Origin: Candidatus Lactobacillus pullistercoris
GTDB taxonomy: Bacteria > Bacillota > Bacilli > Lactobacillales > Lactobacillaceae
Assembly (NCBI GenBank): GCA_018883635.1
Contig: JAHLFT010000031.1
Location: 1 to 48,502 of the forward strand
DNA: 48,502 nt
Direction of reading: 5' to 3'
The position numbers and the translations under genes are program-made. The notes under the pieces are model-generated. The model did no database searches. It saw nothing but the letters and a program-made list of their open reading frames with translations, and was not told the origin of the DNA. Of the stretch, positions 1 through 48,502 are shown piece by piece; position 1 is the first letter of the stretch; every line of letters starts with the position of its first letter.

Positions 1-459
1 AAGGAAGAAGAAACGCAAACAACTACGCAAATCCAAGATGAAGCAACACAAGTTGAAGAAGATTTTAGTAAAAATACACCGGAATTAGTTGTCACTCTTC
101 CAAATACCCAAGTAGAAGCTAATTTAGAAAATAATACGTCTAGCGAAACGAAAGTTTTACCTGAAAAGAAGACAAAAAATAAGAAACAAAAATATGTAAT
201 TAAGGCCAAGAAGAAGGCTAAAACTAAAGTAAAAGTTAAAATTGCCAAAGGAAAATTCTTACTTAAACATAAGAATAAATGGCAAAAAATTTCGCTTAAA
301 AAGTTAATTTCGTTAGCCAAGAAGCATGAAATTGTCTTATCTGGTAAGGCCAAATTGGTAGCTAAAGGAAATAAAATCTCCGTCTATGCCGCAAAAGGTA
401 AGAAGATGCATAAACAAGTAAAAGCGGGTAAAACTGTCAGAATTCATAAATTAAAGTGA
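1..459 (+). CDS. 3' end of a Lys-rich, probably secreted/cell-surface protein (truncated by window edge)
   Basis: Frame 1 is open from base 1 to TGA at 457-459; ends ...GKKMHKQVKAGKTVRIHKLK*; low-complexity Lys/Ala-rich composition. Confidence 0.6.
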   Translation, partial: KEEETQTTTQIQDEATQVEEDFSKNTPELVVTLPNTQVEANLENNTSSETKVLPEKKTKNKKQKYVIKAKKKAKTKVKVKIAKGKFLLKHKNKWQKISLKKLISLAKKHEIVLSGKAKLVAKGNKISVYAAKGKKMHKQVKAGKTVRIHKLK

Positions 460-642
460 ATTGGCAAAAAGACATTTGTCCAATTTGGTTTAAGAAAGCA
501 TTTGGTTCTTGTTAATAATTTACGTTTTAAGTAACAAAGAAGTAATAGTCAAAGAATCTTTTTATTGTATTGTAACTTTTTTGAAATGGATGAATGTTAG
601 GCTGTAATTGAAGTAAAGAAAGAAGAGAAAGAGAAGGTTATT

Positions 643-1749
643 TTGAAGAAAAAATTTTTAAAGTACTTTTTAGTAATTACAGCACTTTTATCATTAATAG
701 TTTTGTTTGCTGATAATCAGCAAGCTAAAGCTGCAAGTTACAACAAGTCCGAAATGCGATCTTTTGTCAGAAAAACAATCGCTAAATATAAAGCTCGCGG
801 TTCAGTCGTCGTAATTAAAGATGGACACGCACAGCAGATAAGCTATGGTTATGGTTTCTACGGTCGAAGACTTGGAAACGGTAATAAAAACGTTATCTAT
901 CCAGTTTGTTCCTTACAGAAAATCATGACGGGTGCTATCATTCAACAACTGATCAATCAAAAGAAGTTTACCGCGAATACTCCAATCTCTCGCTGGTATC
1001 CATCAATCAAAAATTCAAAAAATATCAGGGTTGGTAATTTATTGACGCACACTTCTGGAATTGTAATGAGCGGAACTGAAGCTAAAAGACACACAATTTA
1101 TTCAGAATTGGGTGCTATTGACTGGGTACTTAATCAATTAAGTCTCCATTCAGAAAATAATCCTGGACATTTTTCATACAATAACACTAACTTTATCTTA
1201 CTAGCCGGGATTATTCGCAAAGAAACTGGTAAATCATATGCAACCAATGTGAATAACCGTATTATCAAGCCTTTAAAACTGAAAAATACTTTCATCGGCA
1301 CACAAATTCCTAAAAATAAGATTAGAGCGATTTCCTATACTTGGAACAGACATAATTACCAGCAGCCAAAAACAGCTTCAATCCAGCAAACTTCACAATT
1401 ACCAGGAGCTGCTAATATTTACACCACGCCAAAGGATTATTACAAGATCCAACTTGGTTTAACTAATGGCAAAATTTTGTCACAAAAGCAATTTGATGAA
1501 TTAACTAATTTAAAATATCAAACCAATAGTTACTCTGGCGGTCTTTATATTAAGAAAAATGGCAAGTTAAAGATGGCTTATGGTAACTTGCATGGGACTC
1601 ACTTTGGTAATTGGTTCCAAATGACAAATGATAATAAGAATGGTTTAGTGATGTTTTTAAATCAAACACAAAATGATGAAAATCGCAACAAGGACATCGG
1701 CTATGAAATTTTGAATCGCATTAAGCCAAATACTTTTTCTAATAGATAA
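643..1749 (+). CDS. Serine hydrolase, beta-lactamase/class C PBP family, with signal peptide
   Basis: N-terminal signal peptide; SLQK (SxxK) and YNNTN (YxN) motifs; TTG start. Confidence 0.85.
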   Translation: MKKKFLKYFLVITALLSLIVLFADNQQAKAASYNKSEMRSFVRKTIAKYKARGSVVVIKDGHAQQISYGYGFYGRRLGNGNKNVIYPVCSLQKIMTGAIIQQLINQKKFTANTPISRWYPSIKNSKNIRVGNLLTHTSGIVMSGTEAKRHTIYSELGAIDWVLNQLSLHSENNPGHFSYNNTNFILLAGIIRKETGKSYATNVNNRIIKPLKLKNTFIGTQIPKNKIRAISYTWNRHNYQQPKTASIQQTSQLPGAANIYTTPKDYYKIQLGLTNGKILSQKQFDELTNLKYQTNSYSGGLYIKKNGKLKMAYGNLHGTHFGNWFQMTNDNKNGLVMFLNQTQNDENRNKDIGYEILNRIKPNTFSNR

Positions 1750-1765
1750 AAAGAAAAAAACAGCC

Positions 1766-1813
1766 TTGAGCACTAATGATAATTTAAATATCATGGCGCT
1801 CGGCTGTTTTTGT
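1766..1813. terminator. Bidirectional rho-independent terminator between convergent genes
   Basis: aaaacagcc...ggctgtttt inverted repeat with flanking A/T tracts. Confidence 0.75.
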
Positions 1814-1820
1814 TTTGCAA

Positions 1821-2465
1821 TTAATCTTGATTAGAAAACTGCTTGCCCCACTTCCAAGGATCTTCATGCCAGGTCTTCAGTAGATCATATTGAGATTCAG
1901 AAACGTGGTTATTTGCCTTTTCTTGTTTTAATAATTCAGGATAGGAGATAAGTGGTTCAAAACGGATATTTGCTTGTTCAAAATTATTTTTGGCATCGGG
2001 TAAGTAATAGGTAAAGATCGAACTTACTCCTAAAACTTGGCCGCCATCTTTTTGCGTCGCTTTAACTGCATTTAAAACTGAACCACCAGTAGTAATCAAA
2101 TCATCAATTAAAACGATTTTATCATTCTTCGTAAAGCGGCCTTCAATTTGACGACCCTTGCCGTGATCTTTGGGCTTAGGGCGAACGTAAATCATGGGCA
2201 AATTCATCTCTGCCGCAATCCAAGCAGCATGTGGAATTCCCGCAGTTGCTACACCGCCAATAATATTAACGTCTGGATATTTTTCTTTAATTAAAGTAGC
2301 CATATCTTTGGCAATCATTGACCGCAAATTTGGATAAGAAATGGTTAGGCGAAAATCAGTGTAAATCGGTGAAAGCATCCCACTTGCATAGGTAAAAGGC
2401 TTATCGGGTGAGATTGAGACAATCTTTTTTTCGATTAAATTTTCAATAATCTTAGTCTTGTACAT
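1821..2465 (-). CDS. pyrE: Orotate phosphoribosyltransferase
   Basis: PRPP motif IVLIDDLITTGGS; adjacent to pyrF. Confidence 0.95.
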   Translation of the reverse strand: MYKTKIIENLIEKKIVSISPDKPFTYASGMLSPIYTDFRLTISYPNLRSMIAKDMATLIKEKYPDVNIIGGVATAGIPHAAWIAAEMNLPMIYVRPKPKDHGKGRQIEGRFTKNDKIVLIDDLITTGGSVLNAVKATQKDGGQVLGVSSIFTYYLPDAKNNFEQANIRFEPLISYPELLKQEKANNHVSESQYDLLKTWHEDPWKWGKQFSNQD

Positions 2466-3174
2466 TTTGATTAAACTCCTCCATAATCTCTTGATAACTT
2501 GCAGCTGGATCGCTTGCTAACGTAATTGGGCGGCCAACCACTAACGCACTAGAACCCCATTTTCCTGCTTGCCCTGGTGTTGCCGTGCGGGCTTGATCAT
2601 CATGACTATTAGCAGCTGGTCTGATGCCAGGTGTTACGTATAAAAAGTCCGTACCGACATTTCTCCTTAAATCTTCAACTTCGCGTGCAGAACAGATAAC
2701 ACCGTCGGCACCGGCTTTTTTGGCCATTTTTGCTAAAGAAGTAACTTCTTCTTGCATTGGTAATTTACAATTTTGTTCATTCGCTAAAACCTCATCAGAA
2801 ATCGAGGTTAATTCAGTGACAGCTAGTAATTTAGGGACGCTTTTACCACTCGGCGTACCCTCAATTAAGCCTTGCTTTGCTGCATGAATCATTTGGCTGC
2901 CACCTAAAGCATGAACAGTAGTATAAGTAATGCCTAATTTTGCGAGTTGCTTCATACCGCTGTAGACAGTATTAGGAATGTCATGAAGTTTAAGATCTAA
3001 AAAGATTTTGTATCCTTTAGCAGCTAAGTCAGTCACTATTTTTTCACCTTGATTGAAAAATAGTTCCATGCCAATCTTAATATTTACATCCTGGCTTTTA
3101 CCTAGTATTTCTAATAATTCGTCTAATTGAGTGCGATTATCAACATCTAATGCCACAATTACAGGTTTATTCAT
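2452..3174 (-). CDS. pyrF: Orotidine 5'-phosphate decarboxylase
   Basis: MNKPVIVALDVD...; FLDLKLHDIPNTV motif; start placed at MNKP, downstream of the ORF-track start. Confidence 0.95.
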   Translation of the reverse strand: MNKPVIVALDVDNRTQLDELLEILGKSQDVNIKIGMELFFNQGEKIVTDLAAKGYKIFLDLKLHDIPNTVYSGMKQLAKLGITYTTVHALGGSQMIHAAKQGLIEGTPSGKSVPKLLAVTELTSISDEVLANEQNCKLPMQEEVTSLAKMAKKAGADGVICSAREVEDLRRNVGTDFLYVTPGIRPAANSHDDQARTATPGQAGKWGSSALVVGRPITLASDPAASYQEIMEEFNQNVQD

Positions 3175-3187
3175 TTTTCCTCCTGCA

Positions 3188-3300
3188 AACAAAAAAGTCT
3201 ATTTTGGTGCAGAGAGATTGCAACAAAATAGACTTATCCTAAGATAAATTTATGCCTTTTAAAAACTTGCGGTCTCTCTGTACCGTTTAAAGTTTTTATA
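3188..3300 (-). promoter_or_regulatory. PyrR-type transcription attenuator upstream of pyrF-pyrE
   Basis: On the minus strand: hairpin ACGGU-ACAGAGAG-ACCG, then terminator AAGUCUAUUUUG...CAAAAUAGACUU-UUUU whose loop UCUCUCUGCACC can pair with GGUACAGAGAGA (antiterminator). Confidence 0.85.
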
Positions 3301-3415
3301 TTTAATTCTCACAAAGAATAGCATCATCATTTCCAAAAAGCAGATTTATTTTTAAATAAAATTTTTATTGCAAAATCTAGAAAAGGGTGTAATATGTGTT
3401 CCTGAAAAAATAATT

Positions 3416-3433
3416 GAATGACAGAGAGCATTC
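3416..3433 (+). promoter_or_regulatory. Putative PyrR-binding hairpin just upstream of the MFS gene ribosome-binding site
   Basis: GAATG-ACAGAGAG-CATTC; same ACAGAGAG loop octamer as the pyrF leader; RBS at 3439-3443, ATG at 3452. Confidence 0.6.
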
Positions 3434-3451
3434 GTTTTGGAGGAATTAAAT

Positions 3452-4705
3452 ATGGACAATACTATTGGGCACAGTCGTGGACTATCTAAAAACCAGAAGT
3501 GGGTTATTGCATCTACTTCATCTGGATTTGCATTAGAGAACATGGATGTGCTTTTTTTATCGTTTGCAATGAGTTCAATGATTGCGCAGCTGCACTTAAG
3601 TGGAGGTGCTGCTGGATTAATCGGCTCAATCACCAACTTAGGGATGTTATTCGGAGGAATAGTTTTCGGCTTTCTTGGTGATAAGATTGGCCGAGTAAAA
3701 ATATTCAGCCACACAATCATCATTTTTGCAGTCGCAACCGCGTTAATGGCTTTTGCAAACAATATTTATCTAATTTATGCCCTCCGTTTTCTTGCCGGTA
3801 TCGGAGCTGGTGGGGAATATGGAGTCGGTATTGCGCTAATCGCAGAAAATTTTGATCATCATCAAATCGGAAAGATGACATCGATTGCCGCTATTGGTGG
3901 TCAAATCGGGGCAATTATTGCAGCTTTAGTTGCTGCTTGGATTATTCCGGCTGCTGGTTGGCATACACTCTTTTTAGTAGGAATTATTCCGGTAATTTTA
4001 ATCATCTTCATTCGTCGTCACGTTCAAGAGAGTGAACAGTTCTTGGAAGTTAAAGCTGAAGAAAAAGGTTCGCTACTCCGTGATGTTGTTAAGAAGATGT
4101 TCTCAACACCACGCTTAGCTTTGCAAACATTGGGTTTGATGGTGATGATGACTGTACAAATTGCTGGCTACTTCGGCCTAATGAACTGGTTACCAACAAT
4201 TGTACAAAAACAATTAAACTTGAATGTTTCTGGATCAAGCTTATGGATGATTTCGACGATTATCGGAATGAGCATCGGAATGATGACCTTTGGTTCAATC
4301 TTTGATAAATTTGGACCACGCAGAGCTTTCGCAATATTCTTAATCGGTTCAGCTGTGATGGTTTACACTTTAAGCTTAGCTAAAAATATGGAAACCTTGC
4401 TGCTTATTGGTGCAGTGGTTGGCTTCTTCTCAAACGGTATGTTTGGTGGCTACGGTGCAGTTATCAGCCGTCTTTACCCAACTGAAGTAAGATCTTCAGC
4501 TAATAACATTATCGTTAATGTGGGACGTGCAATCGGTGGCTTCTCATCAGTTGTCATCGGAATCTTAATGGATCACTACACTTTGGCAGTTGTAATGGGC
4601 TTCTTATCTGCACTCTACATCATCAGCTTTGCAGTCATGATCAGCTTGCCAGGTCTTCGTGAATTAACAAGAAAGCGTGGCTTAAATGACGGAAGTCGTA
4701 GTTAA
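3452..4705 (+). CDS. MFS transporter (aromatic acid/sialate-type); candidate pyrimidine-precursor transporter
   Basis: 12-TM MFS protein with GFLGDKIGR motif; overlaps pyrD by about 20 bp. Confidence 0.85.
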
Positions 4706-5606
4706 TTTACCAGGATTGAAGTTAAAAAATCCATTGATGCCAGCTAGTGGAACTTTTGGCTTTGGTGATACGCCAGCAGCACAGAAGTTTGATTTAAATC
4801 AAATGGGTGCTTTAGTGCTTAAAACAACCACTAGAAAAGCAAAAATAGGCAATCCGCAACCTCAAATAAAAGTTTTGGATAACGGCGTTTTGAATTCAGT
4901 TGGTTTAACCAACCCAGGTGTTGATCAGGTGGTTGAGGTTAAATTAGCTGAATTAAGAAAAAAGTATCCGGATTTACCGATTATTGCGAGTGTTGGTGGC
5001 GAAACGATTGATGACTATCTCTATGTAGCTGAGAAGCTTGCCAGCAGTCAAATGGTTAATGCCTTGGAAATAAACGTTTCCTGTCCTAATGTTAAGGCAG
5101 GCGGGATGCAATTCGGCATTGATCCCAAGATCGTCGAAGATTTAACTGCAAAAATTAAGCAGATAGTAAATATCCCAATTTATGTAAAGTTAACGCCGAA
5201 CGTTACAGACGTTGTAATGATAGCCAAAGCAGCAGAAGCTGGTGGGGCAGATGGCTTGTCATTAATTAATACTCTTTTAGGACTAGATATTGATGTCCGA
5301 GCCAGAAAAGCTGTTTTAGGCAATGGGATGGGCGGCTTATCCGGTAATTGCATTCGTCCTGTAGCGTTACGGATGGTCTATCAAATTCGGCAGGAAACAA
5401 ATTTGCCGATTATTGGGATGGGCGGTATCAGATCAGTTACAGATGTTGTGAAGTTCTTTTTAGCTGGTGCAAATGCAGTAGCGATTGGTTCAGCACATTT
5501 TAGGGATGAATTAATTATTCCACATCTTGCTGAAGAATTGCCGCATTATCTTGATAAATTAGGTGTCAGTGACATTAATGACTTAGTGGGACAAGTGGAT
5601 TTATAG
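4686..5606 (+). CDS. pyrD: Dihydroorotate dehydrogenase, class 1 (1B-like)
   Basis: [33 protein letters not shown] motifs. Confidence 0.93.
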
Positions 5607-5646
5607 AGCCAAAATAAATTGAATAAATGCTATAATAATGAAAATG

Positions 5647-5687
5647 AATAAGCCATATCGTGAAGAGCGATAAGGCTTATTTTTTTA
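5647..5687 (+). terminator. Rho-independent terminator
   Basis: aataagccatatcg-tgaagag-cgataaggcttatttttt. Confidence 0.8.
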
Positions 5688-5720
5688 GTAAGTTAACCTA
5701 AAAGAAAGAGTAGATCCTAG

Positions 5721-8700
5721 ATGAGAAAAGCATTAATAGAAACACTTAGTCCTCTTTTTTTGAAGGAAATCGCACAAGCCGATGTCGATATTAATCCAAG
5801 AATAATCGTTAGGAAACAGATATTTGAAAATTTTGAATATGAAGAGGCTAGGCAACTAGAACAACAAGTTCAAGTCCAGACGCATGATTTTGAGTCTTTG
5901 GGTAACGGGAAATATATATTTGATCTGCTTTTAATGAATGGCTTTTTACATTTTGAAATCAAAATCACTTTTTCGGCGCATGATATTTTAAAAATTAGCG
6001 TTAATTCAATGATTCGTAATTATAGTACTAGCGCTTTAAAAATCATTGGCTTAAAGAAGTTTTTGCACTATTACATTCGTGAAAATCCTGTCGAAGAAAC
6101 AAACAGTTCGGCGCGGATTTTGCTTAATCATTTTACTAAAGCTGATCATGATTTACCCATAACTTTGAGAGCACAAATCCTTGCCGATGGTTTTAGTGCT
6201 TCACCCGAGTTGAGTTTTAAGTTGGGTCAGGATGCGCATCTATATCAGATAAAAAGTTTGCCAGCTTTCGTTGATAGTGTTCGCGAAAATCGCCCACTTG
6301 ATATGGGCAAATATTTTAATCGGACAGTTGAAATTGAGCAGATGGATGACAGCAGTCGAGCTTGGTATGAATTACTTGAAAATATCATTGATAGCAGTGA
6401 AGCAGTTCAGAAAGCACGTAATGCCTTCTCAGCCTATGCTTTTAAGACGATACCGCTGACTGGAAGTGTTGCCGATATGGTGGATCGCCTGATGCATAAC
6501 GGTGTAACGCTTTATGATAAAACCAGGCTTGTACATTATGATGAACGTCAAGATAAATTACCACTAAAAATCAATTTTGATAAAAAGACAAATAAAGCGA
6601 CTCTTTATTTAGATTATTTGGTCCCAATTTATGATTTAGATGGTTTAATTCGTGGTAGCAGACATTTTTATTACTATAAGACAGGAACTTGGACCTGTTT
6701 TTCTAAGATTGATCCTAATTATTTAGATCGCTATGGTATCGAAATGGGTGGTGAGATGACTTTTGGACATAAAACTATCCAAACTTTAGGTCGAAAAGTA
6801 TTGCCTCAGCTTAATCGAAGTGGCAATTTTGCACTTAGTGGTTATTCGGATTTGCAAAAGGCTCTACCACCTAAAGCTGAATTTGTCTTTAGACTAGATT
6901 TTGCCGATCAAAATATTGTTTGCACACCTACTGTTTTTTATGGCAAACAAGAATTTCAACTTGAAGAAAAAAGTGATGCAAAAATTCCCCGGGAAATGAA
7001 TGAGGAAAAAGCTGCTAAACAGGCAATTTTAAAACTAGGCTTTGTCAAAGATGTTTCCAATAAGTATACCTTATCAATCGGTTCGGCTGATAAAATCGAT
7101 TACTTTTTTGATGAAGGAATCAATCAACTTAAGAAAGTTGGACAAGTTAAGGCGACGGCTGCTTTTAAGCGCTTATTAGGCAATATCAAGAGCAAATTTA
7201 ACGTCAGCTTAGGCATTCGCTTGAGTAAAAATACACTTGATTTAACGGTTGCGGGTGATCAATTGGCTCCTGAGGATATTCAAGCGATTTTAAACGCTTA
7301 TCAGAAAAAACGGCATTACTTCATGTTGCGTAACGGACAAATGCATAGTCTAGAGTCACCTTCACTAGAGGATTTGGACCAAATCATGACTAATTTAGGT
7401 TTGAGTCTTAAACGCTTCGTTAAAGGAAAAATGGCTATTCCAGCCTATCGTGCCTTTTATCTCGAAAAAATGTTGGAGAGACGCGGCGGCTTGACTTATA
7501 CAAGTAATGATCAATTTAAAAAGTTGATTGCGGATCTTGAAAAAGGCAAAGCAAAGAAGGAAACAGTTCCTGCATCCGTGAAAACCGTCATGCGACCATA
7601 TCAGGTTCAAGGCTTTGAATGGATGAGCGGTTTGCTTGATTATAACTTAGGAGGTCTACTTGCCGATGAAATGGGTTTAGGTAAAACACTCCAGACCATC
7701 GCTATTCTATTATCACGGCGCAATAAAACAAATTTACCAAGCATAATCATTGTTCCGGCATCGGTGGTTTATAACTGGGAAGCCGAGATGAAAAAGTTTG
7801 CTCCTGAAATTGAGACGCTGGTTTTGGGCGGTGATAAGAAGCAAAGATGGGCGCAATTGAAGCAGGTTAAAAATCAGGTTTTGATCACATCTTATGACTC
7901 TTTGAAGCGCGATTTGGAACTTTATGAAAACATCAACTTTGATCTGGAAGTAATTGATGAAGCGCAAAATATTAAAAATGCGAAAGCCGCAGTTTCTAAA
8001 GCAGTTAAGGTTATTAATTCTGATCACCGCATAGCGCTCACGGGGACGCCGATTGAAAATAATTTGAGTGAATTGTGGAGTATTTTTGACTACCTGATGC
8101 CAGGCTTTTTAGGTGAATATGATTATTTCAAAAACAATTATGAAAAGCCGATTGTGAAAGAAAATAATGAAAAAATTGAAAACAATTTAAGTCAGATCAT
8201 TGCGCCTTTTGTTTTGCGGAGACTCAAAAAGGATGTGCTGCATGATTTACCTGAGAAAAATGAACATATTGTTTACACCCATTTATCAGGAAAACAAAAT
8301 GACTTGTATCAAGCTCAGGTACAAAAATTGATCAATCAATTGCATAAAAAAGATGAAAAAGACTTTAAGAAACAGCGCCTCCAGGTTTTGGCCGAAATTA
8401 CTAAATTAAGAGAATTGTGCTGTGATCCCCATCTTTTGTATGAAGATTATCGCGGTAAGTCTGCGAAATTAGCCGCAACGCTTGAATTATTAGAAAATTC
8501 GCTGGCAGATGGACACAAGGTTTTACTGTTTTCACAATTTACTTCAATGCTAGATATTATTCAGAAAAAATTGCAAAAGTTAGGTATGGCGACCTATGTT
8601 ATCACTGGCTCGACACCTAAGCAAAAGCGGCAAGCATTAATTAAAGAATTTAACCAACTAAATTCGCCAGCTGTCTTTTTGATTTCATTAAAAGCTGGTG

Positions 8701-8975
8701 GTACAGGAATTAACTTAACGAGTGCCGATGTTGTAATTCATTATGATCCATGGTGGAATGTTGCGGCAGAAAATCAGGCGACCGATCGCGCTCACCGAAT
8801 TGGACAAAAGCATAATGTGCAGATTTATAAGATGGTGGCAAAGGATACAATTGAAGAAAAGATTATCGAGCTGCAGCAGAATAAGGCAAGGTTGGCAGAA
8901 GAAGTTTTGAGTGGAAAAGAATTCACTTCTGGTGTGCTTGATAAGGATGATTTGTTAGCCATTTTGGAGAGATGA
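5721..8975 (+). CDS. SNF2/SWI2-family DEAD/H helicase
   Basis: LLADEMGLGKTLQTIA, DEAQ, LTGTPIENNLSELWS, ATDRAHRIGQKHNVQIYK motifs; 1084 aa. Confidence 0.93.
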   Translation: MRKALIETLSPLFLKEIAQADVDINPRIIVRKQIFENFEYEEARQLEQQVQVQTHDFESLGNGKYIFDLLLMNGFLHFEIKITFSAHDILKISVNSMIRNYSTSALKIIGLKKFLHYYIRENPVEETNSSARILLNHFTKADHDLPITLRAQILADGFSASPELSFKLGQDAHLYQIKSLPAFVDSVRENRPLDMGKYFNRTVEIEQMDDSSRAWYELLENIIDSSEAVQKARNAFSAYAFKTIPLTGSVADMVDRLMHNGVTLYDKTRLVHYDERQDKLPLKINFDKKTNKATLYLDYLVPIYDLDGLIRGSRHFYYYKTGTWTCFSKIDPNYLDRYGIEMGGEMTFGHKTIQTLGRKVLPQLNRSGNFALSGYSDLQKALPPKAEFVFRLDFADQNIVCTPTVFYGKQEFQLEEKSDAKIPREMNEEKAAKQAILKLGFVKDVSNKYTLSIGSADKIDYFFDEGINQLKKVGQVKATAAFKRLLGNIKSKFNVSLGIRLSKNTLDLTVAGDQLAPEDIQAILNAYQKKRHYFMLRNGQMHSLESPSLEDLDQIMTNLGLSLKRFVKGKMAIPAYRAFYLEKMLERRGGLTYTSNDQFKKLIADLEKGKAKKETVPASVKTVMRPYQVQGFEWMSGLLDYNLGGLLADEMGLGKTLQTIAILLSRRNKTNLPSIIIVPASVVYNWEAEMKKFAPEIETLVLGGDKKQRWAQLKQVKNQVLITSYDSLKRDLELYENINFDLEVIDEAQNIKNAKAAVSKAVKVINSDHRIALTGTPIENNLSELWSIFDYLMPGFLGEYDYFKNNYEKPIVKENNEKIENNLSQIIAPFVLRRLKKDVLHDLPEKNEHIVYTHLSGKQNDLYQAQVQKLINQLHKKDEKDFKKQRLQVLAEITKLRELCCDPHLLYEDYRGKSAKLAATLELLENSLADGHKVLLFSQFTSMLDIIQKKLQKLGMATYVITGSTPKQKRQALIKEFNQLNSPAVFLISLKAGGTGINLTSADVVIHYDPWWNVAAENQATDRAHRIGQKHNVQIYKMVAKDTIEEKIIELQQNKARLAEEVLSGKEFTSGVLDKDDLLAILER

Positions 8976-9019
8976 TACTAATTTAAATTATTATAAATAT
9001 ATTTATAATTCTAAATATA

Positions 9020-9057
9020 AAAAACGACTTAGCTTTTATTAACTAAGTCGTTTTTTC
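9020..9057. terminator. Rho-independent terminator
   Basis: aaaaaacgacttag...ctaagtcgttttttc inverted repeat. Confidence 0.75.
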
Positions 9058-9073
9058 TATGAAATTAAGTTAA

Positions 9074-9328
9074 TTAATTCTGTTTATCTTTGTTTGGTTT
9101 GAATAAGAAATATAGAATTCCAACTAGTAGTATGATGATCCCAACAGCAAGAGCCCAAGTACCGGGACCAAAGTTGTGATAATTAACCAGCATGAAGATC
9201 AAGGCACCGATAAAGGTTACGATAATTCCAGTTCTTAGGATAATTTGTAAAACATGATTATCTTTAGCAACCATATTTCTTTCAGTTAAAAGCATGATGA
9301 GCATCATTGCTGGAAAAGTAGCAAGCAA
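9074..9328 (-). CDS. Small hydrophobic membrane protein
   Basis: 84 aa ORF with two to three predicted hydrophobic helices; the internal Met-Met may be the real start. Confidence 0.5.
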   Translation of the reverse strand: MLATFPAMMLIMLLTERNMVAKDNHVLQIILRTGIIVTFIGALIFMLVNYHNFGPGTWALAVGIIILLVGILYFLFKPNKDKQN

Positions 9329-9452
9329 ACATCGACGTGCAAAAGTCTAAAGACAAAACCGTAGTTGCCTAGAGGAGTTTGATAATAAGTGTGAAAGTAT
9401 TAATCCTAATCATTTTAAAGGTAGACGTTATATTTATAATGTTACTGAAGAA

Positions 9453-10352
9453 ATGATGATTGATACCGAAGCATTGCCTATCAATGATGCTTGGCTTTAT
9501 CCAAAAGAAGATAAAAGTGATTTCGAAGTAAATGCACTTTCTTATTCACCTCTTGGATTATTGCTGGCTATTGGGAACGGGCTTGGCTTAGGAGATTATG
9601 ATGATGGTAATCTTCTAGTTGGAAGCTGGTCACTAGATTCAACATCTATAGTTACTAGTAATAAACCAATTCCAAAATATTCTCATTTTAAGAAGTTTGA
9701 TACAACGCTCTTTTGGAAGGAAGAAGAAAAAGAAGAATTCTTTAATTTGACCAACACCTCTCCTAATAAGGAAGTACTGCGTAAAAAATTAATAACAAAG
9801 GAATGCTTAAAGAATAAGTCCCAAATTAATTTTTTGGAAACTTATCAAAAACAAATTGATGACTTGTATAAGGATGTTAATAGTATAGGAGAAAAGTTAA
9901 ATACTTTTAGTGAGAAATATGGCTTAAATGATTATTCACAAACTTCTCACACCTTTCCACTTAGCAGTGACCTTGTACCGTTATTAGATCAAGTAGCTAA
10001 AAACTATGATGATATTAACGAAAAAATTCATAATGAATTAATGGTACTAAGATATAATTGTCCTGTTATTTCGCTATTAAAACTTGGGATTCATCTTGAT
10101 TGGGAACCTGATGAGCTTTCTGAAGCAGAAGCTTTAAAGAAACTAGACCATATTAAGACCAAGTTATCCAAATTACCTAGTCAGTCAATCGTGATGGAAA
10201 CATTGCAACAGTTAAAAGTAGCTCAAGCAATTGATTTGAACAAATTAAAATCATTGAAAACAAAATATAATAAATTGAATCAAAATACTTATTATTTTGA
10301 CAATTTAAAATTGTTAGCAAAACTACAAAAAAATACTGTTGAGTATGCTTAA
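9453..10352 (+). CDS. Hypothetical protein; frame stays open upstream to about 9350, so it may be 5'-truncated
   Basis: ORF of 299 aa; no good RBS at the annotated ATG; in-frame upstream peptide RQNRSCLEEFDNKCESINPNHFKGRRYIYNVTEE. Confidence 0.55.
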   Translation: MMIDTEALPINDAWLYPKEDKSDFEVNALSYSPLGLLLAIGNGLGLGDYDDGNLLVGSWSLDSTSIVTSNKPIPKYSHFKKFDTTLFWKEEEKEEFFNLTNTSPNKEVLRKKLITKECLKNKSQINFLETYQKQIDDLYKDVNSIGEKLNTFSEKYGLNDYSQTSHTFPLSSDLVPLLDQVAKNYDDINEKIHNELMVLRYNCPVISLLKLGIHLDWEPDELSEAEALKKLDHIKTKLSKLPSQSIVMETLQQLKVAQAIDLNKLKSLKTKYNKLNQNTYYFDNLKLLAKLQKNTVEYA

Positions 10353-10364
10353 TAAATATTATTG

Positions 10365-10405
10365 ATACTAGTTTGATGTCATTAGTATTTTAAATGTGCT
10401 ATAAT
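10365..10405 (+). promoter_or_regulatory. Promoter and operator of the dinJ/yafQ-like operon
   Basis: Inverted repeat ATACTA-N12-TAGTAT (10365-10388) upstream of an extended -10 TGCTATAAT (-10 at 10400-10405). Confidence 0.55.
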
Positions 10406-10431
10406 CAAAGCAAATAAAGGAGGGACGCTAT

Positions 10432-10728
10432 ATGTCAATTACTACTTCTTCAATTCGCATGGATAAAGCAACGAAGGAAGCTGCCGATAAGCAATTGAAA
10501 AAGATTGGATTAAATTTCAATTCTTACGTCAATATGGCAGTTACTCAATTTCTAGTTCAGGGTCAAATTCCTTTTTCAGTAAAGGTTCCTGAAGATTTAC
10601 CACGTGAAAAAACAGAAAAGGCTATTGAAATAGCTGAAAAAAAAGACCAAGGTTTATTACCTGAAGATACTCCAGCATTTTCAGATGGTAAAAGCTTAGT
10701 AAATTATATGAAAAAATATAAGGAATAA
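10432..10728 (+). CDS. RelB/DinJ-family antitoxin
   Basis: SIRMDKATKEAADKQLKKIGLNFNSYVNMAVTQFLVQGQIPFSVKVP; followed by toxin. Confidence 0.85.
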   Translation: MSITTSSIRMDKATKEAADKQLKKIGLNFNSYVNMAVTQFLVQGQIPFSVKVPEDLPREKTEKAIEIAEKKDQGLLPEDTPAFSDGKSLVNYMKKYKE

Positions 10729-10730
10729 TA

Positions 10731-11054
10731 ATGTCAGAAAAACATTTTAAAATCATCCCTGAAAGCCAATTTATTTTGGATGCTAGGAAATGGAGTAAGT
10801 CCATTCCTTCAATTTGGGATGAAATTCAAGGTGTTGCTGATATTATTACAGAAACGGGAGAAATTCCTGATGAATATGATCCACATGGATTAAGCAACAC
10901 TAAATTAAATTACGTAGGATATGATGAATTTCATCTTTTAGATGATAATAAGATAAGTATTCTAGTAATTTATAAAGTTGTTAAAAACAAAAAAATAATT
11001 CGTTTTATTCGTTTAGGAACGCATGGCGAACTATTCCACGGATATTTGAAATAA
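10731..11054 (+). CDS. YafQ/RelE-family mRNA interferase toxin
   Basis: Short basic protein directly downstream of the antitoxin; ends IIRFIRLGTHGELFHGYLK. Confidence 0.8.
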   Translation: MSEKHFKIIPESQFILDARKWSKSIPSIWDEIQGVADIITETGEIPDEYDPHGLSNTKLNYVGYDEFHLLDDNKISILVIYKVVKNKKIIRFIRLGTHGELFHGYLK

Positions 11055-11067
11055 TTAAGTAATTAAA

Positions 11068-11110
11068 AGAAGACCAATGAAATCTTTATTGATTCACTGG
11101 TCTTTTTTTG
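11068..11110 (+). terminator. Rho-independent terminator
   Basis: aagaccaatgaaatc-tttatt-gattcactggtctttttttg. Confidence 0.75.
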
Positions 11111-11129
11111 TTTAAAGGAGAAATTTAAA

Positions 11130-11465
11130 ATGCAAAAAGTAATTAACATTCAACCTGTAAAAACTGAGTTTAACGCTTACGATACTTTAATTGTTAATGT
11201 TGAAGAAGGTCCATTTGGAACTTCAACAACTACAGTATCTTTGTTAGACAGCCATGATGACGATGATGATTGGGGTCAAATTATTAGCGGTAATTTCACA
11301 TCTTTACCAGCTAATCATTTTGCTTTCAATCCAAGTAGTTATTGTGATGCTGTACTACCTCAACTCGAAAAACAAGGTGTAATTAAGAAGTCTGCTATTG
11401 AAGATTTACATAGCGGCTTTAATTCATATCCTGTTTACGAATTAACAGCAAAAGCACTTAACTAA
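11130..11465 (+). CDS. Hypothetical acidic protein (mobile-element style)
   Basis: 111 aa ORF with RBS aaaggag. Confidence 0.55.
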   Translation: MQKVINIQPVKTEFNAYDTLIVNVEEGPFGTSTTTVSLLDSHDDDDDWGQIISGNFTSLPANHFAFNPSSYCDAVLPQLEKQGVIKKSAIEDLHSGFNSYPVYELTAKALN

Positions 11466-11699
11466 ATCATTCAGTTTTTATAAGGGAAAAAATTATGGAT
11501 AAGGAATTAATCGAACAATGCAATCGATATGGTTTTGAAATCTTCAGTGAAAGAAGATTTCAAATTATGTATCACAATATCGGCAGAGATTAATGGATAG
11601 CCAGGTAATTGTTGATGCAGGTTACGGAAAAGTGACATTTTCATTGCCTTTTATGAGGGAATTCTTGTTAGAACTAGCAGAATTATATGAAATTGATGA

Positions 11700-12023
11700 T
11701 TAAAATTCGATCCTCATTTGTCTATTATTAAATAGACTACCAACCATTATTATTTTATTTATATCATCGATACGATAAAAAATAGCGTATTTTTTTCCAA
11801 TAGTTATTCGATAAGTCGAAACATGAAATTCGTAAATTGAACTTACATCTTTACTAATATAAGGAAAATTCTTTAATAATTGAATATTTTTTGAAATTAG
11901 TGAAATATATTTTTTTATTTGTTCATCTGAAAACTCTAGCTCATTTTTCCAGTAGTTTATTTCTTTTTCTAATGAATTAATAAAATTTCTGCTATATTTT
12001 ATTTCAAACATTATTTTGTCCAA
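11700..12023 (-). CDS. RelE/ParE-superfamily toxin
   Basis: YRITIGKKYAIFYRIDDINKIIMVGSLFNNRQ; overlaps upstream antitoxin. Confidence 0.75.
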   Translation of the reverse strand: MDKIMFEIKYSRNFINSLEKEINYWKNELEFSDEQIKKYISLISKNIQLLKNFPYISKDVSSIYEFHVSTYRITIGKKYAIFYRIDDINKIIMVGSLFNNRQMRIEF

Positions 12024-12268
12024 CCATACTTTCCAAACTTAGCTTGCATATCTTTTTCAGATAAATATTCATGTTTTTCAAAGTCAGAAAAACTTTTTTC
12101 GATCAAATTTCGATCATGTTCAATATCAATATAATTTAGATCAATAATAACCTTGTGATTCTTTTTATCAACCTCATAATTGAGCGTTGCACCCTCTCTG
12201 ACTTCCCAATCTTTTGGGAAGATGCTTCCTAGAGAATTGCCGATTTTTCTTACCTTTAATTTTTTCAT
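12011..12268 (-). CDS. AbrB/MazE-like (SpoVT-AbrB fold) antitoxin
   Basis: MKKLKVRKIGNSLGSIFPKDW swapped-hairpin motif; overlaps toxin. Confidence 0.75.
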   Translation of the reverse strand: MKKLKVRKIGNSLGSIFPKDWEVREGATLNYEVDKKNHKVIIDLNYIDIEHDRNLIEKSFSDFEKHEYLSEKDMQAKFGKYGWTK

Positions 12269-12297
12269 TTTTAGCACCTCACGATCTTTTTATATAA

Positions 12298-12313
12298 TTA
12301 TAACATGTTATAA
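12298..12313. promoter_or_regulatory. Perfect 16-bp palindrome upstream of the AbrB-type antitoxin; probable TA operator
   Basis: TTATAACATGTTATAA, 30 bp upstream of the start codon. Confidence 0.55.
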
Positions 12314-12377
12314 CATAGTGGATTAATTTACTTAAATAAAAAACATGCAAAAAATTTAACAGAATTTGCCCATTTAT

Positions 12378-12391
12378 TGTAATCGTTTACA
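12378..12391. promoter_or_regulatory. Catabolite-responsive element (cre)-like site
   Basis: TGTAATCGTTTACA fits TGWAANCGNTNWCA at all positions. Confidence 0.5.
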
Positions 12392-12561
12392 TTAACTAGT
12401 TATTTAAAAAGAATACAAATTAACAGCTAAACTACAATTTATTATGAAATTTTCCGATTATTAGTAATTAGAATTAAATAATCTGTCCGCAATTAAAAAT
12501 ACGTTATTCAATTCTAAATTGTTAGTTATTGATACTTGATAATGCCTCTACTAGTATAAAA

Positions 12562-12936
12562 CTAAGGCTTTTCAATATTAGCCAAAGTTATCATGCTTGT
12601 ACTAGTTAATTTATCAAAATTATAAAGATTAACCTGCCAAGTCTGAAATTTACGTCCAGTCTTTAACGATTGTGCAATTGCGCGAATTTCGCCAATTTTT
12701 ACCGGACGCAAGTGTTCAGTATTAATGTTCATTCCGACACAAATCTGACCGGGGATATTTTCTTTGAGCCATTCATTTGCACCGAGCGAGGCAGCAGTTT
12801 CAGCTAATACGCCATTGATACCACCATGAACTAATCCAAAGGGTTGCTTTAATTTATCTGTTACGCTAACACTGATAATTGTTTTATCGGCGGTGACAGA
12901 GACCTTTTTGATACCTAAATTTTCTAATAAATTCAT
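12562..12936 (-). CDS. Hotdog-fold PaaI/MenI-type thioesterase (candidate DHNA-CoA thioesterase)
   Basis: [22 protein letters not shown] motif; divergent from menB; start set at MNLLENLG. Confidence 0.75.
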
Positions 12937-12970
12937 CTTTAACCTCATTATTTTTAGAAAGAGTGGACAT

Positions 12971-13792
12971 ATGACAAAAGTTGATTGGAAACCTGTAAAA
13001 AAGTATTCCGAAATTTTCTTTGAAAGAGCAGGTAAAATTGCCAAAATCACAATGAACCAACCAGAAAAGTTGAATGCTTTTACGTCTGAAATGGTTCAAC
13101 AAATGATCGATGCATTTACCATTTGTCGTGATGATAGCACAATTGGCGTAATTATTCTAACTGGAGCAGGTAACAAAGCCTTTTCTTCAGGTGGTGACCA
13201 GACTGTTCGTGGCAACGGTGGCTATGTTGGTCCTGACAAAATTGCTCGTTTGAACGTTTTAGACTTACAACACTTAATTAGAATTATTCCTAAGCCGGTC
13301 ATCGCCATGGTAAAAGGTTGGTCAGTTGGCGGCGGCAATATTTTACAACTAGTCTGTGATTTAACAATTGCAGCTGATAATGCAAAATTTGGTCAAACTG
13401 GTCCAAAGGTTGGTAGTTTTGATGCTGGTTACGGTTCAGGATATTTAGCTAGAGTCATCGGTCATAAGCGAGCAAAAGAAGTCTGGTTCCTTAACCACTT
13501 CTACAATGCTGAAGAAGCTTACCAAATGAACTGGATTAACAAAGTGGTGCCGCTTGATCAAGTTGAATCAGTGACACTAGATTGGTGTAACGAAATTTTG
13601 ACCAAATCACCAACTGCTCTTCGCTTTATTAAGGCAGCTATGAACGCTGATACTGATGGCTTAGCTGGCTTGCAACAACTTGGTGGGGATGCTACGATGC
13701 TCTTTTACACGACTGATGAAGGAAAAGAAGGCCGCGATGCCTTTAATGAAAAGCGTAAGCCAGATTTCGATAAGTTCCCTAAGTTTCCTTAA
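12971..13792 (+). CDS. menB: 1,4-dihydroxy-2-naphthoyl-CoA synthase
   Basis: Crotonase fold with [22 protein letters not shown] and [22 protein letters not shown]...[14 protein letters not shown]. Confidence 0.9.
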
Positions 13793-13807
13793 AAAGAAGG
13801 CAGCCTG

Positions 13808-15220
13808 ATGAAAACACAAAATTGGCTTTTAAAGCAAGCTCAAGTGCTGCCTAATCATATCGCAGTTTTTGATAGTCGTGAGAAATTAAGTTTTCTGGAA
13901 TTAAAAGAAAAAGTTGAAGAATTAGTAGGCAAGTTAGAAATTATTCACCCCGGCAAACGCGTCGGGTTACTTGCGAAAAATAATTTGGTGACTTATCAAC
14001 TTGCTTTAGCAATCATCTGTAGCGGTCGCAGTATTGTTTGGTTAAATTGGCGTCTAGCAACGGAAGAATTAATGCGGCAAATCGACGATAGTCAGCTGCA
14101 AGTTTGTTTAGTTGAGGATAGTCTTTGGCGCGGTGAAATGGATAGCCGGTTTGAAAAATTTACTGCTTTTAAGGAAATTCCAGCTGAAAAAGGACAGTTA
14201 ATTTCTGAATTTGACTATGATCAAGTTGCTAGCATTATGTATACTTCGGGGACAACTGATAATCCTAAAGGTGTTTTACAAACTTTTGGTAATCACTTTT
14301 ATTCAGCTGTTTCATCTTGCTTAAACTTAGGTTTACAGCCTGATGATGAATGGCTCTGCGTTGCGCCAATTTTTCACATTAGCGGCTTTTCAATCGTGAT
14401 GCGCGGCCTAATTTACGGAATGACAGTGCGCATTGTTGAAAAATTCGATGCCGAAAAAGTTGAGCACATTTTGATCCAAGAGCCTGTGACTATTATGTCC
14501 GTTGTTCCTTTTATGTTAAAGAAACTTTTAGCAAGACGAAAAGAAACGAATAAAGGCTACAATTCAGCCTTTCGCTGCATGCTTTTAGGCGGCGGAACGA
14601 CAGATTGGCCAACCTTACTTTCCTGTCAAAAATATGGCATTCCTGTAGTGCAGTGTTATGGCATGACGGAAACTTGTTCACAAATTATAGCGCTAAAGGC
14701 TAGTGATGCTTTAAAGAAGATTGGCTCAGTAGGGCAACCGCTTTTTACAACGCAACTTCGGTTGACCGATGATGGAGAAATTTTATTAAAAACGCCAGCA
14801 CTGACGCCCGGATATCTCAATTTACCTGAAAAATTGCCAGCTAAGAAAATAAATGGCTGGTATAAAACAGGCGATGTTGGACATTTAGATCAAGATGGTT
14901 ATCTTTATATTGATGGTCGAAAGGATGAAATGCTGATTTCTGGTGGTGAAAACATTTTTCCGCAAGAAGTTGAGCAAGTTTATCAAAATTATCCAGGAAT
15001 TAAAGAAATTGCCGTTGTTGGTAAAAATGATCGTGAATGGGGTCAAGTACCAGTTGCGTTTGTTGTTAGTGAGCAAAAAATTGATTCACAAAAACTAATT
15101 AATTTTGGTTTTAAACATTTGGCACATTACAAAGTACCAAAAGAATATCATTTTGTTAGCGAATTACCCAAAAATGCAAGTGGCAAAATTCGGCGTTTTT
15201 TATTGAAGCAAAATTTTTAA
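13808..15220 (+). CDS. menE: o-succinylbenzoate-CoA ligase (acyl-adenylating enzyme)
   Basis: MYTSGTTDNPKG, CYGMTETCSQ, YKTGDVG, LPKNASGKIRR motifs; adjacent to menB. Confidence 0.85.
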   Translation: MKTQNWLLKQAQVLPNHIAVFDSREKLSFLELKEKVEELVGKLEIIHPGKRVGLLAKNNLVTYQLALAIICSGRSIVWLNWRLATEELMRQIDDSQLQVCLVEDSLWRGEMDSRFEKFTAFKEIPAEKGQLISEFDYDQVASIMYTSGTTDNPKGVLQTFGNHFYSAVSSCLNLGLQPDDEWLCVAPIFHISGFSIVMRGLIYGMTVRIVEKFDAEKVEHILIQEPVTIMSVVPFMLKKLLARRKETNKGYNSAFRCMLLGGGTTDWPTLLSCQKYGIPVVQCYGMTETCSQIIALKASDALKKIGSVGQPLFTTQLRLTDDGEILLKTPALTPGYLNLPEKLPAKKINGWYKTGDVGHLDQDGYLYIDGRKDEMLISGGENIFPQEVEQVYQNYPGIKEIAVVGKNDREWGQVPVAFVVSEQKIDSQKLINFGFKHLAHYKVPKEYHFVSELPKNASGKIRRFLLKQNF

Positions 15221-15236
15221 ATAATCGAGGTTAGGA

Positions 15237-16439
15237 ATGGAAAACAAGATAAATAAGTCACGAGGAAGTCGCTTTATCACTTTCGTTTTACTGTATTTAG
15301 GTTATATGCTTTTATTTGCTGATCGAACAGTAATGAATATTTCACTAGCATATATCGGCAAAGATTTTAATGTCGGTGCTGCAGCGCTCGGCATGACTGC
15401 GAGTAGCTTTTTCCTGGGATACACAATTATGCAAATTCCGGGTGGCTTTTTAACCGATCGCTTAGGATCTAAACGGATGATTATTGTGACCCTGCTATTG
15501 TGGTCATTGTTGACTATTGTCACGGGAATTGCCTGGTCCTTAATTTCTTTAATTGTAATTAGATTTCTCTTTGGGTTAGCTGAAGGACCATATCCATCTG
15601 CTGCCTTGAAGCAAATTTCTGAAGATTACAGTGAAAAAGAAAAATCGCAGGCAACATCGGCTTTAATTTCTTCTAATTACGCTGGAGCAGCTGTTGCACC
15701 GTTAATAATTGTTCCTATAATTGCAGCTAGTGGTTGGCGCAGTTCTTTTGTTTGGCTTGGAATTAGCGGCTTAGGTTTAATGCTAATTTATTACCTGTTA
15801 GAGCGGCCGCTCAAGAGTTTAAAGGAAGAATCAAAAACATTTAAGAAAATTGTTTGGAAAGATATTGATTCACGTGTTTGGGCCTTTGTAATAATTGGTC
15901 TTGCTTTAAATATCATTACTAAAGGTCTTGAAACCTGGATGCCAGTGTACTTTTTAAAAGAGCAAGGAATAAACTTAAAAAACTTAGCATGGCTTGTGCC
16001 ACTTCCAGTCATGTCAGGTGGTATTGCTGCCTTTATTTCGGGCTTTGTGATGGTTCATTTCTTTAAAAATAAAGAGCGTTGGATGATCATTATTGCTTCA
16101 TTTTTGACGTTGATTTTCATGTTTGGTTTATTTAAATCAACATCTTTAGTTGGCATCGTTAGTTTTGAAGTTTTAATTTACTTTGTTAAGTCGCTCGCTT
16201 TTACGGGAATCTTTAGTTTTACTGCGAATATTTTGTCTGAAAAAGCATACGGTTCATCGATCGGCATTGTAAACTTTGGCGGTCAACTTGGCGGTTTTTG
16301 TGGACCGTTATTGATTGGCTGGATTGTCCAGGTTACGCAGTCTTATTCAAGTGCATTTTTAGGATTAGTTATTAGTGCACTTGTTGCGGCAATTGCTTGT
16401 TTCTTTATTAGAGGCAATGCAAAGCGGATGGGGAATTAA
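15237..16439 (+). CDS. MFS transporter, anion:cation symporter (ACS)-like
   Basis: 12-TM protein; GGFLTDRLGSKR; RFLFGLAEGPYPSAALKQISEDY. Confidence 0.85.
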   Translation: MENKINKSRGSRFITFVLLYLGYMLLFADRTVMNISLAYIGKDFNVGAAALGMTASSFFLGYTIMQIPGGFLTDRLGSKRMIIVTLLLWSLLTIVTGIAWSLISLIVIRFLFGLAEGPYPSAALKQISEDYSEKEKSQATSALISSNYAGAAVAPLIIVPIIAASGWRSSFVWLGISGLGLMLIYYLLERPLKSLKEESKTFKKIVWKDIDSRVWAFVIIGLALNIITKGLETWMPVYFLKEQGINLKNLAWLVPLPVMSGGIAAFISGFVMVHFFKNKERWMIIIASFLTLIFMFGLFKSTSLVGIVSFEVLIYFVKSLAFTGIFSFTANILSEKAYGSSIGIVNFGGQLGGFCGPLLIGWIVQVTQSYSSAFLGLVISALVAAIACFFIRGNAKRMGN

Positions 16440-16610
16440 CCATTTTCAAGTAGCCAATCGATTACGTATTTGATTTTAATGCCATCAATCATTCCTTCAT
16501 CTAGTTGATTTAAGGTCAAAACTTCTTTTTGATAGCCATCGATGACCAAATCTTTAATTAAATTTCTGGCAACTCGACTAGAACCATTGAATACAAAAAA
16601 TTTACTCATG
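16436..16610 (-). pseudogene. Small frameshifted ORF remnant
   Basis: gaggaaaaatcATG then MSKFFVFNGSSRVARN..., shifting at an AAATTTTAATT stretch into ...LIKDLVIDGYQKEVLTLNQLDEGMIDGIKIKYVIDWLLENG*. Confidence 0.4.
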
Positions 16611-16656
16611 ATTTTTCCTCTTTTTTAATTCATTGCAAGTTTAAATTAGCATCTGG

Positions 16657-16670
16657 TGTAATCGATTACA
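16657..16670. promoter_or_regulatory. Perfect palindromic cre-like site
   Basis: TGTAATCGATTACA fits TGWAANCGNTNWCA at all positions. Confidence 0.5.
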
Positions 16671-16880
16671 AAGATTTTGATTCTTTTAAAAGATAAATTT
16701 GCTTTTAAATGGCTTAGAGGCTAAGGAAAATCAATTAAAATCTAGAAATGGGCTAGACTATTTGATATAATACGTTTTGTTTAAAGAGATACTACCTGAT
16801 CAAATAATTGCTAATAATATAATTAATAGTTATTAATGATTAAATTTATTTATTGTCAGGTGTTAAAAAGGAGATATATT

Positions 16881-17156
16881 ATGAACAAGAATGAACTTGT
16901 TAAGGGTATTGCAGAAGAAACTGCAATGAGTCAAAAAGATGCAAAGAGTGCATTAGAGGCTACTTTAGAAATCATCAAGAACCACTTGGCAGATGGTGAT
17001 AAGGTTCAATTGATCGGCTTTGGTACTTTTGAAGTTCGTGATCGTGCAGCTCGTAAGGGTCGTAACCCACAAACTGGTGCAGAAATTACTATTCCTGCAA
17101 GTAAGTCACCTTCATTTAAGCCAGGTAAGAACTTTAAGGAAGCTGTTAACAAGTAA
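16881..17156 (+). CDS. hup: HU-family DNA-binding protein
   Basis: [21 protein letters not shown]...[21 protein letters not shown]. Confidence 0.95.
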
Positions 17157-17176
17157 TTAAAGTTTGATATAAAGTA

Positions 17177-17213
17177 AAAAGAATGCCTTTGTTGGAGGGC
17201 ATTCCTTTTTTGA
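17177..17213 (+). terminator. Rho-independent terminator
   Basis: aaaagaatgcc-tttgttgga-gggcattcctttttt. Confidence 0.8.
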
Positions 17214-17239
17214 TTTTTGGTAAAAATATAGTGTTTAAA

Positions 17240-17268
17240 TTGTCTGCTATGATGTCAATTAGTATAAT
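17240..17268 (+). promoter_or_regulatory. Sigma-A promoter of the second dinJ/yafQ-like operon
   Basis: TTGTCT-N17-TATAAT. Confidence 0.65.
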
Positions 17269-17315
17269 TATTATATAAGATGAATAGCGATTAGAACATT
17301 ATAGGAGTGGTCAGT

Positions 17316-17612
17316 ATGTCAACAGCTTCAATGAATTTTAAAGTTGATTCAAATACAAAAAATCTTTTTAATCAGGCAGCAGAGAATATGGGGTTAACTT
17401 CATCAGCATTGCTTAATATTTTTGTTACCCGTGTAGCTAGAGAGCAAGCTGTTCCTTTTAGCTTAAAGGTTGTTCCTGATAAGAGTAAGGTCATTGATGA
17501 GGAAAGTCAAAAAGCGATGATCAAGGAACTTGCTATCGTAAATGGATTAATTCCTGATGATGATAACAAAGTAGATGATTTAGATGAGTATTTTAAGAAC
17601 TTAGGGGTTTAA
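17316..17612 (+). CDS. RelB/DinJ-family antitoxin
   Basis: MNFKVDSNTKNLFNQAAENMGLTSSALLNIFVTRVAREQAVPFSLKV. Confidence 0.85.
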   Translation: MSTASMNFKVDSNTKNLFNQAAENMGLTSSALLNIFVTRVAREQAVPFSLKVVPDKSKVIDEESQKAMIKELAIVNGLIPDDDNKVDDLDEYFKNLGV

Positions 17613-17613
17613 A

Positions 17614-17958
17614 ATGTATCAAATTAGAACAACTAAGCTTTTTGATAGACGTTTTGCCAATTTAAAGAAATGTTTTGGGTTAAAAGATGATGAAACTCGT
17701 GATGCCATAGAAGCAATAAAATATACTATGATTTTGCTTCAAAGGGATGGTAAATTACCGCATAATAAAGATGATTCGAATGATCCAAATGGACCTTATT
17801 ATGATCACAAATTAACTGACGAACCATGGATAGGTTTTAATGAATATCATATTTTAGGGGATTTGCTAGTAATTTACTATAAAGTTGAATCTAAAAGAAC
17901 AATTAGATTTACAACGATAACTACTCATAAAGAACTTAGAGATGGTAATTTAAAGTAA
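17614..17958 (+). CDS. YafQ-family mRNA interferase toxin
   Basis: YQIRTTKLFDRRFANLKK...YYDHKLTDEPWIGFNEYHILGDLLVIYY...TTHKEL. Confidence 0.85.
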   Translation: MYQIRTTKLFDRRFANLKKCFGLKDDETRDAIEAIKYTMILLQRDGKLPHNKDDSNDPNGPYYDHKLTDEPWIGFNEYHILGDLLVIYYKVESKRTIRFTTITTHKELRDGNLK

Positions 17959-18082
17959 GTAGGAAATTAAGTTTTAAAAAGGAACGTTAGTGATAAAAGT
18001 CATGTTGAGGTTATGGATGTTCCATTACCTGTAAAAATAGGATTTGATGTAAACACGATTGAGTCATAATATATGAGTAGTT

Positions 18083-18126
18083 AAAAAGCGTTAGCTTACT
18101 TAGGCAAGTAGGTTAACGCTTTTTTA
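18083..18126. terminator. Rho-independent terminator
   Basis: aaaaagcgttagc...ggttaacgctttttt. Confidence 0.7.
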
Positions 18127-18157
18127 GGTTGAAATTATACAGTAACAAAATAAAGGA

Positions 18158-19029
18158 TTAATAAAAGTTGGCTACGAAATCATATGCTGCTGCATATTTG
18201 TCACTAGTATTTGTATTAATGGTAAATCCACAGCCCATTTGATTATAGTTGCCGTTTAATAATAGATCTCTATGTCTCCAGTTAGCAACTGAATCATTAT
18301 AGATAAATCTATTTAAGATCCCACTTGCAATTTGTTTCGGAGTATCTCCAGGTCTAACTGAACCACCTAAAAGTACTTCTCCATATTTGGTCATTTCACC
18401 GTTAGGTCTAACGTGACTATGTTTTTGTATAGCTTCTGATGATCTTATATTGGCATATTTTTGTAATTCGTTGTTTTCAATGAAAGGACTCATTCTTTTC
18501 TTAGCTCGTAAATCATTTAGTTGTTGAATAAAACTATGTTCAACTTTTTGTGCAAAATCTTTAGTGGTAAAGTTTGATTTATTACTATTATCTTTTTTAT
18601 TTAACTTACCATTTGAATTTATAGTCGTAGTTAGTGAAGTAGTATTTTTTGTATTATTATTATTTTTAATTTGTTTTCCTTTAGGCTTATTAGTGCCATA
18701 GGAATTAATCCATTTATTTTTTCCTACATGATACCAAATTGTTCCATTTAAGTCTTGTTTTTCATCATAGACTTTGACTGTATTTTGTAAAATTAGTGAT
18801 GTTTTTTGAGCATTAGGTTTCTTATAAACTACACCTGCATCTAAGTCTAGATAATTGATATTTACTTTGAATAAATATTTAGCTGAGTTAACTTAACTTT
18901 AATTTTACTTGAAGTTTCTACTGTTTGAGGTGTAAAGATATTAGGATTTGAGTATTGTGCACCTATGGCAAAAGTTGATACTAATCCTGTTGTAGCTGCT
19001 AATTTAATAAGTGTAACTTTTTTAATCAT
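18158..19029 (-). pseudogene. Secreted CAP/SCP-domain surface protein, frameshifted
   Basis: Signal peptide MIKKVTLIKLAATTGLVSTFAIGA; C-terminal CAP domain (ANWRHRDLLLNGNYNQMGCGF); halves in different frames either side of a 5-bp tandem duplication near 18890. Confidence 0.8.
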
Positions 19030-19120
19030 ATTTGTTTTCCTTTCAATTTTATTTCTTTATTTATATTATTAAATTTAAAAGACAAAAATAAGTATATTTA
19101 AGATAAAAAAGAACTTTTAG

Positions 19121-19610
19121 CTAATAACATTTGCTATAAGTTCCATCATTTCTCAAAGAGTCGATATAATTTTTTCGCTTTTCAGAATCACTTTCCAGTG
19201 CAATGATATCTAGCTGGTGTTTTAAATCGTGAAAACGCCGATTAACTGTTTCCGAACTCTCACGATAGGGTTTGATACAGCTCGTATTGTGACTGAAGCA
19301 TATTGTTCATCTGCATTAAATCATTGTGCAAGTAGTGCTCATAACGCTGGGTTTCTTGCAGACTGATTAATAAAATCCCGCATAAATCAACAAAGGTCCG
19401 CATCATAAAAATGGTGCTGAGATTGTTTAAAAGGGGATTGTGGGTTTTAAAGGCAAAACCAATGTTACTAATCGTAAAAATCATCAAAACAATTAGTACA
19501 CTATTTAATCCGGCTTTTTGCGAAATATTTAAAATTGCATATTGCGTATGTTCATGATGTTGGATTTTATAAAAAAATAAAACAAAAGAAGGTAAATGCT
19601 TTACAAGTGC
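19121..19610 (-). pseudogene. Remnant of an AgrC/GHKL-type sensor histidine kinase
   Basis: TM segments then frameshift near 19262 and H-box ESSETVNRRFHDLKHQLDIIALESDSEKRKNYID; no ATPase domain. Confidence 0.65.
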
Positions 19611-19617
19611 TGTTTCA

Positions 19618-20184
19618 ATGAAGGACGAAGATTTAAGTTCTTTAGAAAATAATAAAGATGCCTTGACTAAATGGTTGTTAAAGCATAAAAATAATGGAAT
19701 AGTACATGCAATTTTGAAATGGCAGGTAAAGTATCCAAATATATACCAGTTTATTATTTTTAACTTGTTAAGTAATAGTGCGACAATTACCAACTTTGTG
19801 GTTTTATGGCTCAGCACCTTGCTTTTCTTTAAAAATATGACCATGCCTTTTTCTTGGTGGATCTTTGATTACACTAAGTCTTCAACAGGTGGTATTGGTG
19901 GATTTTACTCCTTCATTCTTGCATATGTCTGTGCCCAGATTGTAAATTACTATGTTCAAAGAAACATTGTTTTTGGAGCAAGTTTTGGCACTTGGAAATT
20001 ATTCTGGTATATTATAACTGTTTTATTTGCCGGAGTTGTTTCAGTATGGATGCCACCACATATTATTGAATGGCTCAGTCCATATATTCATGGCCTTTCT
20101 GCTACAGTAGCCAATATTTGTAATATTATTGCTCAAGTTATAATTAACTGGCCAATGATGAAATTCGTAATTATGAAGAATTAA
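19618..20184 (+). CDS. GtrA-family membrane protein
   Basis: Four-TM protein: FIIFNLLSNSATITNFVVLW...VNYYVQRNIVFGA. Confidence 0.8.
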   Translation: MKDEDLSSLENNKDALTKWLLKHKNNGIVHAILKWQVKYPNIYQFIIFNLLSNSATITNFVVLWLSTLLFFKNMTMPFSWWIFDYTKSSTGGIGGFYSFILAYVCAQIVNYYVQRNIVFGASFGTWKLFWYIITVLFAGVVSVWMPPHIIEWLSPYIHGLSATVANICNIIAQVIINWPMMKFVIMKN

Positions 20185-20198
20185 TAAGGTGAGATAAC

Positions 20199-21215
20199 GT
20201 GAAAAAGACTTTAAGTATAATTGTTCCTGCGTACAATTCAGCGGATTATTTAGAGAGATGTGTCAATTCTTTAATCGTTGGTGGTGAGCAGTTAGACATC
20301 ATTTTGGTTGATGATGGTTCAACTGATGCTACACCAAAGATAGTTGATGAATATGCAGCTCGTTTTCCAAATCAAATTAGAGCGGTTCATGAAAAGAATG
20401 CTGGTCACGGAGGAGCAATTAACAATGGTTTGCGCCTTGCGAAGGCTAAATACGTTAAAGTGTGTGATAGTGATGACTGGCTCGATTTTAGCGGCTTAAA
20501 GCGTCTTCTTGATTTTATTGATCAGATTAATGAAAAAGGCGAAAGCATAGACATGATTATTACCAATTATGTTTATGATAAAGTTGGAGCAAAGCATAAA
20601 AAGCGAATTCATTTTTCACGTCTTCCTAAACAAAGAATTTTTGATTGGTCGGACGTCCGGATGTTAATTGGTCAATACATGATGATGCATTCAATTACTT
20701 ATCGCACAAATTTGTTAGTAAAAGAAGCTAAGATTTCTTTACCGACAAATGTGTCATATGATGATAACATCTTCGTGTTTGAACCATTGCGGTATGTTCA
20801 TAAAATGTATTATTTGGATACTGATTTGTATCACTACTTCATTGGTAGGGATGATCAGTCAGTTAATGAAAATGTCATGCTTAAGAAGATTGACCAACAA
20901 TTAATGATTAATCGGCGTATGATTAGATTTTATGCAACGAAGATCGATCCAAAAACGGATTTAGGACGTTATTTACGTTATTATCTAGAAATAATTACTG
21001 TCATCTCTTCAATTATTTTGATTCGTGGCCGGAGTCAACATTTCATCCAATTAAAGAAGGATTTATGGCAAGAAATTAAGGATTTAGATATTAATTTATA
21101 TCATCGCTTGAGAATGAGACCACTTGGAATAGGGGTAAATCTTCCAGGTAGTGTTGGCCGCAAGCTTTCTAGTGGATGTTATAGTCTTGTTCATAAAGTT
21201 TATGGTTTTAATTAA
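20199..21215 (+). CDS. Family 2 glycosyltransferase
   Basis: LSIIVPAYNSADYLERCVNSL...DIILVDDGSTDATPKIVDEYA. Confidence 0.9.
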   Translation: MKKTLSIIVPAYNSADYLERCVNSLIVGGEQLDIILVDDGSTDATPKIVDEYAARFPNQIRAVHEKNAGHGGAINNGLRLAKAKYVKVCDSDDWLDFSGLKRLLDFIDQINEKGESIDMIITNYVYDKVGAKHKKRIHFSRLPKQRIFDWSDVRMLIGQYMMMHSITYRTNLLVKEAKISLPTNVSYDDNIFVFEPLRYVHKMYYLDTDLYHYFIGRDDQSVNENVMLKKIDQQLMINRRMIRFYATKIDPKTDLGRYLRYYLEIITVISSIILIRGRSQHFIQLKKDLWQEIKDLDINLYHRLRMRPLGIGVNLPGSVGRKLSSGCYSLVHKVYGFN

Positions 21216-21220
21216 AGAAA

Positions 21221-21260
21221 AGAGGAAAAGCTAATGTTAGGTTAGCTTTTCTTTTTTTGT
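21221..21260 (+). terminator. Rho-independent terminator
   Basis: aaaagctaa-tgttagg-ttagcttttctttttttg. Confidence 0.75.
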
Positions 21261-21316
21261 AAAAAATAAAAAATTTTGGCAATAAATGCGTACTTAATAT
21301 ATGAGGGATTAAATAT

Positions 21317-21342
21317 TTTTAGTTACAAATTAGTGACTAAAA
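21317..21342. promoter_or_regulatory. Near-perfect inverted repeat upstream of hicAB (probable operator)
   Basis: TTTTAGTTAC-aaatta-GTGACTAAAA. Confidence 0.5.
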
Positions 21343-21361
21343 TTCGAAAGGATAATATAAT

Positions 21362-21616
21362 TTGAATAATAAGAAAAAATTATTAAGTCGCTTATATAGT
21401 AATCCAACAGATTTTACTTATCATGAAGCTAGAACCTTATTAACGTTATTAGGTTTTACAAAATACAATAAAGGAAAAACAAGTGGTTCAAGAATAATGT
21501 TTTTGAAAAATAATATTCCAATTTATTTACATAAACCACATTCTAGAAAAGAACTATTACATTACCAAATAAAAGAATTACAAGAAAAAATTATGGAGTT
21601 GAAAAAAGATGAATAA
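21362..21616 (+). CDS. hicA: HicA-family mRNA interferase toxin
   Basis: FTYHEARTLLTLLGFTKYNKGKTSGSRIMF...IYLHKPHSRKEL. Confidence 0.88.
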   Translation: MNNKKKLLSRLYSNPTDFTYHEARTLLTLLGFTKYNKGKTSGSRIMFLKNNIPIYLHKPHSRKELLHYQIKELQEKIMELKKDE

Positions 21617-21950
21617 ACAATTTCTAAAATATAAAGGTTATCGTGGGAGCGTTGAATATTCGTTAGAAGATAACATATTATTTGGAAAAATTATCGGAAT
21701 AAAAGGTTTAATTTCTTATGATGGTAAAACTATTGAAGAGTTAAAAAAGCATTTTAAAAGAGCTTTAGATGATTATTTAGATCTATGTAAACAAAAGGGA
21801 ATTAAGCCAGAAAAAGAATATAAAGGTAATTTTAATGTTAGAATTTCTCCGAAACTTCATCAAAAGTTGGAAATATATTCTGAAAATCAACATCAAAGCC
21901 TAAATAAAAGTGTAGAACAAGCTATAGATAAATTTTTAACTAGAAATTAA
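21609..21950 (+). CDS. hicB: HicB-family antitoxin
   Basis: YKGYRGSVEYSLEDNILFGKIIGIKGLISYDGKTIEELKKHFKRALDDYLDLCKQKG; C-terminal RHH-like segment; overlaps hicA. Confidence 0.9.
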   Translation: MNKQFLKYKGYRGSVEYSLEDNILFGKIIGIKGLISYDGKTIEELKKHFKRALDDYLDLCKQKGIKPEKEYKGNFNVRISPKLHQKLEIYSENQHQSLNKSVEQAIDKFLTRN

Positions 21951-22171
21951 ACATAACAATGTTATTTTTTATACTTTGTATTATTTTTATTATTTATAAA
22001 AATATTTTTAAATTTATTTAGCTGCCAAAAAGCCTATTATATCAGTTCTGATAGTTATTATTTCTTACAAGTACATAAATTGATTTTCAAAAAACACTTG
22101 TAATTAAAATAATCGATGTTGTTATATAAATGTCGAAAGAAATAAGAGATTAAGATCGTGAGGTAGTTAAT

Positions 22172-22291
22172 ATGTTAGATATGATGAGAACTGAAATGAA
22201 AGTTAATGAATTACATTTTGCAAGTAAGAAAGTTACCATTGAAAATGCTGTAGATATGTTAACAGCTAATGGTTGGACTTCAGAAAATTAA
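22172..22291 (+). CDS. 39-aa small ORF
   Basis: gtgaggtagttaATG; MLDMMRTEMKVNELHFASKKVTIENAVDMLTANGWTSEN*. Confidence 0.35.
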   Translation: MLDMMRTEMKVNELHFASKKVTIENAVDMLTANGWTSEN

Positions 22292-22424
22292 TTATTATCT
22301 TTTTTAATGCATTTTACGATATTTTGAAGGTGTTTTCATGTTTTGGATTAGAGCTTGAGTGATATCTGGTGAAAGAAATTTATTGGGAAATTGTGAAATT
22401 CAGTCATATTAAGTTTACAACCAA

Positions 22425-22452
22425 GGTTTACTAAGCAGCTGATTAGTAAACC
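22425..22452 (+). repeat. Perfect 10-bp inverted repeat (RNA hairpin) in intergenic region
   Basis: GGTTTACTAA-gcagctga-TTAGTAAACC. Confidence 0.6.
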
Positions 22453-22482
22453 CGAGTAGATAACATACATTTCCCTGTAAAG

Positions 22483-22522
22483 GGCAGAAGCGTCTTGAGT
22501 AGCTTCTGTCTTTTCTTTTTTT
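22483..22522 (+). terminator. Rho-independent terminator, plus-strand orientation
   Basis: ggcagaagc-gtcttgagta-gcttctgtc-ttttctttttt. Confidence 0.7.
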
Positions 22523-22530
22523 AGTTAATT

Positions 22531-23352
22531 TTATCTTAAACTATGTTCATATATGAAATATCCAATCAAACAAGTGAGAGTATCACTGACAGCTTGTGCC
22601 CAAACGATACCATGATAACCAATTATTTTTTCTAAAATAATTAATGCTAGGAAGTAAATTACGCCCTGACGTGAGATAGCCATAATAAACGCTGCCCAGG
22701 CGTTGCCGATCGATTGAAAGACGGTTGTGTAAACTAGAACAATACCAACTAAAGGAGTAGTAATTACGCATGCGATTAACATATAACTACCGGCGTCAAC
22801 AATTGCTGCTTGATTCATAAAGATCGCTGTGACTTGACGTGAAAAGATAATTAATAAACCACCAAAGATGACGGCGTAAATAACCTGTACTAACATGTCA
22901 AAATCGATGATCTTCTTCAGTCGAGCCCAATTTTTCGCACCATAATTAAAACCAATTAGTGGTTGGGCACCAAATGCAAAGCCAACGATGTTCAGAATTA
23001 CGATACTATAAATTTTTTGAGTAATTCCCATTGCAGCGACTTTGTCAGCTCCATAAATTGCAAGGGAACTGTTGAGTAGTCCCATTCCAAAGGATTGGGC
23101 AAAATTGGTAATTGAACTTGGAATACCAATTGCAATAATATCCTTGATAGATTAGGCATCAATTTTCATAATTTTAGGATTTAAACTCATATAACGCGAC
23201 TTAGACAAAATAAAATAAATAAGAAGTGCATCAGTAATGGCATATCCTAAGATATTAGCTATACCTATGCCGGTTGCGCCCATTTTTAATACGAATAAAA
23301 AGATAGGATCAAGGATAATGGCAATAATGGTACCGGTCATTGTTGCAATCAT
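22531..23352 (-). pseudogene. MATE-family efflux transporter, 5'-truncated with an in-frame nonsense codon
   Basis: ...MSLNPKIMKIDA*SIKDIIAIGIPSSITNFAQSFGMGLLNSSLAIYGADKVAAMGI...; both halves in the same minus-strand frame, stop at 23152-23154. Confidence 0.8.
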
Positions 23353-23359
23353 AGCTTCT

Positions 23360-24785
23360 TGATTTCAATCAAGCAGATTTAGCTTCATGGGATTCTAAGA
23401 ATGGTGGTGCATATGTTCTTGATCCTGGTCGCTACCAAATTCAAATTAAGAATAATTCACACGATGCAATTGCTACACGTTCATTCAACTTGAACAAGAA
23501 AGTTGTTTACAACGCAAATAACAAGCGCCCTAGTGATAAGAAAGCAGCCAAAAACGAATTCCAATATGCTAAAGGTAATGTAACTTACTTAAGCAGAAAA
23601 GATAATTTTGCTAACTTTGATAAAGCAACTGCTGCTCCAAAGCCACAATCTTTATCACAAAAAGTTACTAATAATTCTACAATTGTAGCTAACAAGAATT
23701 ATGGTACAGCTCCAAAGGCTACTGGTAAAATGCCAGCCCAAAAGCAAAAGAATGGTGTCGAACTTAGCGACTTACGCGGTAAGAGTTATGATGATCCAAT
23801 GTGGAATAAGCTTTTAAGCCAAATGAGTGTTAAGGATTTAGGCAAGGTAATTACTTATGGTGGTTACCAAACATTCAGAATTCCATCAGTTAAGAAAGTT
23901 GAAACTTATGACTTCGATGGTCCATCAGGTTTAAGTTCAACATTCGTTAAAATGAACACAACTATGTTCCCAGGTGCTGAAATGATTGCTTCAACTTGGA
24001 ACAAGCAATTAGCTCATAAACGTGGTAAGACTGTTGGTGAACAGGGTAAACAAGCTGGCGTCTTTGGCTGGTATGGTCCTGCTATGAATATTCATCGTTC
24101 AGCCTTTGGTGGACGTGACTTTGAATACTACTCAGAAGATCCAACTTTATCAGGTAACATGGCTGCAAACGAAATTGCAGGTGCAAAGAGTGAAGGTGTA
24201 TACTCATACATGAAGCACTTTGCAATGAACAACCAAGAAACAAATAGATTAGCTGGTTTGATGGAATGGGATACTGAGCAATCCATTCGTGAAACTTACT
24301 TGAAGTCATTTGAAATGGCAACCAAAGATGGTGGTGCAGGTGCTGCTATGACTGCCTTCAGCTTCATTGGTAACCGTTGGTGCGGTGCTAATAAAGAATT
24401 GCTTCAAGACGTAATGCGCGGCGAATGGGGCTTCAGAGGATTTGCTGAAACTGACTACTTCGTTGCTAAAGGCGTAATGAATGCTGATGCAGCTATCGCA
24501 AATGGTAATGACTTAATGTTATCAACTACTGGTGTAGGTGCTAATGTTCAATACCAAAATAACCCAACTCAGGTTAGATACATGAGAAAAGCTGCTCACA
24601 ACATTATGTACACCGTTGTTAATAGTGGTGCTTATTCTAAGGGTAATTACAAGCATGGTCAAAGCACTTTGTTACCATACCAAAGAAGCTTTATTACTTA
24701 CTTTGTAATCGCATATGTTGTAATTGGTTTAATTCAACTTTTGGCAATCTTCCTTTATAGAAGAAAATATGTTAAAAATAATTAG
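23360..24785 (+). pseudogene. GH3-family beta-glycosidase, 5'-truncated, with C-terminal TM anchor
   Basis: In frame from DFNQADLASWDSKNGGAYVLDPGRYQ...; GH3 region YDFDGPSGL...VGEQGKQAGVFGWYGPAMNIHRSAFGGRDFEYYSEDP...MKHFAMNNQETNR; no proper start. Confidence 0.75.
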
Positions 24786-24800
24786 TAAAGCTTTTTAAAT

Positions 24801-24836
24801 AAAAGACGTGAGAGCCAGAGACTCTCACGTTTTTGC
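24801..24836 (+). terminator. Rho-independent terminator
   Basis: aaaagacgtgagag-ccagaga-ctctcacgttttt. Confidence 0.75.
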
Positions 24837-24849
24837 TAGGAGAAATAAA

Positions 24850-25770
24850 ATGACAGATTATTTAATTTTTGATATTGGTGGAACAAATTTAAAATATGCT
24901 TTGCTGAATAATGCTGGAAAAATTAAAGAAAAAGGTAAGCAAGCAACAGTTAAAACAAATTTGGAAGATTTTATGCAGCAAATTTATGGCATTGCTGATG
25001 CATATCTAGGCAGATTTCAAGGAATCTCACTGGCTATTCCTGGTAAAATTGATGTTGAACAAAAGATAGTTCACTTTGGTGGTTCTTTGCCATTTCTTGA
25101 TGGTGCTAATATGCAAAAATTGTTAGGCGGGAAATATCATGTGCCAGTCGGTGTAGAAAATGACGGAAAAGCTGCTGCTTTGGCTGAAATGTGGCTTGGT
25201 GCCTTAAAAGACGTTAATGCTGGTGAAATGCTAACTTTGGGTTCGGAAGTTGGCGGCGGTATTGTAGTTAACGGCCAATTAATCCATGGAACACACTTTC
25301 AGGCTGGAGAATTGAGCTTCATGCGCTATGATCCTGCTTGCAAGGATTGGAGTGGTTTTACTGGACAAATTGGGTCCGCTGTTAATATGATTAAACGAGT
25401 TAACGAGGCAATTGGCAACAGTGATCTCAATGATGGACTCGCTGCTTTTAAGGCAATTAATTCTGGTGATGAAAAAGCAGTTCAAATTTTCACCGAATAT
25501 TGTCGACATGTAGCTAACATCATATTCTCCGTCCAAGCAGTAGTAGATGGTGAACGAATTGTTATCGCTGGAGGAATTAGTGAACAACCAGTTGTTATAA
25601 AAACCATTAGCAAAGAGTATGACAAATTAGCAAAGCAATTTTATCGTGTTGGTCATGAACTAACAAAGCCTGAAATTGTTCCTGCTAAATTTAAAAATGA
25701 TTCTAATATTTATGGTGCTCTTTACGCTTTACTTCTTGAGCTTAATGGTGAAGGTAACGATGCAAAGTAG
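24850..25770 (+). CDS. ROK-family sugar kinase
   Basis: DIGGTNLKYALL, VENDGKAAALAE, LGSEVGGGIVVNG motifs; RBS aggag. Confidence 0.88.
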   Translation: MTDYLIFDIGGTNLKYALLNNAGKIKEKGKQATVKTNLEDFMQQIYGIADAYLGRFQGISLAIPGKIDVEQKIVHFGGSLPFLDGANMQKLLGGKYHVPVGVENDGKAAALAEMWLGALKDVNAGEMLTLGSEVGGGIVVNGQLIHGTHFQAGELSFMRYDPACKDWSGFTGQIGSAVNMIKRVNEAIGNSDLNDGLAAFKAINSGDEKAVQIFTEYCRHVANIIFSVQAVVDGERIVIAGGISEQPVVIKTISKEYDKLAKQFYRVGHELTKPEIVPAKFKNDSNIYGALYALLLELNGEGNDAK

Positions 25771-25779
25771 GTAGATTTA

Positions 25780-26874
25780 ATGAAAGTTTTAGTTGTTGGA
25801 GCAGGCCTTTATGGTGCTGTGTTTGCGCGTGAAGTTGCTGAACGTGGAAATAAAGTAGAAGTCATTGAAAAGCGTGACCATATTGCAGGTAATATTTACA
25901 CTAAAGAAGTAGATGGCATCCAGGTTCATGAATATGGTGCGCATATTTTCCATACTTCTAATAAAAAAGTGTGGGATTATGTGCAACAATTCGCTGAATT
26001 CAACCGTTATACTAATAGTCCAGTGGCTAACTATAAGGGGCAAATGTATAATTTACCCTTCAATATGAACACCTTTTATGAGATGTGGAGTGTGAGAACT
26101 CCGCAAGAGGCATTAGCCAAGATCAATGAACAACGTCAAGAAATGGCTGGTAAAGAGCCACAGAATTTGGAAGAACAAGCTATTTCTTTGATTGGACGCG
26201 ATATTTATGAAAAGTTGATCAAGGGCTATACTGAAAAACAATGGGGCAGACCATGTACTGAACTGCCGGCTTTTATTATCAAGCGTCTGCCCGTTCGTTT
26301 GGTTTATGACAACAATTATTTCAATGATGATTATCAGGGCATTCCAATCGGTGGGTACACTAAGATGGTAGAAAAGATGTTGGATCATCCGAATATTATC
26401 GTGAAATTGAATACTGATTTCTTTGATAAAAAGGATGAGTATTTGAATAATTTTGATAAAGTTGTTTATACAGGGATGATCGATCAGTTCTTTGATTATC
26501 AGTTAGGTGAATTAGAATATCGTTCACTTCGCTTTGAAACTGAAGAAAAGAATGTTGGCAATTATCAAGGTAATGCAGTAATCAACTATACTGACGCTGA
26601 AACTCCATATACGCGGGTGATTGAACACAAGCACTTTGAATTTGGAAAAGGCAATCCGGATAAAACTATCATTACGCGTGAATATCCGGCAGATTGGCAT
26701 TGCGGGGATGAGCCTTATTATCCAGTGAACAATGAGCGCAATAATGCACTTTATGCCGAATATAAAAAATTAGCAGAAAAGCAGGACAAAGTCATTTTTG
26801 GCGGTCGTCTTGGTCAATACAAGTATTACAATATGGATCAAGTGATAGAAGCGGCACTTAAAAAAGTTAAATAA
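25780..26874 (+). CDS. glf: UDP-galactopyranose mutase
   Basis: GAGLYGAVFAREVAERG...HIAGNIYTKEVDGIQVHEYGAHIFHTSN; ...YTEKQWGRPCTELP. Confidence 0.95.
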   Translation: MKVLVVGAGLYGAVFAREVAERGNKVEVIEKRDHIAGNIYTKEVDGIQVHEYGAHIFHTSNKKVWDYVQQFAEFNRYTNSPVANYKGQMYNLPFNMNTFYEMWSVRTPQEALAKINEQRQEMAGKEPQNLEEQAISLIGRDIYEKLIKGYTEKQWGRPCTELPAFIIKRLPVRLVYDNNYFNDDYQGIPIGGYTKMVEKMLDHPNIIVKLNTDFFDKKDEYLNNFDKVVYTGMIDQFFDYQLGELEYRSLRFETEEKNVGNYQGNAVINYTDAETPYTRVIEHKHFEFGKGNPDKTIITREYPADWHCGDEPYYPVNNERNNALYAEYKKLAEKQDKVIFGGRLGQYKYYNMDQVIEAALKKVK

Positions 26875-26882
26875 AACAAAGC

Positions 26883-26916
26883 AAAAATAAAAGTCGAGCT
26901 AATGCTCGACTTTTTT
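26883..26916. terminator. Rho-independent terminator
   Basis: aaaagtcgagc-taat-gctcgactttttttc. Confidence 0.8.
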
Positions 26917-26928
26917 TCTACTGAAATA

Positions 26929-27789
26929 TTATTTACTCTTATCCCAAATCTTTTTTATAGCAGGAATTTTTCCTAATTCCGTCATATCTTCTTTGTTCAT
27001 TACTACTAAATTGTTGTTTCCATTGGCTAATTGATTAAAGCTATCCAGACTTTGATTTCTAAAGTAGCCTTCACTAGCATTAGCTAAAGCTTCTTGTAAT
27101 TTATCAATTCGATAAGCGTCAGCATCTGCCTGAGTTTTAATAGCTTCTGCATTCGCCTTCGCTGTAGCAACCAAAGCATCATTTTTAGCCTTAGTAGTTA
27201 ATTCAATATTTCTTGCTTCACCTTCAGCCTTAGCGATTGCTGCCGTTTTTTCACGATCAGCTGTCAATTGCTTATCCATTGCCCTTTGTATTTCTGGACT
27301 TGGCAAAAGTTCATCGACATTAACTCTGACCACTTGAATTCCGTAAACATCTGTAAGGTCGCCAATTGCTTTTGATAATTGGGCATTTATTTCGCTAGTT
27401 GACCCCAATGCTTCATTTAATTCCATTCGTCCAATGATATCGCGCAAATGACCTCTGATTAATTGCACCATTGATTCAACAGAATCGGTGTTGTTATAAA
27501 AGTAACGATAAGCATCTGTTACCAAATAGTTCAAAGTTAGACTAGTGGTAATTTCAGCGTTATCCTTAGTGATAATGCTATATTTAGAAATTTCTAGTGG
27601 TTGCAAAGCTAAACTAACTTTACGAACTCGTTGAAAAATAGGCCAAATAAAAACTAACCCCGCTTTAACAGTTCTTGAATATTTTCCTAAAGTTTCAATT
27701 AAACCAACGAAGTTTTGTGGTACGATCTTCAATCCTGCTAGGAAATAAATAATAATTAAGACAATTAAAATTGTTAAAAATATCCCCAT
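26929..27789 (-). CDS. SPFH/band 7 (stomatin-like) membrane protein
   Basis: VPQNFVGLIETLGKYSRTVKAGL...; IVRVNVDELLPSPEIQRAMDKQ... Confidence 0.92.
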   Translation of the reverse strand: MGIFLTILIVLIIIYFLAGLKIVPQNFVGLIETLGKYSRTVKAGLVFIWPIFQRVRKVSLALQPLEISKYSIITKDNAEITTSLTLNYLVTDAYRYFYNNTDSVESMVQLIRGHLRDIIGRMELNEALGSTSEINAQLSKAIGDLTDVYGIQVVRVNVDELLPSPEIQRAMDKQLTADREKTAAIAKAEGEARNIELTTKAKNDALVATAKANAEAIKTQADADAYRIDKLQEALANASEGYFRNQSLDSFNQLANGNNNLVVMNKEDMTELGKIPAIKKIWDKSK

Positions 27790-27928
27790 ACTTAATGACC
27801 TCCCTAATAATGTTTGAAGATATTATCTCATATTTTATTTATAGCGAAAATAGATAAGTAGAAGTTATTATGTTATATAATAGAAATAAAGGATCTTAAA
27901 ATTAATTAAATAGAAAAGAAAGATCTTT

Positions 27929-28546
27929 ATGAAAAAATTCCTGCAAAAGTTAGTTGTCTTAACCATGTTGCTCGGCGCAGTGGGCGGGTATGATTTCACT
28001 TTTAATCAGCCTCAAACTACAGTTCAAGCAGCAAGACACCACGTCAAGCGAAAGATTGATCATAATAAGAAAAAGAGCAAGCGTTTAAAGACCAAAAAAC
28101 GCATATCTTGGGCTAACGTCTATATTGCGATCCCTAAAAATACGTCAGATTATCGTGCATCAGTTGATGCAGTAAAGGCGTGGAATAACACGGAAGTTGT
28201 AAAATTAAGATTAGTAAAAAAATTTAGTCAAGCTTTTATTAGAATCAGACGCGGAAATTATGGAAATACCGGCTGGGCTGGTGTTGAACAATACAGAAGA
28301 CTTAAAAAGCGTAGAATAATATCTGAAATTCACTCAAATGATTACTTTATGAATGTCGTTGATTATCCAGTAGGAGTAGCAGTGGTAGAGCATGAATTGG
28401 GACATTCTTTAGGTTTAGATAATACAGATGGTCAACCATCCGTCATGAATTCCGTAATTGATCCTGATTATGCTTATCAAATTCAACAAATCGATATTGT
28501 TCATGTAAAAACTTTATTTTTCATTATATATATCATCTATATTTAA
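27929..28546 (+). CDS. Secreted matrixin-like zinc metallopeptidase
   Basis: Signal peptide; VEHELGHSLGLDNTDGQPSVMN (HExxHxxG) motif. Confidence 0.8.
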   Translation: MKKFLQKLVVLTMLLGAVGGYDFTFNQPQTTVQAARHHVKRKIDHNKKKSKRLKTKKRISWANVYIAIPKNTSDYRASVDAVKAWNNTEVVKLRLVKKFSQAFIRIRRGNYGNTGWAGVEQYRRLKKRRIISEIHSNDYFMNVVDYPVGVAVVEHELGHSLGLDNTDGQPSVMNSVIDPDYAYQIQQIDIVHVKTLFFIIYIIYI

Positions 28547-28572
28547 AAATATAAATATACGCATAAACATAT

Positions 28573-28614
28573 TAAAAGAGTAATCACTTAAATTACTGTG
28601 ATTACTCTTTATTT
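28573..28614. terminator. Rho-independent terminator
   Basis: aaagagtaatcac-ttaaattact-gtgattactctttatt. Confidence 0.7.
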
Positions 28615-28626
28615 GACTAGAGAAAT

Positions 28627-29631
28627 TTATTCTTTTGGAATAGCTGAGATTATCTTTTGCACAATCTTTTCAGCGGACAAACTTGAATTAATACTGTCGA
28701 TATCGGGATCAAGATCTGTGTAACCATTGATCAAATCATCCTTTGCCATTCCGTTGATTAATCCTTGGAATTTTCCAGCTGTTTTAAAAATTTCTTCAGG
28801 ATTGGTTTGGTCATTACTCAATTGTTCCAACTTTTCAGGAAATGCACCTTTTAAAGAATAAACTTTCTTGTTAGGAAATTGAAATGTTGCTAAGTCCCGT
28901 TTGTTACTAGAAAAGATTTGTTTTTTGATTTCCTCATTCATAGGGGATTCTTGGCAGCTTGCAAATAAAGTTGAAATTGCTACACCGTCGGCTCCAGCAT
29001 TAAATGCATTTTTAACAGCTTCAGAATCAGTGATATTGTATCCAGCTACTACTGGTAAGTCAGAATCTAACTTAATAAATGATGTGAGATCAGGACTAGT
29101 GCAGATTAAAACATCAATCCCTTTATCGATAGCCACTTCAGCTTTTGCGATATCATTAGCAGCAAATAGTATTCGAATGCCATTTTCGTGGAATAACTTT
29201 ACCCATGAATTCGAGATGGTTTTACCAAAAGTTTCTACTAAGCCAATTGTTAATCGTCTTTTGCGCATTAATTGAACTAATGCAAGGGCTGTTGGATCTT
29301 GATCAGGATCATCATTAACAATCGGCACTTCAATTCCAAAAGATCTGAATGTGTTTTCTAAAGCAGAATCGATTTGTTCATTCATTAGATTACGTTCAGT
29401 CATTGTATCTAAAATAGAATAATTTTCTCTATCGCCGACCTCATTTCCTTTGGAAGAAGAAGCACCGCTAGTCGCATCTGCATTCGCATTATATCCACTG
29501 TTAATGCCTAATATTCCAAGTGCTCCAGCTTCTGAAACAGCAGCGATCATTTTACCATTAGTTAATGTATGAACTGGAAGTTGAATGATTGGAGATGAAA
29601 TTCCTAAAGTTTTACATAATTTATTTGTCAT
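28627..29631 (-). CDS. Nitronate monooxygenase/FabK-like FMN-dependent TIM-barrel oxidoreductase
   Basis: SSPIIQLPVHTLTNGKMIAAVSEAGALGILG; NAGADGVAISTLFASCQESPMNE. Confidence 0.8.
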   Translation of the reverse strand: MTNKLCKTLGISSPIIQLPVHTLTNGKMIAAVSEAGALGILGINSGYNANADATSGASSSKGNEVGDRENYSILDTMTERNLMNEQIDSALENTFRSFGIEVPIVNDDPDQDPTALALVQLMRKRRLTIGLVETFGKTISNSWVKLFHENGIRILFAANDIAKAEVAIDKGIDVLICTSPDLTSFIKLDSDLPVVAGYNITDSEAVKNAFNAGADGVAISTLFASCQESPMNEEIKKQIFSSNKRDLATFQFPNKKVYSLKGAFPEKLEQLSNDQTNPEEIFKTAGKFQGLINGMAKDDLINGYTDLDPDIDSINSSLSAEKIVQKIISAIPKE

Positions 29632-30565
29632 AATTATCCTTCTTTTTATCAGAGATAGGGAAAGCTTTTTTATCATATTGATGGATATCTTTTTTCTGAC
29701 TATTTAAGAAATCGATGAAATCTAAAATATTGGGTGAAAGAGATCGTTCTGGATCATAAACCAGATAAACTTTTCGCGTATCTAGAGGTATATCTAAAAT
29801 AATTTTATGAAGATCGAATCCATCCAGATATACTGTATTAGATACAATTCCGATTACATTATTGGTAACTACTTGACCAGCAATAGCTAGTTCATCATGC
29901 ATGCGATTGGTAATTTTTAAGTCTGACGCACTTGCTAAAAGGGCATCAGTGACATTTTGACCAATTTCAATTTTTTTAGAATAAGTAATTAAGTCTTCAC
30001 CTCTGAGTTCTTCAGGAGTAATTTCATTGACCTTTGCTAATTCATTTTCCGGTGAAACAATAGCAATAATTTGTTCTGTATAAAAGGGAATATAAGTAAA
30101 TCTTTTGAATTCTTCGACATAAGAACAAATTCCAATATCGTACCAACCGTTAGCGATTCCTTCACAAATTTGATATGAAGGATTGTCATGATAGATAAAG
30201 TGCGGCGCTTCATCAGCTACTTGTTTATATTCCTTAACTAGTCTTGGAATAAGATTACCAATTGCAGTTGGTATACCAGCAATATGAATGTTTCCGTTAT
30301 CTTGACTTATCTTTTGCTTTAATTTTTTTCTGCCATTATCAAGAGTATTAAGACTAGAAACTACTGTACTATAGAAAAGTCTTCCATAGGAAGTTAAAAC
30401 TACATAACGTCCACGATGTACAAATAATTTACAATTTAACTCTTCTTCTAATTGCTTAATTGAGACAGATAAAGTCGGCTGGCTAATAAAAAGATTTTCA
30501 GCAGCTTTAGTGTACTGTCTTTGTTCAGCTAATTCTCTAAAATAATAAAGTTGATTGAGATTCAT
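29621..30565 (-). CDS. LysR-family transcriptional regulator
   Basis: MNLNQLYYFRELAEQRQYTKAAENLFISQPTLSVSIKQLEEELNCKLF. Confidence 0.93.
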   Translation of the reverse strand: MNLNQLYYFRELAEQRQYTKAAENLFISQPTLSVSIKQLEEELNCKLFVHRGRYVVLTSYGRLFYSTVVSSLNTLDNGRKKLKQKISQDNGNIHIAGIPTAIGNLIPRLVKEYKQVADEAPHFIYHDNPSYQICEGIANGWYDIGICSYVEEFKRFTYIPFYTEQIIAIVSPENELAKVNEITPEELRGEDLITYSKKIEIGQNVTDALLASASDLKITNRMHDELAIAGQVVTNNVIGIVSNTVYLDGFDLHKIILDIPLDTRKVYLVYDPERSLSPNILDFIDFLNSQKKDIHQYDKKAFPISDKKKDNYDK

Positions 30566-30679
30566 ATTATCATCTCCATTATATATACCATTACAATATT
30601 AATAATACATGTATGATAGTGATTTTAAAATATATAAAACCCCATAAAAATCAATAAAACATGTCTTTCTTAACTAGTC

Positions 30680-30693
30680 TAATAGCGCTTTCA
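30680..30693. promoter_or_regulatory. cre-like site, imperfect
   Basis: TAATAGCGCTTTCA, 12/14 match to TGWAANCGNTNWCA. Confidence 0.3.
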
Positions 30694-30918
30694 TTACTAG
30701 AATATTAATTGAGACTATAATTTGACTAAAAGCTTATTAGGTTGGGATTTGAATATGCTAAAATAATAACATTTAGTTTAAATGTTGACGAAATCTTTTA
30801 AAAAGAAGGCAAATAAATAGCAATATTTCGTTTTTGATATTTATAAAACTAATAATTCCTTTTTATTTCTTAATTGTACAAACCTTTCCAAACAATCGAT
30901 AATGAAAACCGTAAAGAG

Positions 30919-30932
30919 CAAAAGCGCTTACA
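30919..30932. promoter_or_regulatory. cre-like site, imperfect
   Basis: CAAAAGCGCTTACA, 12/14 match to TGWAANCGNTNWCA, 28 bp upstream of the first acyl-CoA dehydrogenase gene. Confidence 0.35.
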
Positions 30933-30959
30933 AAGGTTTTTAAAAAGGAGATTAGTTTT

Positions 30960-32213
30960 ATGTCAGAAGAAAAGAAATTACACACGATGCCTCCATATGA
31001 AGAAACACCAATTATGCATACTACCAAGCCAGGTGAAAGTATGCCAGAAGAAGATTTCCAAAACTACTTAAAGGAAATCCGTCACTTAGCAGATAATGAA
31101 TTTGATCGTATGACTCCATACATCGAAGAAAACCGCAAATTCCCTAAGGACTTCTTCCCAATCGCAATTAAGCACGACTTGTATCGTTTCGCTTTACCAA
31201 AGCAATACGGTGGTTGGGGCTTAAGCGAAAAGCAAATTTTACAAGTTCAAGAAGAATTCTCACGTACCCAAGGTGGTATTCGTATGCACTTACACCACGC
31301 TTCAGATATGAACTGGAGAATCTTGGATAACTTCGGTAGCAAAGAATTAAAAGACAAGTACATGGACAAGTTCCAAGACAAGTCAATTTACGCAAACTTT
31401 GCTTTAACTGAAAAGAGCGGTGGTACTGGTGCAGACTTGCACACAACTGCTGTTAAAGACGGTGACGACTGGATTATCAACGGTGAAAAGACCTTGATTT
31501 CACACGCCGATGTTGCTGATTTTACTTACTTAATTGTTGTTACTGATCCTGATAAGCAAGGTGACGAAAGATTATCAGCATTCTGGGTACCAACTGACAC
31601 ACCAGGATTTGAAGCACACGAAATGCCATTAATGATGGGTTGTCGTGGTGCTGGACACGCAGATCTTAAGTTCACTAATATGCGTATTCCTGACAAGTAC
31701 ATGTTAGGTAAGCGTGGTGAAGGTATGAAAGTTGCTATTTCTTCACTTTCATTATCACGTGCTCACATTGCCGATTCTAACTTAGGTATGGCTCAAAGAA
31801 TGTTAGAAATGGCTATTGCTTACTCAAAGGACCGTGTAACCTTTGGTAAACCATTATGTAAGCGTCAATCAATTATCTTCGAAATTGCTGACATGGGTTC
31901 ACACATTCATGCACTTCGCTTAATGCTTTGGGACTTAGCTAAAGACTATGACGAAGGTAAGGACATTACTAAGAAGGCTTCAATGGCTAAACTTGAAAGT
32001 ATTAACACTGTAAAGCTTGTTTCAGACTACATGCTTGAAATCTTCGGTGGTGTTGGTTACTTCCAAGACAATCCTTATGGTCCTGCTGAACGTTTGTACC
32101 GTGATTGTCGTGCTATGTGGCTTGAAGAAGGTCCTCGTTCAGTACAAAGATTAACTGCTGGTCGTTTACTCATCAAAGATGGTGGACACACTCCAATTGA
32201 CAGTATCAAATAA
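30960..32213 (+). CDS. Acyl-CoA dehydrogenase family protein (ACAD1)
   Basis: ANFALTEKSGGTGADLHTTAVKDGDDWIINGEKTLISHA; VTFGKPLCKRQSI; EIFGGVGYFQDNP; C-terminal EEGPRSVQR. Confidence 0.92.
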   Translation: MSEEKKLHTMPPYEETPIMHTTKPGESMPEEDFQNYLKEIRHLADNEFDRMTPYIEENRKFPKDFFPIAIKHDLYRFALPKQYGGWGLSEKQILQVQEEFSRTQGGIRMHLHHASDMNWRILDNFGSKELKDKYMDKFQDKSIYANFALTEKSGGTGADLHTTAVKDGDDWIINGEKTLISHADVADFTYLIVVTDPDKQGDERLSAFWVPTDTPGFEAHEMPLMMGCRGAGHADLKFTNMRIPDKYMLGKRGEGMKVAISSLSLSRAHIADSNLGMAQRMLEMAIAYSKDRVTFGKPLCKRQSIIFEIADMGSHIHALRLMLWDLAKDYDEGKDITKKASMAKLESINTVKLVSDYMLEIFGGVGYFQDNPYGPAERLYRDCRAMWLEEGPRSVQRLTAGRLLIKDGGHTPIDSIK

Positions 32214-32225
32214 TTAACTATTTAG

Positions 32226-32280
32226 AAAGGGGACTGAGTTAAAACCAAGTTTGGTTTATCAGTTTCCTTTTTTGTTTTTT
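32226..32280 (+). terminator. Internal terminator/attenuator between ACAD1 and the CoA-transferase gene
   Basis: aaaggggactgagttaaaacc-aagttt-ggtttatcagtttccttttttgtttttt. Confidence 0.7.
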
Positions 32281-32303
32281 TAATAACTTAAGAGGCAATA
32301 ATT

Positions 32304-33548
32304 ATGGCAAACGAAATTTTAAAAGGTATTAGAGTTATTGATTTAACACAATTTTTGGCAGCACCAACTGTTGGTCGTGTATTAGGTGAATGGGGGGCTG
32401 ATGTTATTAAAGTTGAAGCTCCTAAGGGTGATGCTGGTCGTACTCAAGGTGCCGTATTTGGCATGAAGTATGAAGATGATGAAAACCTTGGCTTTGATGT
32501 TTCAAACATGAATAAGCGTTTCATTACCTTAAATATGAAGACTCAAGAAGGTATGCAAGCATTTAAGGATTTGTTAAAGACTGCTGATGTATTCCTTACT
32601 AGTGTTAGAACCAAGAGTTTGGAACACATGGGTATTACTTGGGAAAGCTTACATAAAGAATTTCCAAAATTAGTCTTTGCTCAAGACCGTGGCTATGGTG
32701 AATTTGGTCCTAAGAAAGATGCTGCTGGTTATGATGCCACTGCATATCAAGCACGTGGTGGTGTACAAGGTACTACTGTTGATAAAGGTAGTAACCCATA
32801 TAACCCAGTTAATGGTTACGGTGACTTCCAAGTTTCAATGACTTTGGCAGCTGGTATTTGTGCAGCACTTTTGCAAGCACAAAGAACTGGTAAGGGTGAT
32901 AAAGTTACTGTTAACTTGAACCATGCTGCTATCTTTATGCAAAATATTGCGATGGTATCAGCTCAATACGGTAATAAATATCCAAAGAGCCGTAAGAGTG
33001 TAACTAATCCATTTAATGATACTTACAAGACTTCAGATGATCGTTGGTTCGTACTTTGTGTACCAGAATATGACCGTGACTTTGATAAAGTTATGCACGA
33101 TGTTGGTCGTGATGATGTCATGGGTGATGAAAGATACAACAAGATGGATACTTTGAATGCTAATGGCACAAGCAATGAAGTCATTGCTATTTTGGAAGAT
33201 GCTTTCAAGAAGAAGCCATTGAAGTACTGGCTTGACTTATTCACTAAAGAAGACTTACCACTTGAAGCTTGTCAAGTTCCAGAAGAAATTTATAAGGACC
33301 CAGAAGCACTTGACAACGATGAAATTCGTTTAATGACATTCCCATCAGGTGCTAAGAGATTCATTCCAACTAATCCAGTTCGCTTCCAATCACAAGGTAA
33401 ACCAACTTTGACACCATCACGTGCACAAGGTTCTGATACTAAGGAAGTTTTGAAGGACGAACTTGGATACAGTGATGAAAAGATTGAAAAAATGATAGAA
33501 GATGGCGCTGCAGCAGGTGTACGTCATATCGGTGATCCAATTAAATAA
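32304..33548 (+). CDS. Family III (CaiB/BaiF) CoA-transferase
   Basis: GIRVIDLTQFLAAPTVGRVLGEWGADVIKVEAPKGD; NGYGDFQVSMTLAAGICAALL with candidate catalytic Asp. Confidence 0.93.
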   Translation: MANEILKGIRVIDLTQFLAAPTVGRVLGEWGADVIKVEAPKGDAGRTQGAVFGMKYEDDENLGFDVSNMNKRFITLNMKTQEGMQAFKDLLKTADVFLTSVRTKSLEHMGITWESLHKEFPKLVFAQDRGYGEFGPKKDAAGYDATAYQARGGVQGTTVDKGSNPYNPVNGYGDFQVSMTLAAGICAALLQAQRTGKGDKVTVNLNHAAIFMQNIAMVSAQYGNKYPKSRKSVTNPFNDTYKTSDDRWFVLCVPEYDRDFDKVMHDVGRDDVMGDERYNKMDTLNANGTSNEVIAILEDAFKKKPLKYWLDLFTKEDLPLEACQVPEEIYKDPEALDNDEIRLMTFPSGAKRFIPTNPVRFQSQGKPTLTPSRAQGSDTKEVLKDELGYSDEKIEKMIEDGAAAGVRHIGDPIK

Positions 33549-33559
33549 AGGGGTTAAGA

Positions 33560-34705
33560 ATGGCTCTACAATATACTGAACAACAAAGAGAATATATTCA
33601 TTTGGCAAAAGAATTCGGTGATCGATATCTAAAGCCAAATTTGATTAAAAAATATGATAAAGAAGGGGAATGTCCAGTTGAATCTTTCAAGCCAGCCATG
33701 AAATTGGGACTTCATATGCTTGAAATTCCAAAAGAATATGGTGGTGCTGGTTTATCTTATGAAGATTCTGCTTTGGTTTTCGAAAAATTAGCTGAATATG
33801 ATGCAGGTTATGCCTTAACGTTAATTACTTCTTTTGTAGCCTTGCGTTGCGTAATGCTTGCTGGTACGCCTGAGCAAGCTAGACGTTTTGCTAGTGTTGT
33901 TGAACCAGGTCACTTTGCTGCATTTACTATGTCAGAAGCAGATGCGGGTTCTGATGCCGGTTCAGTTCGTGCTACCGCAGTTAGAAAAGGCGATGAGTAC
34001 ATCTTAAACGGTGGTAAAGCCTTTGCTACTAATGGTGGTGTAGCTGATATTTATATTGGTATTTTCAGAACTTCTGATAATGGTAATCATGGTCTTTCAG
34101 CATTTATGATTGACCGCAACACGCCAGGTGTTTATGTTGGTAAACACGAAGATAAATTAGGTTTACGCCTTTCAAACACTGTTCCGCTATTCTTTAAGAA
34201 CGTCCACGTACCAGTAGATAACCTACTTGGTAAAGAAGGACGCGGAATTAACATTGCTTTGAGTAGTTTAAACTTGTCACGCGCCTTTGTTTCAACTTTA
34301 ACTGTTGGAATTATGCAAAGAGCATTAGACGAAGCTGGTAATTATGCTAATACTCGTGAACAATTTGGTCGTTCAATTGGAGGTTTTGAATCAGTTCAAA
34401 ATATGTTAGCTGACATGGCTACCGCTGTTGAAACTTCTCGTTTGTTAGTCAATAACACGATGAAGATGATGGATAAAGGTCTTTCAGTACGTAAAGAAGG
34501 AGCAATGACTAAGTTATACATTACTGATATTGCTCAAAAGGTAACTTCAGATGCTGTTCAAATCTTCGGCGGTTATGGATTTACTAAAGCTTATCCAGTT
34601 GAAAAGTTAATGCGTGATGTCAAAGGATTCCAAATTCTAGAAGGAACTAACGAAATTCAAAGAATGACAATTGCACGTGAAGTTGAAAAAGACTACAAGA
34701 ATTAG
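33560..34705 (+). CDS. Acyl-CoA dehydrogenase (ACAD2)
   Basis: FTMSEADAGSDAGSVRATAVRKGDEYILNGGKAFATNGG; REQFGRSIGGFESVQ; ILEGTNEIQRMTIAREV with candidate catalytic Glu. Confidence 0.95.
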   Translation: MALQYTEQQREYIHLAKEFGDRYLKPNLIKKYDKEGECPVESFKPAMKLGLHMLEIPKEYGGAGLSYEDSALVFEKLAEYDAGYALTLITSFVALRCVMLAGTPEQARRFASVVEPGHFAAFTMSEADAGSDAGSVRATAVRKGDEYILNGGKAFATNGGVADIYIGIFRTSDNGNHGLSAFMIDRNTPGVYVGKHEDKLGLRLSNTVPLFFKNVHVPVDNLLGKEGRGINIALSSLNLSRAFVSTLTVGIMQRALDEAGNYANTREQFGRSIGGFESVQNMLADMATAVETSRLLVNNTMKMMDKGLSVRKEGAMTKLYITDIAQKVTSDAVQIFGGYGFTKAYPVEKLMRDVKGFQILEGTNEIQRMTIAREVEKDYKN

Positions 34706-34723
34706 TTAAGAGGAATAAGTAAT

Positions 34724-35458
34724 ATGAAAATAGCGGTAATAGTAAAAACAGATTTAGATGATCCAAAAGTATATACCACTCATAGATCTAAAGTAAGCTA
34801 TCATACAGACAACTTGTTTCTTAGTCAAAATGATAAAAATGCAATTGAATATGCACTAGATTGTGTAAAAAATAAGGGTGGAGAAGTTGATGCATTTACT
34901 TTTGAAAAGGGTATTTTAGCAGATAGAGTTCTCCATGAAGCCTTAGCGATGAGGGTAAACACTGCTACAAAATTTGCAGGTGTTGATGTTTATGATCCAT
35001 TGCAAACTACTACAATTGCAAAAGAATTTGCAGATTATGTTAAGAAAAATGGAAATTACGATTTAATAATTTCTGGTTGCAGTGATGAAGCAGATCCAAT
35101 CGAAGCATATATTGCAAAAGATTTAGGTATGAACTTTATCGACCATGTTGCTAAAGTTGACAAGGAATACAATTTTGAAAGCAACTTAGAAAAGGGCCGC
35201 GTAACTGGCAAGTTTGCTTTGCCTAGTGTTTTAACAGTCTTAGATAGTATCAATACACCTCATTTGCCAAGCTTTATTGATTTAAGAGATGCTTTGAGTG
35301 CAAAAATTAATGAAATTACAATTTCATCTAATGATGAACAAAGTAAAATTGTTGCTGATCAAACTAAACGTAAGCAAGTTATTTTTGATTTACATCAAGA
35401 TCCTGATGCTGTTCAAAAGCTGGTTGATGTACTTAAAGAAGACGGAATTTTAAAGTGA
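34724..35458 (+). CDS. etfB: Electron transfer flavoprotein beta subunit
   Basis: KIAVIVKTDLDDP...; position upstream of EtfA; ...EKGRVTGKFALPSVLTVL. Confidence 0.85.
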   Translation: MKIAVIVKTDLDDPKVYTTHRSKVSYHTDNLFLSQNDKNAIEYALDCVKNKGGEVDAFTFEKGILADRVLHEALAMRVNTATKFAGVDVYDPLQTTTIAKEFADYVKKNGNYDLIISGCSDEADPIEAYIAKDLGMNFIDHVAKVDKEYNFESNLEKGRVTGKFALPSVLTVLDSINTPHLPSFIDLRDALSAKINEITISSNDEQSKIVADQTKRKQVIFDLHQDPDAVQKLVDVLKEDGILK

Positions 35459-35466
35459 GGTACAAG

Positions 35467-36390
35467 ATGAAATCAGTTTATTACGTTCAAATAGAAGATA
35501 AATCAATTGATGAAGGAAATAATATTGGTACTTTAGCTGGTTTAAAGGAAAAGATATCTTCATCTTTGGAAACTTTAGTTTTTACTAATCATGCAGATGA
35601 AATTAAAGATAAATATTCAAAGACCGGCATTAAGACAACCATTTTTAACAATGAAAACTATTCTTTAACAGATTATAGTGATGTAGTTACTACTATTAAG
35701 AATAATCTTGCTTATGAAGATGAATGTTTAATTGTTTTAGATGATAGTGCCTTAGGCAACGTTTTAGGTGCCAAAATTGCTGCTGAATTAAGTCTCCCTT
35801 TATTATCACATATTGAAGATTTAACTGGTGATACTTTAATCACAGCTAGTCGTCATATTGCCGATACTAAAGCAATCAGAGAAAGTCAACTAAAAGATTC
35901 TGCGGTAGTAACAGTTTCATTTAATGGTATTTTGAATCAAAACGAAGAAGCTCAAGTTGAAGTTAAAGACTTCACTGTTCAAGATGCAAATATTAAAAAA
36001 TATGTTTCTAACGAGAATTCTGGTAATGATTTAGCTTATGCCAAAGTTGTAGTTGCTGCAGGTAAAGGACTTCAAGAAAAAGAAAACTTGAAGCCATTAA
36101 ATGAATTAGCTAAGAAATTAAATGCTAGTGTTGGTGCAACTAAGGCTGTAACCGATGTTGGCTGGATGGATAAGGATAAGATGATTGGTATTTCAAACCT
36201 TACTATTAAGCCTGATGTTTACTATGCATTTGGTATTGCTGGAGCAGTTCAGCATACTACAGGAATGGATAAGTCTAAGCATATAATTGCTGTAAACACA
36301 GATAAAACAGCACCTATCTTTAAATTGGCTCAATACGGCATTATAGGTGATGCTAATAAGGTTATTGATGGATTAATCAACCTCTTATAG
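35467..36390 (+). CDS. etfA: Electron transfer flavoprotein alpha subunit
   Basis: C-terminal FAD-binding region VVVAAGKGLQEKENLKPLNELAKKLNASVGATKAVTDVGW...GIAGAVQHTTGMDKSKHIIAVNTDKTAPIFKLAQYGIIGD. Confidence 0.92.
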   Translation: MKSVYYVQIEDKSIDEGNNIGTLAGLKEKISSSLETLVFTNHADEIKDKYSKTGIKTTIFNNENYSLTDYSDVVTTIKNNLAYEDECLIVLDDSALGNVLGAKIAAELSLPLLSHIEDLTGDTLITASRHIADTKAIRESQLKDSAVVTVSFNGILNQNEEAQVEVKDFTVQDANIKKYVSNENSGNDLAYAKVVVAAGKGLQEKENLKPLNELAKKLNASVGATKAVTDVGWMDKDKMIGISNLTIKPDVYYAFGIAGAVQHTTGMDKSKHIIAVNTDKTAPIFKLAQYGIIGDANKVIDGLINLL

Positions 36391-36399
36391 GAGGTAAAA

Positions 36400-37911
36400 A
36401 TGAGTGAAGAAAATTATCCCGCAACCATTAGACAATTATGGAAAAATAGAATAAATTCAACCCCCGATAAAGTTTTCTTAGTTGAAAATAGAAACCATTA
36501 CACATATCTTGATATAGATAAACGGGTGGATAAGAAGGTCGAAGAATTAAGACAATTTAAGGTTAAACCTGGTGATATAATTGCCCTTCAATTTGAATTA
36601 GATTTAGAAAATTTTATTACAATTTTAGCCTGCATTAAATTAAAAACCGTTATCAATCCATTAAATCCTCACCTTGATATTGATGAGGCTAAAGACTTAG
36701 TAAATCGTTTTAAACCTTATTTAATAATCGCTCAAAAAGCACCAAGAGGTAGAGATACTTTTTATTCAGTTGATAATCTTACAAATTATGATTTAGAAAC
36801 TACCGGAGATTGTAAGATTTTTATTAATCATGATCATACTAAGAATTTTACTGAAGAGTTTGACTCAGCTGAATCCCCAATCGTAATTTTAAATACTTCA
36901 GGTACAACTGGTGCTGTTAAGGGTGTTGTTTTAACCAATAAAAATGTTTTAAGTGCTGAATATGCTTATAACAAAGCATTTAAGATTACTAATGAAGATA
37001 TGATCTTAATGTCATCAGGTTTATATCATGCTATTGGTTTTCACCATGGCTTAATTTCAACCATTATGGCTGGTAGTTCGATCGCAATTTTAAGACATTA
37101 TAATGTCGACAAGATCGCAGAAATTATCAAAAATGAACCTGTCACCTTTATTGATAGTGTGCCGACTGTAATTTATGATATTTTATTTAGAATTAAAGAT
37201 CTTGGTCATCTAAAGCAATTACTTGCTGGTGGAGACAAACTTAGAGATGACTTATTGCGTCAAGCTGATAAACGTGGAATTCCTGTTTATAACTGTTATG
37301 GTTCCACTGAAGCTGTTCCATTTAGTTATACTCCTTCTGATTATTTTGAAGAAAAAAATCATATGACTACTGCTTTAAAGCCAATGGAAGGTATTGAAGT
37401 CAGGTTAGTTGTTCATGGTCAAACAATTACTTCTTCTAATGTTGAAGGTACAATTCAAGTTAAAGGACCAGAGATTTTTAAAGAGTACCTATTCAACCCA
37501 GAAAAAACTAAGAGTAGCTTTGATGGTGAATGGTTTGATACTGGTGATTATGGCCATTACAATTATGATAAAATGCTTGAAATCGATGGCAGAAATAGTG
37601 ACAAAATAATTCGTGGTGGTGAAAATATCTCTGCTGCTGAAGTTGAAGAAAAGGTAAGAAACTGTGATAATATTAAAGAAGTTGCAGTTTTAGGTATTCC
37701 TGATGTTCGATTGGGTCAGCGAATTGGTGCATTTATTTCTCTGAAAGATAAAAAGCAACAACTTACTAAACAAAAGTTAATTGCTGAACTGACTAAAAAT
37801 AAGACAGATAAGAAGTTTTGGCCAGAAAGAATTTGGATTGTAGATTCTTTACCTAAGACAGCTAATGGAAAAATTAAAAAATATATTTTAAAACAAAAGG
37901 TAGAGGGTTGA
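36400..37911 (+). CDS. Acyl-CoA synthetase (CaiC/4-coumarate-CoA ligase-like)
   Basis: LNTSGTTGAVKGV, CYGSTEAVPFS, WFDTGDYG, LPKTANGKIKKYIL motifs. Confidence 0.92.
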   Translation: MSEENYPATIRQLWKNRINSTPDKVFLVENRNHYTYLDIDKRVDKKVEELRQFKVKPGDIIALQFELDLENFITILACIKLKTVINPLNPHLDIDEAKDLVNRFKPYLIIAQKAPRGRDTFYSVDNLTNYDLETTGDCKIFINHDHTKNFTEEFDSAESPIVILNTSGTTGAVKGVVLTNKNVLSAEYAYNKAFKITNEDMILMSSGLYHAIGFHHGLISTIMAGSSIAILRHYNVDKIAEIIKNEPVTFIDSVPTVIYDILFRIKDLGHLKQLLAGGDKLRDDLLRQADKRGIPVYNCYGSTEAVPFSYTPSDYFEEKNHMTTALKPMEGIEVRLVVHGQTITSSNVEGTIQVKGPEIFKEYLFNPEKTKSSFDGEWFDTGDYGHYNYDKMLEIDGRNSDKIIRGGENISAAEVEEKVRNCDNIKEVAVLGIPDVRLGQRIGAFISLKDKKQQLTKQKLIAELTKNKTDKKFWPERIWIVDSLPKTANGKIKKYILKQKVEG

Positions 37912-37914
37912 TAT

Positions 37915-38358
37915 ATGAATAATCAATTTTTCCAAAAAACTATGGGTGACTTTTTTGTTACAGCTGCCGAGTTAAATCATATGAATATACTTCATGGCGG
38001 TGTTTTAGTGACAAAAGTTGATACAGCTATGGGATTATTTGCTAACTCATTTAGTCATACTAGAACTTTAACTGGAAGAATAGATAATCTCACTTTTTAT
38101 AAAAAATCTCATGTAGGCGATCATATTCAATTTAAAGTTACACTTTTAAGAACTACAAAAATGACAATGACAATTTATAGTGAGATCGATCACGTATCTC
38201 TAGATGGGTCTACATCAGAAATGATAGGTGAGGCTGTCTTTACTTATGTTGCAGTTGATAGTGATTTAAAGCCAATTACGTTAAATAATCAGTATGTGAT
38301 TAATGATGAATCACAAAAAGAATACATTGAGAAGATCAAAAATAAATTTAAGATATGA
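37915..38358 (+). CDS. Hotdog-fold acyl-CoA thioesterase
   Basis: ELNHMNILHGGVLVTKVDTAMGLFANSFSHTRTLTGRIDNLTFYKKSHVGD. Confidence 0.85.
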   Translation: MNNQFFQKTMGDFFVTAAELNHMNILHGGVLVTKVDTAMGLFANSFSHTRTLTGRIDNLTFYKKSHVGDHIQFKVTLLRTTKMTMTIYSEIDHVSLDGSTSEMIGEAVFTYVAVDSDLKPITLNNQYVINDESQKEYIEKIKNKFKI

Positions 38359-38461
38359 ATTTATAACTTCAATCAATCATTAAAATCTTTTTGAAACATC
38401 TTTAGCAAGTAAAATTGATTAATTTAATGCTTTTATAGTATTTCTTAATATTAAAGCAAAT

Positions 38462-38500
38462 AAAACGACTGAAATTATATTTTTTCAGCCGTTTTTTTAT
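38462..38500 (+). terminator. Rho-independent terminator
   Basis: aacgactgaaa-ttatatt-tttcagccgttttttt. Confidence 0.65.
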
Positions 38501-38669
38501 TTTTGTTTAGTTTTTCACGAAGTAAGTAGACAAAAATTCAGTCATAATGGTAGCGCTTTAAATATTAATAAATCACATAAAACAGTAAATATAATCAAAT
38601 AGGATTATTATCGCTAAAGTTTTAATATAAAGATGTTGTATGGAATTACACAAAATATGAGGTGAAATT

Positions 38670-39863
38670 ATGAAAAAGAAAAATTATGCTGGCGCAGCAG
38701 CTTCCGTTTATTTAAACTATGCAGTTGTTGGTGCAGCCACAATTTTTATTAGTCAGTATAGAGATGTTCTTGCTAATGCTTGGCATGCAAGTGCAATGGC
38801 ACTTTCAATTGTTATGGCAATGGTAGGACTAGGAAGAATTGTCACAATTTTATTTGCTGGAGCTATTTCAGATAAGATTGGTCGCCGTAAGACCCTTATT
38901 ATCGCCTTAGTTAGTGATATTATCTTCCTTTTAGGTGCAGCATATGCAAACAATGTTTGGATTGCGGGTATTGCAGCTTTATTCTTTGGAGCAACTAACT
39001 CTTTTGGTGATACTGCCGGTTACCCTGCTTTAGCAGATGCCTTTCCTGATAAAACCGCTACTATGAACTCATTTGTTAAAGCTGCCATGCAAATTATGCA
39101 AATGTTGTTCCCATTCTGGGTAAAGTTAATCAAGAGCCCACAAATTACTGCACTTGTTTTAAGTCTTGTTTTAATTATTGATATTATCGTAACTTTAAGA
39201 GCTGCATTTGCTCCTCAAGTTGAAAAGAAAGAAGAAACTTCAGAGCAAAGTCAAACAGTTGTTGATAGTAACAAGCCACAACCAAAACTTTCAGTCGATG
39301 GCGCAATGATCATTACTCTTGGTTTTACTCTTTGCTTTACTTTCTATATTTTCTCTTTATACGCACCATATTATGGACAATACGTATTAAATCAAGCCAC
39401 TTTAAATGCTAACCAATTAGTTTCATGGTATTCAATTGCTTCCTTAGTTTCAGTCTTTATTACTTCAGTTTTGGTAACAAAAATTAAGAGATTAACTTTG
39501 ATTATTGTTTATGAAACTATTTCAGCTATTGGTTTACTATTAATGATTTTGGCACCATCTCCAGTAACTGGTGCAATTGGATCCTTATTAGTTGGATTCT
39601 TTGCTGCTGGTGGTGTTTGGCAAGTTGGACTATCTGTTTTAACATCATATTTCCCTCAAAATCATGGTAAAATTACTTCTTACTATAGTTTTGCACCAGC
39701 CGTTGTTTACTTTGTTGCTCCACTTGTAGCCGCATTTGTTTTAAAAGCAAATTCAACGAGTACTTTAACAGTCTTCTGGATCACAGCAATTATTACCATT
39801 ATTTCTGTAGTTATTGCTGTTATCTTAGTACAACGCGGTCGCAAATTTGATATTGAAGGTTAA
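38670..39863 (+). CDS. MFS transporter
   Basis: 12-TM protein; GAISDKIGRRKTLIIALVSD. Confidence 0.88.
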   Translation: MKKKNYAGAAASVYLNYAVVGAATIFISQYRDVLANAWHASAMALSIVMAMVGLGRIVTILFAGAISDKIGRRKTLIIALVSDIIFLLGAAYANNVWIAGIAALFFGATNSFGDTAGYPALADAFPDKTATMNSFVKAAMQIMQMLFPFWVKLIKSPQITALVLSLVLIIDIIVTLRAAFAPQVEKKEETSEQSQTVVDSNKPQPKLSVDGAMIITLGFTLCFTFYIFSLYAPYYGQYVLNQATLNANQLVSWYSIASLVSVFITSVLVTKIKRLTLIIVYETISAIGLLLMILAPSPVTGAIGSLLVGFFAAGGVWQVGLSVLTSYFPQNHGKITSYYSFAPAVVYFVAPLVAAFVLKANSTSTLTVFWITAIITIISVVIAVILVQRGRKFDIEG

Positions 39864-39875
39864 TCATCAATCATA

Positions 39876-39922
39876 AAAATACTTTGGAGTAACTTAAGAT
39901 AATTGCCCAAAGTATTTTTTAT
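39876..39922 (+). terminator. Rho-independent terminator
   Basis: aaaatactttgg...ccaaagtatttttt, 12-bp stem. Confidence 0.75.
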
Positions 39923-39959
39923 TTACTACTAATTTATAAAAAAGAAAGCGTAAATTAGT

Positions 39960-41159
39960 ATGACTAAATCAGCAAGCACAAGTTATAAAAGATTATCGTT
40001 TAGTCTTTACCTTAATTATGTTGTTCACGGATTCGGACTTTTAATTTTAGCACAGAATATGACGCAGTTAAGTAAAGCTTGGAATCAGCCACTGGCGGTG
40101 GTTTCATATGTTATTTCTGGAGTTGGAATTGGACGTCTTCTAGCTTATTTAATTACTGGTTATTTTTCTGATAAATTAAGTAGAAAATTCTTTGTTTATC
40201 TAGGTATGCTTTGCTATTTTATTTTTGCAATTGGTATTCCATTTTCTAAATCCATACCGTTATCATATTTTCTCGCAATTTTAGCAGGAGTTGCTAATTC
40301 AGCTTTAGATGCTGGAACTTATACGACTTTTGTTGAAATGGGAGGAGGAAATGGAAAATACAATGTCTTATTAAAAGCTGTTATCTCAGTTGGTGAATTT
40401 ACCATACCGCTTCTTGTAACTTTATTTAGTGATTTAGATGCCTGGTTTGGTTGGAGCTTTATGGTAATGGCAGCATTAATACTTATCAATGCCATTTTAC
40501 TATTTCCAATTAAGTTCCCAGATAAAAGAGTTTCGGATAAAGAAGAAAAAGTTGAGGAAAGACCTCATTCTAAGAAAGCAAAAGCTCTGACTACTGTTTT
40601 GTTTGTCATTTATGGCTATTTATCAATGGCACTCATGATTTGGTACACTCAATGGATTACCTTATATGGACAACAAACATTAAAGTTTACTGATATGCAA
40701 AGTCACTTCCTTCTCTCTTTATATAGTATTGGCTCAGTAATTGGTGTCTTATTACTATTTACTCTTCTTGGTAAAAATGCATCAGAAACAAAAATTATGA
40801 TTGTGATGAATGTTATCGCAACACTTTCACTTTTAATAATTGTCTTGTCAAAGAGTTTAGTTGTAGCAGAATTTGGTAGTCTTTTATTTGGTTTTAGTGC
40901 TGCAAGTGGTGTAATGCAGACGGCATTAACTAGTTTTATGAGATTATATCCAACGAAGACGGGATTTATTACAGGAATATTCTATTTCTTTGGTTCAATT
41001 GCTTCATTCACTGTTCCAATTATTACTGGACGTCTTTCAATTCAAAGTATAAAATTAGCTTTTAGTTTTGACTTACTAGTTGGTATTTTATCAGTATTAG
41101 TAGTGACGATAATTGCATTTTTAATTAAAGAATTTAAATTAAGTAATCAATTTGATTAA
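39960..41159 (+). CDS. MFS transporter (paralogous family to the preceding gene)
   Basis: LSFSLYLNYVVHGFGLLILAQNMTQLSKAW; YFSDKLSRKFFVYLGML. Confidence 0.88.
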   Translation: MTKSASTSYKRLSFSLYLNYVVHGFGLLILAQNMTQLSKAWNQPLAVVSYVISGVGIGRLLAYLITGYFSDKLSRKFFVYLGMLCYFIFAIGIPFSKSIPLSYFLAILAGVANSALDAGTYTTFVEMGGGNGKYNVLLKAVISVGEFTIPLLVTLFSDLDAWFGWSFMVMAALILINAILLFPIKFPDKRVSDKEEKVEERPHSKKAKALTTVLFVIYGYLSMALMIWYTQWITLYGQQTLKFTDMQSHFLLSLYSIGSVIGVLLLFTLLGKNASETKIMIVMNVIATLSLLIIVLSKSLVVAEFGSLLFGFSAASGVMQTALTSFMRLYPTKTGFITGIFYFFGSIASFTVPIITGRLSIQSIKLAFSFDLLVGILSVLVVTIIAFLIKEFKLSNQFD

Positions 41160-41181
41160 TTGACTTAAAAGAGGGATTAAT

Positions 41182-41793
41182 ATGAAATCTAAAGAAACGC
41201 GAAATCTAGCCATTACCGCAATTTTTATTGCAATTTTAATCATTCAAACTTTCGTTCCTAATATTGGCTATATTAGAATTTTACCAACTTTACCGGCAAT
41301 CACTACAATTCCATTAACCATGGCTGTTTATGGATCCCTGATGGGCCCAAAATATGGAGCTTCTTTTGGCTTAATATGGGGGTTAACAAGATTGGTTGTA
41401 GCATATACACAACCTGGTGATTTAGTAAGTTTATTACTTTTTCAAAACCCAGTTATTTCCTTAGTTCCAAGTATTCTTGCGGGCTGGTTACCTGGTTTAA
41501 TTACCAAGCAATTAAATAATAAAGATATCAAGATTAAGCGTGCCAGATACTTGTTTAGTGGTGCTGTGACATCATTAACTAATACAATTATGGTAATTTT
41601 GCTAGCAACTTTATTTTTCATGTATGATCCAACTCTACTTGCTAGTCACATGGGTCAGTTTAGTCAAGGCACACCTTTATTTGTAATTTTAGTAGTTTCA
41701 TTAGGTTTTAATGGTCTACTGGAAGCAATTTTTACTGCTGTTGTGGTTCCAATTATTGTGACACCTTTAAATTATGTCATTAAAAGAGCCTAA
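41182..41793 (+). CDS. ECF transporter substrate-binding (S) component, PanT-like
   Basis: MKSKETRNLAITAIFIAILIIQTFVPNIGYI...YGSLMGPKYGASFGLIWGL; directly upstream of coaA. Confidence 0.8.
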   Translation: MKSKETRNLAITAIFIAILIIQTFVPNIGYIRILPTLPAITTIPLTMAVYGSLMGPKYGASFGLIWGLTRLVVAYTQPGDLVSLLLFQNPVISLVPSILAGWLPGLITKQLNNKDIKIKRARYLFSGAVTSLTNTIMVILLATLFFMYDPTLLASHMGQFSQGTPLFVILVVSLGFNGLLEAIFTAVVVPIIVTPLNYVIKRA

Positions 41794-41805
41794 GTGAGGA
41801 AAAAG

Positions 41806-42717
41806 ATGGGTAATTTTACAAAGATAAGCCGTCAAGAATGGAGAAAATTAGCTCAATCTGAGAATTTTATTACTAATGATGAACTTAAATCAATTACTTC
41901 TTTAGGTGATGTAATTGACACCAAGGATGTTAGTGAGGTTTACGTACCACTTATCAAGTATTTACATCTTTTTGTTCAAAATAAAAATAAAATGTCACAG
42001 ATTCAAGCAGATTTTTTTGGTAAGGAAAAGCGAAAATCACCATTTATTATTGGTATTTCTGGATCTGTTGCTGTGGGAAAATCTACTGCAGCCCGGATTT
42101 TGGAAGTTTTAATTAAAAGATATTATCCAGATTTAGCAGTTCAATTGATGACTACTGACGGTTTTTTATATCCTAATCGGGAATTAGAAAAACGTCATAT
42201 TATGAATAAAAAGGGCTTTCCTGAATCTTATAATATGCGGTTGTTAGCTGATTTTCTTTCAGATGTTACTAGTGGTAAAGAAAGGGTAAATTACCCATTA
42301 TATTCACAAAAAAATTCAGATATTATTCCTGATAAATTTGGTGAAATTAGAAATCCCGACATTTTAATTATTGAAGGAATTAATACTCTGCAATTGCCAC
42401 CTAATGGTAATGTTGTTACCAGTGACTTTTTTAATTTTTCGATTTACATTGATGCTGATGAAAAATTAATTGAAACCTGGTTTATGCAAAGATTCAAATA
42501 TTTGTTAGAGATTAACAAAAATGATCCTGAGAATTTTTACTATTCTTGGGCTAATGGACCCTTGCAAGAAGCAATTGATATGGCAGAAAAAGTTTGGCAA
42601 ACGGTTAATTTAGTTAATCTTCATGAATATATTGCACCTACAAAAGACCGAGCAAATGTTATTTTACATAAGACTGAGGGACATAAGATAGATAAACTTT
42701 TTATTAGACACTATTAA
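41806..42717 (+). CDS. coaA: Type I pantothenate kinase
   Basis: IIGISGSVAVGKSTAARILEVLI (P-loop); MTTDGFLYPNRELEKRHIMNKKGFPESYNM. Confidence 0.95.
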   Translation: MGNFTKISRQEWRKLAQSENFITNDELKSITSLGDVIDTKDVSEVYVPLIKYLHLFVQNKNKMSQIQADFFGKEKRKSPFIIGISGSVAVGKSTAARILEVLIKRYYPDLAVQLMTTDGFLYPNRELEKRHIMNKKGFPESYNMRLLADFLSDVTSGKERVNYPLYSQKNSDIIPDKFGEIRNPDILIIEGINTLQLPPNGNVVTSDFFNFSIYIDADEKLIETWFMQRFKYLLEINKNDPENFYYSWANGPLQEAIDMAEKVWQTVNLVNLHEYIAPTKDRANVILHKTEGHKIDKLFIRHY

Positions 42718-42730
42718 AAAATTAAATATT

Positions 42731-42769
42731 TAGGTTTAGTTTCAATTGTTGGGACTAAGCCTTTTTTAT
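42731..42769 (+). terminator. Rho-independent terminator
   Basis: ggtttagtttc-aattgtt-gggactaagcctttttt. Confidence 0.75.
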
Positions 42770-42792
42770 ATTTAGCTATATAATCAAAAGGT

Positions 42793-43550
42793 AAATTTCA
42801 GGGTATATCTTTAGCTATTCCAGGAAAAATTGATGTTGAAAATAAAGTTGTTCACTTTGGCGGATCATTACCATTTCTTGATGGTGCTAATATGCAAAAG
42901 TTGCTGGGTGATAAATATCATGTTCCAGTTGGTGTAGAAAATGATGGCAAAGCTGCAGCTTTAGCAGAAATGTGGCTGGGTGCCTTGAAAGATGTAACTT
43001 CTGGCGAAATGTTAACTCTAGGTTCTGAAGTTGGTGGCGGAATAGTAGTTAATGATCAATTAATTCATGGCGCTCATTTTAAGGCTGGGAAACTTAGCTT
43101 TATGCGTTATGATTCTCAATGCAAAGATTGGAGCGGTTTACTGGACAAATTGGCTCAGCAGTTAATATGATTAAACGCGTTAATGAAGCGATTGGAAATG
43201 AAGATCTTAAAGATGGTTTAGCTGCATTTAACGCAATTAATTCAGGAGACCCAAAAGCAGTTAAAATTTTTACTGATTATTGTCATGATATTGCTAATAT
43301 TATTCTTTCAGTACAAGCTGTTGTAAATGGCGATCGCGTGGTTATTGCTGGTGGAATTAGTGAACAACCAGTTGTAATCAATACAATTAGTAAGGAATAT
43401 GATAAGCTGGCTGATCAATTTTATCGTGTTGGTCATGAATTAACTAAGCCAGAAATTGTTCCTGCTAAATTTAAAAATGATGCTAATATTTATGGTGCGC
43501 TCTATGCTTTACTTCTTGAAGTTAATGGCGAAATCAATGATGCAAAGTAG
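42793..43550 (+). pseudogene. Second ROK-family kinase copy: 5'-truncated and frameshifted
   Basis: Starts mid-gene at KFQGISLAIPGKIDVENKVVHFGGSLPFLDGANMQKLLGD; frame changes near 43137 where copy 1 has TTTT and this copy TTT. Confidence 0.88.
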
Positions 43551-43556
43551 GCAGAG

Positions 43557-44663
43557 ATGAGTAATTATTTAATAGTAGGATCTGGTCTTTATGGCGCTGT
43601 ATTTGCACGCGAAACAGCTAAAGCCGGAAATAAAGTAACAGTCATTGAAAAACGCGATCATCTTGCTGGTAATATCTACACTAAAGAAGTAGATGGAATT
43701 CAAATTCATGAGTATGGTGCTCATATTTTCCATACTTCTAACAAAAAGGTGTGGGATTATGTAGGGCAGTTTGCGGATTTTAATCGCTATACTAATAGTC
43801 CAGTAGCTAATTACAAGGGACAAATGTATAACTTGCCTTTTAATATGAATACCTTCAATCAAATCTGGGGCGTTAGAACTCCGCAGGAAGCTCTAGCTAA
43901 AATCAATGAACAACGCCAAGAAATGGCTGGTAAAGAACCGAAGAATTTAGAAGAACAAGCTATTTCTTTAATTGGTCGCGATATTTATGAAAAATTAATC
44001 AAAGGCTATACCGAAAAGCAATGGGGCAGGCCATGTACTGAGCTTCCAGCATTTATCATTAAACGTCTGCCGTTTCGTTTAATTTATGACAACAACTATT
44101 TCAATGATGATTACCAAGACATTCCAATTGGTAGTTATACTAAGATGATCGAAAAGATGCTGGATCAGCCAAACATTACTGTAAAATTAAATACTGATTT
44201 CTTTGATAAGAAAAAAGAGTATTTAAATAAGTTTGATAGAGTTATCTACACGGGAATGATCGATCAATTCTTTGATTATCAATTAGGTGAACTAGAATAT
44301 CGTTCGCTTCGGTTTGAAACTGAAGAAAAGAACGTTGGCAATTATCAAGGTAATGCCGTAATTAACTATACAGATAGAGCAACACCATATACGCGGGTGA
44401 TTGAGCATAAGCATTTTGAATTTGACAAAGGTGATCAAAATAAAACGATCATCACACAAGAATACCCGGTAGAATGGCGGCGCGGAGACGAGCATTATTA
44501 TCCAGTAAATAATAAGCGCAATAATCAGCTCTATGCTAAGTATGCGGAATTAGCTAAGCAACAAGACAAAGTTATCTTTGGCGGCCGTCTTGGTCAATAT
44601 AAGTATTATAACATGGACCAAGTTATTGAATCAGCACTAGAGTGCGTTGAAAAATTTATTTAG
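43557..44663 (+). CDS. glf: UDP-galactopyranose mutase, second copy
   Basis: Very similar over its full length to the product of 25780-26874. Confidence 0.95.
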   Translation: MSNYLIVGSGLYGAVFARETAKAGNKVTVIEKRDHLAGNIYTKEVDGIQIHEYGAHIFHTSNKKVWDYVGQFADFNRYTNSPVANYKGQMYNLPFNMNTFNQIWGVRTPQEALAKINEQRQEMAGKEPKNLEEQAISLIGRDIYEKLIKGYTEKQWGRPCTELPAFIIKRLPFRLIYDNNYFNDDYQDIPIGSYTKMIEKMLDQPNITVKLNTDFFDKKKEYLNKFDRVIYTGMIDQFFDYQLGELEYRSLRFETEEKNVGNYQGNAVINYTDRATPYTRVIEHKHFEFDKGDQNKTIITQEYPVEWRRGDEHYYPVNNKRNNQLYAKYAELAKQQDKVIFGGRLGQYKYYNMDQVIESALECVEKFI

Positions 44664-45483
44664 GTAATTTAAATTCAACCAATTTGTTATAGCGCATCAT
44701 ATTTTCACGGTAATAAAAAAGACTTTTGCTATCAACTCGTAGGATTTTTTCTAGTTTATCGTCAGTCAGGTTTTTTCTATTCAAAATTGAATAGACGAAA
44801 CTAAGACGAAGATTTTGTAAGGTAATATCCATGCCAATTAATTTTCGATCTGGAAAACAGCGCTGAGCCAGATGAAAATCTGAAGGATAGTATCCACCGA
44901 ATTTTTTACCTAAAATATAGGGATTATCGTCTTTTTCAAAATTAAGATGAGTTTTGATGTAATCTTTTACGTCCGTATTCAAAATTTTGTTAATGATATC
45001 AAAATAGCGAAGCTTTAAAACTTCATTTGGATTAAACCCCTGTGAAATGCCTACCATCATCATAATAGTTTCTGGATGAATGTTGGGAATTTTGATTATT
45101 TCAGGAAACTTTTCCATCCAATCAATGACATAGACTTTCTGTCGATTGAACTTTCTACCATTTATTTCTAGCATTGGATAAAATTCAATTAGATGGTGAC
45201 TATATAGAAAGCTAAAGTATAAACGAATGTGACTAATATATTTATTGATTGTACTTTCTTTTAAATGTAGCTTTTCTTCTAAACTATTTAAAAAATTCTG
45301 AATATCTGATGCTTGAATTTCGCTCAAGCTTGGCTCTTCATTTGTGCTATTTTTAAAGAAATTCCAAAAAGTTATAATTGAGCGATTAACAATTAATAAA
45401 GTACTATCAGCGTAGTGCTTTATTTTTTTACAATAATTTTGAAATTCTTTTTCATATGGATAATTGGTCATCATTATCTCCAT
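44656..45483 (-). CDS. Tyrosine recombinase-fold protein, apparently catalytically degenerate
   Basis: N-terminal SAM-like core-binding domain (STINKYISHIRLYFSFLYSHHLI); catalytic-domain motifs eroded (LQNLRLSFVYSIL in place of HxLRHxxAxxL). Confidence 0.6.
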   Translation of the reverse strand: MEIMMTNYPYEKEFQNYCKKIKHYADSTLLIVNRSIITFWNFFKNSTNEEPSLSEIQASDIQNFLNSLEEKLHLKESTINKYISHIRLYFSFLYSHHLIEFYPMLEINGRKFNRQKVYVIDWMEKFPEIIKIPNIHPETIMMMVGISQGFNPNEVLKLRYFDIINKILNTDVKDYIKTHLNFEKDDNPYILGKKFGGYYPSDFHLAQRCFPDRKLIGMDITLQNLRLSFVYSILNRKNLTDDKLEKILRVDSKSLFYYRENMMRYNKLVEFKLPK

Positions 45484-45593
45484 TTGATATTAAACTTTTG
45501 TTACTAAAACAATTATAGGTCGAAAAAGAAAATAAATAAAACAGATCGAGCTCTGTCTATGGATCAAAGAAAGGCGATACTTAATTAAAATAA

Positions 45594-45634
45594 AAACCGC
45601 CTCAGAAAACAGTTTCTAAGACGATTTTTGTGTG
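45594..45634 (-). terminator. Rho-independent terminator of hup
   Basis: On the minus strand: cgtcttagaaa-ctg-ttttctgaggcggttttta. Confidence 0.65.
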
Positions 45635-45646
45635 CTAACTTTAAAA

Positions 45647-45931
45647 TTATTTATTAACTGATTCCTTCAAAGCCTTACCTGGCTTGAATGCTGGAACTTG
45701 AGTTGCAGGAATAGTAATTTCCTTACCAGTTTGTGGGTTACGTCCCTTACGTGCAGCACGGTGACGAACTTCAAAAGTACCAAAGCCAATAAGTTGAACC
45801 TTGTTACCATTTACTAATTCTTCTTGAATAGTTGACATAACTGATGCAAGAACAGCTTCTGCATCCTTCTTCTTCATGTTAGTCTTTTCAGCAATTTCTT
45901 TTACTAATTCAGCCTTGTTTACTGATGCCAT
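45647..45931 (-). CDS. hup: HU-family DNA-binding protein
   Basis: [31 protein letters not shown]...[21 protein letters not shown]. Confidence 0.96.
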
Positions 45932-46136
45932 AGTTTGATAACCTCTTTCTTAATCTTTTGGTTGGGAAAAGCTAAGAAGCGCTTCATCCCTTTACGTTCA
46001 CTTATTTTACCATTAACCTCTTAAGTTTGGAACTGTCAGAGCCCGATTTAATGCATTTTTCTAAGTTTTTTGGTTAAAAATTAAAATTTAGTAACTGATT
46101 TATCAAAAATATAGCTAATTTCAAGCTTGTCATACC

Positions 46137-46163
46137 TTAAAGCGATTACATATTTGCTATAAT
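46137..46163 (+). promoter_or_regulatory. cre-like site over the promoter of the Gfo/Idh gene
   Basis: TTAAAGCGATTACA (13/14 to cre) followed by extended -10 TGCTATAAT. Confidence 0.45.
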
Positions 46164-46214
46164 TTAAATTACTTATTAATGTTTAAAAATAAAAATGAAA
46201 GTGAAAGGTAGAAT

Positions 46215-47189
46215 ATGAAATTATTGATAGCAGGCTCAGGAAAAATCGTGCAAGATTGGTTAACAATCACAAAAGATCTGAAAGAGACACAATTATGCGG
46301 AATTACTGCAACTACTCGAAGTCTAGCTAAGATGCAAAAATTTGCTAGCGAATATGGTATTGAAGAAGTTTATACCGATTATGATACTGCTTTGAAAGAG
46401 ACTTCTGCTGATACTGTTTATGTTGCAGTAATTAATTCTTTACATTTCGAATTTGCTAAAAAGGCACTTCTCGCGGGTAAAAACGTCATTTGTGAGAAGC
46501 CCTTTACAGTTACTTTAGAAGAATTCCTAGAATTAAAGAAAATAGCTTTAGATAAAAAGTTAGTTCTAGTTGAAGCGATAACCAATCAATATTTGCCTAA
46601 TTTTTACCTTTTGAAAAAGAAAATAAAAACTCTTGGTAAAATCAGAATAGTTTCAATGAATTATTCCCAGTATTCTAGTCGCTATGATGCATTTAAAAAG
46701 GGTGAAATTTTACCAGCTTTTGATCCTAAAAAAGCTGGTGGTGCTCTAATGGATTTGAATATCTATAATATTCATCTTTTAGTTGGCTTATTTGGAAAGC
46801 CTAAAAATGCTAAGTATTATGCAAATATGCAGCGCGGAATCGATACTTCAGGAATTTTGTTTCTAGATTATGGTGATTTTAAAGCTGTTTTGATTGCTGC
46901 TAAGGATGCCGGGGCACCAATTACTTCGACAATTGAGGGTGAAGAGAAAAGCATTGTTATTAATGGGCCAACTGGTGAAATTAAATCATTTGATCTTTTT
47001 CATAATAGTGATCATCTTGAACATGTTGAAAAAGAAGATTATCCGCACCGGATGTATGATGAGTTTGTAAAATTTGAAAAAATTATTGCTAAGCATGATA
47101 TGAAAGAAGTTGAACAAATTTTAGATCACAGTGAGGATGTCATGAGGGTTTTAGATTTGGCTAAAAAGAGTACTAAAGCAGAAGATTAA
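46215..47189 (+). CDS. Gfo/Idh/MocA-family oxidoreductase
   Basis: MKLLIAGSGKIVQDWLTIT...; NVICEKPFTVTLEE; GGALMDLNIYNIHLL. Confidence 0.9.
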   Translation: MKLLIAGSGKIVQDWLTITKDLKETQLCGITATTRSLAKMQKFASEYGIEEVYTDYDTALKETSADTVYVAVINSLHFEFAKKALLAGKNVICEKPFTVTLEEFLELKKIALDKKLVLVEAITNQYLPNFYLLKKKIKTLGKIRIVSMNYSQYSSRYDAFKKGEILPAFDPKKAGGALMDLNIYNIHLLVGLFGKPKNAKYYANMQRGIDTSGILFLDYGDFKAVLIAAKDAGAPITSTIEGEEKSIVINGPTGEIKSFDLFHNSDHLEHVEKEDYPHRMYDEFVKFEKIIAKHDMKEVEQILDHSEDVMRVLDLAKKSTKAED

Positions 47190-47267
47190 TTACTATATTA
47201 CTTTTATTACAGATTATTACAATAATCGCAGCAAAAATAATATTGGAGTAACCATTCTCATATATTC

Positions 47268-47295
47268 TTGAAATACTTTCCTTGTAGTATATAGA
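47268..47295 (+). promoter_or_regulatory. Sigma-A promoter of the apf gene
   Basis: TTGAAA-N16-TATAGA. Confidence 0.4.
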
Positions 47296-47350
47296 CTGTC
47301 GAAATTGATAGACAGAAATACAGATAAAAAATTCTTAAGGAGAGATTTCT

Positions 47351-48067
47351 TTGAAATTAAATTCATTCTTAACTAAATCATTTGCTTTAGCAGCTCTTTC
47401 ACTTGCTGGAATTGTTGCTGTCGATACTATCAATAATAATGATGCACAAGCAGCTGTTGTTCAAAACGATGCAAGTGTATATCGAGTATATAAGGCAACT
47501 ACTGTTTACAATAATTACGAAAATGGAGTTGCAACTGGACAAGTTTTAGATGCAAACACTGATTGGAAAGTTATTAAGACTGCTTATGATACACAGGGCA
47601 ACAAGTGGTATGATCTTGGTAAAAACCAATGGGTAAAGGTTGAAAATGTTGTAACAACTCAAACTCAATCACAAGTACAAACGCAGACACAATCTAATTC
47701 ACAAAATACAAATTATAATGCTAACAACAATAATAGTTCTGTAAATTCATACAGTAACTACAATAGTTACAATACTAGCAATTATGCTCCTGCTAAATCA
47801 TATAGTTACAAGCCAGCTAAGTCTTACACTTCAACTGCAACTGGCTCTGAAGCCAGTGCTAAAGCATGGATTGCAGGGCGTGAATCTGGTGGCTCATACA
47901 GTGCAAGAAATGGCCAATACATTGGAAAATACCAACTTTCATCATCATATTTAGGTGGCGATTATTCTGCAGCTAACCAAGAAAGAGTAGCAGATAGATA
48001 CGTTAAGAGCCGTTATGGTTCATGGAATGCTGCTAAGAGTTTCTGGCAAGCAAATGGTTGGTACTAA
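47351..48067 (+). CDS. apf: Aggregation-promoting factor-type surface protein
   Basis: Signal peptide; QNTNYNANNNNSSVNSYSNYNSYNTSNY linker; C-terminal WIAGRESGGSYSARNGQYIGKYQLSSSYLGGDYS...SFWQANGWY. Confidence 0.9.
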   Translation: MKLNSFLTKSFALAALSLAGIVAVDTINNNDAQAAVVQNDASVYRVYKATTVYNNYENGVATGQVLDANTDWKVIKTAYDTQGNKWYDLGKNQWVKVENVVTTQTQSQVQTQTQSNSQNTNYNANNNNSSVNSYSNYNSYNTSNYAPAKSYSYKPAKSYTSTATGSEASAKAWIAGRESGGSYSARNGQYIGKYQLSSSYLGGDYSAANQERVADRYVKSRYGSWNAAKSFWQANGWY

Positions 48068-48087
48068 AAATAATTAGTAATAATTTT

Positions 48088-48122
48088 GAAAAAAGCTCGC
48101 AATTAAGTTTGCGGGCTTTTTG
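48088..48122 (+). terminator. Rho-independent terminator
   Basis: aaagctcgcaa-ttaagt-ttgcgggctttttg. Confidence 0.75.
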
Positions 48123-48202
48123 TAGATTACTAAATTCACCGATTGTAAAATTAAATTGAACACTTGATAGAAAATAAAAAGTCCATTTGGACCTGTTTGA
48201 TA

Positions 48203-48502
48203 GAATGTTAATAAGCGTGATGTGTTTGAGCATTGGGAATGTGATCTTGTTTTAGGCCATAAGACCAAGGACGACGAAGTGCTGCTAACTTTGTCTGAAC
48301 GCATGAGCCGTGAGTTCCTAATTATTAAAATCCAGATAAAACAGCTGCCAGTGTAATGAATGCCTTTAAAAATCTGCGCAAGCAATACAGCGAGCATTGG
48401 AACGATATCTTTAAAACTATTACGACTGATAATGGTTCTGAATTTGCGGATCTATCTCAGCTGGAAGATATTTCCAAATCACTAGTTTATTATGCTCATC
48501 CA
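48203..48502 (+). mobile_element. Degenerate IS30-family transposase fragment (continues past window edge)
   Basis: NKRDVFEHWECDLVLGHKTKDDEVLLTLSERMSREFLIIKI / PDKTAASVMNAFKNLRKQYSEHWNDIFKTITTDNGSEFADLSQLE; frame disrupted near 48333. Confidence 0.75.

Follow-up and report, generated by a model that had tools for sequence, protein, structure and literature searches.

The gene of an MFS transporter and pyrD form an operon in Candidatus Lactobacillus pullistercoris, and the short leader in front of them raises the question of how the regulator PyrR might act at a site where no attenuator is found. PyrR of Firmicutes is a textbook case of transcription attenuation, and to our knowledge terminator-less, translational control by this protein has been reported only in mycobacteria. 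In Mycobacterium smegmatis, PyrR is said to repress translation of the pyr operon by means of an RNA loop situated at the ribosome-binding site, without a terminator. PMC13328217 cites Fields & Switzer 2007 (PMID 17601781) on PyrR-dependent translational repression in this species.

The window, that is, the whole stretch of DNA analysed, covers 48,502 nucleotides of contig JAHLFT010000031.1. The MFS gene (3452-4705, + strand) belongs to a TIGR00895-like aromatic acid/H+ symport family, with a score below the model cutoff, and its end is overlapped by the second gene of the operon, pyrD (dihydroorotate dehydrogenase, 4686-5606, + strand, NF005574 equivalog). The minus strand carries pyrF (2455-3174, NF001273 equivalog) and pyrE (1821-2465, TIGR00336). 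Judging from the sequence comparisons described below, the MFS-pyrD leader is very probably a PyrR operator, at which PyrR-UMP would repress both genes at translation initiation; the original prediction, in which PyrR was proposed to control MFS-pyrD at the level of translation, is thus supported.

The starting point of that prediction was a hairpin, GAATG-ACAGAGAG-CATTC, which is present exactly as claimed at 3416-3433 of the + strand: GAATG (3416-3420), ACAGAGAG (3421-3428) and CATTC (3429-3433) are followed by GTTTT (3434-3438), the Shine-Dalgarno (SD) sequence GGAGG (3439-3443) and the ATG at 3452. The hairpin does lie just upstream of GGAGG, at a counted distance of 5 nt instead of the claimed 6 nt, and its end is 18 nt from the ATG. 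It is, however, only the upper part of a larger predicted PyrR-type RNA binding element (3407-3438, + strand), delimited by covariation in 69 distinct orthologous elements and contained in a covariance model (CM) match at 3404-3443. Beneath the upper stem (3416-3420 with 3429-3433), a 5' internal loop UAAUU (3411-3415) is followed by a lower stem AAAA/UUUU (3407-3410 with 3435-3438) that had been overlooked, and the 3' strand of this lower stem directly adjoins the SD. The hexaloop CAGAGA (3422-3427), within the loop ACAGAGAG, fits the consensus CNGNGA. As had been claimed, no terminator separates the hairpin from the start codon: neither a terminator nor an antiterminator is possible there, because SD and ATG are only 8 nt apart. 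A strict scan of 3150-3600 returned no terminator-like site, although the same scan also overlooks the pyrF terminator.

The loop octamer had been put forward as a link to the pyrF leader. It is indeed repeated there (minus strand, 3274-3281), at about 140 nt rather than 150 bp, but identity of the octamer proves little by itself, since ACAGAGAG is not enriched in the genome (10 occurrences versus 15 for a reversed control, not significant). The combination of a CNGNGA hairpin of at least 5 pairs with an SD and a start codon is more informative, being observed once against 0.005 expected per shuffled window (200 dinucleotide shuffles). Moreover, the site scores 49.4 bits with covariance model R1, built from 69 sequences including that of the window, and is the sole significant match in its own genome; a second match at C65:10559-10597 (23.8 bits, E 0.6) was taken as chance. 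Conservation, rather than octamer identity, is the real evidence for the element.

Conservation of the hairpin in related leaders had been named as a check on the original prediction, and its outcome is clear: MFS orthologs keep the element, with compensatory changes and a near-fixed distance to the SD. Such orthologs were found in 220 of 401 sampled Lactobacillaceae genomes, distributed over 32 of 40 genera. The element precedes 95 of the 98 MFS loci examined, a set located partly by the CNGNGA motif and including one locus (L116) judged by eye; the loci without it are L047 (a 49%-identical paralog), L104 (G069) and L117 (G086). It also precedes all 80 MFS loci of named genomes, which were fetched by protein alone and overlap the former set, many species being common to both. 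These genomes represent 12 genera: Lactobacillus, Lentilactobacillus, Levilactobacillus, Secundilactobacillus, Limosilactobacillus, Ligilactobacillus, Bombilactobacillus, Lacticaseibacillus, Fructilactobacillus, Lapidilactobacillus, Liquorilactobacillus and Periweissella. Of the 94 loci in which the spacing between hexaloop and SD was measured, 64 have 11 nt and 25 have 10 nt, the remaining 5 having 9 or 13 nt.

In the 69 distinct sequences, all six pairs of the upper stem show two-sided compensatory changes, and pairing holds in 93% of the cells. Covariation scores 0.384, compared with 0.141 after shuffling and no more than 0.093 when the partners are slid; the shuffle controls leave relatedness in, and it is the slide control, together with the number of pair types, that argues against relatedness as the explanation. 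The pair closing the hexaloop, for instance, is found as U-G, C-G, U-A, G-U, A-U and G-C, with A-G predominating within the genus Lactobacillus. The hexaloop itself remains constant as CNGNGA, its C, G, G and A being invariant in the 69 orthologs, and a UAA-containing 5' internal loop is present throughout. The lower stem is paired in 78% of cells when read in one register, the genus Lactobacillus being shifted by one column. It varies from AAAA/UUUU in the window and GAAA/UUUC in Lactobacillus sp. ESL0679 and ESL0701 to CAAAA/UUUUG or CAAA/UUUG in other genera, and in these last types, present in many relatives, the first G of the SD pairs with the C of the lower stem.

Searches with the covariance model gave matches in 215 of the 401 family genomes (31 of 40 genera), and among 15 further matches fetched, 13 precede an MFS gene and 2 precede pyrD. 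In 301 genomes of the wider class, a single match was obtained outside Lactobacillaceae, also preceding an MFS relative. The element thus looks essentially like a Lactobacillaceae feature, although the filters of this search were strict.

A second target bears out this pattern. Within the genus Lactobacillus, pyrD seldom lies behind the MFS gene, and the 28 standalone pyrD loci have an element of their own at the SD, clear in 23, degenerate in 4 (by eye) and lost in 1. The two pyrD genes located behind an MFS gene, in the window and in G054, have none of their own. The operator thus tracks the transporter family and pyrD rather than a location. It was also observed that pyrR comes about 150-290 nt after pyrD in all 28 standalone loci (L208-L236), and that most of the pyrD-pyrR gaps contain, by eye, a PyrR-type hairpin and a terminator, less clearly so in L208. 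In these relatives pyrR has a leader separate from the pyrD element, with a binding-loop consensus common to the MFS element; in many species the two lie within about 1.3 kb, which offers a natural comparison of the two modes.

Covariation points to a conserved RNA, but does not tell which protein reads it. The candidate is indicated by the likeness to the Bacillus-type PyrR element (RF00515), with which the MFS element has in common the CNGNGA hexaloop, the 5' UAA internal loop, the two-part stem and PyrR as proposed regulator, while differing in the lack of any antiterminator or terminator and in an A/U lower stem that abuts the SD. RF00515 gives no match at the MFS site of the window, and none at gathering score in 20 related loci. 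The window genome has a single PyrR (L001:1495-2025), adjoining uraA and matching solved PyrRs at E 1e-60, together with two attenuator-type leaders (pyrR-uraA and pyrFE) and one terminator-less site (MFS-pyrD). The pyrR leader is a canonical RF00515 element of 61.6 bits: it is a full attenuator, unlike the MFS site, with an identical binding-loop consensus. The pyrFE leader (3188-3297, minus strand) combines a PyrR-type anti-antiterminator, to which the octamer at 3274-3281 belongs, with a terminator of -17.4 kcal/mol; it matches RF00515 over its full length at 35.5 bits (E 0.003), under the gathering score of 54. Furthermore, in 61 genomes of the genus, PyrR is present in 27 of 27 MFS-positive and 44 of 44 pyrD-positive genomes, and the 10 PyrR-less genomes have neither gene, a co-occurrence which is partly due to joint pathway loss; some of these 10 genomes are, moreover, incomplete.

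The PyrR of the window genome falls within the uraA-linked clade; Met stands at the position of Thr18 and Tyr at that of His22, two positions that are important for RNA binding by the B. subtilis protein. The Tyr is common to all Lactobacillus PyrRs seen; the pyrD-linked PyrRs of the genus retain Thr18. These substitutions are a caveat for the RNA-binding strength expected of the window protein, and, along with the missing matches to pyrB and pyrC, they are what could be cited for a vestigial site, the RNA-contacting residues having changed after the other PyrR paralog, pyrB and pyrC were lost. We consider this quite improbable, as the window retains an intact stem and loop with the usual spacing, the pyrFE and pyrR-uraA attenuators are likewise intact, and G012 and G054 keep the element with the single PyrR found there at 76-78% identity to that of the window. 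A candidate promoter, TTGCAA (3368-3373), 16 nt and TAATAT (3390-3395), can be read from the + strand; it matches the consensus at only 8 of 12 positions and is absent from a strict promoter scan, and orthologs have TTG(C/T)AA...TAGAAT or TAAAAT in the equivalent position. The transcript would be expected to start at about 3402-3405, so that the MFS mRNA would carry the element almost at its very 5' end. With the start set at 3402, the predicted fold leaves the SD 64-85% open without protein and the lower stem by itself weak (pairing probability about 0.25), in keeping with a switch that depends on protein. With a start at 3396, however, the predicted fold pairs the SD at -11.5 kcal/mol, UUCCU (3399-3403) with AGGAA (3441-3445), and the leader might then be a self-folding, SD-sequestering hairpin working without protein, as a thermosensor or small-molecule riboswitch. 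This is scarcely credible, given that the UUCCU strand lacks conservation within the genus, is absent elsewhere, lies mostly upstream of the expected start and is probably untranscribed; the parts that are conserved, the CNGNGA loop and the UAA internal loop, are PyrR features.

An effect of PyrR mainly on the mRNA, with translation secondary, would have more in its favour, and is still unlikely. A protein-bound 5'-terminal hairpin could alter decay or block early elongation: in the genus Lactobacillus the element is near the predicted 5' end and could there affect RNase J or a pausing polymerase, and untranslated mRNA usually decays faster anyway. Against this stand the near-constant spacing to the SD, the lack of a terminator, the shortness of the U run, and the situation in other genera, where the element is apparently (by eye) well downstream of the likely promoter.

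Repression of translation by PyrR, the preferred reading, would operate as follows. When UMP/UTP are plentiful, PyrR would bind the hexaloop CNGNGA, the UAA internal loop and both stems, and hold the lower stem closed; because this stem ends directly at GGAGG, the PyrR-RNA complex would cover the SD and keep the 30S subunit off, so that MFS and the overlapping pyrD would be repressed together. When UMP is low, PyrR would leave and the weak A/U lower stem would open, and the transporter and dihydroorotate dehydrogenase would then be made, feeding pyrE and pyrF. The same PyrR would also govern pyrFE and pyrR-uraA by classic attenuation, and the anatomy of the elements fits this dual mode, with attenuation for pyrFE and occlusion of the ribosome-binding site for MFS-pyrD.

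The physiology of the window genome is consistent with such a circuit. It retains pyrD, pyrE, pyrF and pyrR-uraA; in this assembly, which is 96.6% complete, pyrB has no match and pyrC no credible one (only a 19.6-bit partial match), and carB-like matches are below cutoff. Both pyrB and pyrC are likely truly absent, and a pathway truncated in this way would require dihydroorotate or orotate from outside. The probable substrate of the MFS protein is dihydroorotate, or alternatively orotate, as the genetic context suggests: in 40 of the 80 named loci, pyrFE, pyrD or pyrR-uraA adjoins the MFS gene. Searched against plasmids and the PDB, the MFS protein matched no characterised pyrimidine transporter.

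The closest known system would be the pyr operon of Mycobacterium smegmatis, which has likewise a PyrR-type loop at the ribosome-binding site, no terminator and repression of translation initiation (predicted in the present case); as in that type of operator, the element abuts or overlaps the SD of the MFS gene. The differences are the phylum, the target, which there is the pyr operon itself and here a transporter-pyrD operon with one short leader, and the apparent use of attenuation at two other leaders of the window genome. In literature searches that covered mainly open-access papers, and could thus have passed over an earlier mention, control of translation by PyrR was not found described for lactobacilli. 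A 2013 survey of RNA regulons covered described Rfam families, PyrR among them as RF00515 (PMC3766115), and the present set adds elements overlooked by Rfam in every locus checked.

With less confidence than for the window itself, we lean towards a Lactobacillaceae-wide class of terminator-less PyrR operators dedicated to the import and oxidation of pyrimidine precursors, through an MFS dihydroorotate/orotate importer and pyrD, with one PyrR exerting attenuation in parallel with translational repression, and with the first G of the SD included, in many genera, in the lower stem that PyrR would close. If this is true, one regulator would exert both modes in one cell, the choice being set by the position of the binding loop; a transporter widespread among lactic acid bacteria would gain a probable substrate class, dihydroorotate or orotate; and it would be explained how strains without pyrB and pyrC could live on an imported precursor.

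Two minor observations were made on neighbouring RNA elements. TPP riboswitches occur near the MFS gene in two genomes (L147:4282-4372 and L133:5158-5248). Within the attenuator of pyrFE, the strand GGUACAGAGAGA of the PyrR loop is complementary to UCUCUCUGCACC, a part of the terminator hairpin, with a duplex of about -20 kcal/mol, and both L. hominis (L121) and an uncultured Lactobacillus (L120) have a near-identical complementarity; it may be the PyrR binding loop itself that directly forms the pyrFE antiterminator.
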